From the NCBI GenBank assembly GCA_947449875.1, contig CANFSY010000005.1:1-58125 (forward strand): DNA of 58,125 nt. Direction: 5' to 3'. Position numbers and translations under genes: made by a program. This document shows, one piece after another, positions 1 to 58,125 of the stretch. The stretch is from Paracoccaceae bacterium. GTDB taxonomy: Bacteria > Pseudomonadota > Alphaproteobacteria > Rhodobacterales > Rhodobacteraceae. Numbering within the stretch: the stretch's first letter is position 1; every line of letters begins with the position of its first letter. A model generated the notes under the pieces. That model ran no database searches, had not been told where the DNA came from, and saw only the letters and a list, made by a program, of their open reading frames with translations.

Positions 1-428
1 ACGTCTTCGGGCACCTTGAAGTAGTAATGCTTGGAGCCGCCGCCCGATCCGGTGTTAACGATCAGGCCAGCGCCAGCCACCTCCGGCACAACGCCCAGAA
101 GCTTTGCAAAGCTGGCCACGCCACCACTGCGGGCATCCACATCCACGACGAGGATGCCACGCAGGGCGATGCCGTAGCCCGTCCTAAACTGCTTCATCAG
201 TTCCATAGTCTCAAGCTGCTCTTCGCTCCAGTGTGGCGTGTGCTGCCAGTTGGAAACGCGAGGATGCTTGAACAGTGACTTCTCAGGGCAGTGGGGGTTT
301 CCGCATTCGCATTTCCCGTCCTTGTCGCGGCCATATAGCCCAAAGACGCGAAATCCCGCCTCCCAGAAAATGCGGTAAAGTGCAGGCGAGGTAGTGTTTT
401 CGTTAGGTATCGAAGAAGAGTTTGCCAT
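1..428 (-). CDS. Bifunctional DNA primase/polymerase (prim-pol) N-terminal domain, truncated by the window edge
   Basis: My translation of the minus strand from ATG at 428: MANSSSIPNENTTSPALYRIFWEAGFRVFGLYGRDKDGKCECGNPHCPEKSLFKHPRVSNWQ...GYGIALRGILVVDVDARSGGVASF...NTGSGGGSKHYYFKVPEDV. It has the prim-pol hallmarks: CxC..C segment, KHPR, VVDVD-RxGG, TGSGG-H-YF. Missing from the ORF track because it is open at the left edge. Confidence 0.85.
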   Translation of the reverse strand, partial: MANSSSIPNENTTSPALYRIFWEAGFRVFGLYGRDKDGKCECGNPHCPEKSLFKHPRVSNWQHTPHWSEEQLETMELMKQFRTGYGIALRGILVVDVDARSGGVASFAKLLGVVPEVAGAGLIVNTGSGGGSKHYYFKVPED

Positions 429-565
429 AATGGCCTTTCTTTCTGTTTGAAGGCCGAGCAGAAATTTGGTAGTTTTCGTCACCACCACGTTGCTACCATG
501 CCCCTGCCCGAGCGATTGGGTGGGGGGGGGTACTTTTTGGTGGCGGTGCGTGCTGCCTTGGCCTG

Positions 566-730
566 CTAGACAAAGGCCAAGATTTCAGATTTCGGCCACC
601 GGCTGAAGCCACCCAGCTTGACGGCTGGGGGCAGGATGCCTTTAGCAACCCAAAGGTGCCAAGTCGGGATCGAAACGTCCAGCAAGGCAGCACCCTCGCG
701 GACGTTGAGAAGTGGGTCGAGAATACTCAT
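566..730 (-). CDS. AlpA-like small helix-turn-helix (excisionase/regulator) protein, 54 aa
   Basis: Minus-strand ATG at 730: MSILDPLLNVREGAALLDVSIPTWHLWVAKGILPPAVKLGGFSRWPKSEILAFV*. MerR/AlpA-like wHTH pattern (L-x-x-x-E-x-A-x-L-L-x-V-S...LPPxVKLGGxxRWxxSEI). Below the size cutoff of the ORF track. Confidence 0.7.
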   Translation of the reverse strand: MSILDPLLNVREGAALLDVSIPTWHLWVAKGILPPAVKLGGFSRWPKSEILAFV

Positions 731-823
731 GATGCAACCTTGCCTCGTTTGGGACAGGTTGATCTTTAGGCTTTGAGAATTCCGCAGTCGAAATGACAGA
801 AATGTTAAAATGCATTTCGCCGT

Positions 824-1507
824 TTAATTCATTCCGGCCAATGCCTTTTGAACTGTTCTTGTGTCACAACTCAGACCGGACGCGTTGATTGCATCAGTGA
901 CGGTAACCCACTGCGCCTTGCCCCTGCCATTGGGGTACAACGCGAGGTAGCGTTTTCTAATCGGTTCTTGTTTTGACCGACGGCCTTTTTTTGCGCGGGT
1001 TGCGGGGGCATCGAAAAGCAGCACTTCCAACAATTGGTTTGCCGTCGGCTTCCAACAGACTGGCCAGCCGTGCCAAGCTTCAAGCAAATTATTGAGGTCC
1101 GGCCGGTCACTGTCTGGCGGACTGTGGTGAACATCTACCGTGAAGGTTTCAGGCCGGATCGCGTAGAACACATCCCCATTCCGTCTGGCAAGTTTACTCC
1201 GCGCGATTGGATCATCGGGGAACTCTTCTTCGGGACCAATCCAGAAGTTTTGGGCATAGCAGTCAAGTTTCAGGGCATTGCCCTCGGGAGATGTTACAAA
1301 CAATTGGCCTGCGGTGCGCTTGACGAAGCGACCCCAAAGCCATTCGCGGTAGGCTTCCCATCGCGTCGCTTCCGGTTCTGTCATGGCTTGGGTGAGTTTT
1401 GGCCCTTCAATCCTTGGCTGCTTGTGCGACCATTGCAATGCGATGTCGCCCACCATGCGGTAAGTGTCGGATAAAGTTCGAAATCCGTCGGGACAAAACA
1501 TCTTCAC
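824..1507 (-). CDS. Hypothetical protein of the mobile element
   Basis: 227 aa ORF; its start overlaps the integrase stop (1504-1507), consistent with one operon. No family recognised. Confidence 0.6.
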   Translation of the reverse strand: MKMFCPDGFRTLSDTYRMVGDIALQWSHKQPRIEGPKLTQAMTEPEATRWEAYREWLWGRFVKRTAGQLFVTSPEGNALKLDCYAQNFWIGPEEEFPDDPIARSKLARRNGDVFYAIRPETFTVDVHHSPPDSDRPDLNNLLEAWHGWPVCWKPTANQLLEVLLFDAPATRAKKGRRSKQEPIRKRYLALYPNGRGKAQWVTVTDAINASGLSCDTRTVQKALAGMN

Positions 1508-2724
1508 GCCTCCCGAACCAATTGGACCACGGAGCTATTCTTACCGGTCACATGCTTAGCCCAGCGCCCCATAAGTACTCGTCTTTGTTCGAGAAAGTCC
1601 GTGCGGCGGTAGGCCCTTTCCACGGTGCCACCAACAACATGTGACAGGCAGCTTTCTGCAACCTCGTGGGGAGTGTCTGTCGTCTCAGCTATCCAGTTGC
1701 GCAAGCTTGTGCGAAAGCCATGTGGGCGTGCCTCCATGTTCATTCGTTCCATCAGGCGGCTCATTGTCATGTCGCTGATCACGCCCTTGCGCACGCTGGG
1801 AAAAAGAAAGCCATCACGTGCAAGTGGTTTTGCCTGTTCTATCACCTCAAGCGCTTCAGCACACAACGGGACGCGAAAATCTGGGGTAGCATCGCGTGGA
1901 CCCTTCATCTTTTCACCGTCGATGGTCCAAACGTCGCCGTTGATCTGGTCAAGATGCAGGAAGCGTAGCGGTGCAGACCGCACCCCAGTTAAAATCAGCA
2001 GCCTGAGGGCTAGATGGGTGATCGAACCGTCGCCTAGAACGTCATAGAAGGCGGGGACTTCCTGCCACGGTAGGGACGGTACGTTCTCTGGCTTGTGGCG
2101 TTGCTTGCCCAACAGTGCACGGGCCTTTTCAGCCGCTTGCAGGTCTACGTCGAGGCCCAGTGCGGCTGCATGCTTCATGCAGATCGCCAAACGGTTAAGT
2201 GCCTTCTTTGCTGTTTCGGCCTTGGTGTGCCAGATTGGGGTAAGTGTGTCGCGAATGTCGGTTTGGTCGATCTCGGCCACCGGCATCCGACCCAGTTTCG
2301 GCAAGATGTAAAGGCGGATCGGGGAAAACCAGCGCCCAGCCTCTCCATCACCCTTTAACTGGGCCTTGCGGCTTTCAAAGGCGTCGGCAGCAACGTCCTT
2401 CAGAAGGTGGAGGTTGCGCAAGGCTTCGCGGCGTTCCTTTTCTCGCTGTTTGATCGGGTCGACCTCTGATGCGGCAATGCTGCGCCACTTGGCAGCTAAG
2501 CTACGGGCATCCTTCAAGGACACGTCCTGAACAGACCCAAGGCCCATTTCCCGTCGCCGCCCGTGAATGGTGATCCGCAGCATCCACTGTCCACCACCAT
2601 CTGCGCGCTTTATCAGCCACAGGCCGCCACCGTCGCAGTACTTGCCGGTGCCCGCGGCTTTGACTTCCAAGGCGGTCAACTTATTCAGCGAATGAGCAGC
2701 CATTCTATCCACCTCATTGTCCAC
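1504..2724 (-). CDS. Tyrosine-type site-specific integrase (P4-like, DUF4102 N-terminus)
   Basis: 406 aa; N-terminal LTALEVKAAGTGKYCDGGGLWLIKRADGGGQWMLRITIHGRRREMGLGS is typical of DUF4102; C-terminus with LTGVRSAPLR, PHGFRTSLRNWIAE, LSHVVGGTVERAYRRTDFLEQRRVLMGRWA (catalytic R..HxxR..Y pattern). Confidence 0.93.
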   Translation of the reverse strand: MDNEVDRMAAHSLNKLTALEVKAAGTGKYCDGGGLWLIKRADGGGQWMLRITIHGRRREMGLGSVQDVSLKDARSLAAKWRSIAASEVDPIKQREKERREALRNLHLLKDVAADAFESRKAQLKGDGEAGRWFSPIRLYILPKLGRMPVAEIDQTDIRDTLTPIWHTKAETAKKALNRLAICMKHAAALGLDVDLQAAEKARALLGKQRHKPENVPSLPWQEVPAFYDVLGDGSITHLALRLLILTGVRSAPLRFLHLDQINGDVWTIDGEKMKGPRDATPDFRVPLCAEALEVIEQAKPLARDGFLFPSVRKGVISDMTMSRLMERMNMEARPHGFRTSLRNWIAETTDTPHEVAESCLSHVVGGTVERAYRRTDFLEQRRVLMGRWAKHVTGKNSSVVQLVREA

Positions 2725-2821
2725 CTTAGACAGTAAGCTTGGCTGAGACAGATTGAAAGTAAGAAAATGCTAATAACACAGGGAAATAGGCGCTATGAGC
2801 CTTAGCCGATGCTTTGTGAGT

Positions 2822-2885
2822 GTGCCCAATAGAACCTGATAGAGTTCCTATATGGTGCTTCTATGCCTCTTCTGGGCACCAATAT
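2822..2885 (+). other. Candidate attachment site with tRNA-3'-end-like sequence (TGCCTCTTCTGGGCACCA)
   Basis: Sequence ends in CTTCTGGGCACCA, resembling a tRNA acceptor/CCA end (tRNA-Phe-like); GTGCCCA (2822-2828) is complementary to TGGGCAC (2873-2879); ATATGGTGC (2850-2858) and GCACCAATAT (2876-2885) form an inverted repeat. Directly adjacent to the integrase gene. Confidence 0.45.
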
Positions 2886-2893
2886 CGCAAATA

Positions 2894-2927
2894 AGCCGTG
2901 CAATCCGAAGGGTTTGCGCGGCTTTTT
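2894..2927 (+). terminator. Rho-independent terminator (possibly bidirectional)
   Basis: AGCCGTGCAATCC-GAAG-GGTTTGCGCGGCT followed by TTTTT; lies just downstream of the tRNA-like 3' end and also just after the radC stop on the minus strand. Confidence 0.7.
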
Positions 2928-2946
2928 CGTCTGGCTGTGCTGTGGC

Positions 2947-3714
2947 CTAAAGATACCCCTGCGCCTTAAAGGACACTTGCTGCGATTTGCCGATGATCAG
3001 GTGGTCATGCAGCACGATCCCCAGCGCGTTGGCTGCATCTTGCACCTGAAGCGTCATGGAAATATCCGCCTGCGAGGGTGTCGGGTCCCCAGACGGATGA
3101 TTGTGCACCAAGATCACCGCCGAGGCGTTAAGTTCCAGCGCGCGTTTGACCACCTCGCGCGGGTAGACCGGCACGTGATCTACCGTGCCTTCGGCTTGCG
3201 CCTCGTCAGCGATCAGGGTGTTCTTGCGGTCTAGGAACAAAATGCGAAATTGCTCGGTTTCGCGGTGGGCCATGACGGTTTGGCAATAGTCAAGCAGCGC
3301 GCTCCACGAGGTGAGAACGGGTCGGTTCAGCACCCTGCCCCGCATCAAGCGGCCGGCGGCCGCCTCGACGATTTTAAGCTCTTGGATGACGGCCTCGCCC
3401 ACGCCTTTGACCATGGTCAGCCGTTGCGGGCTGGCAGAGATGACGTGGTTAAAGTCGCCGAACGTGTCCAGCAGCAGATGCGCCAAGGGTTTGACATCTT
3501 GGCGCGGGATGGCGCGGAACAGCAGCAGTTCCAGCAGTTCGTAATCTGGCAAGGCTGCGGCACCGCCCGCCATAAAGCGGTCGCGCAGGCGTTTGCGGTG
3601 GTCGGTGATGTAAGAGGGCAGCTTTGCGGGCAAAACTGCGGCAAACGCTTCATCCTCTGCCCTTTTGGGGGACAGGAGGGGGAGGGCTTGTTCGTGAAAT
3701 CCGTTGGGTGCCAT
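2947..3714 (-). CDS. radC: RadC family protein (JAB/MPN domain)
   Basis: DYELLELLLFRAIPRQDVKPLAHLLLDTFGDF...VKGVGEAVIQELK...LFLDRKNTLIADE...ALELNASAVILVHNHPSGDPTPSQADISMT. ORF extends to 3840; M at 3714 is a more plausible start. Confidence 0.93.
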   Translation of the reverse strand: MAPNGFHEQALPLLSPKRAEDEAFAAVLPAKLPSYITDHRKRLRDRFMAGGAAALPDYELLELLLFRAIPRQDVKPLAHLLLDTFGDFNHVISASPQRLTMVKGVGEAVIQELKIVEAAAGRLMRGRVLNRPVLTSWSALLDYCQTVMAHRETEQFRILFLDRKNTLIADEAQAEGTVDHVPVYPREVVKRALELNASAVILVHNHPSGDPTPSQADISMTLQVQDAANALGIVLHDHLIIGKSQQVSFKAQGYL

Positions 3715-3762
3715 GCGGGCAATCTGGCACGGTCTTGGTGAAAAAAGCGTTAAGGGACGTAC

Positions 3763-3794
3763 AAAAAACGCCGCAGCCCTGTCGGGTGCGGCGT
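3763..3794 (-). terminator. Rho-independent terminator after dnaJ
   Basis: On the minus strand ACGCCGCACCC-gac-AGGGCTGCGGCGT followed by TTTTTT. Confidence 0.8.
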
Positions 3795-3818
3795 ATTTAG
3801 GCGGCAAAGGATGGCGGG

Positions 3819-4967
3819 TTAGTTTTTCATCCCATCCCAAAAGCCTTTGACCTTGGCAAAGAACGATGACCCTTCGGGATTGTTATCCGCCCCCAGCTTT
3901 TCGAACTCGGCCAGAAGTTCTTTCTGGCGTGACGACAGGTTGACCGGCGTTTCCACGGCCAGTTCGATCATCATATCGCCCGCCCCACCGCCCCGCAGCG
4001 CGGGCATGCCCTTGGCGCGCAGGCGCAACTGCTTGCCGGTTTGGGTGCCCGCTGGCACCTTGACCCGACTTTTGCCGCCGTCAATCGTGGGCACTTCGAC
4101 CTCGCCGCCCAAGGCGGCCGTGATCATCGACACGGGGACGCGGCAGAACAGGTTCACCCCGTCGCGCTGAAAGATCGGGTGGTCGCGGGTTTCGATGAAG
4201 ATGTACAAATCGCCCGTCGGCCCGCCGCGCATTCCGGCCTCGCCCTCGCCCGACAGGCGAATGCGGGTGCCGGTTTCAACGCCTGCCGGAATATTGACCG
4301 ACAAGGAGCGTTCTTTTTCGGTGCGACCCGCACCACCGCAGGCTTTGCAGGGGTTTTTGATCGTTTGGCCAGCGCCCGCACAGGTGGGGCAGGTGCGTTC
4401 GACCGTGAAGAACCCTTGCTGGGCGCGCACCTTGCCCATGCCCGAACAGGTCGGGCAGGTGACAGGTTCGGCACCGCCTTCTGCCCCCGTGCCGCTGCAA
4501 ACATCGCAGGCGACCGAGCTGGGCACGGTGATGGTTTTTTGAACGCCCTTAAAGCTTTCTTCCAGCGAGACGCGCAGGTTATAGCGCAGGTCAGACCCAC
4601 GCTGTGCCCGACTGCGCCGCCCGCCTTGGGCCCCTTGGCCGCCGCGGCCCATAAAGTCGCCAAACAGGTCTTCGAACACGTCCGAGAAGGACGCGCCGAA
4701 ATCGCCATTTCCGCCGCCGCCGCCACCCGGGCCGCGCCCGCCTTCAAAGGCCGCGTGACCATAGCGGTCATAGGCCGCCTTTTTGTCGGCGTCTTTTAGA
4801 ACATCGTAAGCCTCGTTGATTTCTTTGAACTGGGCTTCGGCGTTGGGATTGTCGGTGTTGCGGTCGGGGTGCAGTTCTTTGGCCTTGGTGCGGTAGGCTT
4901 TCTTCAGCTCTTCCGCCGAGGCGCCTTTGGTTGCCCCCAAGACTTCGTAATAATCGCGCTTTGCCAT
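3819..4967 (-). CDS. dnaJ: Chaperone protein DnaJ
   Basis: [37 protein letters not shown] (J domain), G-rich region, four CxxCxGxG zinc motifs. Confidence 0.98.
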
Positions 4968-5039
4968 GGCAGGACCTTTGTATCAAGAATGCGTTTGGGC
5001 GACCCCGTTGGGGGCCGCCCTTAGCCGGTTCTGCGCAGG

Positions 5040-6956
5040 TTACTTGCGCTTGTTGTCGCCGAGATCTTCGAAGTCGGCGTCAACGATGTCGTCATCCACA
5101 TCGCGCGGGCCGCCTTCGTCGCTGTTGCCTTCCGAGGCTTCGGCCTGCGCCTTATAAATCGCCTCGCCCAGCTTCATCGCGGCATCGGTCAGGTTCTGGA
5201 TACCGCCTTTGATCTTGCCGGCGTCTTCGGTTTTGATCGTGTCTTCCAAGGCGTTCATCGCCAGTTCGATCATTTCGACGGTCGACGGATCGACCTTGTC
5301 GGAATGTTCGGACAGCGACTTCTTGGTCGAATGCAGCAGGCCTTCGGCTTGGTTCTTCGCCTCGACCAGCTCGCGGCGGGCCTTGTCGGCGTCGGCGTTG
5401 GCTTCAGCGTCTTTGACCATGCGTTCGATATCGGCATCCGACAACCCGCCCGAGGCTTGGATCGTGATCGCCTGTTCCTTGCCAGTGCCTTTATCCTTGG
5501 CCTTGACCGTCACGATACCGTTGGCGTCGATGTCAAAGGTGACTTCGATCTGGGGCATACCGCGCGGGGCGGGGGGGATGTTTTCCAGATTGAACTGGCC
5601 CAGCATTTTGTTATCGGCGGCCATTTCCCGCTCGCCTTGGAAGCAGCGCAGGGTCACGGCGTTTTGGTTGTCTTCGGCGGTCGAGAAGATCTGGCTTTTC
5701 TTGGTCGGGATCGTGGTGTTGCGATCGATCAAGCGGGTAAAGACACCGCCCAAGGTTTCGATGCCCAAAGACAGCGGCGTCACGTCCAGCAGAACCACGT
5801 CTTTCACGTCACCCTGCAGCACGCCCGCTTGAATGGCGGCACCGGCGGCCACGACTTCGTCGGGGTTCACGCCCTTGTGGGGCTCTTTGCCGAAGAATTT
5901 GGTCACTTCTTCGATCACGCGCGGCATGCGCGTCATACCGCCGACCAGAACCACTTCGTCGATGTCGCCGATGCTGACGCCCGCATCTTTCAACGCCGCT
6001 TGGCACGGCTTGATCGAGCGTTTGATCAGATCGTCACACAGGCTTTCCAGCTTGGCGCGGGTCAGCTTGACCACCAAGTGCAAGGGCTGGCCCGAGTTGC
6101 GGTCCATGCTGATAAAGGGCTGGTTGATTTCGGTCTGCGACGACGACGACAGTTCGATCTTGGCCTTTTCTGCCGCCTCTTTCAGGCGTTGCAGGGCCAT
6201 CTTGTCCAAGGTCAGGTCAACGCCGTGCTCTTTCTTGAACTCGTCTGCCAAGAAATTCACGATGCGCATGTCGAAGTCTTCGCCACCCAAGAAGGTGTCA
6301 CCGTTGGTCGACTTTACTTCAAACAGGCCGTCGTCGATTTCCAGAATGGTGATGTCAAACGTCCCGCCGCCAAGGTCATAGACCGCGATGGTTTTGGTTT
6401 CTTTTTTGTCCAGACCGTAGGCCAAGGCGGCAGCGGTCGGCTCGTTGATGATGCGCAGCACTTCAAGGCCCGCGATTTTGCCGGCGTCTTTGGTGGCTTG
6501 GCGTTGCGCGTCGTTGAAATAGGCGGGCACGGTGATGACGGCTTGGGTGACGGTTTCGCCCAAATAGGCCTCAGCCGTTTCTTTCATCTTTTGCAGGATG
6601 ATCGCCGAGACTTGGCTGGGCGAGAACTTTTCGCCGCGCGCTTCCACCCACGCATCGCCGTCGCTGCCACCGGCGCTGACAACTTTATAGGGCAGGTTTT
6701 TCAGATCTTTTGCCAGCATCGAATCATTCGCCTTGCGGCCAATCAGGCGCTTGACGGCGAAGATGGTGTTAGAGGCGTTGGTGACCGCTTGGCGCTTGGC
6801 GGCTTGGCCAACCAGACGCTCGTTCTCGGTAAAGGCGACGATCGACGGTGTGGTGCGCGCGCCTTCGGAATTTTCAATGATACGGGGTTGGCTGCCATCC
6901 ATGATGGCGACGCAAGAGTTGGTGGTTCCCAGGTCGATGCCGATGATCTTGGCCAT
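5040..6956 (-). CDS. dnaK: Chaperone protein DnaK (Hsp70)
   Basis: [21 protein letters not shown]...; full-length 638 aa Hsp70 with conserved motifs. Confidence 0.99.
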
Positions 6957-7073
6957 GACGTTCCCTTTTCTTAGGCGAAGTTATGAAGCGGACCCCATCA
7001 GGCATCCAGCCTCGTTCCCAAACTGAACCGTCAGACGGTGCATTTGCGCACACCCCCTTTCGGCTTCGATGGG

Positions 7074-7103
7074 TATATAAGGAGGGGTCGCGGGTGCTGC
7101 AAG
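7074..7103 (-). promoter_or_regulatory. Sigma-32 (RpoH)-type heat-shock promoter for dnaKJ
   Basis: Minus strand CTTG-N18-CTTATATA (CTTGCAGCACCCGCGACCCCTCCTTATATA), matching the alphaproteobacterial RpoH pattern CTTG-N17/18-CYTATnT. Confidence 0.75.
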
Positions 7104-7336
7104 CGCCGCTTGCCCAAGAAATTCGCCTGAATTTGCTCGAATCCGCAGATTTCTTGTAAAGTCGCTGCCCCGATGGCGCTAGGGTGCCATCGTGGGCCCG
7201 TTTTCGTTGCATTTGAGGCAAATGCCCGGTTGATTGTGGGGTGATAACTTGCCGTTCGCCGTGACATTATAGATAAGGGCGCGTGCTGACAGACCTGTTA
7301 CAGCATCGGGGGCATCCCGATGGCAAAGGAGACTTG

Positions 7337-8131
7337 ATGGAGTTCGATCGTATGATCCCGGTGTTCCGCCGGCTTGCGCTAGAAGCAGGCGCGCGGATCT
7401 TGCAGGTCTACAACAGCCCCGATTTCGCGGTGAAATCCAAAAGCGATTCCAGCCCCGTGACAGAGGCTGACGAGGCGGCCGATGCGCTGATCTCGGCCGG
7501 ATTGCGGGCGGCCTTTCCCGATCTGGCGTTGATCACCGAAGAACAGGCGGCCAGCCACGCCCTGCGCGCGTCAACCTTTCTGATCGTCGATCCGTTGGAT
7601 GGCACCAAGGAATTTGTTCAACGGCGCGGCGATTTTACGGTGAACATCGCCTATGTCAAAGACGGCATCCCGCTGCGCGGGGTGGTTTACGCTCCGGCGC
7701 AGGATCGGCTGTTTTACACGCTGGCAGATGGCACCTCGGTCGAAGAGACCGGCGCTTTTGATCATGATGTGGTGGGCGATTTGCATCGGCTTGCCGTGGC
7801 CAAGCCTGACATGGCGGCGCTGCGGGTGGTGGCCTCAAAAAGCCACCGCGATGCGGCGACGGATGATTACATCGGCAAATATGCTGTGGCCGATATGAAA
7901 AGCGCGGGATCCAGCCTGAAGTTTTGCTTGCTGGCCACGGGCGAGGCGGATCTGTACCCCCGCCTTGGCCGCACGATGGAATGGGACACCGCCGCAGGCG
8001 ATGCCGTTTTGCGCGGCGCTGGCGGGCATGTGGTGCGCTTTGATGACCATAGCCCCTTGACCTATGGCAAGGCGGGCTGGGATAATCCGTTCTTCATCGC
8101 CTATGCGCCCGGAGTGGATTTGCAAAAATGA
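7337..8131 (+). CDS. cysQ: 3'(2'),5'-bisphosphate nucleotidase CysQ
   Basis: SPVTEADEAADALI, ITEE, IVDPLDGTKEFVQRRGDFTVNIAYV, WDTAAGDAVLRGAGG (inositol monophosphatase superfamily motifs). Start chosen at ATG 7337. Confidence 0.93.
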   Translation: MEFDRMIPVFRRLALEAGARILQVYNSPDFAVKSKSDSSPVTEADEAADALISAGLRAAFPDLALITEEQAASHALRASTFLIVDPLDGTKEFVQRRGDFTVNIAYVKDGIPLRGVVYAPAQDRLFYTLADGTSVEETGAFDHDVVGDLHRLAVAKPDMAALRVVASKSHRDAATDDYIGKYAVADMKSAGSSLKFCLLATGEADLYPRLGRTMEWDTAAGDAVLRGAGGHVVRFDDHSPLTYGKAGWDNPFFIAYAPGVDLQK

Positions 8132-8916
8132 CCGTCCTGATCGCCATTCCTGCGCGCTACGCCTCGACCCGATATCCGGGCAAGCCTTTGGTGGCATTGC
8201 GCGGGCCGGATGGCGAAAAGACCCTGATCCGGCGCAGCTGGGAAGCGGCGATGACGGTGCGCGGCGTGGACCGTGTGGTGGTGGCCACCGATGACGACCG
8301 TATCAAAGCACATGCCGAAGGATTCGGGGCCGAGGTGGTGATGACATCCTCTGCCGCGCAAAACGGCACCGAACGCTGTGCCGAGGTGGTGCAGCAGTTG
8401 TCCGGCTTTGATGTGGTGGTGAACCTGCAAGGCGATGCACCGCTGACGCCCGCGTGGTTTGTCGAAGAGCTGGTTGCAGGCCTGCTGGCCGACCCGCAGG
8501 CCGACATCGCAACGCCTGTGCTGCGCTGCGATGGCCGTGCGGTGGCAGGGTTTCTGGCCGACCGGCGGGCAGGCCGCGTGGGCGGAACTACGGCGGTCTT
8601 TGGCGCAGGTGGCCGCGCGCTGTACTTTTCCAAAGAGGTCATCCCCTACACCGGCAAAACCTACGGCGAGGCCGAGCCGACGCCCGTGTTTCACCATGTG
8701 GGCGTTTACGCCTATCGCCCCGCAGCCCTTGCAGCCTACCCCGCTTGGCCAACCGGTCCGCTAGAGCAGTTGGAAGGCCTCGAGCAGTTGCGCTTCTTGG
8801 AACAAGGGCGCAAAGTGTTGTGCGTTGAAGTGCAAGCCCGCGGGCGGCAGTTTTGGGAGTTGAACAACCCCTCGGATGTGCCCGTGATCGAGGCGATGAT
8901 GCACGAGATGGCCTAG
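8128..8916 (+). CDS. kdsB: 3-deoxy-manno-octulosonate cytidylyltransferase
   Basis: MTVLIAIPARYASTRYPGKPL...VVATDDDRI...VVNLQGDAPL; 4 bp overlap with cysQ. Confidence 0.92.
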   Translation: MTVLIAIPARYASTRYPGKPLVALRGPDGEKTLIRRSWEAAMTVRGVDRVVVATDDDRIKAHAEGFGAEVVMTSSAAQNGTERCAEVVQQLSGFDVVVNLQGDAPLTPAWFVEELVAGLLADPQADIATPVLRCDGRAVAGFLADRRAGRVGGTTAVFGAGGRALYFSKEVIPYTGKTYGEAEPTPVFHHVGVYAYRPAALAAYPAWPTGPLEQLEGLEQLRFLEQGRKVLCVEVQARGRQFWELNNPSDVPVIEAMMHEMA

Positions 8917-9101
8917 AGTTTTGCTGTAAGTCGCTGAATAAAGGGAATTGCTAAGATATCCGTCAGAATCGTCTAAAGAATGCATCAAAAGTCAAACTTG
9001 TTTTCAACATTTTCCATGATGCGAACCTCTTCATTTGGCACGTCTTGTGTTATGATGTGCATCGAAGGGTCAAGTGTCACAGTTAGGATTGGATAAGAAC
9101 C

Positions 9102-10016
9102 ATGGCCGCCGTTCAAACCCGTCGCATCCCCAAAGTGACCAAAGCCATCTTTCCCGTTGCAGGATTGGGCACAAGGTTTCTGCCGGCGACCAAATCCATC
9201 CCCAAGGAAATTCTGACCTTGGTCGACCGCCCCCTGATCCAATACGCCATTGACGAGGCGCGCGCCGCTGGCATCGAAGAATTCATTTTTGTCACATCAC
9301 GCGGCAAATCGGCCTTGGAAGACTACTTCGACCATTCGCCCGAACTGGAAGCGACCCTACGCCGCGCGGGCAAAGATGCCTTGTTGGAAATCTTGCGTGA
9401 GACCAACATGGAATCGGGCGCTATCGCCTATGTGCGCCAGAATCGGCCCATGGGCTTGGGCCATGCCGTCTGGTGCGCGCGCCGCTTGATTGGCGATGAA
9501 CCCTTTGCCGTGTTGCTGCCCGATGACGTGATCGCCGCCGAAAAGCCCTGCCTGCAACAAATGGTTGAGGCTTATGCCCAAACCGGCGGCAATATCGTGG
9601 CCGCGATGGAAGTGCCGCTGGAAAAAACCTCGTCCTACGGCATTTTGGATGTGCAAGACGATATGGGGTCGATCGTGGCCGTCAAAGGCATGGTCGAAAA
9701 GCCCAAATCGGGCGAGACGCCATCAAACCTTGCGGTGATCGGGCGTTATATTCTCTCGCCCAAGGTGATGCGCAATCTGGACAAGCTTAAGCCGGGCGCG
9801 GGCGGTGAAATTCAGTTGACCGACGCCATCGCCTTAGAAGCGCAAAGCCCCGGCACCGTCTTTGGCTACCGCTTTCGCGGCCAGCGGTATGATTGCGGCA
9901 CCAAAGCGGGCTTCTTGCAAGCGACGGTGGCCTTTGGCCTGTCTCGCCCCGATCTGCGCGAGGAGTTTTCGGCCTATCTCAACGACATGGTCGCCCTGCA
10001 AAAAGCGGCGCAGTAG
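9102..10016 (+). CDS. galU: UTP--glucose-1-phosphate uridylyltransferase
   Basis: VTKAIFPVAGLGTRFLPATKSIPKEILTLVDRPLIQYAIDEARAAGIEEFIFVTSRGK... typical GalU. Confidence 0.97.
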   Translation: MAAVQTRRIPKVTKAIFPVAGLGTRFLPATKSIPKEILTLVDRPLIQYAIDEARAAGIEEFIFVTSRGKSALEDYFDHSPELEATLRRAGKDALLEILRETNMESGAIAYVRQNRPMGLGHAVWCARRLIGDEPFAVLLPDDVIAAEKPCLQQMVEAYAQTGGNIVAAMEVPLEKTSSYGILDVQDDMGSIVAVKGMVEKPKSGETPSNLAVIGRYILSPKVMRNLDKLKPGAGGEIQLTDAIALEAQSPGTVFGYRFRGQRYDCGTKAGFLQATVAFGLSRPDLREEFSAYLNDMVALQKAAQ

Positions 10017-10032
10017 GAGTGTTACGGGTGGG

Positions 10033-10476
10033 TCATGCGCGGTGGGCCATCAGCCGCGTCTGCCCGTGCTGGACGATCTTGCCGTCTTGATTTTCAACGC
10101 TGACATCCAGCGTCAGCATGCCCCTTTTCGCGCCCGCCGCCCGCTTTGCCGCCACCGTCACAAGGGCGCGGATGCTGTCGTTGGCAAAAACCGGCGCGCG
10201 AAAGGACCAATCCCAGCCAAGGCTGGCAAAAGTAGCAAGCTGTGCCGGGGCGGTGGCTTTCAACCCCTCGACCAGCGACAAGATCAACAGGCCATGTGCC
10301 ACGCGCCGATCAAAGCCATGCGCGCGTGCACCTTCATCTGAAAGGTGTATCTCAAAGCGGTCTTGGGTGAGGGCGGCGAAGATGTCGATGGCTTCAGGTG
10401 TCACTTTGGCCCAGTCGGTCAGCAGGCAATCGCCGGTCTGCAGCTGATCAAAGGTGTAAAGGCCGGGGGGCAGCAT
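10033..10476 (-). CDS. MaoC family (R-specific hydratase-like) protein
   Basis: 147 aa hot-dog fold pattern: TFDQLQTGD...QDRFEIHLSDEGARAHGFDRRVAHGLLILSLVEGL. Confidence 0.8.
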   Translation of the reverse strand: MLPPGLYTFDQLQTGDCLLTDWAKVTPEAIDIFAALTQDRFEIHLSDEGARAHGFDRRVAHGLLILSLVEGLKATAPAQLATFASLGWDWSFRAPVFANDSIRALVTVAAKRAAGAKRGMLTLDVSVENQDGKIVQHGQTRLMAHRA

Positions 10477-11003
10477 TTACGCCAGCCCTGCTTGCAAGAC
10501 GGCCCAATCTGGCTGCGCCCACAAGCAATTGACACAGAGTTGCCCCATCGCCCTATTGGCGTGGCCCACGACCTTGGCCGGACGCGCCCTGACCCTGTGC
10601 AGATTTGGGATCAATCGCGCCATTCCTTGTGCCTTGGTTTTATGCGCTCGCGCCATCGGTGGGTTGTGGTGATCTAAAAGGAAGCATAGAAAAATGCCAA
10701 GCAGAATCTATGGCTTGCGCCTGTCGCTTGGTGCCGGAAAGGTCGCGATTTGCCTTGATCAGCGGGGCCTGTGTGCCTGACAGGCGGTTTTCGGGACTTG
10801 GTCGTAACGATCTGACCCAACGCAAAGCCGTTCCATTCCCCCACCGGTCACCGCCCCATCCAGCGGACCCCGTCAGCCGCCTGTTTTGACACATCGCACC
10901 TTGCCTCTGCCCGCTCCTTTTGTCACGCTTGGGTCAAAGGGGTCGCAAACCAGCGCTCTTTTTGTCGCGCAGGCCCTAGTCTGCATCCAAACCGGAGGCT
11001 TTC

Positions 11004-13037
11004 ATGTCAAACGATCCCTTGCTGCAGCCCTACACACTCAAACACCTGACCCTGCGCAACCGGATCATGACGACCAGCCATGAACCCGCCTATCCTGAAG
11101 ACGGCATGCCCAAAGACCGCTACCGCCTGTACCACCTTGAACGCGCCAAAGCGGGGGTGGCGATGGTGATGACGGCAGGGTCCGCTGCCGTCTCGAAAGA
11201 CTCACCACCTGTTTTCAACAACGTTCTGGCCTATAAGGACGAGGTCGTGCCGTGGATGCGCCGCATCGCCGATGACTGCCACGAGGCGGGGGCGGCTGTG
11301 ATGATCCAGCTGACCCATCTTGGGCGGCGCACGCGCTGGGATAAGGGCGATTGGCTGCCCGTTCTGGCAGCAGGGCCCGCCCGCGAACCCAGCCACCGCG
11401 CCTTTCCAAAGGTGATGGAAGATTGGGATATTTCCCGTGTGATCAACGACTTCGCCGACGCCGCCGAGCGGATGAAAGAGGCGGGTCTGGATGGGGTGGA
11501 ATTCGAATGCTACGGCCACCTGCTGGACCAGTTCATGTCGCCTTTCACCAACGCGCTGCCAGCGCCTTATGGCGGCAGCCTTGAAAACCGCGCCCGCTTT
11601 GCGATGGAGATGTTGGCCGCCGTGCGCAAACGGGTGGGCAACACGTTCCTGCTCGGAATGCGCTATACGGCGGACGAGGCGGAAGCCGGTGGTATTGACG
11701 CCGACGAAGGCGTGGCGATCGGCAAGATGTTTCGCGACAGTGGTATGGTCGATTTTCTCAACATCATCAAAGGGCGCATCCATACCGACGCCGCCATGAC
11801 CGATGTGATCCCGATTCACGGCATGAAATCGGCCCCGCACTTGGATTTTGCAGGCCGTATGAAGGCCGAAGTCGGCATGCCCACCTTTCACGCCGCGCGC
11901 ATTCCCGATGTGGCCACGGCACGGCATGCCATCGCCTCGGGACTGTTGGATATGGTGGGCATGACCCGCGCCCATATGGCCGACCCGCATATCGTGCAAA
12001 AGATCGTCGAAGGGCGCGAGCATGACATCCGCCCGTGCGTGGGTGCCACCTATTGCCTTGACCGCATCTATCAAGGCGGCATGGCGCTTTGTATTCACAA
12101 CCCCGCCACGGGCCGCGAAGAAACCATGCCCCATACCATCAAACCCGCCGCCACCAAACGGCAGGTCGTGGTCGTGGGGGCAGGCCCCGCCGGTCTAGAG
12201 GCGGCACGGGTCGCCGCCGAACGCGGCCATAAGGTAACGGTGTTTGAAGCCGCACCCGAAGCCGGCGGCCAAGTGCGGCTGATCGCCCAAACCAAACGCC
12301 GCGCCGAGATGATCGGCATCACCGACTGGCGCATGGCGCAATGCGCAGCGCTGGGGGTAGAGTTTCGCTTTAACACATGGGCCGAGGCCGATGATGTGAC
12401 CGCCCTGAACCCCGATGTGGTGATTATCGCCACAGGCGGCATCGCGCAAAAAGACATTCTGACCGCCGGAAACGAGCTGACGGTATCGGCTTGGGATATC
12501 CTGTCAGGTGATGTGAAACCCGGCCAAAACGTGCTGCTTTACGACGATGCAGGTGACCACACCGCGCTGCAAGCCGCCCAACTTCTAGCCGAATCGGGCG
12601 CCGTGGTCGAGGTGATGACCCCCGACCGCACCTTTGCCCCCGATGTGATGGCGATGAACTTGGTGCCCTATATGCGCGCCATTCAAGATAAAAAGGTGAC
12701 CTTCACAGTCACCTATCGGCTGACCTGTGTTGCCAAAGAGGGCAATCTGATCAAGGCCACCATTGACAGCGACTATAGCAAACTGGGCCTCACGCGCAGC
12801 TTTGATCAGGTCGTGGTCAACCACGGCACGGCCCCGCTGGATGAATTGTATTTCGCGCTGAAACCTCGCTCTGTCAACCTTGGGGCGGTGGACTATGACG
12901 CGCTGATTGCCAGCCAACCGCAGACGTTTGGCGGCGGGCCTGCGGGCTTTCAACTGTTTCGCATCGGCGACGCGGTCGAGGCGCGCAATATCCATGCCGC
13001 CATTTACGATGCGCTAAGAGTGACGTCGGTGGTGTGA
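11004..13037 (+). CDS. Old-yellow-enzyme family NADH:flavin oxidoreductase fused to FAD/NAD(P) domain (DgcA / N-methylproline demethylase-like)
   Basis: TIM-barrel OYE N-terminus (LKHLTLRNRIMTTSHEPAYPEDGMP, IQLTHLGRR, FMSPFTNALPAPYGGSLENRARF), then GAGPAGLEAARVAAERGHKVTVFE dinucleotide-binding domain. Confidence 0.85.
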   Translation: MSNDPLLQPYTLKHLTLRNRIMTTSHEPAYPEDGMPKDRYRLYHLERAKAGVAMVMTAGSAAVSKDSPPVFNNVLAYKDEVVPWMRRIADDCHEAGAAVMIQLTHLGRRTRWDKGDWLPVLAAGPAREPSHRAFPKVMEDWDISRVINDFADAAERMKEAGLDGVEFECYGHLLDQFMSPFTNALPAPYGGSLENRARFAMEMLAAVRKRVGNTFLLGMRYTADEAEAGGIDADEGVAIGKMFRDSGMVDFLNIIKGRIHTDAAMTDVIPIHGMKSAPHLDFAGRMKAEVGMPTFHAARIPDVATARHAIASGLLDMVGMTRAHMADPHIVQKIVEGREHDIRPCVGATYCLDRIYQGGMALCIHNPATGREETMPHTIKPAATKRQVVVVGAGPAGLEAARVAAERGHKVTVFEAAPEAGGQVRLIAQTKRRAEMIGITDWRMAQCAALGVEFRFNTWAEADDVTALNPDVVIIATGGIAQKDILTAGNELTVSAWDILSGDVKPGQNVLLYDDAGDHTALQAAQLLAESGAVVEVMTPDRTFAPDVMAMNLVPYMRAIQDKKVTFTVTYRLTCVAKEGNLIKATIDSDYSKLGLTRSFDQVVVNHGTAPLDELYFALKPRSVNLGAVDYDALIASQPQTFGGGPAGFQLFRIGDAVEARNIHAAIYDALRVTSVV

Positions 13038-13174
13038 TGGTTTTGGAAGTGCCCAAAATTTAGCCATCTTTACATTGCACAACATTTTTCCTTCGTAAGG
13101 GCGCAAGATTTGTCTGGCAGCGCCTTAGAAAAGACAAAAAGGTTATTTTAACACCTTTCAGACCACGAACCGAT

Positions 13175-14167
13175 GTGAACCGCGCGTTCATATCCCCTAG
13201 TGACCTGGAGATGAAATTGCCTTCAAGTGAAAAGTTGCACGCCTGCGTTGACGTTGTTTTGGTTTCTTCAGGCCCCCTGTCGGGCATGGCCAGCCCGCAG
13301 CTTGCCCGTTATTTTGATCTGCCCCTCGCCATGGCAGAGGCGCTCTTGGCCAAAGGCAGCGGGCCTATTGCCACACAAATGCCGCACAGCCGCGCAAGGG
13401 CGGCTGTCGGCATTTTGGCCAGCTTTGGTGTTCGTCTGGCCATCGTGCCCATCGGCGACACAGCCCTGCCTGACCTGTATGACCTATGCCTGCATCTGAC
13501 CGACCGGCGCGCGGCACCCTTTGTCGACCAAAAACTGCGCGATCTTGGCCTTTGGGTTTGCGCTGACCGGCCCGATTTCTATGGCCCGGGCGGGGTGCAA
13601 ATCACGAACCTAGACAAGGCCTTGGCCGAACAGGCCGTATCAGCTTTGGAATGCGCCGCTGGCGTGGATGTGATGGCTTGCGCGCAAAACGACGCGCTGT
13701 ACGATCTGTTTCTGGCGTCAGGCCAGACCCGATCCGAACTTGCGCCGCAGATGGCCTACCTGACGGCCATGGGCTGCCGCGCGCCGCACCCGTGGCCTGC
13801 CGTGGCCGTTGGCCTTGACCGTCCCATGCTGGCCCATTTCGAATCGCGGTTTGCCAACCACGGGTTGGTCTGCGTCAATCAAGCATTTCAACGCTATGAT
13901 CTGATTATGACCGGGCTTGGCGACGTGTCGATCCGCGATTTTGTCGACTTCCTGACCGTGCGCGGTCATACCCCGTCCGTGGCGTTTGACGAGGTGACGC
14001 ATGCGCAAGGTTTGACGATTGAATATGCCCTGAACCGCAAGGCGGCAGAGCAGTTCGTGGCCGATTACACGATGATTGGGCTGCAAGTGCGGGCCGAATT
14101 TGTCCTGCGCCAAGAGAAAGTCATTAAAATGTCGCAGGTTAAGCCGGGATTCATCAAGGTCACCTAA
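13175..14167 (+). CDS. Uncharacterised protein upstream of motB
   Basis: 330 aa ORF, co-directional with and immediately 5' of motB; no recognisable named family; possible repeated alpha/beta modules. Confidence 0.75.
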   Translation: MNRAFISPSDLEMKLPSSEKLHACVDVVLVSSGPLSGMASPQLARYFDLPLAMAEALLAKGSGPIATQMPHSRARAAVGILASFGVRLAIVPIGDTALPDLYDLCLHLTDRRAAPFVDQKLRDLGLWVCADRPDFYGPGGVQITNLDKALAEQAVSALECAAGVDVMACAQNDALYDLFLASGQTRSELAPQMAYLTAMGCRAPHPWPAVAVGLDRPMLAHFESRFANHGLVCVNQAFQRYDLIMTGLGDVSIRDFVDFLTVRGHTPSVAFDEVTHAQGLTIEYALNRKAAEQFVADYTMIGLQVRAEFVLRQEKVIKMSQVKPGFIKVT

Positions 14168-14198
14168 GATCGGACTTGGGTAGATTACGGGTGCAAGA

Positions 14199-15020
14199 AT
14201 GGCTGGGCAGACAAATGCCGCGCCAGCTCTCATCAAACGGAAGAGACATGTCGTCGCAGTCGGTCGCCACGGTGGGGCGTGGAAGATTGCTTATGCCGAC
14301 TTTGTGACGGCCATGATGGCCTTCTTCATGCTGATGTGGCTGATCAACGCGACGACAGACGATCAACGCAAGGGAATTGCGGATTACTTCAATCCGACGG
14401 TCCATATCACCAATGTGGTCTCTGGTGGCGATGGGGTGTTGGCGGGCAGCTCTGTTTTCAAGGACAAGACGCTGGCCCAAACAGGCATCGGACAAATCTC
14501 TGGCTTTGCCGCGACATCCGATGGCACCGATACACAGGCCGTGGTTGACCAAACCGCGCAATATGCCGAACTGCAATCGGCCCTTCAGGGCAAGGGCGGC
14601 GAAAGCCAAACGATGGAGCGGTTGCTGAGCCATGTCGTCACCCAAGTCACCGACGAGGGCTTGGTGATCGACGTGTTCGACACCGCTGAAAGCCCCTTGT
14701 TTGACCCAGAAACCGCCCAGCCAACCCAAACACTGGCGGCGCTATCCGCGCTTTTGGCAGATGTCTTGGCGATGACAACCAACGGGGTCGCCGTCGACGG
14801 GCATGTTCGGTCATATCCGGTCGTTTTGGTCAAAAATCCCGGTTGGGACCTGTCAGCTGAACGCGCCCAAGCGATGCGGCTTTTGTTGCAAAATGCGGGG
14901 TTGGATCAGGGACGTATCGCGAGAATCAGCGGCCATGCCGACCGCAAACCTTCAACCGCCAATCCGATGGCGGTACGCAACAACCGCATCGAGGTGATTT
15001 TGCTGCGAAGGGATCGTTAA
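14199..15020 (+). CDS. motB: Flagellar motor protein MotB
   Basis: GGAWKIAYADFVTAMMAFFMLMWLINATTDDQ plug/TM signature; C-terminal OmpA-like SGHADRKPSTANPMAVRNNRIEVILLR. Confidence 0.93.
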   Translation: MAGQTNAAPALIKRKRHVVAVGRHGGAWKIAYADFVTAMMAFFMLMWLINATTDDQRKGIADYFNPTVHITNVVSGGDGVLAGSSVFKDKTLAQTGIGQISGFAATSDGTDTQAVVDQTAQYAELQSALQGKGGESQTMERLLSHVVTQVTDEGLVIDVFDTAESPLFDPETAQPTQTLAALSALLADVLAMTTNGVAVDGHVRSYPVVLVKNPGWDLSAERAQAMRLLLQNAGLDQGRIARISGHADRKPSTANPMAVRNNRIEVILLRRDR

Positions 15021-15039
15021 ACGCCTAACATTTGATCTG

Positions 15040-15054
15040 TTAGTCGTTTCTTAA
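15040..15054 (+). promoter_or_regulatory. CtrA-like site upstream of flgE (TTAG-N7-TTAA)
   Basis: TTAG TCGTTTC TTAAG, about 54 bp before the flgE start; resembles CtrA consensus TTAA-N7-TTAA. Confidence 0.45.
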
Positions 15055-15107
15055 GACGCAGGGCGCAATCTGCAGATATCGATGCTAGCTGCAGAAAGGC
15101 GCTATAG

Positions 15108-16418
15108 ATGACGATCGCTTCTTCGCTGAATGCGGGGGTGGCCGGGTTGAACGCAAACGCCAACCGCCTGTCCACCATTTCAGACAATATCGCCAACGCC
15201 TCTACCTACGGGTACAAGCGGGTGACGTCTGACTTCTACTCTGTCGTCATTCATGGCGATCTGAGCACGGCCTATTCCGCCGGTGGGGTTCGGTCGACCA
15301 CGCATCGGCTGATCGATGAACATGGGCCTTTGTTGGTGACCCAGAATTCCACCGATCTTTCGTTAGACGGGCGTGGGTTTATGCCGGTGACCACCATTGA
15401 TTCGATCCACCGTGGCGATTCCACACTGCCGGTCAGCTTGGCCACGACCGGCTCTTTCAAGCCCGACGCAGACGGGATCTTGCGCACCTCTGCCGGTCAG
15501 GTGCTGATGGGGTGGCGGGCCAATGCAGATGGCACGATGGGAACCTATTCGCGCAACACGATGTCAGACCTAACGCCGGTTCAAATCGCCCCCGATTTGT
15601 TAGAGGCGAACCCCACAACCGCCATGACCCTATCGGCCAACCTGCCCGCCAAGGCCACTCAAGTCGGGGCCAACGGGCAAACCTATACGATGTCGGTGCC
15701 CTACTATGGCAACCTTGGTGGACAAGAGACGCTGGATTATGTCTTCACACCCTCGGTTCCGCAAACTGGCGGGGCGACAAACACATGGACGATGCAAATC
15801 TCTGACAGCGCCTCTGGCGGGGCGGTTATTGGCACCTACACCGTCACCTTTGATGGCACCCAAGGGGCTGGCGGAACCATCGCTTCGGTGACACCGCTCA
15901 ACAGCAGCCCGGCTTATGACAGCGCCAGCGGTGTCATTTCCTTGACAACCGGCGGCGGTCCTTTGGCCCTGAATATCGGAATCCTTGGCGAAAAGGGCGG
16001 ACTCTCGCAGTTGGACGCCAACTTTGCGCCGATTGGCAAAGCAACCAACGGCAGCCCTGTGTCGCGCCTGATCAGCGTCGAAATTGACGACAGCGGCTTT
16101 CTGCATGCCAATTACGGTCAGGGCTTTTCAAAAGTTGTCTACCAAATCCCCGTGGTCGACGTGGCCAATCCCAATGGCTTGGCCTCTGTTTCCAACCAAA
16201 CCTACAACATCACAGCCGAGTCGGGTTCGTTTTTTCTGTGGGATGCCGGCGATGGGCCAACAGGCAATGTGATGGGCTACAGTATGGAGCAATCGACCAC
16301 CGATGTAACATCGGAATTAACCAACCTGATCAGCACCCAGCGCGCCTATTCATCCAACGTCAAGGTGATCCAGACGGTGGACGAAATGCTGCAAGAAACC
16401 GCCAACCTCAAACGCTAG
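15108..16418 (+). CDS. flgE: Flagellar hook protein FlgE
   Basis: N-term SSLNAGVAGLNANANRLSTISDNIANASTYGYKRV and C-term VTSELTNLISTQRAYSSNVKVIQTVDEMLQ. Confidence 0.95.
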   Translation: MTIASSLNAGVAGLNANANRLSTISDNIANASTYGYKRVTSDFYSVVIHGDLSTAYSAGGVRSTTHRLIDEHGPLLVTQNSTDLSLDGRGFMPVTTIDSIHRGDSTLPVSLATTGSFKPDADGILRTSAGQVLMGWRANADGTMGTYSRNTMSDLTPVQIAPDLLEANPTTAMTLSANLPAKATQVGANGQTYTMSVPYYGNLGGQETLDYVFTPSVPQTGGATNTWTMQISDSASGGAVIGTYTVTFDGTQGAGGTIASVTPLNSSPAYDSASGVISLTTGGGPLALNIGILGEKGGLSQLDANFAPIGKATNGSPVSRLISVEIDDSGFLHANYGQGFSKVVYQIPVVDVANPNGLASVSNQTYNITAESGSFFLWDAGDGPTGNVMGYSMEQSTTDVTSELTNLISTQRAYSSNVKVIQTVDEMLQETANLKR

Positions 16419-16427
16419 GGGGCTTAG

Positions 16428-17885
16428 GTGAGCTTTGGCACAGCCTTTGCCAGCGCCCTTTCCGGGCTGACCGCCGCGTCCAAGGCGTCAGAGCTGGTGT
16501 CATCGAACATCGCCAACGCCACAACCCCCGGCTACGGTCGCCGCGCGCTAATCCTTGCCGCGCAGACCACGGGTGGCAATGGCCAGGGTGTGAAGATTGT
16601 CAGCGTCCAACGGGCCGAGGACCGCCCCCTGCTCAGCGACCGCAGACTGGCACAATCAGCACAGGGCGATGCCCAGACACGGCTGGATTTCCTGACACGG
16701 CTGCAAACGCTCATGGGCACCCCCGATCAAGCCTCATCGCTGAGCGGGCGCGCCGCAGCGTTCCACGCCGCCCTGACAGAGGCCACGTCTCACCCCGAAT
16801 CAGACGCCCGACTTGGCAATGTCGCCTCAACCGCCAAGGCCTTGGCCAGCAGCCTTGCAGCGGTGGGTGCCGATATTCAAACAGCACGCACGCGCGCCGA
16901 CGCAGAGATTGCAAGCCAAGTGCAGCAATTGAATGACGCTTTGGGCCGTGCCAGCAAACTGAACACCCAGATCCAAACCGGTCTGGGGTCCGGACAAGAT
17001 ACATCCTCGCTTCAAGATCAGCGCCAACAGATCATCGACCAAATCGCCCAAATCGTGCCGTTAAGAGAGGTCGCGCAAAATGACGGCACCATCGCCCTTT
17101 ACACCACCGGCGGGGCGGTTCTTTTAGACAAACTGCCGTCGGTCTTCGGCTTTACCCCCACGGCCGCGATTTCTGCGCCGATGTCGCAGCAACTGGGTGG
17201 CCTTTCCGGATTAACCCTGAACGGTCGGGCAACCCCAACGTCTGGCACAGGGTCGTATCTGTTGGGCGGCACCTTGGGGGCCAACTTTGCTTTGCGCGAC
17301 GACATTGCCGTCAGTGCAGAGGCACAAATTGACGCTGTGGCGCGCGATTTGGTGGAACGCTTTCAAGACAGCGGCCTTGATGCCACCCGCGCCGCTGGCG
17401 ATGCCGGTCTGTTTACCGACGCGGGCACCACATTTTCCCCAGCCAACGAGGTTGGATTGGCCCAGCGTCTGGCCCTGAACCGCAAGGTTGATCCCGACCA
17501 AGGCGGTGCCTTGTGGCGACTGCGCGATGGCTTGGGCGCAACCACACCGGGCCCACCCGGTGCCAGCGCCCTGCTGTCGCGACTGAACGCGGCTTTGACA
17601 GCAAACCGCCAAACCGTCTCGGGCACATTCTCGCCGGGCGCACGCAGTTTTTCTGTTCTGACGGGCGATCTTTTATCAACCACGTCGGCAAGTGCTTTGA
17701 CCGCACAGGGTGAGGTGACTTTTTCCACGACACGGCTTGAAACCTTCACCTCGCTAGAGGCCGAGGGCGGTGTTGATACCGATTTTGAAATGCAATCGCT
17801 GCTGCAAGTCGAACAAAGCTACACAGCCAACGCCAAGGTTTTAAAGGCGGTGGGGGATATGATGCAAACTTTATTGGATATGTAA
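16428..17885 (+). CDS. flgK: Flagellar hook-associated protein FlgK
   Basis: FASALSGLTAASKASELVSSNIANATTPGYGRR ... C-term EMQSLLQVEQSYTANAKVLKAVGDMMQTLLDM. Confidence 0.93.
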   Translation: MSFGTAFASALSGLTAASKASELVSSNIANATTPGYGRRALILAAQTTGGNGQGVKIVSVQRAEDRPLLSDRRLAQSAQGDAQTRLDFLTRLQTLMGTPDQASSLSGRAAAFHAALTEATSHPESDARLGNVASTAKALASSLAAVGADIQTARTRADAEIASQVQQLNDALGRASKLNTQIQTGLGSGQDTSSLQDQRQQIIDQIAQIVPLREVAQNDGTIALYTTGGAVLLDKLPSVFGFTPTAAISAPMSQQLGGLSGLTLNGRATPTSGTGSYLLGGTLGANFALRDDIAVSAEAQIDAVARDLVERFQDSGLDATRAAGDAGLFTDAGTTFSPANEVGLAQRLALNRKVDPDQGGALWRLRDGLGATTPGPPGASALLSRLNAALTANRQTVSGTFSPGARSFSVLTGDLLSTTSASALTAQGEVTFSTTRLETFTSLEAEGGVDTDFEMQSLLQVEQSYTANAKVLKAVGDMMQTLLDM

Positions 17886-17886
17886 G

Positions 17887-18894
17887 ATGCACACCCTGAG
17901 CCTTGGCGACCTGTCTCAATCCTTAATCTTGAACCGGCATAATGTTCGTCTGAAAACAGACCTGCAGTCGCTTACGACCGAATCGACAACAGGCATGGCC
18001 GCCGACCAATCCGCTCGGCTGCACGGCAACTTTGCGCAAATCGGCGGAATTGAAACCAGCCTGACGCTGCTCGACGCCTATCGAAACGTCAGCGCCGAAA
18101 CCCAGATTGCGGCCAATATGATGCAAAAGTCGCTGAAAACCCTTCAAGATCAAGCAGCGGCCCTAGGCACCGACCTGTTAACAGCCCCGACAGGCCGCTC
18201 GCGCGGGCAGGTTGACATTCTGGGCGTGCAAGCAGCGCAAGGTTTGGATACGGCAATGATGGCGCTTAACACAACTTTGGGCGACAGAGTCCTGTTTTCG
18301 GGGCAAGAAACCTTTACCATCGCGTTGGGCAGTTCCGATCAGTTGCTGTCCGCGCTGTCGGAAGTGATTTCTGCGGCGAATGCCGTTTCGGCCGCAGATA
18401 TCGAAAGCGCGGTGACAGCTTGGTTCGATGACCCCGCAGGCTTCGCCTCTACGATCTATCAGGGCGGCGATCCGTTAGACCCGGTGTCTGTCAGTGCCGA
18501 TCAAACGGTGCAGCTGGATGTCACGGCCACCGATCCGGCCATAATTGACACGCTCAAAGGTCTGTCGCTCGGCGCACTTTTGTCGCGCAGCGTTCTTGCG
18601 GGCAGCGATGTTGGCCGCGCTGATCTGGCCAAACGGGCGGGGCAGCTTCTGGTGAGCGCGCAGGTGCCCCTGACAACTCTTGGGGCCAAGATCGGCACGG
18701 TTCAAACCGTGTTGAGCGATGCGACCACCCGCAACGATGCAGAAGACGCCGCTTTGCAAAAGGCACGGCTGTCGTTGCTGTCAGTGGATCCCTACGAAAC
18801 GGCGACAAGACTGCAAGAAACGCAAACCCAGTTGCAAACGCTTTACGCAATCACAGCCCGCGCCGCGCGGCTAAGTTTGGTGGATTTCTTATGA
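17887..18894 (+). CDS. flgL: Flagellar hook-associated protein FlgL (flagellin-like)
   Basis: Position after flgK; flagellin-type N-terminus SLGDLSQSLILNRHNVRLKTDLQSLTTESTTG; about 335 aa. Confidence 0.85.
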   Translation: MHTLSLGDLSQSLILNRHNVRLKTDLQSLTTESTTGMAADQSARLHGNFAQIGGIETSLTLLDAYRNVSAETQIAANMMQKSLKTLQDQAAALGTDLLTAPTGRSRGQVDILGVQAAQGLDTAMMALNTTLGDRVLFSGQETFTIALGSSDQLLSALSEVISAANAVSAADIESAVTAWFDDPAGFASTIYQGGDPLDPVSVSADQTVQLDVTATDPAIIDTLKGLSLGALLSRSVLAGSDVGRADLAKRAGQLLVSAQVPLTTLGAKIGTVQTVLSDATTRNDAEDAALQKARLSLLSVDPYETATRLQETQTQLQTLYAITARAARLSLVDFL

Positions 18895-19994
18895 TCGTGC
18901 GGGCATTTTTGATCGGCCTGATTGGCTTTCTTCCTGCGACACTTCACGCCGAATCTATCAGAATCAAAGACTTGGTGGAATTTGACGGGGTGCGCGGCAA
19001 TGATCTTGTAGGCTATGGTTTGGTGGTGGGGCTGGCTGGGACGGGCGATGGGCTGCGCAATTCTCCCTTCACCGAAGAAATCATGTCCAACCTATTGGAA
19101 CGCCTTGGCGTCAACGTAACGGGCGAACAGTTTCAGCCCAAGAACGTGGCGGCGGTTTTTGTAACGGCCGCTTTGCCGCCCTTTGCGCGGGCCGGCGGGC
19201 GCGTCGATGTCACAGTGTCGGCGATTGGCGATGCGAAAAGCCTGCTGGGCGGCACGCTGGTGATGACACCGTTGAACGGTGCCGATGGCCAGATCTATGC
19301 GGTCGCGCAAGGCACGATCATCGCCGGTGGCATTTCTGCCGAAGGCCAAGGGGCCAAGGTGACCCAAGGAGTGCCCACCGCCGGAACAATTCCCTCAGGT
19401 GCCCGCGTGGAACGTGAGGTTCAGTTTGACTTCAGCCAGATGCATTCGGTTCGCCTTGCGCTCAGAGCGCCCGATTTCACCACGGCGGCCCGCATCGAAG
19501 GTGTGATCAATCAGGCTTTCGGTGCGCAAGTGGCGGTGATGCAAGATGCGGGCACGGTGGCGTTGAACATTGATGCGACCAAACTCGGTTCGCCCGCCCG
19601 CGCCATCGCCGCCTTGGAAAACCTCTTGGTCGAACCCGAAGCACGCGCGCGCGTGGTGGTCGACCAGCGCAGTGGCACGATCGTGATGGAAGACGACGTG
19701 CGCATCAGCCATGTCGCCATAGCGCAAGGCAACCTGACCCTGCGGGTGGACGAAATGCCACAGGTTGTGCAACCCAATCCCTTTGCGCAGGGGGAAACCA
19801 TCGTCGTGCCCAATACGAAAGCCTCGATTGAAACGGCACCGGGCACCGGTCTGGCAGAGGTACAAGGTGGGGCAAGCCTGTCTGAAGTTGTCGCTGGGCT
19901 CAACGCCTTGGGCGTAGCGCCGCATGATATGATCGACATCCTGAAAAGCATAAACGCAGCCGGAGCGTTGCACGCAGAGTTCTTGGTCAACTAG
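18891..19994 (+). CDS. flgI: Flagellar P-ring protein FlgI
   Basis: RIKDLVEFDGVRGNDLVGYGLVVGLAGTGDG... C-term ALGVAPHDMIDILKSINAAGALHAEFLVN. Confidence 0.97.
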   Translation: MIVRAFLIGLIGFLPATLHAESIRIKDLVEFDGVRGNDLVGYGLVVGLAGTGDGLRNSPFTEEIMSNLLERLGVNVTGEQFQPKNVAAVFVTAALPPFARAGGRVDVTVSAIGDAKSLLGGTLVMTPLNGADGQIYAVAQGTIIAGGISAEGQGAKVTQGVPTAGTIPSGARVEREVQFDFSQMHSVRLALRAPDFTTAARIEGVINQAFGAQVAVMQDAGTVALNIDATKLGSPARAIAALENLLVEPEARARVVVDQRSGTIVMEDDVRISHVAIAQGNLTLRVDEMPQVVQPNPFAQGETIVVPNTKASIETAPGTGLAEVQGGASLSEVVAGLNALGVAPHDMIDILKSINAAGALHAEFLVN

Positions 19995-20016
19995 GCAAAC
20001 GGTTTGATGCTGGCCC

Positions 20017-20742
20017 CTACCCACCAGTATAACTGCGCACAAGGGCACCTGACACCAAAGTCCAGCCATTGGCGACCACGAAAAAGGCCAATTTGAACGG
20101 CAAGGACACAACAGCTGGCGGAACCATCATCATTCCCATCGACATCAAGATAGCGGCTGTCACCAAATCTATGATCAAAAACGGTAGATAGATCAGAAAG
20201 CCGATCTGAAATGCGCGGGTGATCTCTGACAGCATGAACGAGGGAACCAGCACCGAAAACGGGGCATCGGCAAGTGTGCCGGTTTCGTTTGGACGCAAGG
20301 CCTGAAGGGCGGCGAAGGTTTCGGGATTGGTGCGTACGGTCATAAATCCGCGAAAAGGCGCGGCAATCAGCGGTAAAGCCTGTTGCACATCCATTTGCCC
20401 ACTGCTCAAAGGTGCGATGCCGTTTTTCCACGCCTCGGTAAAGACCGGGTCCATGACGAACCATGTCAGAAACAGGGCCAAACTGACAATCACCATATTC
20501 GGCGGCGATTGCTGCAAGCCCAAGGCTTGCCGCAAAAGGGACAGAACCGTCACAATGAAGGGAAAACACGTGACCATCACCGCCAAGCCGGGAACCAAGC
20601 TGAGCAGGGTAACAAGGGCGATCAGTTCCAGCGATCTGGTCGCCAAAGAGCCTGTGTCGCCAAAATCTACGGAAATCGACTGCGCCAAGACGGGGCTTGC
20701 CACCCCGGCCAAGACTGTCGCGAGCCAGAGAGTGCGTTTCAC
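20017..20742 (-). CDS. fliP: Flagellar export protein FliP
   Basis: SLVPGLAVMVTCFPFIVTVLSLLRQALGLQQSPPNMVIVSLALFLTWFVM...PFLIIDLVTAAILMSMGMMMVPPAVVSLPFKLAFFV. Confidence 0.97.
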   Translation of the reverse strand: MKRTLWLATVLAGVASPVLAQSISVDFGDTGSLATRSLELIALVTLLSLVPGLAVMVTCFPFIVTVLSLLRQALGLQQSPPNMVIVSLALFLTWFVMDPVFTEAWKNGIAPLSSGQMDVQQALPLIAAPFRGFMTVRTNPETFAALQALRPNETGTLADAPFSVLVPSFMLSEITRAFQIGFLIYLPFLIIDLVTAAILMSMGMMMVPPAVVSLPFKLAFFVVANGWTLVSGALVRSYTGG

Positions 20743-21008
20743 ATTCCCTCGCGCAAACTGACAACCTCGGTGAGGCGAACAGCCAGTTGGCCGGCCTTTT
20801 CGCCCTCTAACTCTTGCAATTCGCCGCGCGCGATCAGGCGATCGCCAACATAGAGTTCGACCAGATCATCAACCCGGCGATCCAAGGCCAGCACAGCATC
20901 GCGGCTTAACCGCAGCAGGTCTTTGACCAAGGGCCGGGCTTTGCCGACAGATATCGTCACCTCGATCGGAACTTGCGCAAAGGGGTTAGCGTCGGCGGCA
21001 TTATCCAT
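20739..21008 (-). CDS. fliN: Flagellar motor switch protein FliN
   Basis: FAQVPIEVTISVGKARPLVKDLLRLSRDAVLALDRRVDDLVELYVGDRLIARGELQELEG; start chosen at M 21008. Confidence 0.92.
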   Translation of the reverse strand: MDNAADANPFAQVPIEVTISVGKARPLVKDLLRLSRDAVLALDRRVDDLVELYVGDRLIARGELQELEGEKAGQLAVRLTEVVSLREGM

Positions 21009-21594
21009 AAAGAACATCCTTTCCATGAAGATCGAAAAAGCCATGCACGGCGGTGGCGATGTCGGTGGTCGTTTGATCCAGATTGACCTCGCCTTCAGCT
21101 GGGCCGAGTTGTAAGTGAACCTGTCCTTTGCCCAAGGTCGCGTCGGGAAGGATGGTCAAAGGCAAGCTGATGCGGGCCTCGAGCAATGTCTGAACGGTCG
21201 ACAGAGTTGAGGGATGAACCCGCAGCATCAGCGCAACCTGGCCCAGACGATCTGCCAAAGGGATCAGCGTTTCCACCACAATGGGTGCCAAGGTTTCGCG
21301 GGCGATCTGTGGCAAGACTTGGCCAACCAGATGGCATAAGAGCGGCTGAAGTGCTGTAAGAACATGGGCTTGCGCTTCATGGTAGGTGAAGCTGAGGGTT
21401 TGCAAATGCTGGGCAAGGTCGGCCTTGCTGCGCTCGGCATCAGCAGCCAATGTGGTTTGGGCCTCTTCCCATCCTGCGCGGTAGCCCTTGTCGAAAGTCG
21501 ACACGCGTTCCCGCTCAAAGGCGATCGGGTCCAAAATGATCTGGTCCGGTGCCGCCCTCGCGTCTGTCTCGAAAATCTCAAGCAACACGGACAT
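21001..21594 (-). CDS. fliH: FliH-like flagellar assembly protein
   Basis: 197 aa; ...FDKGYRAGWEEAQTTL...LLCHLVGQVLPQIARETLAPIVVETL...; between fliF and fliN. Confidence 0.75.
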   Translation of the reverse strand: MSVLLEIFETDARAAPDQIILDPIAFERERVSTFDKGYRAGWEEAQTTLAADAERSKADLAQHLQTLSFTYHEAQAHVLTALQPLLCHLVGQVLPQIARETLAPIVVETLIPLADRLGQVALMLRVHPSTLSTVQTLLEARISLPLTILPDATLGKGQVHLQLGPAEGEVNLDQTTTDIATAVHGFFDLHGKDVLYG

Positions 21595-23192
21595 CAGGCG
21601 GCCTCCTCGTCATATTCCATCCAGGACCGCAAGATTTCCATCGATTCGGCCTGACGCTCCTCGATCAAGAATCGCAGACGGGCGACAGGGTCATGGATCT
21701 CTTCCAAGGCGGGCTTTTCAAGGATGTTTTGTGCTGCACCGGCGTCAGGGGTCAGGTCGTCGATTTCGCCGGTCAAGACCTGACCTTCGGTCGACTTGCG
21801 GGGCAAGGCCAAAGGCAGGGGGGGTGCTGCGATTCTGGGCACAGAAGAGCCCGCCGAAACAAGAATCGGGCGCAGCACAAAAAGACCCATAACCAAGGCC
21901 ACCACGGCCAGAACCGCCAATTGCAGCATCGACAGCACATTGATTTGGCTGAAGATCGACACAAACCTCCCTTCGGCCAAGGCGCCTTCGGCCAGAGGTT
22001 GCTGGAAGGCCAAGGATTTCAATGTCAGATTATCGCCCCGTTCCAAATCCAGCCCGACGGCCGAGGCGACAAGCTCTTTCAACGTCGCCAATTCCGCATC
22101 GCTGCGGGGCTTGAACGTCACACTGCCGTCTGCAGCCACGATCTTTTCTTCATCAACCAAGACGGCAACCGACAGTTTTGCCACCGCGCCCGGCAGCTTA
22201 ATTACCTGCCGCGTGGTTTCCGAGACATCGAAATTCACACGTTCTGATTTGGTGCTACTTTGACTTTTGTTTGACCCACCCGCGGCCCCCGCCCCGGCCG
22301 GCAGGTTCGAGGCGACCGTCACCGAGCCGTCATTTCCGGCAGAGGTCCCTGAATTGTCTTGAGTTTCTGTCGAAATTGCCACTTTTCCCTTGGGGTCGAG
22401 GGTGCGTTCGTTCACCTCTTCGCGATCGGTGACCACGGCCACGGTAACCTCGACCACCGCGGCATTGGGGCCGACACGGGCCGCCAGAAGGCGTTCGATG
22501 TTGGCCTTGATCTCTGCGGCTTTGGCATCACCGGCCGTCGCGGGGGCCGCCGCGTCGCCCTGCGATGCAATCAGGCCATAACTTGAATCAATCACCGCCA
22601 CGTCATCCGGCTGCAAACCGGAAACCGCCCCCGCAACCAAATGGCGAATCGCTTGGGCCTGTTCGGTGGTTACGGCCGCACCCCGCGCCGTGACGGTGAC
22701 GCTGGCGGAGGGTTTTGCTTTGTTTTGAAAGACTTCTGTTGGCGCTTCGGCAATATGCACCCGCGCTGCCTTCACCGATGGCAGGGCCAGAATGGTGCGC
22801 GCCAATTCGCCCTCTTTCGCCCGCCAATAGGCAGCGTCGAACATTTGCGATGTGGTGCCAAAGCCCGACAAATTATCCAGCAATTCATAGCCCGTACCCG
22901 CCGTTTCAGGCAGCCCTTGGGCCGCAAGCTTCATGCGCAACGCGTCGCGCAGAGTTTCATCGACAAAGATCGAATCCCCGCGAATTTCCGACTTGACCCC
23001 CTGCTGATCCAGCGCCGACACCACCTGCCCTGCGGCCGCCGGATCCAGACCCGAGTAAAGCAAAGCCATATTGGTTTGCCCTGCCATCCGCGCCATCCCC
23101 AGCACGGCCAAGAACATGGCCAAAGTTGCTCCCACAACCATCGCGCGACGGGCCAGGCTAAAGGTGGCCCAAAGGCTTAGCAGGTTTTGCAC
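21594..23192 (-). CDS. fliF: Flagellar M-ring protein FliF
   Basis: MALLYSGLDPAAAGQVVSALDQQGVKSEIRGDSIFV...LARTILALPSVKAARVHIAEAPTEVFQNKAKPSASVTV. Confidence 0.96.
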   Translation of the reverse strand: MQNLLSLWATFSLARRAMVVGATLAMFLAVLGMARMAGQTNMALLYSGLDPAAAGQVVSALDQQGVKSEIRGDSIFVDETLRDALRMKLAAQGLPETAGTGYELLDNLSGFGTTSQMFDAAYWRAKEGELARTILALPSVKAARVHIAEAPTEVFQNKAKPSASVTVTARGAAVTTEQAQAIRHLVAGAVSGLQPDDVAVIDSSYGLIASQGDAAAPATAGDAKAAEIKANIERLLAARVGPNAAVVEVTVAVVTDREEVNERTLDPKGKVAISTETQDNSGTSAGNDGSVTVASNLPAGAGAAGGSNKSQSSTKSERVNFDVSETTRQVIKLPGAVAKLSVAVLVDEEKIVAADGSVTFKPRSDAELATLKELVASAVGLDLERGDNLTLKSLAFQQPLAEGALAEGRFVSIFSQINVLSMLQLAVLAVVALVMGLFVLRPILVSAGSSVPRIAAPPLPLALPRKSTEGQVLTGEIDDLTPDAGAAQNILEKPALEEIHDPVARLRFLIEERQAESMEILRSWMEYDEEAA

Positions 23193-23241
23193 ACTCTTCT
23201 CCCGTTCCAGCGCGTGTTCGGTGCACTTTGCAGCCCCGCCC

Positions 23242-23256
23242 TTAACAATCGGTTAG
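23242..23256. promoter_or_regulatory. CtrA-like site between divergent fliF and fliL
   Basis: TTAA CAATCGG TTAG on plus; read toward fliF it is CTAA-N7-TTAAG. Confidence 0.45.
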
Positions 23257-23289
23257 GATCGCCGGTTTATCTTGGCCCGAAGATGAAAA

Positions 23290-23781
23290 TTGGAGGTTGG
23301 GGTGACAAATATCGACGCGCTACCGGCGGCGGATCCGAAGAAAAGATCAAAATGGCCAATGATTATTGGGCTTTTCTTGTTTCTGACCCTTGGGGGCGGC
23401 GGGTTTTACGCAGTCTATTCAGGGGTGATTCTTAGTCCACTTAGCGCCCTCTCGCTGCGGGCGGCGAAGTCTGGTCTTGAGGGGTTGGCCTTTGTGCCCA
23501 TCGACACGCTGACGATTTCACTGGGCAAGGCGCAAGACAACAGCCACCTGCAATTCACCGCCCAGCTTGAGGTGAACGCCGATCGCGCAGCGGAGGTGGC
23601 GGCTCTTTCCCCGCGCATTTTGGATGTGATCAATGGCTATCTGCGCGCCGTCGATAGCGCCGATCTGCAAGATCCTGACGCCTTGGTGCGGCTGCGGGCA
23701 CAATTGCTACGCAGGATCCAGATTGTCACAGGGCAAGGCCGTGTGCGTGACCTGCTTGTCACCGAATTTGTTCTGGATTGA
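23290..23781 (+). CDS. fliL: Flagellar basal body-associated protein FliL
   Basis: TM segment then FVPIDTLTISLGKAQDNSHLQFTAQLEVN...VINGYLRAVDSADLQDPDALVRLRAQLLRRIQIVTGQGRVRDLLVTEFVLD. Start could also be GTG 23302. Confidence 0.88.
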   Translation: MEVGVTNIDALPAADPKKRSKWPMIIGLFLFLTLGGGGFYAVYSGVILSPLSALSLRAAKSGLEGLAFVPIDTLTISLGKAQDNSHLQFTAQLEVNADRAAEVAALSPRILDVINGYLRAVDSADLQDPDALVRLRAQLLRRIQIVTGQGRVRDLLVTEFVLD

Positions 23782-23790
23782 GGGGGGAAG

Positions 23791-24183
23791 ATGAACCTAA
23801 TTTCAGATATTCTTCTGTCGTCAGGTGCCTTTGGCGCTGCGATCTATTGCCTTGTTCTGTCAACCCGTTTGAAGAAACTCACCGCCTTGGAAAGCGGCAT
23901 GGGGGGGGCCATCGCCGTCCTTTCTGTGCAAGTTGACGAAATGACCAAGGCCCTTCACAAGGCGGGGGGGGCTGCCAGTGGGTCTGCCGCAAGTCTGGAC
24001 GGTTTAGCCACCCGGGCAGAGGCTGCCGCCGCGCGAATCGAACTGCTTTTGGCCGCCATGTACGACCTGCCGGATCCGGGCAATGTGCCAACCGGGGGCC
24101 CAGCTGCTACCCACGACGCCAGTCAAAAACTGCGGGTTCTCCGCCGCAGGTCTGCCCGCCCCGATCTGGAGGCCGCAGGGTGA
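23791..24183 (+). CDS. Uncharacterised single-TM protein in flagellar cluster
   Basis: 130 aa between fliL and motE-like gene, ATGA overlap with the next ORF; N-terminal hydrophobic segment and helical stretch. Confidence 0.65.
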   Translation: MNLISDILLSSGAFGAAIYCLVLSTRLKKLTALESGMGGAIAVLSVQVDEMTKALHKAGGAASGSAASLDGLATRAEAAAARIELLLAAMYDLPDPGNVPTGGPAATHDASQKLRVLRRRSARPDLEAAG

Positions 24184-24740
24184 TCATGGCCAAGAAAAAT
24201 GGAAAACGTGTTCTCATTCTTCTTGCAATTCTCTTGGCATCGGGGGGGGCGTTCCGGCTTGCGTCGGGCGGCGTGATCGACCTGTTATCGACAGCCACGG
24301 CAGAACCCTCGGCCACGCTTGTCAGTTGCCCTTTACCGCCCGCCGCACTGCTGGAATCACTGAACAAGCGTGAAGGGCAGGTTAAGGCCGAAGAGTCAGC
24401 AGCTGCAGAACGTATGGCCGCGTTGAACTTGGCTGATCAGGCGATCAGCCAACGCTTGGCAGAGCTGCAAGCTGCAGAAGCAGAATTGAAAAAAACTCTG
24501 ACCATCGCCGATGGAGCATCAGAAAAGGATCTGACGCAACTGACGGCCGTCTACGAGGCAATGAAACCAGCCGACGCAGCCGCCTTGTTTCAAACGATGT
24601 CATCTGAATTTGCGGCCGGCTTCCTAGCGCGGATGCAGCCCGCATCGGCTGCCGATATTCTGACGGGGCTTAAGCCAGATAAAGCTTACGAGGTGTCTGT
24701 TCTATTGGCCGGGCGCAATGCGCTGGTGCCCAAGAACTAG
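24180..24740 (+). CDS. MotE-like (MgtE intracellular N domain) flagellar protein
   Basis: N-terminal TM, coiled region, then LTAVYEAMKPADAAALFQTMSSEFAAGFLARMQPASAADILTGLKPDKAYEVSVLLAGRN. Confidence 0.82.
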   Translation: MIMAKKNGKRVLILLAILLASGGAFRLASGGVIDLLSTATAEPSATLVSCPLPPAALLESLNKREGQVKAEESAAAERMAALNLADQAISQRLAELQAAEAELKKTLTIADGASEKDLTQLTAVYEAMKPADAAALFQTMSSEFAAGFLARMQPASAADILTGLKPDKAYEVSVLLAGRNALVPKN

Positions 24741-24803
24741 GGTCAGCCTTTGTTAACCTGCGTGTGCGACAAGGGGTACGGCAAGCGGAGTAGAGGGTAT
24801 CTT

Positions 24804-25676
24804 ATGTTGGCATTGGCAGGAATCGTCGTGGTGTTCGCTATGGTCTTTGGCGGCTACGCTTTGGCCGGCGGCCATCTGGAAATCATTCTCGAGGCGTTGC
24901 CGCACGAATTGATGGTGATCGGGGGGGCGGGGGTCGGGGCTTTCTTGCTGAGCAACGACTGGCCCTCGGCGAAAGCGGCGATTGCTGATTTGAGCAAGGT
25001 TTTCAAAGGGTGCAAATGGAAGCCTGCCGATTACCGCGATCTGTTGGGCCTGTTGTTCGATCTGGTGCGTCTGGCCCGCAATGACCCGATTTTGCTGGAA
25101 GAACATGTGGAAAGCCCCGCGACCTCTGCAATTTTTGCCCGTTATCCCAAGATAAAGGCCGATGAGGGTGTGGTCGAATTGATCTGCGATACCTTGCGCG
25201 CGGCTTCGATGAATTACGACGACCCGCATCAGGTCGAAGATGTGTTGGACAAGCGGATGGACGAAGCCCACGCGCATGCCCTGCATGGCAGCCATGCATG
25301 GCAATCTATGGCCGATGCCATTCCCGCCATCGGTATTGTCGCGGCTGTTTTGGGCATTATCAAAACCATGGGGGCGATCGACCAGCCCCCCGCCATTCTG
25401 GGTGCGATGATTGGCGGTGCTTTGGTCGGCACATTTTTAGGTATATTCTTGGCCTATGGATTCATCGGGCCAATGGCCGCACGAATCAAGGCGGTGGTGG
25501 ACGAAGATCATTGTTTTTACCATCTGATCCGCGAAGTCTTGGTGGCCAATCTGCATCGACACCCGCCTAATATCTGCATCGAAGTGGGGCGACAAAACAC
25601 ACCGCCTCATGTGCGCCCTAGTTTTGCCGATGTGGAAAAGGTGTTGCGTCAGTTGAAATTGGATGCCGCCGCATGA
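24804..25676 (+). CDS. motA: Flagellar motor stator protein MotA
   Basis: MLALAGIVVVFAMVFGGYALAGGHLEIILEALPHELMVIGGAGVGAFLLSN...MADAIPAIGIVAAVLGIIKTMGAIDQPPAILGAMIGGALVGTFLGIFLAYG. Confidence 0.97.
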   Translation: MLALAGIVVVFAMVFGGYALAGGHLEIILEALPHELMVIGGAGVGAFLLSNDWPSAKAAIADLSKVFKGCKWKPADYRDLLGLLFDLVRLARNDPILLEEHVESPATSAIFARYPKIKADEGVVELICDTLRAASMNYDDPHQVEDVLDKRMDEAHAHALHGSHAWQSMADAIPAIGIVAAVLGIIKTMGAIDQPPAILGAMIGGALVGTFLGIFLAYGFIGPMAARIKAVVDEDHCFYHLIREVLVANLHRHPPNICIEVGRQNTPPHVRPSFADVEKVLRQLKLDAAA

Positions 25677-27844
25677 GGCTGTGGTACATCCTTATCACGG
25701 TGTTGATCTGGGCCGCCTGCCCTGCCTTTCCCCGCCCCGCCGTCATCACGGCGGGCGAACATGCGGGCTTCACACGGGTGGTGATCCAGTTTGGGGCGCC
25801 CATAGATTGGCACTTGGGGCGTGAACCACAGGGCTACCGTCTGCGCATCGTACCAAAAGCACCCACCTATGATCTGAAAAATGTTTTCAATTTAATTGGA
25901 AAAACCCGGCTTACTGCCGCGGCTGTCGATCCTGAAACGGGCGATCTAAGATTGAACCTGTCCTGCCGCTGTTTTGCCATGCCCTATGAAGAGCGGCCGG
26001 GCGTGGTTGTGGTGGATCTGCGCGATGGCGATGCCCCTGCCGGATCATCCTTTGAACTGCCTTTGGATAAGCCTGCGGTGGCGCACATCTCGGCGGACAT
26101 TGATTCTGCACAGCATTATCCTCAACCCACCTTTAACTGGTCCATCTGGTCATTGCCAACCGCGGTTTCCCTTCCGGTCGCCCCCGATCCAAACCCGCAA
26201 TTGCCGCCGTTGAACCCGAGCTTAAACCCTTTACGATCTTCTCTGATACAAGACCTCAGCCGCGGGGCATCACAAGGGCTGGTCGATATGGTTGTGCCAG
26301 ACCAAACTGCCCCCCCCCCGACTGACGGCAAGGCCTTGCCGCCACAGATCGAGATTGGGGTCCAAGACCACCTGATAACGCGCCAAAAAGATCGGCCCGG
26401 CCCAGCATTGGCAGCTCAGGGCGGTGCCTGTTGGTCTGATGATCAGCTCGACATCGCGGCTTGGGCAGGGCAACAGCCCGTCGCCGCCCAGATGGGCCCG
26501 CAGCGAAAGGGCCTGATCGCAGAGTTCGACACGCCAGATCCCGTCGCCGTAACCCGTGCCGTAAGGTTCGACCTTTTCTTGGGCTTTGGTGCCGAAGCGC
26601 GCAGTTTGATCCGCACCTTTTCGCCAGACAACCCGGATGCTGCGCTGTGGAGCAGCATGGCCCGAATTATGGATACCGCGCCCGACCCAACCCCCGCCTT
26701 TGTCGGGATGGAAGACTGCCCCACCGCTGCTGCCCTTTGGGCGACACTATCGCGACCTCATACCTTGCCCCGCAGCCCGTTGGCGAAAGCCGCTGTCTTG
26801 CGGGGTTTTTCTGCCCTTCCGCCGCACCTGCGCCAACTCTTGGGCCCCGATTTGGTAGACCGCTTCCTTCAGGCAAACGATATGACGCTTGCGACAGCGC
26901 TCTTCGATGCCATTTTACGTGATCCGAGCGTTCAAAGCCCTGCAATTGTGATCATGCAGTCCAAAATGAACCAAGCGTTGGGCAAGACTGATAGAGCGAT
27001 ATCCAAGATCAGCGACCTTGCCAAATCGCCCGGACCCAGCGCTGCCGAGGGGTTGGCTACTCTGATCGAAGAAGAAGCCCCCCTCGGTCATCCGATCACA
27101 TTTGCACAAGTTCAGGCCCTAGAGGCTTACCTCTTAGAGCGGCGCGGCGGCCCCGATGCCCCACGCTTTCAGCGGGCCTTGATCTTGGCACGGGCCGCTT
27201 CAGGCGATTTTGACAGCGCGTTCAAGAATCTGGATAGCGCGCCAGATATTGGGGCCAAGGTGTGGCAATTGCTGACAAGGACTGGCTCGAACACCGCCTT
27301 CTTAAGCCATGCCAGTTTGCTGGGGTCTGACCCAATTCCACAGGCGGCCAAAGCCTTGGCAATTCAAATTGCCGACCGAATGCTGGGACTGGGCCTTCCC
27401 GATCAGGCTGCCCTATGGATTGCGCAGGCAACGCAAACTCCGTCGCAGCTGGTGGCGCGAGTCAAACTGGCGCAAGGCGATTCTCAAGGCGCACTTAACC
27501 AGTTGCAATCTGACACCAGTGACAGCGCAAGTCAGCTTAGGGCGCAAGCTTATCAAGCGCTGGGGAATCCCAGGCAAGCTGCTGATCTTTATGCCAAACT
27601 GGGCCGGCCCCAAGATCATTGGCAGGCCCTACGCCAAGCGGGCGACTGGGTCGGGCTTGCAAAGCACGGGCCCGCCCCTTGGAAAGTTGTGGCAGAACTT
27701 GCGATCAATTCTGCCCCTTTGCTGGATGCAACGTCAGGCCCGCTTGCCCATGACACATCTTTATTGGCCCGCAGTGTGGCGACCCGCGATGCGATTTTGG
27801 ATCTTTTGGAGCAGACAAAAATTCCGGTTTCCGCCTCACAATAG
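25673..27844 (+). CDS. Large exported protein with N-terminal beta-type domain and C-terminal TPR-like helical region; motility-associated by context
   Basis: 723 aa, signal peptide (MRLWYILITVLIWAACPAFPRPAV), ATGA-coupled to motA; repeated A/L-rich helical pairs at the C-terminus. Confidence 0.75.
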   Translation: MRLWYILITVLIWAACPAFPRPAVITAGEHAGFTRVVIQFGAPIDWHLGREPQGYRLRIVPKAPTYDLKNVFNLIGKTRLTAAAVDPETGDLRLNLSCRCFAMPYEERPGVVVVDLRDGDAPAGSSFELPLDKPAVAHISADIDSAQHYPQPTFNWSIWSLPTAVSLPVAPDPNPQLPPLNPSLNPLRSSLIQDLSRGASQGLVDMVVPDQTAPPPTDGKALPPQIEIGVQDHLITRQKDRPGPALAAQGGACWSDDQLDIAAWAGQQPVAAQMGPQRKGLIAEFDTPDPVAVTRAVRFDLFLGFGAEARSLIRTFSPDNPDAALWSSMARIMDTAPDPTPAFVGMEDCPTAAALWATLSRPHTLPRSPLAKAAVLRGFSALPPHLRQLLGPDLVDRFLQANDMTLATALFDAILRDPSVQSPAIVIMQSKMNQALGKTDRAISKISDLAKSPGPSAAEGLATLIEEEAPLGHPITFAQVQALEAYLLERRGGPDAPRFQRALILARAASGDFDSAFKNLDSAPDIGAKVWQLLTRTGSNTAFLSHASLLGSDPIPQAAKALAIQIADRMLGLGLPDQAALWIAQATQTPSQLVARVKLAQGDSQGALNQLQSDTSDSASQLRAQAYQALGNPRQAADLYAKLGRPQDHWQALRQAGDWVGLAKHGPAPWKVVAELAINSAPLLDATSGPLAHDTSLLARSVATRDAILDLLEQTKIPVSASQ

Positions 27845-27869
27845 GTCGCCGCTTACGCTCTGCTAAGGT

Positions 27870-28625
27870 TTGCCGGTTAATCTAGGAAGGGGGCACAACC
27901 CACGTTCAAAAAGGGTGAAACCAGTGCGACACAGTTCATCTTTGATCCGGCAAGTGTTGGCCTTGGCCGTGATAGCCAACGCTGGCTTCACGGCTCCGCT
28001 TCGGGCAGTGGAAGTCTCGGCATTCTTGTGCGACCAGGCTGCAGCGCAAGCGTCTCAGCTCACCGGTGTCCCGTTTGACATCTTGCGCGCGATATCGCGT
28101 GTTGAATCAGGGCGGCGGCAAGAGGGCGGATTTGGCCCCTGGCCTTGGACGATCAATGCCGATGGGCAAGGCACATTTTACGCTACCAAAAAAGACGCCG
28201 TAGCCGCCGCCCAAGCCCATTTGACCGATGGGACAGGCACTTTTGACAGCGGATGTTTTCAATTAAACTACCGTTACCATCGCGCTGCCTTTGACGGATT
28301 TGACGCGATGTTCGATCCCAAAGAAAACGCTGCATATGCCGCACGTTTTCTTTTGTCGCTTTACGACGAAAAGGGCAATTGGGCTGACGCCGTAGCCGCC
28401 TATCACTCTCGCACGCCAGATTTGGCCGACGGGTATCTTGATCGGGTCAAAGCAGTATTTCATGGGCCGAAATCTTCCGAATCTCTCACCCAAGGCGCAG
28501 CTCAACCGACTGTTATCTCGCAGGAAAACACCTTTCCCTTGCTGAAGGGGGGCGCGCAGGGGGGGTACGGTTCTCTTGTGCCGATGATCGCAGCCCGGGG
28601 CCGATTGATCGGGGGGAATTCGTGA
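27870..28625 (+). CDS. Lytic transglycosylase (SltF-like flagellar peptidoglycan hydrolase)
   Basis: Signal peptide; ASQLTGVPFDILRAISRVESGR...WPWTINADGQGTFY...GTFDSGCFQLNYRYHRAAFDGFDAMFDPKENAAYAARFLLSLYDEKGNWADAVAAYHS (SLT fold). Start could be GTG 27924. Confidence 0.87.
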   Translation: MPVNLGRGHNPRSKRVKPVRHSSSLIRQVLALAVIANAGFTAPLRAVEVSAFLCDQAAAQASQLTGVPFDILRAISRVESGRRQEGGFGPWPWTINADGQGTFYATKKDAVAAAQAHLTDGTGTFDSGCFQLNYRYHRAAFDGFDAMFDPKENAAYAARFLLSLYDEKGNWADAVAAYHSRTPDLADGYLDRVKAVFHGPKSSESLTQGAAQPTVISQENTFPLLKGGAQGGYGSLVPMIAARGRLIGGNS

Positions 28626-30700
28626 TGCTGGGGGGCAAGATAACGGCAGCAACCCTATTTCAACCCACCGTCTTGCTGGCGCTTGCCTTGATGGGGGTTA
28701 TCTTGATGATGGTGCTGCCGGTGCCGGCCTGGGTGCTGGATATCGGCCTGGCTTTGTCCTTCGCGCTGGCGATTTTGATGCTGACCGTGACCCTGTTCAT
28801 CGAGCGCCCGCTAGAGTTTTCGGCTTTTCCCACGATTCTGCTGGCCTCTTTGATGCTCCGGCTGTCGTTGAATGTCTCGTCGACCAAATTGATCATCGGG
28901 CAGGGGCACACCGGCACGGCAGCGGCAGGTCATGTCATTCAGGGCTTTGCTGATTTTATCATGGGCGGCAACCTGTTGCTGGGCATAGTGATTTTTCTCG
29001 TCCTGCTGATTGTGAACTTTGTTGTGATCACAAAAGGTGCCGGTCGTATGGCAGAGGTGGGCGCGCGCTTCGCCCTTGATGGGATGCCCGGCAAGCAACT
29101 GGCCATTGATGCCGACATGGCCGCTGGTGCCATTACCCATGCCGAGGCCAAACTGCGCCGCGAGCGGGAGCTGGCGGAAACGAATTTTTTCGGCTCTCTC
29201 GACGGGGCGTCGAAATTCGTCAAGGGCGATGCGGTGGCAAGTTTGTTGATCACCGGATTGAATATCGTGATGGGGCTGATCGTCGGGGTATTTGTGCACG
29301 GGATGCCCGTCGCGAAAGCCTTTGAAACCTATGCGATTTTGACTGTCGGCGATGGGCTTGTCGGCCAGATTCCGGCGGTAATCATCTCGGTTGGGGCGGC
29401 GCTTTTACTCGCACGTGGGGGGGCTGTCGGGGCCACGGATGTGTCCTTTTTTGCCCAACTTGGGCGCTATCCGGGGGCCTTGGGCACGGTGGCGCTGTTG
29501 ATGGCGATGATCGCCGTGGTTCCCGGCATGCCGTTTTTGCCTTTCATACTAGGTGCTGCCGCTTTGGCTGCGGCAGCTTGGCGCGCTGGGCATCAGGATG
29601 CCGAAACACCAGCCGTTGAACCTGCGGCGCAACCTTCCGGCAAGAAGCCCATGGGCGATATTCTTGATTTTGACGAGATTCACATAGAATTTGCCCCAAA
29701 TCTCGTCGCAATGGCGCTGGATCCTGCCACTGGCCTTGATGCGCGCATTGTGAATATGCGCAGCCATGTGGCCACGCAATTTGGGGTGATTTTGCCGGAA
29801 ATTCGCCTGACCGATGCGCCGGCCCTTGGCTCGGGCATTTATGCCATCCGGCTGCAAGGCGTTGAAAAGGTGCGCGATAAACTGATACCCGATCGCACCT
29901 TGGTGCTCTTGGCCGAGGGTATCTCTGCCCCCGATGGCATTGATGTGAAAGAACCCGTCTACGGGGCACCCGCCCGATGGATCTTGCCTGATCAGCAGGA
30001 AGAGGCAGCCTTTGCCGGTTTGACCGTTGTTTCGCCCCCCGAAGTCTTGGCCACCCATTTGCTAGAGGTGATCAAAGCCAATCTCGCCCGGCTTTTGTCG
30101 CTGCGTGGCCTGCGCCGCTTGCTGGATGAGTTCACCAAGACCACAGATCCAACCCGTGCCGATCAAAACAAACGGCTTTTGGATGAATTGGTGCCCGACA
30201 AGGTTCCGATCGACACTCTGCTAACGGTCTTGCGCTTGTTGCTGGAAGAACGTGTGTCGATCCGCAACCTGCCCCTTATTCTGGAAGCCGCAGCAGAAGC
30301 GCGCAGTCTGGGTACGCCGGACGCCATTTGTGAACACGTGCGTCATAGGTTGGGTTTCCAACTTGTGGCCGAATTGCGCCGCGCAGATGGCACAATTCCG
30401 CTTATTCAACTGGCCTCGGAATGGGAGAAAACCTTTGCGGCCTATCAGGTCGACGGCGACCGCGGGCAGCGTGATGTGGCCTTGCCACCTGACCAATTCA
30501 GCAGGTTGGCCAATGGTTTGGCCGAAAAGCTGAACAAGGCGGCCGAGCAGGGAACCTTTCCGGCCCTTGTCACCTCAACCCTGCGGCGGCGGTTCTTGCG
30601 CACCGTGGTTGCGGCCAAGGGGTTAACCGCCAGCGTGCTGTCTTACGAAGAAATCGGAACCGAGGCGCGACCGGCCCTTGTGGGCGTTGTGCCGATATGA
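28622..30700 (+). CDS. flhA: Flagellar export protein FlhA
   Basis: PTILLASLMLRLSLNVSSTKLI...NFVVITKGAGRMAEVGARFALDGMPGKQLAIDADMAAG, 692 aa. Confidence 0.98.
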   Translation: MMLGGKITAATLFQPTVLLALALMGVILMMVLPVPAWVLDIGLALSFALAILMLTVTLFIERPLEFSAFPTILLASLMLRLSLNVSSTKLIIGQGHTGTAAAGHVIQGFADFIMGGNLLLGIVIFLVLLIVNFVVITKGAGRMAEVGARFALDGMPGKQLAIDADMAAGAITHAEAKLRRERELAETNFFGSLDGASKFVKGDAVASLLITGLNIVMGLIVGVFVHGMPVAKAFETYAILTVGDGLVGQIPAVIISVGAALLLARGGAVGATDVSFFAQLGRYPGALGTVALLMAMIAVVPGMPFLPFILGAAALAAAAWRAGHQDAETPAVEPAAQPSGKKPMGDILDFDEIHIEFAPNLVAMALDPATGLDARIVNMRSHVATQFGVILPEIRLTDAPALGSGIYAIRLQGVEKVRDKLIPDRTLVLLAEGISAPDGIDVKEPVYGAPARWILPDQQEEAAFAGLTVVSPPEVLATHLLEVIKANLARLLSLRGLRRLLDEFTKTTDPTRADQNKRLLDELVPDKVPIDTLLTVLRLLLEERVSIRNLPLILEAAAEARSLGTPDAICEHVRHRLGFQLVAELRRADGTIPLIQLASEWEKTFAAYQVDGDRGQRDVALPPDQFSRLANGLAEKLNKAAEQGTFPALVTSTLRRRFLRTVVAAKGLTASVLSYEEIGTEARPALVGVVPI

Positions 30701-31473
30701 CGGACCTTTTTGCACAGATGCTACAGGCGGCGGGCCTGACACAAGGCTGGCTTTGGGCGGCGGCCCTTGTCTTCTTGCGTGTCGGGGCCGCGATGGCCCT
30801 AATGCCGGCCTTTGGCGATCAGGTTGTGCCGCAGCGGGTTCGGTTGGTGTTGGCGCTGGCCTTTACGGCCATTGTGCTCCCCGCGGTCGCAGGCCAGATG
30901 CAAGACCTGCCCTCAGTCCCCCTTGCTGCAGGAGAAGAGGTTTTGGCCGGCTTGACGCTGGGCATCGGGCTGCGCCTGTTTGTCTTGGCCTTGCAGACGG
31001 CGGGGTCGATTGTGGCGCAAACCACCTCTTTGTCGCAGCTTTTTGCAGGCGCGACACCCGAACCGCAGCCTGCGATCGGCAATTTGCTGACAATGGCCAG
31101 CCTTGCCTTGGCGGTGCAGGCCGGTCTTCATGTGCGTGCCGCCATTCTTTTTGTGATGTCGTACCAGATTTTGCCGGCCGGTCGCTTGCCTGCGGCCGCC
31201 GATCTTGCAGAGTGGGGGTTGCAGCGGATTGTGGCCGCGACGGTCTTGGCCTTGGGTCTGGCCGCGCCCTTCGTGATAGGGTCGGTCGTTTACAACGTGG
31301 CCCTCGGGGTGATCAACCGCGCCATGCCGCAGATGCCCGTGTCGATGGTGGGCGCACCGGTCTTGACACTGGGGGCGTTGGTCTTGATGGCACTCGCCTC
31401 GCCGCTGATCTTGGTCATCTGGCTTGAGGCGTTTACCGCCTTTCTGGCCAATCCGACCGTTATCGCAAGATGA
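30697..31473 (+). CDS. fliR: Flagellar export protein FliR
   Basis: 258 aa; FLRVGAAMALMPAFGDQVVPQRVRLVLALAFTAIVLP...; ATGA-coupled with flhA. Confidence 0.94.
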   Translation: MTDLFAQMLQAAGLTQGWLWAAALVFLRVGAAMALMPAFGDQVVPQRVRLVLALAFTAIVLPAVAGQMQDLPSVPLAAGEEVLAGLTLGIGLRLFVLALQTAGSIVAQTTSLSQLFAGATPEPQPAIGNLLTMASLALAVQAGLHVRAAILFVMSYQILPAGRLPAAADLAEWGLQRIVAATVLALGLAAPFVIGSVVYNVALGVINRAMPQMPVSMVGAPVLTLGALVLMALASPLILVIWLEAFTAFLANPTVIAR

Positions 31474-32549
31474 GTGAGCAAGACGCCGAAAAGTCTTTTG
31501 AACCGTCACAAAAGCGGCTTGATGAGGCCCGAAAGCGCGGCGATGTGCCAAGTTCGGCAGATCTGTCGACTGCGGCCGTCTACGGGGCCTTGGCGTTGGG
31601 GCTATCGGTGTTGGGGCACAAGGCCATTGATCAGATTGGAACAGCGGCTTCGGGATTGCTCGCACAGTCAGACCACCTTTCGCAAGATTGGCTTGGATCG
31701 GCGTACGCTCCGACGTTGGGCGCACTGGTCGGTTTTGGTGCACCGATTCTGGGGCTGGTGCTTCTGCCTTTGGGTGCGGCTTTGGCGGTGACGATGGCCC
31801 AAAGGGGCCTTACCTTTGCACCGGACCGGATTGCGCCAAAATGGTCGCGCATCTCGCCCTTGGCGGGATTGGGGCAGCGCTTTGGGGCCGAGGGCTTGTT
31901 TTCCTTTGCCAAAGGCCTGTTCAAGATGCTCGCCATTTGCGCCTTGGTTGCAGGTTTGGTGCCGCGCTATGGCGATCAAGTGCTGCAAAGCCTACGCTAT
32001 TCTGCCGGCCAATCCACTGTTTTAATGCTGCAAATCCTGATGCAGGTTCTGGTCTTGGCGTTTTTGGCCAGCCTTGTCTTTGGTGCTTTGGATTATGGCT
32101 GGCAGTGGGTCCAGCACCGCCGCCGCAACATGATGACCCGCCAAGACATGGTCGACGAGCACAAGGAAAGCGAAGGCGACCCCCACACCAAAGGGCAACG
32201 CCAGCAAAAAGGGCGCGAGATTGCGATGGCCCAGATGCTGCAAGATGTGGCCAAGGCGGATGTGGTCTTGGTGAACCCGACCCATTACGCTGTGGCCCTG
32301 AAATGGCGCAGGGGGGATCGCTCGGCCCCGATTTGTGTCGCAAAAGGGGTGGATGACGTGGCGGCGCGCATCCGCGCCAAGGCTGCCGAAGCCGGCGTGC
32401 CCGTTCACCGGGACCCGCCAACCGCCCGCGCCATTTACGCAACGGTAGAGATTGGCCAAGCGATCCGACCCGATCACTACAAATCCGTCGCCGCCGCCAT
32501 CCGCTTTGCCGAAGCGATGCGAAAACGGGCCAAAGGGATGGCGCGATGA
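31470..32549 (+). CDS. flhB: Flagellar export protein FlhB
   Basis: EPSQKRLDEARKRGDVPSSADLS...TRQDMVDEHKESEGDPHTKGQRQQ...VVLVNPTHYAVALKWRRGDRSAPICVAKG (NPTH autocleavage site). Confidence 0.97.
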   Translation: MSEQDAEKSFEPSQKRLDEARKRGDVPSSADLSTAAVYGALALGLSVLGHKAIDQIGTAASGLLAQSDHLSQDWLGSAYAPTLGALVGFGAPILGLVLLPLGAALAVTMAQRGLTFAPDRIAPKWSRISPLAGLGQRFGAEGLFSFAKGLFKMLAICALVAGLVPRYGDQVLQSLRYSAGQSTVLMLQILMQVLVLAFLASLVFGALDYGWQWVQHRRRNMMTRQDMVDEHKESEGDPHTKGQRQQKGREIAMAQMLQDVAKADVVLVNPTHYAVALKWRRGDRSAPICVAKGVDDVAARIRAKAAEAGVPVHRDPPTARAIYATVEIGQAIRPDHYKSVAAAIRFAEAMRKRAKGMAR

Positions 32550-32869
32550 AAGACACCGAACGGCTGCATCGCCTTGGCCAGATCAGCGCCCTTTTGCGCG
32601 CAAGAAAATTGCAAAGGTTGCAAGGCGCAGCCCAAGCGCGCCAAGTCAGTTTGAACAGATTGGCCGCCCTAGATGCGCCGATGCCCGCACCGGATCTGCC
32701 GTCAATTGCGGCAGAGGAGGTGGCTTTGCGTTATGCGGTTTGGGTTGATCAGCGGCGGCGCGAGATCAATCTTACGCTGGCCCGCCAAACGGCCGAGTGG
32801 CACGTGGCCCTGCAAGAGGCGGCCGAGGCGTTCGGTCGTGATCAGGTTGTGCAAAGTTTGGCAGAATAG
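32546..32869 (+). CDS. Small coiled-coil protein after flhB, FliJ candidate
   Basis: 107 aa, helical/charged; ATGA-coupled with flhB. Confidence 0.6.
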   Translation: MKDTERLHRLGQISALLRARKLQRLQGAAQARQVSLNRLAALDAPMPAPDLPSIAAEEVALRYAVWVDQRRREINLTLARQTAEWHVALQEAAEAFGRDQVVQSLAE

Positions 32870-32872
32870 GCC

Positions 32873-33334
32873 CTATGCGTCGCGACGCAGGATATCGGTT
32901 ATCAGCACATCCGTCACCTTGTCGCCAAGCACAGATTTGGCGGCCTCTAACAGGGCCGTGCGCAACGGGATCAGGTTGGTGGCATCGGTGTAAGACCCGC
33001 TAAAGCCGCCAGCACTGGCGTGGTCGAACATCACCTGCAAAAAGGCGTCACGCAATTTCGGCTCGGCCGTATCGACATCGGATGTCATGCCCGCGCGCAC
33101 CTCAAGGCTTAGTGATAGAACCATCAGGGCCGACACTTTGCCCTGCGCCATGATCGGCACGATGAATGGATTGGCCAGTTTGGCATAGTCTTTCAGCGTA
33201 TGCGCGTCATCTTCTGGCTTGATCGCAGACTCTGAGGCGTGGTCATATGACACGGGCCGGGCGACGTAACCGGCCCCCGCGCCCAAACACAGCCCCAAAA
33301 GCCCCAAAGCAAATGGCAGGATTTTACGGATCAT
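32873..33334 (-). CDS. FliL-like flagellar protein (second copy)
   Basis: 153 aa; N-terminal TM/signal; FIVPIMAQGKVSALMVLSLSLEVRAGMTSDVDTAEPKLRDAFLQVMFDHASAGGF...VTDVLITDILRRDA. Confidence 0.65.
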   Translation of the reverse strand: MIRKILPFALGLLGLCLGAGAGYVARPVSYDHASESAIKPEDDAHTLKDYAKLANPFIVPIMAQGKVSALMVLSLSLEVRAGMTSDVDTAEPKLRDAFLQVMFDHASAGGFSGSYTDATNLIPLRTALLEAAKSVLGDKVTDVLITDILRRDA

Positions 33335-33339
33335 GGCGG

Positions 33340-34068
33340 TCAGAACGGAATGATGGTATCGACGGCTTGCTGCCCCCAGCCGGGCTGCTGCACATCGGTG
33401 ATCTGGCCGCGCCCGCCATAAGAAATCTGCGCCTCGGCGATTTTGTCGTAGGTGATTTCATTCTGGCGAGAGATGTCATCGGGCCTCACATATCCCTTAA
33501 CCATTAAATCGCGCATTTCGTTGTTAACCCGTACTTGCTGCTGGCCTGCGATGCGCAAGACACCGTTTGGCAATTCCTCGACCACAGTGGCGGCCAGCCG
33601 CAGCGTAACCTTTTCAGTGCGCGCCACATTTCCGGTACCCGCAAAGGTGGATGCCGAGTTGACCGAAACCAAATCGGCCGAACTTGCCCCATCGGGCAGC
33701 ACCGCGGCATCCAAACGCTGGGGAATCCCGAACAAAGACGGCATTCCCATTTTATCACTCGCGGTGCGGCTGCGACCGGTGGAATCCTTGATGGTGGCCT
33801 GATCGTCAATCTCGACCACCACGGTCAGAATGTCGCCGCGCGCACTGGCGCGGTGGTCGCCCAGAAGCGAACTGCGCTGCGCTGTCCACAGCGACGATTG
33901 CTCTGTCGGGCCGCGATCATCGGCGACGGCGGGCAGGGTGGAATAGACCCCGTTTTGCGCGGGGCTGTTGGGCATGGCAGAAAAGTCGGGGCTGTGGCCC
34001 ACCTTGGCAAGGTTGCCACAGGCCGATAATATCAAAAACGCTAGGAAAGATTTGCGCATGTTTCTCAC
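33340..34068 (-). CDS. flgH: Flagellar L-ring protein FlgH
   Basis: Lipoprotein-like N-term; SLWTAQRSSLLGDHRASARGDILTVVVEIDDQATIKDST...LRIAGQQQVRVNNEMRDLMVKGYVRPDDISRQNEITYDKIAEAQISYGGRG. Confidence 0.95.
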   Translation of the reverse strand: MRNMRKSFLAFLILSACGNLAKVGHSPDFSAMPNSPAQNGVYSTLPAVADDRGPTEQSSLWTAQRSSLLGDHRASARGDILTVVVEIDDQATIKDSTGRSRTASDKMGMPSLFGIPQRLDAAVLPDGASSADLVSVNSASTFAGTGNVARTEKVTLRLAATVVEELPNGVLRIAGQQQVRVNNEMRDLMVKGYVRPDDISRQNEITYDKIAEAQISYGGRGQITDVQQPGWGQQAVDTIIPF

Positions 34069-34493
34069 TCTTGCGGGTTGGGGCCAACGCGCACGCTGCC
34101 ATCCGGGGCGACCGCGCCCTGAACGGTCATATGCGAAGACAGGTTCATCACTTTGATCACAGCCCCAGCACCGCCCCGTTCCAGCGCGCGGCCGTCGGTG
34201 CGGATGGTTAGGCCTGCGACTTGGTAGACGACCGACACCACCTGATTGCGCTGGATCAGGGCCGGTGACTCCAGATCGGCGGCATGAACGGGCCGGCCGG
34301 CGTAAAGTGTCACTTTGGCTTCAAGCCCCACGCCGGCATCGGTGGCGGTCAGCGCGCCGATGATGTCGGCGGGCACTGTGGCCAGATCTTGGGCTGTCAC
34401 GATGGTCTGCGCCTTGATCGTGCGGGTGGCGACCACACTGTCGGCCATGGCCGCGCAGGGAAAAAGGGCCGCCAACACCAAGACCCGCATCAT
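34065..34493 (-). CDS. flgA: Flagellar P-ring assembly chaperone FlgA
   Basis: SVVATRTIKAQTIVTAQDLATVPADIIGALTATDAGVGLEAKVTLYAGRPVHAADLESPALIQRNQVVSVVYQVAGLTIRTDGRALERGGAG. Confidence 0.93.
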   Translation of the reverse strand: MMRVLVLAALFPCAAMADSVVATRTIKAQTIVTAQDLATVPADIIGALTATDAGVGLEAKVTLYAGRPVHAADLESPALIQRNQVVSVVYQVAGLTIRTDGRALERGGAGAVIKVMNLSSHMTVQGAVAPDGSVRVGPNPQE

Positions 34494-35275
34494 TTCACCT
34501 GCGTTGTAGCAGACATCATCTGATCGACGGCGGTGATCACCTTGGCGTTCAACTCGTACCCGCGCTGGGCTTTGATCAATTCGGTGATCTCTTGCACGGC
34601 ATCGACCGAGCTGGACTCTAGATAGCCTTGCCGTAACGTACCAAAGCCCTCGGTTCCGGGTGCCCCCTCGATCGGGGGGCCAGAGGCGGCGCTTTCCATA
34701 AACAGGTTTGATCCGCTCGCCTCGAGCCCTTTTTCATTGGCAAAGGTGGCAAGGGTGAACTGGCCCAGTTGGGTCGGGTTAATCTGGCCTTCGAAATAGG
34801 CGTAAACCTCGCCATCGGCGTTGATCGCAATGCTTTTGGCATCTGACGGGATCGTGATGCCCGGATTGACCTGATATCCGTCTGACGTGACGATCAGCCC
34901 ATCGGCCGTGCGCTTGAGCGCGCCGTCGCGGGTATAGGCCGTGGCGCCCGAGGGCAGCGTCACCTCTAGATAGCCTTTGCCTTGCACCGCCAGATCCAAA
35001 TCGCCGCCGGTCTCGCTGAGTGCACCTTGCTGCAGAATGACAGACACCGACGAGGGCCGCACCCCCATGCCCAGTTGCACGCCGGTGGGCAACATCGTGC
35101 CCGTTTCGGATGAAATGACGCCGGGCTGTTGCACCTGCTGATACATCAAATCGGCAAAGTCGGCGCGGCGGGCGTTGTAGGCCGTGGTCGACATGTTGGC
35201 CAAGTTGTTTGACACAACATCGACCTTCATTTGTTGCGCGCTCATCCCCGAGGCTGCGATTTGCAGGGCGTTCAT
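34490..35275 (-). CDS. flgG: Flagellar distal rod protein FlgG
   Basis: MNALQIAASGMSAQQMKVDVVSNNLANMSTTAYNARRADFADLMYQ...IKAQRGYELNAKVITAVDQMMSATTQVK. Confidence 0.97.
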   Translation of the reverse strand: MNALQIAASGMSAQQMKVDVVSNNLANMSTTAYNARRADFADLMYQQVQQPGVISSETGTMLPTGVQLGMGVRPSSVSVILQQGALSETGGDLDLAVQGKGYLEVTLPSGATAYTRDGALKRTADGLIVTSDGYQVNPGITIPSDAKSIAINADGEVYAYFEGQINPTQLGQFTLATFANEKGLEASGSNLFMESAASGPPIEGAPGTEGFGTLRQGYLESSSVDAVQEITELIKAQRGYELNAKVITAVDQMMSATTQVK

Positions 35276-35283
35276 TGTCTTTT

Positions 35284-35994
35284 CTACCTTCCAAGGGTTT
35301 GGATGACGGCGCGGGTGCGGTCATCCTCGCGGTCTAGAAAACTTTGTCCAAGTTCATAGGCGCGCTGCACGCTGATCATCTTGGCCACTTCAGACACCGC
35401 GTCGACATTGCTGTCTTCAAGGTGGCCTTGCAGAATGCTGCCCCCCTCGGCCGGTTGGTAGGCGGTGGCCGTAAAGATCGTGCCTTGCTGGTGGGTCAAG
35501 CTCAGCGGGTCAGTGGGGGCCCAAAGGCCCAACTTGGCCAAGGGCGCACCGTCGGCGGACAAGGTGCCATCCGCAGCCAGACCAATGTTTTTTGCGATCG
35601 GCGGCAGCGCGATCGGCGCGCCGGAAGCATCCAGCACAGGGTTGCCATCAGCGGTTTGCAAGGTGCCATCCGCGCCCGGCGTAAAGCTGCCCGCCCGTGT
35701 GAGCGCTTGGCCTTGCGGGGTTTGCACCAGAAAGAAGCCAGAACCTTCGATTGCAAAATCCAAAGCGCCGCCGGTTGCGCTGACCGGCGCTTGTTGCAGA
35801 TCAACCGCGCGGGTGTTGGCAAACCCCATCGACAGCGAAGGCCCATCCCCGCCAGAGGCGATGAATTCGGCAAAAATCGTGCCCTCGCGCTTGAAGCCAT
35901 TGGTTGACGCGTTGGCGATGTTGTTGGCAATCGCGTCCATCTGGCTGAGCAGACCGGTTTGCCGCGACAAGGTGACATAGCCCGAGGCATCCAT
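35284..35994 (-). CDS. flgF: Flagellar rod protein FlgF
   Basis: MDASGYVTLSRQTGLLSQMDAIANNIANASTNGFKREGTIFAEFI... Confidence 0.94.
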   Translation of the reverse strand: MDASGYVTLSRQTGLLSQMDAIANNIANASTNGFKREGTIFAEFIASGGDGPSLSMGFANTRAVDLQQAPVSATGGALDFAIEGSGFFLVQTPQGQALTRAGSFTPGADGTLQTADGNPVLDASGAPIALPPIAKNIGLAADGTLSADGAPLAKLGLWAPTDPLSLTHQQGTIFTATAYQPAEGGSILQGHLEDSNVDAVSEVAKMISVQRAYELGQSFLDREDDRTRAVIQTLGR

Positions 35995-35995
35995 G

Positions 35996-36262
35996 CTACA
36001 CCCGCGCGATCATCGGCACGATGGTGGCCGTGAAAAAGGTAAGCAGGGTTGATGTCATAAAGCTCATCGAAACCCAAAAGACGATCAGCATGGCGGCGGC
36101 TTTGGGCACAAAGGTCAGCGTGTTTTCCTGAACCGAGGTGAGGGCTTGAAAAAGCCCGACGATCAAGCCCACAACCAGCCCGACGGTAAGAAGCGGTGTC
36201 GACATTTGCACTGCGATCCATAGGGCGGCGCGCAGGGTGTCAAACAGGATCGTCTCGGTCAT
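35996..36262 (-). CDS. fliQ: Flagellar export protein FliQ
   Basis: 88 aa two-TM: MTETILFDTLRAALWIAVQMSTPLLTVGLVVGLIVGLFQALTSVQENTLTFVPK. Confidence 0.96.
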   Translation of the reverse strand: MTETILFDTLRAALWIAVQMSTPLLTVGLVVGLIVGLFQALTSVQENTLTFVPKAAAMLIVFWVSMSFMTSTLLTFFTATIVPMIARV

Positions 36263-36549
36263 ATCGGCATCCTTAAGATTTCCTGATAGGCCTCAACCAC
36301 TTTGTCGCGCAGGGTTGATACGGTTTCGACTGCCAGTTGGGAATTCGCCAAAGCCTCCACCAAAGCATGCGGGTCGGCACCACCGGTCATGGCCGATTTT
36401 GCCGTTTGCTCGCCTTTGGCGAGCGTATCCGCAAAGCTTTGCGCAAAGGTGCCCAAGGCGCTTTCGCCTTGGCCTGCTTGCGGCGTGGGGGCCGCAGCGG
36501 TACGCGCCTTGGCGTACAGCTGCGCTGCGGTGGAAGATCTGATGTCCAT
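36259..36549 (-). CDS. fliE: Flagellar MS-ring/rod adaptor FliE
   Basis: 96 aa; ...DPHALVEALANSQLAVETVSTLRDKVVEAYQEILRMPI. Confidence 0.92.
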   Translation of the reverse strand: MDIRSSTAAQLYAKARTAAAPTPQAGQGESALGTFAQSFADTLAKGEQTAKSAMTGGADPHALVEALANSQLAVETVSTLRDKVVEAYQEILRMPI

Positions 36550-36555
36550 TCTGGA

Positions 36556-36936
36556 TTACCTTCGCAACAGGTCAAACAGGCTTTGGGTCATCGACCGCGC
36601 CTGATCAAAGATTTTGAGGTTCGCCTCATAACTGCGCTGCGCTTCGCGCGCGTCCGCCACTTCAACCACCAGATCGACATTCGAGCCGTCATAGTGGCCA
36701 CTTGCATCGGCCAAGGGATTTCCGGGGTCGTAGACCGGGTTCAGGGCCGATTTGTCCAAAACAACCTTTCCCGCCTGCACCGTGCCGTCAGCCATGTTTT
36801 CATCAAAGGCCACCAGTTTGCGCCGATAGCCGGGCGTATCGACGTTCGAGATGTTTTCGGCCACATGGCGCAGCCGTGCCTGCTGCGCCTCCATCCCCGA
36901 GGCGGCATAACTGAGCGATTTCAACAGGTCAGCCAT
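36556..36936 (-). CDS. flgC: Flagellar rod protein FlgC
   Basis: SLSYAASGMEAQQARLRHVAENISNVDTPGYRRKLVAF...EAQRSYEANLKIFDQARSMTQSLFDLL. Confidence 0.96.
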   Translation of the reverse strand: MADLLKSLSYAASGMEAQQARLRHVAENISNVDTPGYRRKLVAFDENMADGTVQAGKVVLDKSALNPVYDPGNPLADASGHYDGSNVDLVVEVADAREAQRSYEANLKIFDQARSMTQSLFDLLRR

Positions 36937-37320
36937 TTACTTGCGCCCCAGACTGGCGCGCAGAATGTCGCGCGCGTGGCTGTAGACGGCCAAGGCCATG
37001 TCATGCTCTTGCCGGACGGCGGCGGATTTCACCATTTCGCGCTCCAGCGAAACGGTGTTGCCATCGGGCGACTCCTCACCCGCGCTGGATTGGGGCGCGG
37101 TTTGGGCTGCCATCGGGGATGTGGTGAGATGACCGGGTCTTGTGGCGCGCATGCTGGTGTGCGCGCCTGCGTCATAGACCTGCGCGAAATCGGGCAGGTC
37201 CATCGCCTTGTAGCCGGGGGTATCGGCTTGGGCGACGTTGCGGGCAATCTGATCCATCCGCGCTGCGGCATGATCGGCCAAGGCTTCCGCCATGCGCGTC
37301 AGGCTGAGTGTTTCTAACAT
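36937..37320 (-). CDS. flgB: Flagellar rod protein FlgB
   Basis: LADHAAARMDQIARNVAQADTPGYKAMDLPDFAQVY... Confidence 0.93.
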   Translation of the reverse strand: MLETLSLTRMAEALADHAAARMDQIARNVAQADTPGYKAMDLPDFAQVYDAGAHTSMRATRPGHLTTSPMAAQTAPQSSAGEESPDGNTVSLEREMVKSAAVRQEHDMALAVYSHARDILRASLGRK

Positions 37321-37405
37321 CGTGGGCTTCTCCCTCGACCAACTTCACCAAGGCTTAAGACTGATTCCTTTAGAAAGGGTTTCGACATTCCAGTTGGAGA
37401 CAAAA

Positions 37406-38722
37406 ATGGCGGGAGTTTTTGATGCTTTGGTTGCCGAACTTTCATCGGTTCCCGTGAGCACGCGGCTTGGGCGCGTGCGTGCCATCGGGCGGGGCACGGT
37501 GACGGTGACGGGCTTGGGCGATGTTGCCGCCTTGGGCGACCGAGTGGTGTTGGGCGATACCTTTGGCGGAGAGGTCGTGGCCCTCCACCCTGACGGGATT
37601 ACCGTTTTGACAGATCAGTTGGCCGAAGGTTTAACCTTGGGGGCCTTGGTGCGGCTGAAGGGTCAGGCGGGGATCGCACCAGATAACAGTTGGATCGGTC
37701 GGGTCGTTGACCCGTTCGGTAAGCCCTTGGATGGTAAGGCCCTTTTTCGTGGCCCCGAGATGCGCCCCCTTTTGGCCGCCGCCCCTGCCGCCGCCACGCG
37801 GCGCAGTTTGGGCGAAAGGCTGAACACCGGTGTTGCGGTGTTTGACACGCTTTTGCCGGTGGTGCGCGGCCAAAGGATCGGGCTTTTTGCCGGCTCTGGC
37901 GTGGGCAAATCGACCCTTTTGGGCAAGTTCGCGCGGGGGATTTCCGCGGATGTGGTGGTGATCGCGCTGATCGGCGAGCGGGGCCGCGAACTGCGCGAGT
38001 TTGTCGAGCGGGTTCTAGGGCCGGAGGGGTTGGCGCGGGCTGTTGTGGTGACGGCCACTTCGGACCAATCGGCACTGATCCGGCGTCGTTGTGCGTGGGC
38101 CGCCATGGCGATTGCAGAACATTTTCGTGATCAGGGCCTGCATGTATTGCTGCTGGCTGATTCGGTCACCCGCTTTGCCGAAGCGCACCGTGAAGTTGCC
38201 CTCGCGGGTGGGGAAGAGGCCAGCCTGCGCGGCTATCCGCCTTCGGTTGCGCCGGCCATTATGGCTTGGGCCGAACGCGCAGGGCCGGGGCCAGCCGGGG
38301 CGGGCGATATCACGGCGGTCTTTTCGGTTCTGGTGGCAGGCTCTGACATGGAGGAAACCGTGGCCGATATTCTGCGCGGGGTGCTGGACGGACACGTGGT
38401 GATGGACCGCAAGATTGCCGAGCGGGGCAGGTATCCAGCGATTGATCTGCTGCGCTCGGTCTCGCGCAGTTTGCCGCAGGCGGCGACGGCGGCTGAGAAT
38501 GGCGATATCGCCAAGGCGCGACGGCTGCTGGGTGCCTATGACAGGGCAGAGCTGATGATTCAGGCGGGACTTTACAGCGCCGGATCAGACCCCGTGATTG
38601 ACGATGCCATACGGGTTTGGCCCGCGCTTGACGCCTTTTTGGCCGAAGATGCACCAGACGAGGGCATTGAAGGCAGCTTTGTGCGACTGCGGGCCGCACT
38701 GTCATCGGCATCAAAGGGATAA
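37406..38722 (+). CDS. fliI: Flagellar export ATPase FliI
   Basis: Walker A GLFAGSGVGKSTLLGKFARG; VIALIGERGRELREF; VLLLADSVTRFAEAHREVALA. Start chosen at ATG 37406. Confidence 0.96.
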   Translation: MAGVFDALVAELSSVPVSTRLGRVRAIGRGTVTVTGLGDVAALGDRVVLGDTFGGEVVALHPDGITVLTDQLAEGLTLGALVRLKGQAGIAPDNSWIGRVVDPFGKPLDGKALFRGPEMRPLLAAAPAAATRRSLGERLNTGVAVFDTLLPVVRGQRIGLFAGSGVGKSTLLGKFARGISADVVVIALIGERGRELREFVERVLGPEGLARAVVVTATSDQSALIRRRCAWAAMAIAEHFRDQGLHVLLLADSVTRFAEAHREVALAGGEEASLRGYPPSVAPAIMAWAERAGPGPAGAGDITAVFSVLVAGSDMEETVADILRGVLDGHVVMDRKIAERGRYPAIDLLRSVSRSLPQAATAAENGDIAKARRLLGAYDRAELMIQAGLYSAGSDPVIDDAIRVWPALDAFLAEDAPDEGIEGSFVRLRAALSSASKG

Positions 38723-39514
38723 CGGGCTTTGCTGCAGCAAGGTTAAAGCGGCGGACCCGCTGGCCGATTGAGTCATCAATTGATCGGCCTGCGATCTGGA
38801 CAAGAAGCGTTTGATCACAACCTCGGCCTTGGCGGGGTCAGCGAACTGGCTGATCCCGCTGTCGCCGAAAATGGCCGACGCTTTGGACTGATACAGGCCC
38901 AACTGCTGATCCAAATTCAAAGACGACGTGCCCGATGGCAGGCCCAATGCCTTTTGAAAAACCCGGGCGAGGGGCGCGTTGCCCAGAACGGTTAACCATT
39001 TGGTCGTCTCGGTCGCGCGCGCGCTGCCCAAGGATGCCAATTCGCGTTGGGTGTTGAGGGCCAGATGCAGATCCTCGTCCTGAGCGCCGACGGCCGTTTC
39101 AAACATGCGGGCCTTGTAGGCTGTCAGGAGTGTGGCGGCAAAATTGGGAGTCTGCGTGGCAGGCGCGGATTGATCAAAGCGAAACGCGTTGGCCAGTTGA
39201 AGATAGCGCTTATCGGCCAGTCTGTTGGCCAAAGCGGCGGGGGCGATGGGGCCATCACTCAAAACCTTTTTGATGAAGGCCTTGTTGCCGATGTCGGCCT
39301 CTAGCCCAAAGGCCCCCAAGGCGACCTTAAGCAGCCGCCTGTCGGCGACAAGTTGGTCAGCGCTTGTGACGTTGCCGATCTTGGCGCTGAAATAGTCAAT
39401 ATCGCGCGCCATGTCCGGCGTTGAGGTCAGCGCAGCGGTTTGGGCGGGCAAAGTGCGTTTCAAAAGCGCCCAACCCGCCGTGCCAGACAGGGGCAGGATG
39501 GGCGAAAAGCTCAT
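38711..39514 (-). CDS. DUF1217 family flagellar-associated protein
   Basis: 267 aa; DIDYFSAKIGNVTSADQLVADRRLLKVALGAFGLEADIGNKAFIKKVLSDG pattern typical of DUF1217 proteins in alphaproteobacterial flagellar loci. Confidence 0.8.
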   Translation of the reverse strand: MSFSPILPLSGTAGWALLKRTLPAQTAALTSTPDMARDIDYFSAKIGNVTSADQLVADRRLLKVALGAFGLEADIGNKAFIKKVLSDGPIAPAALANRLADKRYLQLANAFRFDQSAPATQTPNFAATLLTAYKARMFETAVGAQDEDLHLALNTQRELASLGSARATETTKWLTVLGNAPLARVFQKALGLPSGTSSLNLDQQLGLYQSKASAIFGDSGISQFADPAKAEVVIKRFLSRSQADQLMTQSASGSAALTLLQQSPLSL

Positions 39515-39915
39515 CTTGCGGCGGCGGCAAAAAGCCGTTCTTCGCGCGGCAGCAAGGCGCGCAGGGATTTGAGCGCGTGGTAGGGCTGATCTTCCAGCAC
39601 CGCTTTGGTGGCAAGGTTCAGATGGCTGCGGCTGTCGTGATCGGTCAAAACTTGGCTGAGCTGCTCGATGCCGCGCAGCAGTTGCTGGCGCGTGTCGCCT
39701 GCGCTGGCGTCGCCCGTCAAGACCAGCTGCGCGATGTAGCAGACCCGTTTGACCGGCGTGTTTGCCTCTTGCGGGTGGATGGCGTCTCGCAGGCGCAAGA
39801 TGTTGGCATTAGGGGTCATGATCGCCAGCCGAGAGCGCTTCTCGCCGTTTTCGATCACCGCCCCGTTGATCAAGACCCGTTCGTGCGGACCAAGTTTCAA
39901 CACAAGACCGCTCAT
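39511..39915 (-). CDS. flbT: Flagellin mRNA regulator FlbT
   Basis: MSGLVLKLGPHERVLINGAVIENGEKRSRLAIMTPNANILRLRDAIHPQEANTPVKRVCYIAQLVLTGD. Confidence 0.94.
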   Translation of the reverse strand: MSGLVLKLGPHERVLINGAVIENGEKRSRLAIMTPNANILRLRDAIHPQEANTPVKRVCYIAQLVLTGDASAGDTRQQLLRGIEQLSQVLTDHDSRSHLNLATKAVLEDQPYHALKSLRALLPREERLFAAAAR

Positions 39916-40292
39916 ACCCCACCCCCATCGCCGCGCAGGCCCCGCATGACGGCTTTGTTGATATCAACCAGCACCTCGACACTGGCGCGGTTGGCCAGAA
40001 CGGCTTGCGAATGGGTTGCGGTGAATTCGTACAGATAGAACAGTTGCGCGCGCAAGGGCGCTGGCAAGCCGTTGTCGTGATCGGCCACGTCGACGGCCAA
40101 AGCACTCCAAAGCTGCAGGTTTTCGTGGACCGCTGTGGCCAGAAGCGGAAAATCTTCTTTCCGCCGCGTCCAGGCCATAGCCATTTTTTGGGTGCAACGC
40201 GCAAGCAGGTCATATTCTTGGGCGCGCGCGGTGCGAACGGGGGCTTCGCGCTGGCTGTAAGCCGCACGGGCAATAGGTGTTGCGATGTTCAA
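39912..40292 (-). CDS. flaF: Flagellar biosynthesis regulator FlaF
   Basis: RAAYSQREAPVRTARAQEYDLLARCTQKM...FPLLATAVHENLQLWSALAVDVADHDNGLPAPLRAQLFYLYEFTATHSQAVL. Confidence 0.93.
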   Translation of the reverse strand: MNIATPIARAAYSQREAPVRTARAQEYDLLARCTQKMAMAWTRRKEDFPLLATAVHENLQLWSALAVDVADHDNGLPAPLRAQLFYLYEFTATHSQAVLANRASVEVLVDINKAVMRGLRGDGGGV

Positions 40293-40334
40293 AATCTGTC
40301 CTTCCGGATGTTTGCGTGGGATGGCGCAGGCGGA

Positions 40335-40360
40335 ACCGGGAGGGGGTTACCCCCCCCGGT
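40335..40360 (-). other. Strong hairpin between flagellin gene and flaF (no U-tract)
   Basis: ACCGGGAGGGGG-TTA-CCCCCCCCGGT; lies directly after the flagellin stop codon (40368). Confidence 0.6.
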
Positions 40361-40367
40361 CACCCTC

Positions 40368-41582
40368 TTACCGGAACAACGCCAGCAGGGATTGCGGCTG
40401 CTGGTTGGCAATGGACAGCGCCTGCGTGGACAGCTGCTGCTGCACCTGCAACGCCTGAAGACGGGCCGAGGCCTCTTCCATATCGGTGTCGACCAAGGCG
40501 CCGATACCGGTTTTCATGGTATCAGCCAAGCTGTTGATAAAGCTCTGTTGTGTCGACATCTTGATCTGAGCCGTAGCAAAGCTGGCAGAGGCGGTGATGG
40601 CTTTGTTGACAAGCGTTTCAATGCTGTTGAGCGCACTCGCCGCACCAGCCTGTGTGGTGATGTCCATGTTCGCCAAAGCCCCAAGACCGCCTGACCCCAC
40701 GTTGGAGAATTGCGCTGCAACCCGGTAATCAACGGTGCCGGTGTTCTTGAACGTCAGGTTCGCCGTGCTGCCGGTGTTGTCATAGTCAACCGCCAATCCC
40801 GCGATTCCAAGCGACTCGGTCGCCAACTTCAGACCGATGGCCACCACTTCGTTTGTGTTGGTGGCGGCGATATCGGCAGCCGTGACGGTATAAGAAGCCG
40901 TCTTGCCCGCGATGGACACAGACACGCTGTCCCCTGCCGCAAAGGCGTTCGCCCCGGTGCCTTCGGCAATGACAAGTTTGCCCGTACCGTTGGTTTTGTT
41001 CAACGCAAAGCCAGCCACGTCAGCGCCGATCGAAGCCCCGTCAGACCCGGTAAAAACGGTCTTCGCCGTATAGTTGCCGACTGCCAGATTTTGCCCGCTC
41101 ACGGTGATGCTGGTGGCCGTCACGGTGGCACCGCTGCGGTCAATGGAGGCCAAGACACTGGTCGATGTCGTCGTGCCACTGATCAAATTCAACCCGTTGA
41201 ACTGCGCGCCTTTGACAACGTTGATGATGTTTTCCTTGTAGGCGGTAAGGTCGGCTTGCAACTTGACACGGTCAACGTTGCTCGATTGTGCCGCGATGAT
41301 CTTGTTCTTGATCTCGCCCAAATTCTCAACAATCGTCTGCGACGCATTTCCAGCAACACCGACCGTTGCCAAGCCAAACCCAAGGTTGTCCGAGACGGTC
41401 TTGAAAGAGTTGATATCGGTGTTGATCACTTTGGAAACAGACCAGATGGCGGGGTTATCTTGGGCTTCCTTAACCCGCTTGCCAGAGGATACCTCTGACG
41501 TGACACTGTCGAGATTGTTATGGATCGACTTCAAGGTTTGAAGTGCCGTAAGCGCGCTGCTGTTGGTCAGAATTGACGACAT
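40368..41582 (-). CDS. fliC: Flagellin
   Basis: MSSILTNSSALTALQTLKSIHNNLDSVTSEVSSGKRVKEAQDNPAIWSVSKVINTDI...; C-term ASARLQALQVQQQLSTQALSIANQQPQSLLALFR. Start at M 41582. Confidence 0.97.
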   Translation of the reverse strand: MSSILTNSSALTALQTLKSIHNNLDSVTSEVSSGKRVKEAQDNPAIWSVSKVINTDINSFKTVSDNLGFGLATVGVAGNASQTIVENLGEIKNKIIAAQSSNVDRVKLQADLTAYKENIINVVKGAQFNGLNLISGTTTSTSVLASIDRSGATVTATSITVSGQNLAVGNYTAKTVFTGSDGASIGADVAGFALNKTNGTGKLVIAEGTGANAFAAGDSVSVSIAGKTASYTVTAADIAATNTNEVVAIGLKLATESLGIAGLAVDYDNTGSTANLTFKNTGTVDYRVAAQFSNVGSGGLGALANMDITTQAGAASALNSIETLVNKAITASASFATAQIKMSTQQSFINSLADTMKTGIGALVDTDMEEASARLQALQVQQQLSTQALSIANQQPQSLLALFR

Positions 41583-41732
41583 TTTATCTTCCTTTGCGGT
41601 CAACCGTCGCTTTGCGACGGGCGATTTGCGCCATCCATGCCGATGGCCCCCAAGGCTTTCTTGCCGATGCGACCCGATTGACCGAACCGCGCCACCCCAC
41701 CTGGGATGCCCTGTCAGTAAGGGCCTGAAGTC

Positions 41733-41747
41733 TTAAGATACTTCTAA
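41733..41747 (-). promoter_or_regulatory. CtrA-like site upstream of flagellin (TTAG-N7-TTAA)
   Basis: Minus strand TTAG AAGTATC TTAAG, same pattern and orientation as the site before flgE. Confidence 0.45.
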
Positions 41748-41784
41748 ACGCCAAACAGGCTTTGCGCAGGATTTTAGCGAAATC

Positions 41785-42114
41785 TTACAGTCTGTGCGCC
41801 ACGGCCGATGCTGCGAAATCGTGCCGCTGGCCGTCTTTGCTATAGGTGACCAGACCGGCCGACACAGACCGAATCTCTGCCACGCGCCGCACGGCCGAGC
41901 GTATGCCGCGTTGCACCGCCCGCAAGGTAGCGGCGTTGCGTTCGGCTTTGGCGTGGATCAGACGCAGGTCTGCGGGCGTCAGCAAATGCGGCTGTGCCAG
42001 TGCCTGATCCAACGCCTGCGACAGCGCTGGCAGGCGGTCATATTGACGGGCCAGTAACGAGCGGTGGATGTCATCCAGCACGCCGGCGGCGATGGGGTCA
42101 CGCGGTGGGGTCAT
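41785..42114 (-). CDS. Small helical protein, FlgN-like export chaperone candidate
   Basis: MTPPRDPIAAGVLDDIHRSLLARQYDRLPALSQALDQAL...LRLIHAKAERNAATLRAVQRGIRSAVRRVAEIRSVSAGLVTYSKDGQ; helical, partner of FlgJ-like ORF. Confidence 0.55.
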   Translation of the reverse strand: MTPPRDPIAAGVLDDIHRSLLARQYDRLPALSQALDQALAQPHLLTPADLRLIHAKAERNAATLRAVQRGIRSAVRRVAEIRSVSAGLVTYSKDGQRHDFAASAVAHRL

Positions 42115-42382
42115 CGTGGCGCGCCAAGCTTTGGAAGATGTTTTGGGCCAAGCCAAACCCGCCATGTGCTACGATGGCTTTGGCCTGCGCCTCGCGCAGA
42201 AAAGAGGCAAACTGATCTTCGCCGACCCCGCCGCCAAAGGCACCCGTTTGCGAATCAAGTCCGGTGTGCGCGAGCATTTCCGACACAAACGCCGTCTCAA
42301 GCTCTTGCGCCTTTTTCATCAGCTGGGTTGAGCGGGCGGGTGTCAGCGCCATCGGGCGCATGGGGGGATCAGGTAGGGTCAT
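42098..42382 (-). CDS. FlgJ-like rod-binding protein (no muramidase domain)
   Basis: MKKAQELETAFVSEMLAHTGLDSQTGAFGGGVGEDQFASFLREAQAKAIVAHGGFGLAQNIFQSL. Confidence 0.85.
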   Translation of the reverse strand: MTLPDPPMRPMALTPARSTQLMKKAQELETAFVSEMLAHTGLDSQTGAFGGGVGEDQFASFLREAQAKAIVAHGGFGLAQNIFQSLARHDDPTA

Positions 42383-42489
42383 CCGTGTCTCCATTCCATA
42401 AATTTTTTGGAAGTATCGCGGAGGGCGGTAAAGAACTGGTAAGTTTTTGGGCCCTATCATCAAAACACACCGGCAGGAGTCGATGCGTT

Positions 42490-44331
42490 ATGGATATGCC
42501 CACGTTGCTGTCAGCTTTCATGGTTTGCGGTGGTGATTCGGTCCAAGGCCCGTCAGGGCTTGATCCTGCGGGGTCGGGAGCAGAGTTCGAGGCCGGTTTG
42601 ATCTTGGCAGACGGCGTTGCGCCTGCGCCCGATCCGGCGGGTGTCTTGCCCAAGACCGCCGATAAAGCGGTGCCGGTTGCGCAGGTCGCGCAGCGGGCCC
42701 CGCGCGAGCAAGAGGCTGGAGTTGAGCTGCCGGTATGTTGGCAAGCCTTGGTGTGCAACCCGTCAGAGCGCCCTGATATCCCAAGAGAGGCCCCTTTGGC
42801 GAAGGATGCGCCCGCAAAAGACGACCCCGCCCCCAACGATGCGGCGCTGGCGCAGGCCGTGGTTGTGCCGGTCTTGGTGCCAATCAATCTTGCCCCGCCG
42901 CAAGGGGCTTGCGGCACGTCCGCAGTGTCGGAAGTACCCAAGGTGGGGTCGACCCAAGAGACAGCCAAGGCGGGTCTGCCGACGCCGGGGTACGCGTGGG
43001 CGTTGGAGCCGCTGCAGGGCGAGCGTTTGACCGGGCAGGTCACATTGGAACAAGCGGCGACACTTCAGGCGCCGCCTACGGCACCAGACCAGACGATGGC
43101 GCAAACCATCGCCAGCAAGCCAGACTCTTTGACCGCCGATGATGTGCTGCCAGCAAGGGAACCGCCCAAGGAAAAGGAAGGCAAAGCAAACCCGATGCAA
43201 GCGCTGCCTACCTCGGCGGCAAGACAGGCCGCCCACGATTCGCAGACGGCACTGTTACAGGGCGACGATGTGGCGACAGCGCGTGGCGATGCTGGCGAAA
43301 AGCAGGCGCGTCCGCAAACCCTGCCGCACCGATCAGCCCCGACTGGAGAAGAAGACCAAAGTCACCTGCCAAACAGGCGACTGACCGATGGGCTTGCCTT
43401 GCCTGAATTTAGTACCGGCTTTGAAACGGTCGATAGCAAAGGCGCTGTGCAGGTTGCAAAGGATTCGGGGGGGCAGGTGCAGATGGTTTCTGCACAAAGC
43501 ACATCACAAACGGCGATGGGGCAACAGTTGTCGGTTGATGCCCCTAAGGTGACGCGCGGTATAGGGTTTGCGCCCGTAGAGCAGGCTCAACCCACACAAG
43601 CAGCGCCCAAGCCGTCAAGCCGGAAAACCCAGCCCGACACGGCGGGATGGACCCCGCAGCCCGCATCTGTCCCAAGGGCTTATCCTCCCGCTGGCCCCAC
43701 TGAAAAACCACCGAGTGTTCGGCCGGACCAAGCTGTGCCGCCTGCAAAGCCGTTGATACGCCCCGCCGAAGCGGCAGCGACAGACGACAGCGACGTGGCA
43801 AAGACGCGCTTTGCGCCAAGTGCGGCCCAAGATGCCGTGGTGCCCGCAAACCCGCAGGCCCTTGGCGGATCGCCGCCCCCGCATTTGCAAATACCGATGC
43901 AATCCGCGTTGCCGCCAAAAACGGCACAGGCCCTGCACGCGCAGTTGCCAACGGTGATCGAACACTTGCACCATGGCGGCGCGCATGACGGCCACAACCG
44001 CGCGGAAGTGTTGCTCAATCCGGCAGAATTGGGCCGCATCCGGTTTGATCTGATCACGCAAGGCGATCAGGTGCACATCAACTTGACAGTCGAGCGGCCT
44101 GAAACCCTAGACCTGATGCGCGCCCATGCCGAAACCCTGCGGCAAGAGTTTCGTGCGGCGGGATTGAACACCGACACCCTGAACTTTGGCCAATGGGCCC
44201 AGCGCGCCCCCTCGCGTGATCAGCCCGAAACCGTTTCCCGCGATGTGGTCGATTCGCTCTCCCCGCCGCAGATCATCGCTGCCCCCTATGTCAAACCCGT
44301 GTCCGCCTCAGGGCTGGACCTTCGCCTTTGA
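42490..44331 (+). CDS. fliK: Flagellar hook-length control protein FliK
   Basis: Long A/P/Q-rich N-terminal region; C-term RAEVLLNPAELGRIRFDLITQGDQVHINLTVERPETLDLMRAHAETLRQEFRAAGLNTDTLNFGQW. Start chosen at ATG 42490. Confidence 0.88.
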   Translation: MDMPTLLSAFMVCGGDSVQGPSGLDPAGSGAEFEAGLILADGVAPAPDPAGVLPKTADKAVPVAQVAQRAPREQEAGVELPVCWQALVCNPSERPDIPREAPLAKDAPAKDDPAPNDAALAQAVVVPVLVPINLAPPQGACGTSAVSEVPKVGSTQETAKAGLPTPGYAWALEPLQGERLTGQVTLEQAATLQAPPTAPDQTMAQTIASKPDSLTADDVLPAREPPKEKEGKANPMQALPTSAARQAAHDSQTALLQGDDVATARGDAGEKQARPQTLPHRSAPTGEEDQSHLPNRRLTDGLALPEFSTGFETVDSKGAVQVAKDSGGQVQMVSAQSTSQTAMGQQLSVDAPKVTRGIGFAPVEQAQPTQAAPKPSSRKTQPDTAGWTPQPASVPRAYPPAGPTEKPPSVRPDQAVPPAKPLIRPAEAAATDDSDVAKTRFAPSAAQDAVVPANPQALGGSPPPHLQIPMQSALPPKTAQALHAQLPTVIEHLHHGGAHDGHNRAEVLLNPAELGRIRFDLITQGDQVHINLTVERPETLDLMRAHAETLRQEFRAAGLNTDTLNFGQWAQRAPSRDQPETVSRDVVDSLSPPQIIAAPYVKPVSASGLDLRL

Positions 44332-44342
44332 AAGGAAAGTTT

Positions 44343-45005
44343 ATGGACGTCGCAGCCGCCACGCAGACCCCGATCAAAACCGCCGCTTCGGCGGATAAGC
44401 AAGCCAACGACAAAAACTACGACACGTTTTTGAAGATGATGACGACCCAGATCAAGAACCAAGACCCCCTCAACCCGATGAGTGCCGATCAACTGGCCGT
44501 ACAATTGGCCACCTTTTCCGGCGTCGAACAACAGACCAAAACCAACGACCTTTTGGCCCAGCTTTTGGGGCAAAGTGCGCTGACGGGCATGGGCCAAATG
44601 GTCGGCTGGGTTGGCAAAGAGGCGAGGATCGCCGCCCCTGCCTATTTTGATGGCGCAACGCCCGTAACTTTGTCGCCCAATCCGGCGCAGTCGGCCACAA
44701 AGGCGGTTCTTGTGGTCACCGATCAAAGCGGCAAGGAAGTGTCGCGCACCGAATTGCCGCTTGGGTCGAAAGACTATGAATGGCAGGGCCGCGATTCCAA
44801 GGGCGAAGCTTTGCCAAAAGGTGTTTACACTTTGAAACTGGAAAGCTGGCAGGGGGATAAAGTGATCGACACATCCCAAGTCGAATACTACGCCAGAATC
44901 AGCGAAATTCGCAGCACATCCGATGGCCTTTCCGCCCTGCTGCCCGGCGGCGTGGAAGCCCCGATTGCCGCCGTCACCGCCATTCGAGAAAGAAAAGATA
45001 TCTGA
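44343..45005 (+). CDS. flgD: Flagellar hook cap protein FlgD
   Basis: YDTFLKMMTTQIKNQDPLNPMSADQLAVQLATFSGVEQQTKTNDLLAQLL. Confidence 0.96.
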   Translation: MDVAAATQTPIKTAASADKQANDKNYDTFLKMMTTQIKNQDPLNPMSADQLAVQLATFSGVEQQTKTNDLLAQLLGQSALTGMGQMVGWVGKEARIAAPAYFDGATPVTLSPNPAQSATKAVLVVTDQSGKEVSRTELPLGSKDYEWQGRDSKGEALPKGVYTLKLESWQGDKVIDTSQVEYYARISEIRSTSDGLSALLPGGVEAPIAAVTAIRERKDI

Positions 45006-45091
45006 AAGCTGCCCGATTTTGGATTGGGCGCAAAACGGGTCTGGCGGTTGGTGGCGCAACGTTCCACATTAGGGCGAAGGGAAGGGCACCT

Positions 45092-46033
45092 ATGATCGAA
45101 TATGCCAGCAACCGCGTTCCTTTGAAGCGTCTGTGCGAAACGGGCGGCGTCTTGGCCGTGATCACGCAGATCGTGGGAACGTCGTATCGCAACCTTGGCA
45201 CGATGATGGCCTTTGGGCCACAGGGCCAGCGCACAGGGTCGCTTTCGTCGGGCTGTATCGAGGATGATATCGCCGAACACGCCGCCATGGCACTGCAAAC
45301 CGGTCAGGTGCGCGCACTGCGCTATGGCCAAGGCTCGCCTTTCTTTGATTTGAAGCTGCCCTGTGGCGGCGGGCTGTCGATTTTGTTGATCCCAAATCCC
45401 GACCGCGCGGTTTTGCACGAAATTCTAAGCCGCGGCGATGCCCGAATCGAGGCGGCCTTGCGGATCACCCTATCGACGGGGGCGCTGGCTTTGGTCACGC
45501 CAGAGCAAACCAGCGCGGGGCCGGATGCGCTTGTCATCGTTCTGGAACCGGAACTGCGGTTTTGGGTTTACGGCCACGGGATCGAGGCGATGTCCTTTGC
45601 CCTGATGGCGCAGGCGGCGGGCTATGATGTCACCTTGTTTGGCCAAGAGGGTTTGCAAACCGACCTGTCGCGGATCGGGCCGTTGAACGTGACGCTGGTG
45701 CCCAGCTTTCGCAGCTATATCTGCCCCAAGCCCGATCGACGCACGGCTGTGACCTTGTTCTTTCACGACCACGAGAATGAGGCGCGTCTTTTGGCACAGT
45801 TTCTTCCCTCAGACGCTTTGTTCATCGGCGCACAGGGCAGCCTGAAAGCGCGGCAGCGCCTGCTGGCCGATTTGCACGCGCAAGGCGTGGCGCCAAGGGC
45901 GATAGAACGGCTTTGCCCCACCTTTGGCCTGATCGGATCGTGTCGCGATCCGCGCACCTTGGCCGTTTCGGTCTTGGCCCATGTCTTATCGCTTGCCGGA
46001 CCTGCTGTGCAGGCGTATTCAGACAGCCATTAA
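45092..46033 (+). CDS. XdhC/CoxI family molybdenum-cofactor-related protein
   Basis: GGVLAVITQIVGTSYRNLGTMMAFGPQGQRTGSLSSGCIEDDIAEHA...LPCGGGLSILL...DALFIGAQGSLKARQRLLADL. Confidence 0.85.
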   Translation: MIEYASNRVPLKRLCETGGVLAVITQIVGTSYRNLGTMMAFGPQGQRTGSLSSGCIEDDIAEHAAMALQTGQVRALRYGQGSPFFDLKLPCGGGLSILLIPNPDRAVLHEILSRGDARIEAALRITLSTGALALVTPEQTSAGPDALVIVLEPELRFWVYGHGIEAMSFALMAQAAGYDVTLFGQEGLQTDLSRIGPLNVTLVPSFRSYICPKPDRRTAVTLFFHDHENEARLLAQFLPSDALFIGAQGSLKARQRLLADLHAQGVAPRAIERLCPTFGLIGSCRDPRTLAVSVLAHVLSLAGPAVQAYSDSH

Positions 46034-46036
46034 GGT

Positions 46037-48004
46037 TTGACATTCGGGCGCGTCTGGTTTGGGGCGTCGCTTACTGACATTTTAGGAAACAAATTGGCAT
46101 TGGCGGACCCCTCATTTTTAAGCTGTGTTGAAACGCTTCAGGCTGCCTTGCAGCGCTGGGGCGCAGACACCGTTGCCTTGGAACGCGGCGATCTGTTTCG
46201 CCTGCACGGGATAGATCAGTCGAACACCGTTGTGGGGTTGGACGATCTGTTTTTCGTGGTGCAAGACGACCATTTCATCCCCAAGGGCGAGGCGGGGATG
46301 CAGCTTTTGAATCAAGAACTGATCAACACCGCCACGCTGCGCAATGCGTTTTTTCCGCAAATCCTGATGGCGCATGGCGAAGATCTGGATGTGTCTTTGA
46401 ACGTGGTGTTTCAGGGCCGATTTCAAGTGACGGTCTATCAATGCCGCATGGATCAAGAGCCGGTGGCGCTGGTTGAAAAAATCATCGCCTCTGACGAGAT
46501 TGTGGAAGCCGACGTGGCCATAGGGGCGCTAAGCACCCTTCCGCGCGGGGTGCGGTTGTTTTGGGTGGCGCGGGCCTTGTCAGACACCTGCGTGTTGATT
46601 GACGCCACGTGGCAAGCGCGTGCCCCTGCCGCGACACAAGCGCGCATGATTGTGGCGATTCGCACCTTTGGCCGCAGCGCCGAGGTGCAGCGTCTGCTGG
46701 CGCGGTTTCACGAACAGGCGATTGCCAGCGATTATGGGCAGATGCTGAAGAACACCTTCTTTTTGGTCTATGACGCCTTAGGCACAGGGGCTGCGCCCTA
46801 TGCGCCCCAAGGGCAGACTGACCCGCTGAACCTTTTTGTCATGTCAGGGCCCAACATGGGCGGCGCTGGCAATTTAAGCTTGGAACTCTTGGCCCTGCAA
46901 ACTGCCGTTTCAGCGGCGGGCATCACCGTAGACGAACTGGTGATCGCCGATGACGATCTGTCAATTTCGCTGGAAAGTCTGGCGCGCAATTGGGCCGCAA
47001 CGTTGTTTCGCAAGGATCAAGCCTTTCACACTCTGCCGATTTTCCTGAAATCCGAACCGCGGATGATGTGGGAGGATGGCGGTTTTTGGGGCCGTTACAC
47101 GAGAGATAATCCGGGCGGTCAGCGTAGCGCAGTGGCCCCGCGCCTGCTGCGCCATGCCAAAGTGTTTCACGGTGCCAACCACTTGGGCGAGATGGCCCGC
47201 CTGCACCATCCCGAATATTCGGCCTTTATCTTCCTGTCGATGCCATACGCCCGCTTGGCAGACTTGGGCCTGCCCTGCGCGATGTTCCTGCGCGGCGATG
47301 ATATTGAGTATTGTTTGCGCCATGTCGCTTCGGGCGGGGTGACTGTGTCAAACCCCAACTTGGCCGCGTGGCATGAACCGGCCCATTCTTATGCGCAGGA
47401 ATATATGAGCATCGCGCACGGTGTGATCATCAATATGACCTATGGCCAGCGCAAGCCTGACGATCTGGCGACCTTTTTTCACCGCCGCGCCGCCGTGCAT
47501 CTGTCGCTGTCAGACGTGGCGGGCCTGACCGTCTATGCCGAGGCTTTGGCCGATCTGGTGGCCTGCGATCGGTTGTTGCAGCCCGATTTTGCCGGCCATT
47601 ACCTGTCCGTTATGGCGCGGTTCAAAAGCTTCGATGCGGCTTTTTCGGTTCTGGCGGATGAACTTATAGCCTCGCTGACCGAATCCTCGGCGCGCGAGGG
47701 CAAGATGACCGTTGTGGCCCCGTTTTTGTATATGGACCCCCATTTCAGCAAAGACCCGCTGGATCACGTGGTTTTGGTCAACACTCACACCGATAAACGC
47801 TGCATTTACGACCCGTTCGAGACCGACCGTTTGGCCGCCCTCTCCAGCGTGGCGGCGCGGCTTTATGCCAGTTTGGCGGTGTTTATCCAGAATTTTGACA
47901 CGCTGCGCGGGCATTACCGCGAAAGAATCGCCACCTCTGCCTCAGCCGCCTTCTGGCTGGCAGAGGCAGAGGGCAAGGCGTTCGGGGTGCTGCATGGCGG
48001 ATGA
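46037..48004 (+). CDS. Large glycosyltransferase, GlfT2-like (galactofuranosyltransferase type, GT-A fold)
   Basis: 655 aa; MIVAIRTFGRSAEVQRLL...LFVMSGPNMGGAGNLSLELLAL...TVDELVIADDDLSISLESL...PRMMWEDGGFWGR...AAWHEPAHSYAQEYMSIAHGVIINM, resembling the PNxGGAGG / DDD / W-H-E-P arrangement of GlfT2. Confidence 0.75.
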   Translation: MTFGRVWFGASLTDILGNKLALADPSFLSCVETLQAALQRWGADTVALERGDLFRLHGIDQSNTVVGLDDLFFVVQDDHFIPKGEAGMQLLNQELINTATLRNAFFPQILMAHGEDLDVSLNVVFQGRFQVTVYQCRMDQEPVALVEKIIASDEIVEADVAIGALSTLPRGVRLFWVARALSDTCVLIDATWQARAPAATQARMIVAIRTFGRSAEVQRLLARFHEQAIASDYGQMLKNTFFLVYDALGTGAAPYAPQGQTDPLNLFVMSGPNMGGAGNLSLELLALQTAVSAAGITVDELVIADDDLSISLESLARNWAATLFRKDQAFHTLPIFLKSEPRMMWEDGGFWGRYTRDNPGGQRSAVAPRLLRHAKVFHGANHLGEMARLHHPEYSAFIFLSMPYARLADLGLPCAMFLRGDDIEYCLRHVASGGVTVSNPNLAAWHEPAHSYAQEYMSIAHGVIINMTYGQRKPDDLATFFHRRAAVHLSLSDVAGLTVYAEALADLVACDRLLQPDFAGHYLSVMARFKSFDAAFSVLADELIASLTESSAREGKMTVVAPFLYMDPHFSKDPLDHVVLVNTHTDKRCIYDPFETDRLAALSSVAARLYASLAVFIQNFDTLRGHYRERIATSASAAFWLAEAEGKAFGVLHGG

Positions 48005-48530
48005 GTATGGTTCTGCCAGCCTGCGCCGGAGGAAGCGTCAGGATTTGCACCGTTTGACCGCACCCTTTTTGGTCGATGGGCGCACCGTCACCTCCGCCAG
48101 CCCGATTGCCTTGGCCCGCAGTGGCGAGGTGGCGCAGCCCTATCTGGACGGCGATGTCTTTTCCGGCGGCATCACCCTCGCCCCCAAGGCGGCAGAGCCG
48201 TATTCCGGCACGCGCTGGGTGATCCAGCAAGATGCGGACGGCACTTGGGGGTTTTTAAACCAAGGCCAGCCTGACAAAATGCTGGTCGCCTCGGCCGGAT
48301 GTGTGGCTTTGGGGCGCCCCTTGGCAGGGGCGGGGATGGCGCGGTTTGTCACCTCGCGCTGGTTGATGTACCGCGACCTGATCGGCTTTCGCTTGCGCCC
48401 TGTGATGGCGGTCAGCGGCTGGCTTGGCGTGCGCGACGAAGCGCTGATCTTGTCCGAACCTAGCGATTCGCCGGGACGTTGGATGTATTGGGATATTGTG
48501 CCCCTGCAAGACGGGGCGCAGCGCCCTTGA
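47994..48530 (+). CDS. Uncharacterised protein coupled to the GlfT2-like gene; possible beta-trefoil
   Basis: 178 aa from ATG 47994, overlapping the upstream stop at 48004; W/G-rich repeats (TRWVIQQDADGTWGFLNQGQPDKMLVASAGCVALG...RPVMAVSGWLGVRDEALILSEPSDSPGRWMYWDIVPL). Confidence 0.7.
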   Translation: MADEYGSASLRRRKRQDLHRLTAPFLVDGRTVTSASPIALARSGEVAQPYLDGDVFSGGITLAPKAAEPYSGTRWVIQQDADGTWGFLNQGQPDKMLVASAGCVALGRPLAGAGMARFVTSRWLMYRDLIGFRLRPVMAVSGWLGVRDEALILSEPSDSPGRWMYWDIVPLQDGAQRP

Positions 48531-48620
48531 CCGGCGTGGCAAGGCAGCCTTGGCTTGGCGAATTCCCTTTCGCGTGGAAATCGGCTAGACCGTGACCACC
48601 CTACCGGAGCGACCCTGACC

Positions 48621-49235
48621 TTGGCCAATCATCTGCACAAAAATGACCTGCCCGTCGGGCTAAAGCTGGGCCCCATCGTGTCCATAGATACCGAAACCAT
48701 GGGCCTTGACCCGCGCCGTGACAGGCTGTGTGTGGTGCAGCTGTCGTCGGGCGATGGCCATGCGCATATCGTGCAGATTGAAAAAGGCCAGACCAGCGCC
48801 CCCAACTTGCAGCGCCTGCTGACCGATCCGGCCATACTGAAGCTGTTCCACTTTGGCCGCTTTGACATTGCCATGCTGCACCAAGCCTTTGGTGTGCGGA
48901 CGGAACCTGTCTGGTGCACCAAGATTGCCGCCAAACTGGTGCGCACCTTTACCGATCGGCACGGGCTGAAATATCTGCTGAACGAATTGGTGGGCGTTGA
49001 TGTGTCAAAGGCGCAGCAAACCTCTGACTGGGGCCAAGCCACCTTGAGCGAGGCGCAAAAAGACTATGCCGCCTCTGACGTTTTGTATCTGCACCGGCTG
49101 AAAGACGCGCTGGAGGCGATTTTGATCCGCGAAGACCGCCTGACCTTGGCGCAACGCTGCTTTGATTTTCTGCCCACACGGGCCGAGCTGGACCTTTTGG
49201 GATGGAACGAACCCAATGACATCTTCCACCACTGA
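48621..49235 (+). CDS. rnd: Ribonuclease D-like 3'-5' exonuclease
   Basis: IVSIDTETMGLDPRRDRLCVVQLSSGDG...LFHFGRFDIAMLHQAFGV...TKIAAKLVRTFTDRHGLKYLLNELVGVDVSKAQQTSDWG...DVLYLHRL. TTG start chosen; ATG 48555 also in frame. Confidence 0.9.
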   Translation: MANHLHKNDLPVGLKLGPIVSIDTETMGLDPRRDRLCVVQLSSGDGHAHIVQIEKGQTSAPNLQRLLTDPAILKLFHFGRFDIAMLHQAFGVRTEPVWCTKIAAKLVRTFTDRHGLKYLLNELVGVDVSKAQQTSDWGQATLSEAQKDYAASDVLYLHRLKDALEAILIREDRLTLAQRCFDFLPTRAELDLLGWNEPNDIFHH

Positions 49236-50184
49236 TCCCCTAACCATCGCCCGCCGTGTGATCGGGTTAGAGGCGCAGGCCTTGGGCGATCTGGCGGCAA
49301 GTTTGGATGACAGCTTTTCCAAAGCTGCCGATCTGATCTTGGCCGCCAAGGGGCGGGTAATTGTGTCGGGCATGGGCAAATCTGGCCATATCGCGCGCAA
49401 AATGGCAGCGACCTTTGCATCGACCGGCACGCCCGCGCAGTTTGTGCATCCGGCAGAGGCAAGCCATGGCGATCTGGGCATGATGTTGCAGGGCGATGTG
49501 GTGCTGGTGCTGTCGAATTCGGGCGAAACGCCCGAGCTGGCCGACATTGTGGCCCACACCCGCCGCTTTGACATTCCGCTGATCGGCATCGCCAGTCGGT
49601 CGGGTTCGACCTTGCTGCGCGCGGCGGATGTGGCCTTGGTGTTGCCGCCTGCGGCAGAGGCCTGTGGCACGGGCGTGGTGCCCACCACATCCACCACCAT
49701 GATGCTGGCCTTGGGCGATGCGCTGGCCGTCGCCTTGATGGAGCGGCGGGCCTTTACCCCCGAACATTTCCGCGTCTTTCATCCGGGCGGCAAGTTGGGT
49801 GCCCGCCTGACCAAGGTGCGCGATCTGATGCACACCGACCTGCCCCTGATCGCCGCCGATCGCCCGATGTCAGAAGCGCTTTTGGCGATCTCGCGCTATG
49901 GGTTTGGCGTGGTGGGGGTGACGGGGCCAGAGGGTGCGTTGTTAGGCATCATCACCGACGGCGACCTGCGCCGCCATATGGACGGGCTTTTGTCTTTGAC
50001 CGTGGCCCAAGTGATGACCCCCCATCCGCGCACCGTGGCCCCCGATGCGCTGGCCGAGGTGGCCTTGGCCATTATGAACGAGCGAAAGATCACCTGTCTG
50101 TTTGTCAAAGACGCGCCCGAAGCGGGGTTGCCTGCTTTGGGCATATTGCACATCCACGACCTGCTGCGCGCCGGTGTGGTGTGA
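49216..50184 (+). CDS. kdsD: Arabinose-5-phosphate isomerase (KdsD/KpsF)
   Basis: SIS domain GRVIVSGMGKSGHIARKMAATFASTGTPAQFVHPAEASHGDLGM plus tandem CBS domains. Confidence 0.95.
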   Translation: MTSSTTDPLTIARRVIGLEAQALGDLAASLDDSFSKAADLILAAKGRVIVSGMGKSGHIARKMAATFASTGTPAQFVHPAEASHGDLGMMLQGDVVLVLSNSGETPELADIVAHTRRFDIPLIGIASRSGSTLLRAADVALVLPPAAEACGTGVVPTTSTTMMLALGDALAVALMERRAFTPEHFRVFHPGGKLGARLTKVRDLMHTDLPLIAADRPMSEALLAISRYGFGVVGVTGPEGALLGIITDGDLRRHMDGLLSLTVAQVMTPHPRTVAPDALAEVALAIMNERKITCLFVKDAPEAGLPALGILHIHDLLRAGVV

Positions 50185-50801
50185 TGGCGCTGGCGGCGGC
50201 TGACAACTTTCATTCTCGACTGGTGTTCTGGCTGAAGATTGTCTTGCCGCTGGTGGCTTTGGGCCTTTTGGCAACCTTGTTCCTGTTTGGCCGCCCGATC
50301 AGCCCCGAAGATGCCATTCCCTATGCCAGCACCGATATCACCGACCGCGTGAAAGAGCCGCGCGTGACCAGCCCTGTTTTTGCAAGCATGACGCAGGATG
50401 GCACAGCCCTCACCATCATGGCCCAAGAGGCACGGCCCGGGGCTGCGGGAAGCAACATCGCCGGGCAAGCGCAAGCGATGTCGGCCCTGATGGAAATGCC
50501 AGACGGATCAAACGCGCAGATCACTGCACCCTTGATGCAGATGGCGCGCGCAAGCCAAACTGCGACGTTAAGCGGCGGGGTGAAAATTGTCACCTCGGGC
50601 GGTTATACGGCGGTGATGGCGGGCATGTTGGTGGCCACGACCAAAACCGATGTAACCAGCCTTGGCCCCGTGGATGCCACAGGTCCGCCGGGAAAGTTAC
50701 ATGCGCAAGCGATGCACCTTGGCGCGGCCCCCTCGGGCGGTTACCAATTGGATTTCACGGGGGGTGTGACGCTGGTCTATCTGCCCAAGGGAGGTTTGTG
50801 A
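50181..50801 (+). CDS. lptC: LPS export system protein LptC
   Basis: One N-terminal TM, LptC-like beta region, immediately upstream of lptA/lptB. Confidence 0.87.
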   Translation: MMALAAADNFHSRLVFWLKIVLPLVALGLLATLFLFGRPISPEDAIPYASTDITDRVKEPRVTSPVFASMTQDGTALTIMAQEARPGAAGSNIAGQAQAMSALMEMPDGSNAQITAPLMQMARASQTATLSGGVKIVTSGGYTAVMAGMLVATTKTDVTSLGPVDATGPPGKLHAQAMHLGAAPSGGYQLDFTGGVTLVYLPKGGL

Positions 50802-51295
50802 TGCTCAAAGCTTGGCTTTTTGCTGTGGCCCTGATGGCGGCCCCCTTTGGTGCGGCGGCGGCTGGAACGGATATTGCCTTTGGCGGTTTGAAGGTTGACT
50901 CCACCCAGCCGGTGAAAGTCGTGGCAGATCAGCTTTCGGTCAACCAAAATGACGGCACCGCCATCTTTACCGGCAATGTCGTGGTGACGCAGGGCGACAT
51001 GACCTTGCAAACGGCACATCTGCAAATTGAATATGCCCAAGACAAGAAAAGCATCGCGCGCATGCTGGCGGATGGCGGCGTTAAAATGGCCGCAGGAAGC
51101 GAGGCGGCCTCGTCTCAAACGGCGGAATATGCGCCTGAGACCGGCGATTTGATTATGCGGGGGGATGTTTTGCTGACGCAGGGGGCCTCGGCCATTTCGG
51201 GGCCTGTGCTGACCATGAGCCTTAGGACCGGCCTAGGCACGATGGAGGGCCGCGTGACCACCGTGTTCACCCCAACCCAACCGAAGAAAAACTGA
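50798..51295 (+). CDS. lptA: LPS transport periplasmic protein LptA
   Basis: Signal peptide; VVADQLSVNQNDGTAIFTGNVVVTQGDMTLQTAHLQIEYAQD...GDVLLTQG (OstA fold). Confidence 0.92.
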   Translation: MMLKAWLFAVALMAAPFGAAAAGTDIAFGGLKVDSTQPVKVVADQLSVNQNDGTAIFTGNVVVTQGDMTLQTAHLQIEYAQDKKSIARMLADGGVKMAAGSEAASSQTAEYAPETGDLIMRGDVLLTQGASAISGPVLTMSLRTGLGTMEGRVTTVFTPTQPKKN

Positions 51296-52038
51296 TGGCA
51301 CAGGCGGGTGGTCTTGATGGCTTGCAGGTGCGCAACCTGCGCAAAAGCTACCAAAAGCGGCTGGTGATCCGCGACGTGTCGTTGACCCTTGGTAGGGGTG
51401 AGGTTGTGGCGCTTTTGGGCCCCAACGGGTCGGGCAAGACGACGACCTTTTACGCCATAGCCGGCCTAATCACGCCAGAGGCGGGGCAAGTTTTGATTGA
51501 CGGGCGCGATGTCACGGCCCTGCCCATGTACCGCCGCGCCCGATTGGGGATCGGCTATCTGCCGCAAGAAATGTCGATCTTTCGCGGGCTAAGCGTGCAA
51601 GATAACATTCTCGCCGTGCTGGAAATCACCGAGCCTGACCGCCACAAGCGGCGCGAGCGGTTGGAAGAGCTGTTGTCGGAATTTTCGATCACCCACATCC
51701 GCGCCGCCCCCGCCTTGGCCCTGTCGGGGGGCGAGCGGCGGCGGGTAGAGATTGCGCGCTGCTTGGCGGCCAATCCGCTGTATCTGCTGCTGGATGAACC
51801 CTTTGCAGGGGTAGACCCGATCGCGGTGGCTGAAATCCGCCACTTGGTGCAAGATTTGAAATCGCGCGGCATCGGGGTGCTGATCACCGACCATAACGTG
51901 CGCGAAGCGCTGGATATCGTGGACCGCGCCTATATTTTGCACGACGGCAAGGTGTTGATGACCGGCACCGCCGATGAAATCGTGCGCGACGAGATGGTGC
52001 GGCGGGTTTATCTGGGCGAGAATTTCAAGATCGGCTAA
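51295..52038 (+). CDS. lptB: LPS export ABC transporter ATP-binding protein LptB
   Basis: LLGPNGSGKTTTFYAIAGLI...LALSGGERRRVEIARCLAANPLYLLLDEPFAGVDPIAVAEI. Confidence 0.97.
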   Translation: MAQAGGLDGLQVRNLRKSYQKRLVIRDVSLTLGRGEVVALLGPNGSGKTTTFYAIAGLITPEAGQVLIDGRDVTALPMYRRARLGIGYLPQEMSIFRGLSVQDNILAVLEITEPDRHKRRERLEELLSEFSITHIRAAPALALSGGERRRVEIARCLAANPLYLLLDEPFAGVDPIAVAEIRHLVQDLKSRGIGVLITDHNVREALDIVDRAYILHDGKVLMTGTADEIVRDEMVRRVYLGENFKIG

Positions 52039-52245
52039 GTGCCGCGCACGGGCCAGTTGACAAGCGCCCCCTGTCATCCCCAAATGTAAAGGATGCGTGC
52101 AAGAGGTCCCCTGCCTTGCCTATCCGATGCGGCCCCACAAAGGGGCACCGCCACAGGGGGTGAGTGCGCTGTAAATCCAAGGAAAAAAGGTTCTAACCCG
52201 CCGGATCGCGTGATCCGTCGGCATCTTCATGCTTAGGAGGCATCC

Positions 52246-52821
52246 ATGCGGTACCAAATCACCGGCAAGCAGATCGACATCGGCGAAGCGCTGCAAACAC
52301 ATGTGAAATCCGAACTGGGCGAGATTGTCGAAAAATACGCCCAACGGCCCACAGATGCCTCTATCGTCTTTTCAAAAGCCGGCTACGAACATGTGTGCGA
52401 GGCGGTGATTCATCTGTCCACCGGCCTGACCGCCCATGCCAAGGGCCATGCGACCGAAATTTATGCGGCCTTCGAATCGTGCCGCGAAAAAATGGACAAG
52501 CAACTGCGCCGCTACAAGCGCCGTCTGCGCAACCACCATTCGCACCGGACGGAACCTGTTGAATATGGGGTGGGTGCGTCTTATATCCTCGCTCCAACCC
52601 AAGAACCGGAAGATACAGACACAGCCCCCGTTTCCCATGTCATCATTGCCGAGATGGAAGCGAAAATCCCGTCGCTGACCGTGGGCGAGGCTGTTATGCA
52701 ACTGGAACTGGGCGGGCAAAAGTTTCTGGTGTTTCGCAATCTGGGCCATGGCGGGGTCAACGTGGTTTATGTGCGCGACGATGGCAACATTGGCTGGATT
52801 GACCCCAAGAATGAGACGTAA
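52246..52821 (+). CDS. hpf: Ribosome hibernation promoting factor (long form)
   Basis: MRYQITGKQIDIGEALQTHVKSELGEIVEKYAQRPTDASIVFSK...; C-terminal VIIAEMEAKIPSLTVGEAVMQLELGGQKFLVFRN...NIGWIDP. Confidence 0.95.
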   Translation: MRYQITGKQIDIGEALQTHVKSELGEIVEKYAQRPTDASIVFSKAGYEHVCEAVIHLSTGLTAHAKGHATEIYAAFESCREKMDKQLRRYKRRLRNHHSHRTEPVEYGVGASYILAPTQEPEDTDTAPVSHVIIAEMEAKIPSLTVGEAVMQLELGGQKFLVFRNLGHGGVNVVYVRDDGNIGWIDPKNET

Positions 52822-52860
52822 TCCGCGGCTGCGGCCGGTATAAGCAGGTAGATAAGGCCC

Positions 52861-53325
52861 ATGGAACTTTCGAAACTGCTTATGCCGGGCGCGGTGCGCT
52901 TCATTGGCCAGTTGACGGGCAAAAAGCGCCTGTTTCAGGAACTAGGCGAGATTGCAGCACAGGCCTATGGGCTGAACGCCTCGGTCGCGACCGATGGGCT
53001 GCAAGAGCGCGAAAGCCTTGGGGCCACGGGCGTGGGCCACGGCATAGCCCTGCCCCATGCCCGTTTGGATGATTTAGACCGGATCGTTGCCGTCTTCTTG
53101 CGGATGGAAAAACCGCTGGATTATGATTCGGTCGACCGTCAGCCGGTGGATTTGATCGTTGGCCTGTTTGCGCCCAAAGAATCCGGCGTTGAGCATCTTA
53201 AAGCCTTGGCGCTGGTGTCGCGCACCATGCGCGATCCGGGCATTTGCGCCAAACTGCGCGCCAACACCGACCCCGCCAAGTTGCACGCGATCCTGACCGA
53301 AGCGCGCGCGGTGCAGGCGGCCTGA
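52861..53325 (+). CDS. ptsN: PTS IIA-like nitrogen regulatory protein PtsN
   Basis: LQERESLGATGVGHGIALPHARLDDLDRIVAVFLRMEKPLDYDSVDRQPVDLIVGLFAPKE (EIIA active-site His). Confidence 0.95.
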   Translation: MELSKLLMPGAVRFIGQLTGKKRLFQELGEIAAQAYGLNASVATDGLQERESLGATGVGHGIALPHARLDDLDRIVAVFLRMEKPLDYDSVDRQPVDLIVGLFAPKESGVEHLKALALVSRTMRDPGICAKLRANTDPAKLHAILTEARAVQAA

Positions 53326-53334
53326 CCGGGCCGC

Positions 53335-54867
53335 CTAGCTCAGCGTAAAGCCTGCCCAGACACCTGCCGCCAACAGGGCCACAGCCCCCAATGCGGCCCA
53401 GACCAAGGGAACCCCACGGCGTTTGGGCGGCACTTTGGGGCCTTCGGCTTGGGCGATCAGCAAATTCTCGACCAGACGGGGGAGTTTTGGGCCAAAGCGG
53501 GCCAGCACCTCGACCGTGCTGACCAAATCGCGCAGCAAGGCCACAGGGCCCACGTGGCTGCGGATGTAGCTTTCGACCACGGGGCGGGCCACGTCCCAGA
53601 TGTTGATATTGTCGTCCAGACTGCGGGCCACGCCCTCGACCACGACCATGGTGCGCTGCAACAAGATCAGCTCGGTGCGGGTTTGCATGCCGAAGCGTTC
53701 GGTCACTTCGAACAGATAGGCCAAAAGCTTGGCCATCGAAATGCGGTTCGCTTCCATCCCGAAGATCGGCTCGCCCACGGCGCGCAGGGCGGATGCAAAG
53801 GCCTCGACATCGCGGTCGGCGGGGACATAGCCTGCCTCAAAATGCACTTCCGCCACGCGGCGATAGTTGCGCTGGATGAAGCCCATCAAAATTTCGGCAT
53901 AGACTTTGCGGGTATAGGCATCAATCCGGCCCATAATGCCAAAGTCATAGGCGATGATATCGCCATTGGCGGCAACCTTCAGGTTACCTTGGTGCATGTC
54001 GCCGTGAAAAAACCCATCGCGCAGGGCGTGGCTTAGGAACAACTGCAACACGCGGTTGCCCAGTTTCACGCGGTCATGCCCCGCAGCATCCAACGCGGCA
54101 TTGTCTGACAGGCTGATGCCTTCGGCCCAATCCATCGTCATCACCGAACGCCCAGACAGCCGCCAAACGGTTTGGGGCACTTGAAAGCCCGCATCTTTGG
54201 CGGTGTTAGCGCGAAACTCGGAAGCCGAAGCACTTTCCAGCCGCAGGTCCAACTCTCCTAACACAACACCTTCGAAATGCCGGATCACTTCCAGCGGGCG
54301 CAAGCGGCGGGTCGAGGGGAGCAGCAGTTCCAGCGTGCCTGCCGCCAGATAAAAAGCGTCAATGTCTTTGCGAAAGGCGCGTTCGATCCCCGGGCGCAGC
54401 ACCTTTACGGCCACCGCGCGGTCATCTTCCGCCAGCCGCGCCTTGTGCACCTGCGCGATCGACGCCGCAGCGACGGGTTCGGAAAACTCGGCAAAGATGG
54501 TTTCAACGCTTTGGCCCAATTCCGCCGCGACCATGGCCTTGGCCACATCGGTCGAAAAGGGTGGCAACTGGTCTTGCAGGTATTTCAACTGCAACGCCAT
54601 CTTGTCGCCCACGATGTCGGGGCGGGTCGACAGGATTTGGCCGAATTTGATGTAAGACGGCCCCAACGCCGTCAGCGCGCGGGTGACAGGGGGCAGGGCA
54701 GGATCACCGCGCAGCCCCAGCCAGATAAAGGGCCAAGCCAGCGTGCGGGCCAGAATGCGCACCGAAAGGGGGGCGCCAAACCCTTCCAGAATAACCTGTA
54801 TCGCGCCGGTGCGTTCAAACGTAGCACCGGTGCGTATCAGTCGCCAAAGATTGTGCGGTCCCCGCAT
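53335..54867 (-). CDS. ubiB: UbiB (ubiquinone biosynthesis, ABC1/ADCK family)
   Basis: LGPSYIKFGQILSTRPDIVGDKMALQLKYLQDQLPPF...PVAAASIAQVHKARL...HGDMHQGNLKVAANGDIIAYDFGIMGRID. Confidence 0.96.
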   Translation of the reverse strand: MRGPHNLWRLIRTGATFERTGAIQVILEGFGAPLSVRILARTLAWPFIWLGLRGDPALPPVTRALTALGPSYIKFGQILSTRPDIVGDKMALQLKYLQDQLPPFSTDVAKAMVAAELGQSVETIFAEFSEPVAAASIAQVHKARLAEDDRAVAVKVLRPGIERAFRKDIDAFYLAAGTLELLLPSTRRLRPLEVIRHFEGVVLGELDLRLESASASEFRANTAKDAGFQVPQTVWRLSGRSVMTMDWAEGISLSDNAALDAAGHDRVKLGNRVLQLFLSHALRDGFFHGDMHQGNLKVAANGDIIAYDFGIMGRIDAYTRKVYAEILMGFIQRNYRRVAEVHFEAGYVPADRDVEAFASALRAVGEPIFGMEANRISMAKLLAYLFEVTERFGMQTRTELILLQRTMVVVEGVARSLDDNINIWDVARPVVESYIRSHVGPVALLRDLVSTVEVLARFGPKLPRLVENLLIAQAEGPKVPPKRRGVPLVWAALGAVALLAAGVWAGFTLS

Positions 54868-55613
54868 CAGACCTTCCAGCCTGAATGGAGAGCGGCCACG
54901 CCCATCGTCAGGTTGCGGTATTTCACCTGCGCAAAGCCCGCCTTGCGGATCATCGTGGCGAAAACCTCTTGCTCGGGGAATTTGCGGATTGATTCGACCA
55001 AATACTGGTAGCTGTCACGATCCCCCGTCACCAGCTTGCCCAAGGGCGGGATGATGGTGAAGGAATACAGATCATAAGCCTTTTGCAGCATCTCGTTCGG
55101 AATCTGCGAGAATTCCAACACCATCAACCGCCCACCGGGGCGCAGCACGCGAAACGCCTCGCTTAGCGCGTCTTGCACACGCACCACGTTGCGGATGCCA
55201 AAGCTGATTGTGTAGGCATCAAAGCTGTTGTCAGCAAAGGGCAAGGCCATGGCGTCGCCCACGATCCAGTCCAACCGATCCGACAGGCGCTCCGCCTCGG
55301 CCCGTTTGCGACCTTCGATCAGCATGGATTCGGTCATATCCAGCACGGTCGCCACCGAATCCGGCGCGCGGCCCAAGAAACGAAACGCCACATCGCCGGT
55401 GCCGCCCGCCACATCCAGCAGGCGCTGGCCCGGGCGGGGGTTCAGCCAATCCATCATCGCCTCTTTCCACAGGCGGTGGATGCCGACCGACATCAGGTCA
55501 TTCATGATGTCATATTTGCTGGCGACACGGGTAAAAACCCCATGCACCATGCCGGCCTTGTCATCCTCGTTCACGGTTTGGTAGCCGAAATGGGTGGTGG
55601 AGTGTTCGTTCAT
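54867..55613 (-). CDS. ubiE: Ubiquinone/menaquinone methyltransferase UbiE
   Basis: [43 protein letters not shown]...[17 protein letters not shown]. Confidence 0.97.
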
Positions 55614-55686
55614 CGGGGCTTGCCCTTCCTTGGCGTCACAGACCTTATAGGCGGTGTGGGCCAGCGCCTCAACCTATAGGAACCAG

Positions 55687-56532
55687 ATGCCCGAACTGCC
55701 CGAAGTGGAAACCGTCCGCCGTGGCCTTTTGCCCGTGATGGAGGGGCAAAGGATCGACCAAGCACAGGTCAACCGCCCTGATCTGCGCTTTGTTTTGCCC
55801 AAAGACATGGCAGAGCGGTTGACGGGGGTGGTGGTGCAAAGCCTGCGGCGGCGGTCGAAGTATATTCTGGCGGATTTGTCCTCGGGCGAGACGTTGTTGA
55901 TTCATCTGGGCATGTCGGGGCGAATGCTGATTTCGGGCGCGCAGCTGGGGCAGTTTCACCACGACCACCCCGCGCCGCAAAAGCATGACCATGTGGTGCT
56001 GACGATGGAGTCAGGGGCGCGGGTGACCTTTAACGACCCGCGCCGCTTTGGCGCGATGGACCTGATGCCCACCGCCCGCTGGCAGGCGCACAAGCTTTTG
56101 GCCGATCTGGGGCCGGAACCTTTGGGAAATGGCTTTAACGCCGCCTATCTGGCCCAGCGTCTGCAAAACCGCGCCACGCCGATCAAATCGGCGCTGCTGG
56201 ATCAAAAAATCGTCTCGGGTCTTGGCAACATTTATGTCTGCGAAGTGCTGCACCGTGCGCGCATTGCGCCCACACGGCTGGCTGGCGATCTGACGCAGGC
56301 TCAGGCCGCAGCGCTTGTTCCCGTGATTCGCGATGTTCTAACCGAAGCCATCGAGGCCGGCGGATCAAGCCTGCGCGATTACCGCCAAGCGGATGGCGAG
56401 CTGGGCTATTTTCAACACACGTTTCGCGTCTACGACCGCGAGAACCAACCTTGCCCCACCTGTGCCACGCCCATTGTCCGGCTTGTGCAAGCGGGTCGAT
56501 CGTCGTTTTATTGCCCGTCTTGTCAAAGGTGA
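55687..56532 (+). CDS. mutM: Formamidopyrimidine-DNA glycosylase
   Basis: [17 protein letters not shown]...; C-terminal zinc finger [26 protein letters not shown]. Confidence 0.98.
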
Positions 56533-56536
56533 TCTG

Positions 56537-57307
56537 ATGCAAACCCTAATCCTTGAACCGCATGGCTTTGTGCTGCTGATACGTCTGAACCGGCCAGAGG
56601 CGTTGAATGCCCTGAACCAGCAGATGATGGGCGAACTTACCCAAGCCCTAACCCACGCCGATGCAGACCCATTGGTGCGCTGCATTGTGATCACCGGATC
56701 TGACAAAGCCTTTGCCGCAGGGGCCGATGTCAAGGAAATGGTGCATATGTCTTATGCCGATGTGGCCACCGCAGACCTGTACGGCCCCGCCGCCCAAGCC
56801 ATAGCGCGCATCCGCAAGCCGATCATCGCGGCTGTGTCGGGCTATTGCTTGGGTGGGGGGTGCGAGCTTGCGATGCTGTGCGACTTCATCTTGGCATCTG
56901 ACACCGCCCGATTCGGTCAGCCCGAGATTAATCTTGGCATCCTCGCCGGTATGGGCGGAAGCCAGCGGCTGACACGGCTTGTTGGCAAATCAAAATCTAT
57001 GGAAATGCACCTGACTGGCCGCATGATGGACGCCTTAGAAGCAGAACGAGCAGGCCTTGTGTCGCGCATCGTTCCCATGGGGGATCTTGTGGCCGAAGCG
57101 GTCAAAACAGCCACCACGATCGCCGGAAAGTCACTGTTGGCGCTGCGCGCTGCAAAAGAATCGGTCAACCGTGCGCTGGAAGTTCCGTTGTCGGAGGGCC
57201 TGTTGTTTGAGCGGCGCGCCTTTCATGCGGCCTTTGCGACTCAGGACAAAACCGAAGGAATGCAGGCTTTCTTGGAAAAACGTCCCCCCAAGTTTACCGA
57301 CCGATGA
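56537..57307 (+). CDS. Enoyl-CoA hydratase
   Basis: [34 protein letters not shown]...[12 protein letters not shown]...[24 protein letters not shown]. Confidence 0.93.
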
Positions 57308-57390
57308 CGAATGCCCGTTGACGCGGCGTCAGTCGCGCTCTATAGCCCCAACCTCAGATCAGATAGACCCAAACGGACACCGAAAAAGAT

Positions 57391-57669
57391 ATGGCAAACA
57401 CCGCCCAAGCCAAAAAGCGCGCCCGCCAATCCGAGGCTCGCCAAGACGTGAACAAGGCGCGCCGTTCGCGGATCCGCACGTTCCTGCGTAAAGTTGAAGA
57501 AGCGCTGGCTTCTGGCAGCCAAGACGCCGCCGCCGCCGCGTTAAAGGCTGCACAGCCCGAAATCATGCGTGGCGTAAGCAAAGGCGTTTTGCACAAGAAC
57601 ACCGTTGCGCGCAAAATCTCGCGCTTGAACCACCGCGTTAAATCGCTGGGTGCTGCGGCCGCTGTCTAA
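57391..57669 (+). CDS. rpsT: 30S ribosomal protein S20
   Basis: [39 protein letters not shown]...[23 protein letters not shown]. Confidence 0.98.
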
Positions 57670-57694
57670 GACAGGCCGAAAGGCAACACTGCCG

Positions 57695-57723
57695 AAGCGC
57701 ACTCTGAAAAGAGTGCGCTTTTT
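57695..57723 (+). terminator. Rho-independent terminator after rpsT
   Basis: AAGCGCACTC-TGAAAA-GAGTGCGCTT followed by TTT; perfect 10 bp stem. Confidence 0.85.
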
Positions 57724-58090
57724 GCATTTGAGGCTGCGGCCGTTTGTACGAGATTCTTTTGCCAAGACCTGCTGTCAAGCGTGAAGTTCGGTTGCCCTGC
57801 GCCCGAATGGGTTGCTAAGATGATCAGGCGATTCCGGTCGCCTTGGGGGACAGAAGGATTCCAAGCCGTATTTCTGCACTGCCGAACCTGCCAGTTCGGC
57901 CGCATGATGACAGAAAACGGTCAAGGATCCGTGGCTTGGCTGATTTGCTTTTGGGCAGATTGCACAGGCTCATGCAAAACAACGGCTGGCACCGATTCGG
58001 CCGGCCGGCTTTGCTTTTGTTTCGTAGGACGATCACATCTGACCGGACGGGCGGATGTGATGACCTTGACAAGGTGTGCTGAATCCAACG

Positions 58091-58125
58091 GTGAAACAGG
58101 ATGAATGGGCCTCCCTCTTTTGCCC
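58091..58125 (+). CDS. Possible start of dnaA, truncated by the window edge
   Basis: GTG AAA CAG GAT GAA TGG GCC TCC... (MKQDEWAS) resembles alphaproteobacterial DnaA N-termini (MTQE-W-), and rpsT-dnaA adjacency is common in Rhodobacteraceae. Only 11 codons visible. Confidence 0.3.
   Translation, partial: MKQDEWASLFC

Follow-up and report, generated by a model that had tools for sequence, protein, structure and literature searches.

A rare alphaproteobacterial clade of the GlfT2 superfamily and its predicted beta-trefoil partner

Introduction

The mycobacterial cell wall is where GlfT2-type enzymes are best known. GlfT2 proper is a bifunctional galactofuranosyltransferase and galactan polymerase, a homotetramer that uses UDP-Galf as donor and alternates beta-(1-5) and beta-(1-6) Galf transfer. 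In the window analysed here, the whole stretch of 58,125 nucleotides from a Paracoccaceae bacterium, a sequence-only reading had picked out a GlfT2-like galactofuranosyltransferase-type gene next to a flagellar cluster, and had suggested that its product could build a galactofuranose-like surface polymer or decorate lipopolysaccharide or flagella. The locus raises the question of how close this gene stands to GlfT2, with which genes it keeps company, and on what glycan its product might act.

Results

The transferase gene and its reading frame

The features of the region are as follows:
44346..45005, forward strand: flgD, upstream neighbour outside the unit (PF03963, 2.6e-19)
45092..46033, forward strand: xdhC/coxI family gene, upstream neighbour outside the unit (PF02625, 3.3e-15; PF13478)
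46037..48004, forward strand: transferase gene, predicted GlfT2-superfamily GT-A glycosyltransferase; longest open reading frame, 655 aa
47994..48530, forward strand: partner gene, predicted beta-trefoil (R-type-lectin-like) protein of 178 aa, whose start overlaps the transferase stop
48555..49235, forward strand: rnd (3'-5' exonuclease; PF01612, 1.5e-40)

A frame of 655 codons is open at exactly 46037-48004 on the forward strand, and its motifs follow one another as the sequence-only reading had them, PNMGGAGNLSLEL, then ADDDLSISLES, then WHEPAHS. Translation probably begins at the TTG at 46094, which would give a protein of 636 aa, since an AGGA lies six bases upstream of it and the orthologues align from about residues 15-29. 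Sister species have full-length orthologues at the corresponding position, with identities of 75-80% and 57-59%, and relatives in other genera share 34-43%; this sequence conservation confirms that the open reading frame is real and not a product of chance, and among 16 sequences the motifs vary little or not at all. By hydropathy, neither the transferase nor its partner has a transmembrane-like segment or a signal peptide, so both proteins are likely to be cytoplasmic. A class-wide sample of 385 genomes (E <= 1e-20) returned the transferase family from its own genome only, and the family is thus rare; among the viral contigs scanned, no relative was found.

Fold and family of the transferase

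When the protein was compared with solved structures by phmmer, only GlfT2-type galactofuranosyltransferases matched (best E 1.4e-5). A profile built from 16 relatives matched GlfT2 of Mycobacterium tuberculosis (4FIX) with an E of 8e-19, profile positions 54-482 aligning to chain positions 60-487, which spans the N-terminal domain and the GT-A core. The AlphaFold model of the transferase (pLDDT 81, pTM 0.82) has low pLDDT near the active site, at residues 348-367, 387-397 and 441-446. Comparison of this model with GlfT2, a check that the sequence-only reading had proposed, showed a match over the whole length with the GT-A fold present: in Foldseek, the full-length matches were GlfT2s only (for 4FIX, E 5e-28, 667 alignment columns and TM 0.66/0.69; TM 0.66-0.71 over the GlfT2 matches), and the shared fold includes the C-terminal domain. 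Sequence profile and model together place the protein as a three-domain GT-A member of the GlfT2 superfamily. The earlier call of a GlfT2-like GT-A enzyme thus stands at superfamily level, both the solved relatives and the full-length Foldseek matches being GlfT2s. The window transferase matched no family in Pfam or NCBIfam, and the proposed search against the Pfam GlfT2 domains accordingly returned neither Glft2_N nor GlfT2_domain3; Glft2_N was matched by 3 of its 16 relatives (best E 2.8e-4).

A separate clade beside ordinary GlfT2-like proteins

In a tree of 42 rows, for which the program warns of long branches, a branch of length 3.41 with 100/100 support separates the transferase clade from all other rows, among which the GlfT2s of mycobacteria and Nocardia cluster with other proteins from Rhodobacteraceae. 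On another contig of the same genome (G000:C3; L109 9545-13698) there is a glf-GT2-GlfT2-like cluster, whose GlfT2-like protein matches Pfam Glft2_N above the cut-off, and the window protein is therefore the second GlfT2-superfamily gene of its genome. A phmmer search of the genome with the window protein missed this other gene because the two proteins are too far apart; it came to light when the glf locus was read. Given its own deep clade, the missing Trp347/Trp348 and the ordinary GlfT2-like gene beside glf in the same genome, the window transferase is not, judged from sequence, the GlfT2 orthologue. Of the original proposal, the superfamily assignment holds, but a counterpart of GlfT2 does not fit a protein with its own clade, a Phe-Ile pair and an ordinary GlfT2-like companion in the genome.

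The ordinary Rhodobacteraceae GlfT2-like proteins (for example L109:9545-11467 and L115:72-1961) have the superfamily and the domain order in common with the window transferase; they differ from it in sequence, with 16-19% identity, in keeping the aromatic WW or FW, in several Pfam Glft2_N matches, in lying usually near glf, and in having no trefoil partner within the flanks read. Some GlfT2-like proteins are about 1000 aa long (L013, L028, L036, L037, L039 and L046), and in most of these a second stretch resembling the N-terminal domain precedes the usual architecture.

Active-site residues

Profile alignment with GlfT2, with residue roles taken from PMC7168186 and PMC6863818, gave the following correspondences, all on the forward strand:
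46949..46957, forward strand: D305-D306-D307, equivalent of the metal-binding D256-D258 of GlfT2; invariant in 16/16
47225..47230, forward strand: F397-I398, where GlfT2 has W347-W348; replacement specific to the clade, F-I in 16/16
47297..47302, forward strand: D421-D422, equivalent of GlfT2 D371-D372, second DXD-type motif; invariant in 16/16
47372..47374, forward strand: H446 of WHEPAHSY, equivalent of GlfT2 H396; invariant in 16/16

In GlfT2, D371-D372 form a second DXD-type motif and a candidate catalytic base (PMC7168186). The GlfT2 enzymes of M. tuberculosis (4FIX/4FIY) and Nocardia (9DTP) resemble the window transferase in the full-length three-domain fold, in the DDD, the second DD, the His and the Gly-rich motif, in having no transmembrane segment and in the presence of glf in the same genome. 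The window transferase differs in its separate deep clade, in an identity of about 16% by structural alignment, in its pairing with a trefoil gene and in three replacements: Phe-Ile for Trp347-Trp348, Leu or Met for Tyr236 and Arg for Lys369. At the Trp347-Trp348 position, the other GlfT2-like proteins aligned have WW or, in two, FW; around E300 the alignment of the clade to GlfT2 is uncertain. With the Trp pair of the GlfT2 pocket changed to Phe-Ile and Tyr236 to Leu or Met, the donor may differ from that of GlfT2.

A predicted beta-trefoil partner

The partner gene, which the sequence-only reading had overlooked, begins within the last codons of the transferase, and the two genes overlap or nearly touch across loci. 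Of 17 distinct loci, 16 have a homologue of the partner after the transferase (the window, 15 loci of relatives, 14 of them with the partner, and a Ponticoccus plasmid), while the other neighbours change; the pair is spread over Rhodobacterales, Cohaesibacter and Sphingobium. No partner homologue was seen beside the other GlfT2-like genes examined, with a flank of about 1.5 kb for most. The sole transferase locus lacking the trefoil gene is L055. In this sister genome the transferase gene appears to be split over two contigs (L055:12-1469, L080:2251-2682); it follows flgD, apparently without xdhC, and no trefoil gene lies ahead of rnd.

The AlphaFold model of the partner (pLDDT 85, pTM 0.81) has beta-trefoils as its top Foldseek matches (HA17/HA33, CBM42A and designed trefoils), with TM up to 0.81 by target length and weak E-values, the best being 5e-4. 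Its profile matched a designed beta-trefoil (E 2.7e-5) and, weakly, the HA33 hemagglutinin. CBM42A belongs to a trefoil class that binds arabinofuranose; FGF-like matches also appeared among the Foldseek results, and beta-trefoils serve non-sugar roles too. RicinB_lectin_2 was matched by 1 of 13 members only (E 0.05), and no Pfam lectin match was above the cut-off; NCBIfam gave the partner no solid match either. From model and profile, the partner is predicted to be an R-type-lectin-like beta-trefoil; it shares three W-containing repeats with the R-type lectin, CBM13 and CBM42 trefoils (HA33, HA17, Clostridium thermocellum CBM42A), and differs from them as a small single domain with neither a signal peptide nor a Pfam lectin match above the cut-off.

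Neighbourhood within and outside the genus

The neighbours are as the sequence-only reading had described them, with flgD and xdhC upstream and, downstream of rnd, a gene for a KpsF-type SIS-CBS protein and three genes taken, by reading the sequence, as lptC-lptA-lptB. Transferase orthologues occur in nine of 16 genomes of the genus, one of them split over two contigs, and in eight of these nine carriers the gene follows flgD-xdhC. In the window and in five relatives the pair is succeeded by the rnd-kpsF-lpt genes, which are not found there in L053 and L054. Flagellin and fliK genes lie within 6 kb of the pair. Sister species without the pair keep flgD, and two of them have flgD immediately next to rnd, with no xdhC, transferase or trefoil gene between. 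Since the loci outside the genus differ and these two species have a flgD-rnd junction, the flagellar position is a local trait of the genus and not a functional signature.

Eight loci outside the genus were read. In Cohaesibacter, RTX, fliK and DUF2147 genes are followed by the pair and two uncharacterised genes; in SZUA-611, the pair is followed by a sulfotransferase-like gene, an uncharacterised gene, glf and RTX, with rnd-kpsF-lpt on the other side. The pair precedes a sulfotransferase gene in Frigidibacter, sugar-metabolism genes in Thioclava and a gene that is sulfotransferase-like by sequence pattern in Pontibaca. The Sphingobium locus holds glf, GlfT2-like genes, polysaccharide export and the pair, then two genes also seen in Cohaesibacter; the NORP153 locus holds glf, GT2, sulfotransferase, GlfT2-like, the pair and type I secretion genes. 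On the plasmid p-SCP1 of Ponticoccus alexandrii (L119), where both proteins of the pair are annotated as hypothetical, sulfotransferase-like (by pattern), GlfT2-like, capsule synthesis, cytidylyltransferase and RTX genes come before the pair, and a further gene that is sulfotransferase-like by pattern and pseudaminic-acid genes come after it. A flagellar gene near the pair was recognised in one of the eight, Cohaesibacter, with fliK about 1.3 kb upstream.

In four lineages (L057:10487-11245, L058:10554-11315, L061:10598-11548, L119:17440-18417) the gene immediately after the trefoil gene is sulfotransferase-like, with a Pfam match above the cut-off in L058, a weak one in L057 and recognition by pattern in the other two; the position of these genes hints that the product of the pair might be sulfated. 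RTX-repeat genes near the pair were noted, as a raw count, in three of the eight loci (L056:2792-4975, L057:13677-15854, L119:11073-14771). The two unannotated genes after the pair (about 200 and 240 aa) that Cohaesibacter (L056:10523-11835) and Sphingobium (L060:10561-11878) have in common gave no Pfam match for the Cohaesibacter copies.

Association with glf

The sequence-only reading had proposed to look for glf, the UDP-galactopyranose mutase gene, and it is present in the genome, on another contig than the pair. All 16 genomes of the genus carry it, whether or not they have the pair, as do 8/8 pair-bearing genomes tested, against 65 of 298 genomes of the family (22%). For the seven pair-bearing genomes outside the genus, Fisher's test gives p of about 3e-5, a value that ignores phylogeny and includes two genomes (Cohaesibacter, Sphingobium) that do not belong to the background family. 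The distance between glf and the pair is no more than about 15 kb in three lineages, namely SZUA-611, Sphingobium and NORP153. An ordinary GlfT2-like gene is found near glf in the window's own genome. Seven other genera were tested: six have such a gene near glf, and the sequence fetched for the seventh showed none. Shared ancestry and the clustering of glycan loci account for part of the co-occurrence of the pair with glf.

Discussion

We consider it fairly probable that the pair consists of a cytoplasmic transferase and a trefoil protein acting on a galactofuranose-containing surface glycan, a scheme in which we infer the donor, the acceptor, sugar binding, the contact between the two proteins and their role. 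The two-gene unit would comprise a soluble, cytoplasmic, metal-dependent inverting GT-A transferase and its beta-trefoil partner. The transferase would bind a nucleotide sugar, most likely UDP-Galf, through the DDD and His446, would use Asp421/Asp422 as GlfT2 does, and would add the sugar to a glycan built by the ordinary glf/GlfT2-like pathway of the same cell. In GalNAc-transferases, a GT-A transferase works with an attached beta-trefoil, which steers the choice of acceptor (PMC4432651). By analogy with this lectin domain, the trefoil protein may bind the glycan and hold the acceptor to the transferase, and the resulting product would be a surface polysaccharide or glycoconjugate that contains Galf and is sometimes sulfated. 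The likeness to the polypeptide GalNAc-transferases (GT-A with a C-terminal R-type lectin domain) concerns only how the pair might work; the two are not homologous as a unit, and here there are two separate bacterial genes, for a GlfT2-type transferase and a putative lectin. A bolder form of the proposal, which we hold as tentative and rather doubtful, is a split machine in which a GlfT2-superfamily transferase with a rebuilt pocket works with a separate cytoplasmic beta-trefoil lectin, which reads the galactofuranose glycan as it grows; the pair would then be equivalent, in two genes, to the catalytic-plus-lectin design of the GalNAc-transferases.

Several other readings have to be weighed. 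A role as a genuine galactan polymerase of the GlfT2 type, which would build a beta-Galf homopolymer on a lipid carrier, would agree with solved relatives by sequence that are GlfT2s only, with the full-length fold match, with the conserved DDD, DD and His and with the glf of the genome; it is improbable in view of the separate clade on a very long branch, the replaced W347/W348 and Y236, the failure of the window protein to match any Pfam GlfT2 domain and the more ordinary GlfT2-like protein, with its Glft2_N match, that adjoins glf in the same genome. The replacement of Trp347/Trp348 and Tyr236 would also suit an enzyme that uses another donor and has no direct link to Galf, the co-occurrence with glf then reflecting rich glycan repertoires; we give this little credence, as glf is present in every pair-bearing genome tested against 22% of the family and is physically close to the pair in three lineages.

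The pair might instead glycosylate flagellin or another flagellar part, flagellin O-glycosylation being cytoplasmic as both proteins appear to be, and this would account for a place between flgD-xdhC and rnd that is kept in most loci of the genus, for flagellin and fliK within 6 kb, and for the Cohaesibacter fliK about 1.3 kb upstream. Outside the genus, however, Cohaesibacter is the only one of eight loci with a recognised flagellar gene, the rest being glycan, capsule or unrelated loci, and the pair-less sister species keep flgD, two of them with flgD joined to rnd. The flagellar link drawn by the sequence-only reading is thus weak, its neighbourhood being limited to one genus and the surroundings elsewhere being mostly glycan loci; with the linkage genus-specific and a flgD-rnd junction in two sister species, we rejected a flagellar function as the lead explanation and leave it a slim chance. 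Very unlikely, in our estimate, is that the target is not a polysaccharide but an RTX-type protein or adhesin exported by type I secretion: of the eight loci outside the genus, three (Cohaesibacter, SZUA-611, the Ponticoccus plasmid) have RTX genes close to the pair and a fourth has HlyD/ABC genes, but no RTX gene was found in the window or the genus loci, and RTX genes are common in these bacteria.

In the titles and abstract beginnings of the literature we found no proteobacterial GlfT2 relatives of this kind, no pair of a trefoil protein and a Galf transferase, and no work on glycosyltransferases of the host genus. The transferase clade is real, unannotated and rare, belongs to the GlfT2 superfamily and has a trefoil partner, and our results suggest that the pair is a previously unnamed two-part machine that decorates a surface sugar. 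With its changed pocket and its lectin-fold partner, this deep sister clade from environmental alphaproteobacteria is a natural counterpoint to GlfT2, and a comparison of the two may help in asking what determines the donor and the chain length in furanose transferases; the pair also suggests that some bacterial transferases may choose their acceptor through a separate lectin.
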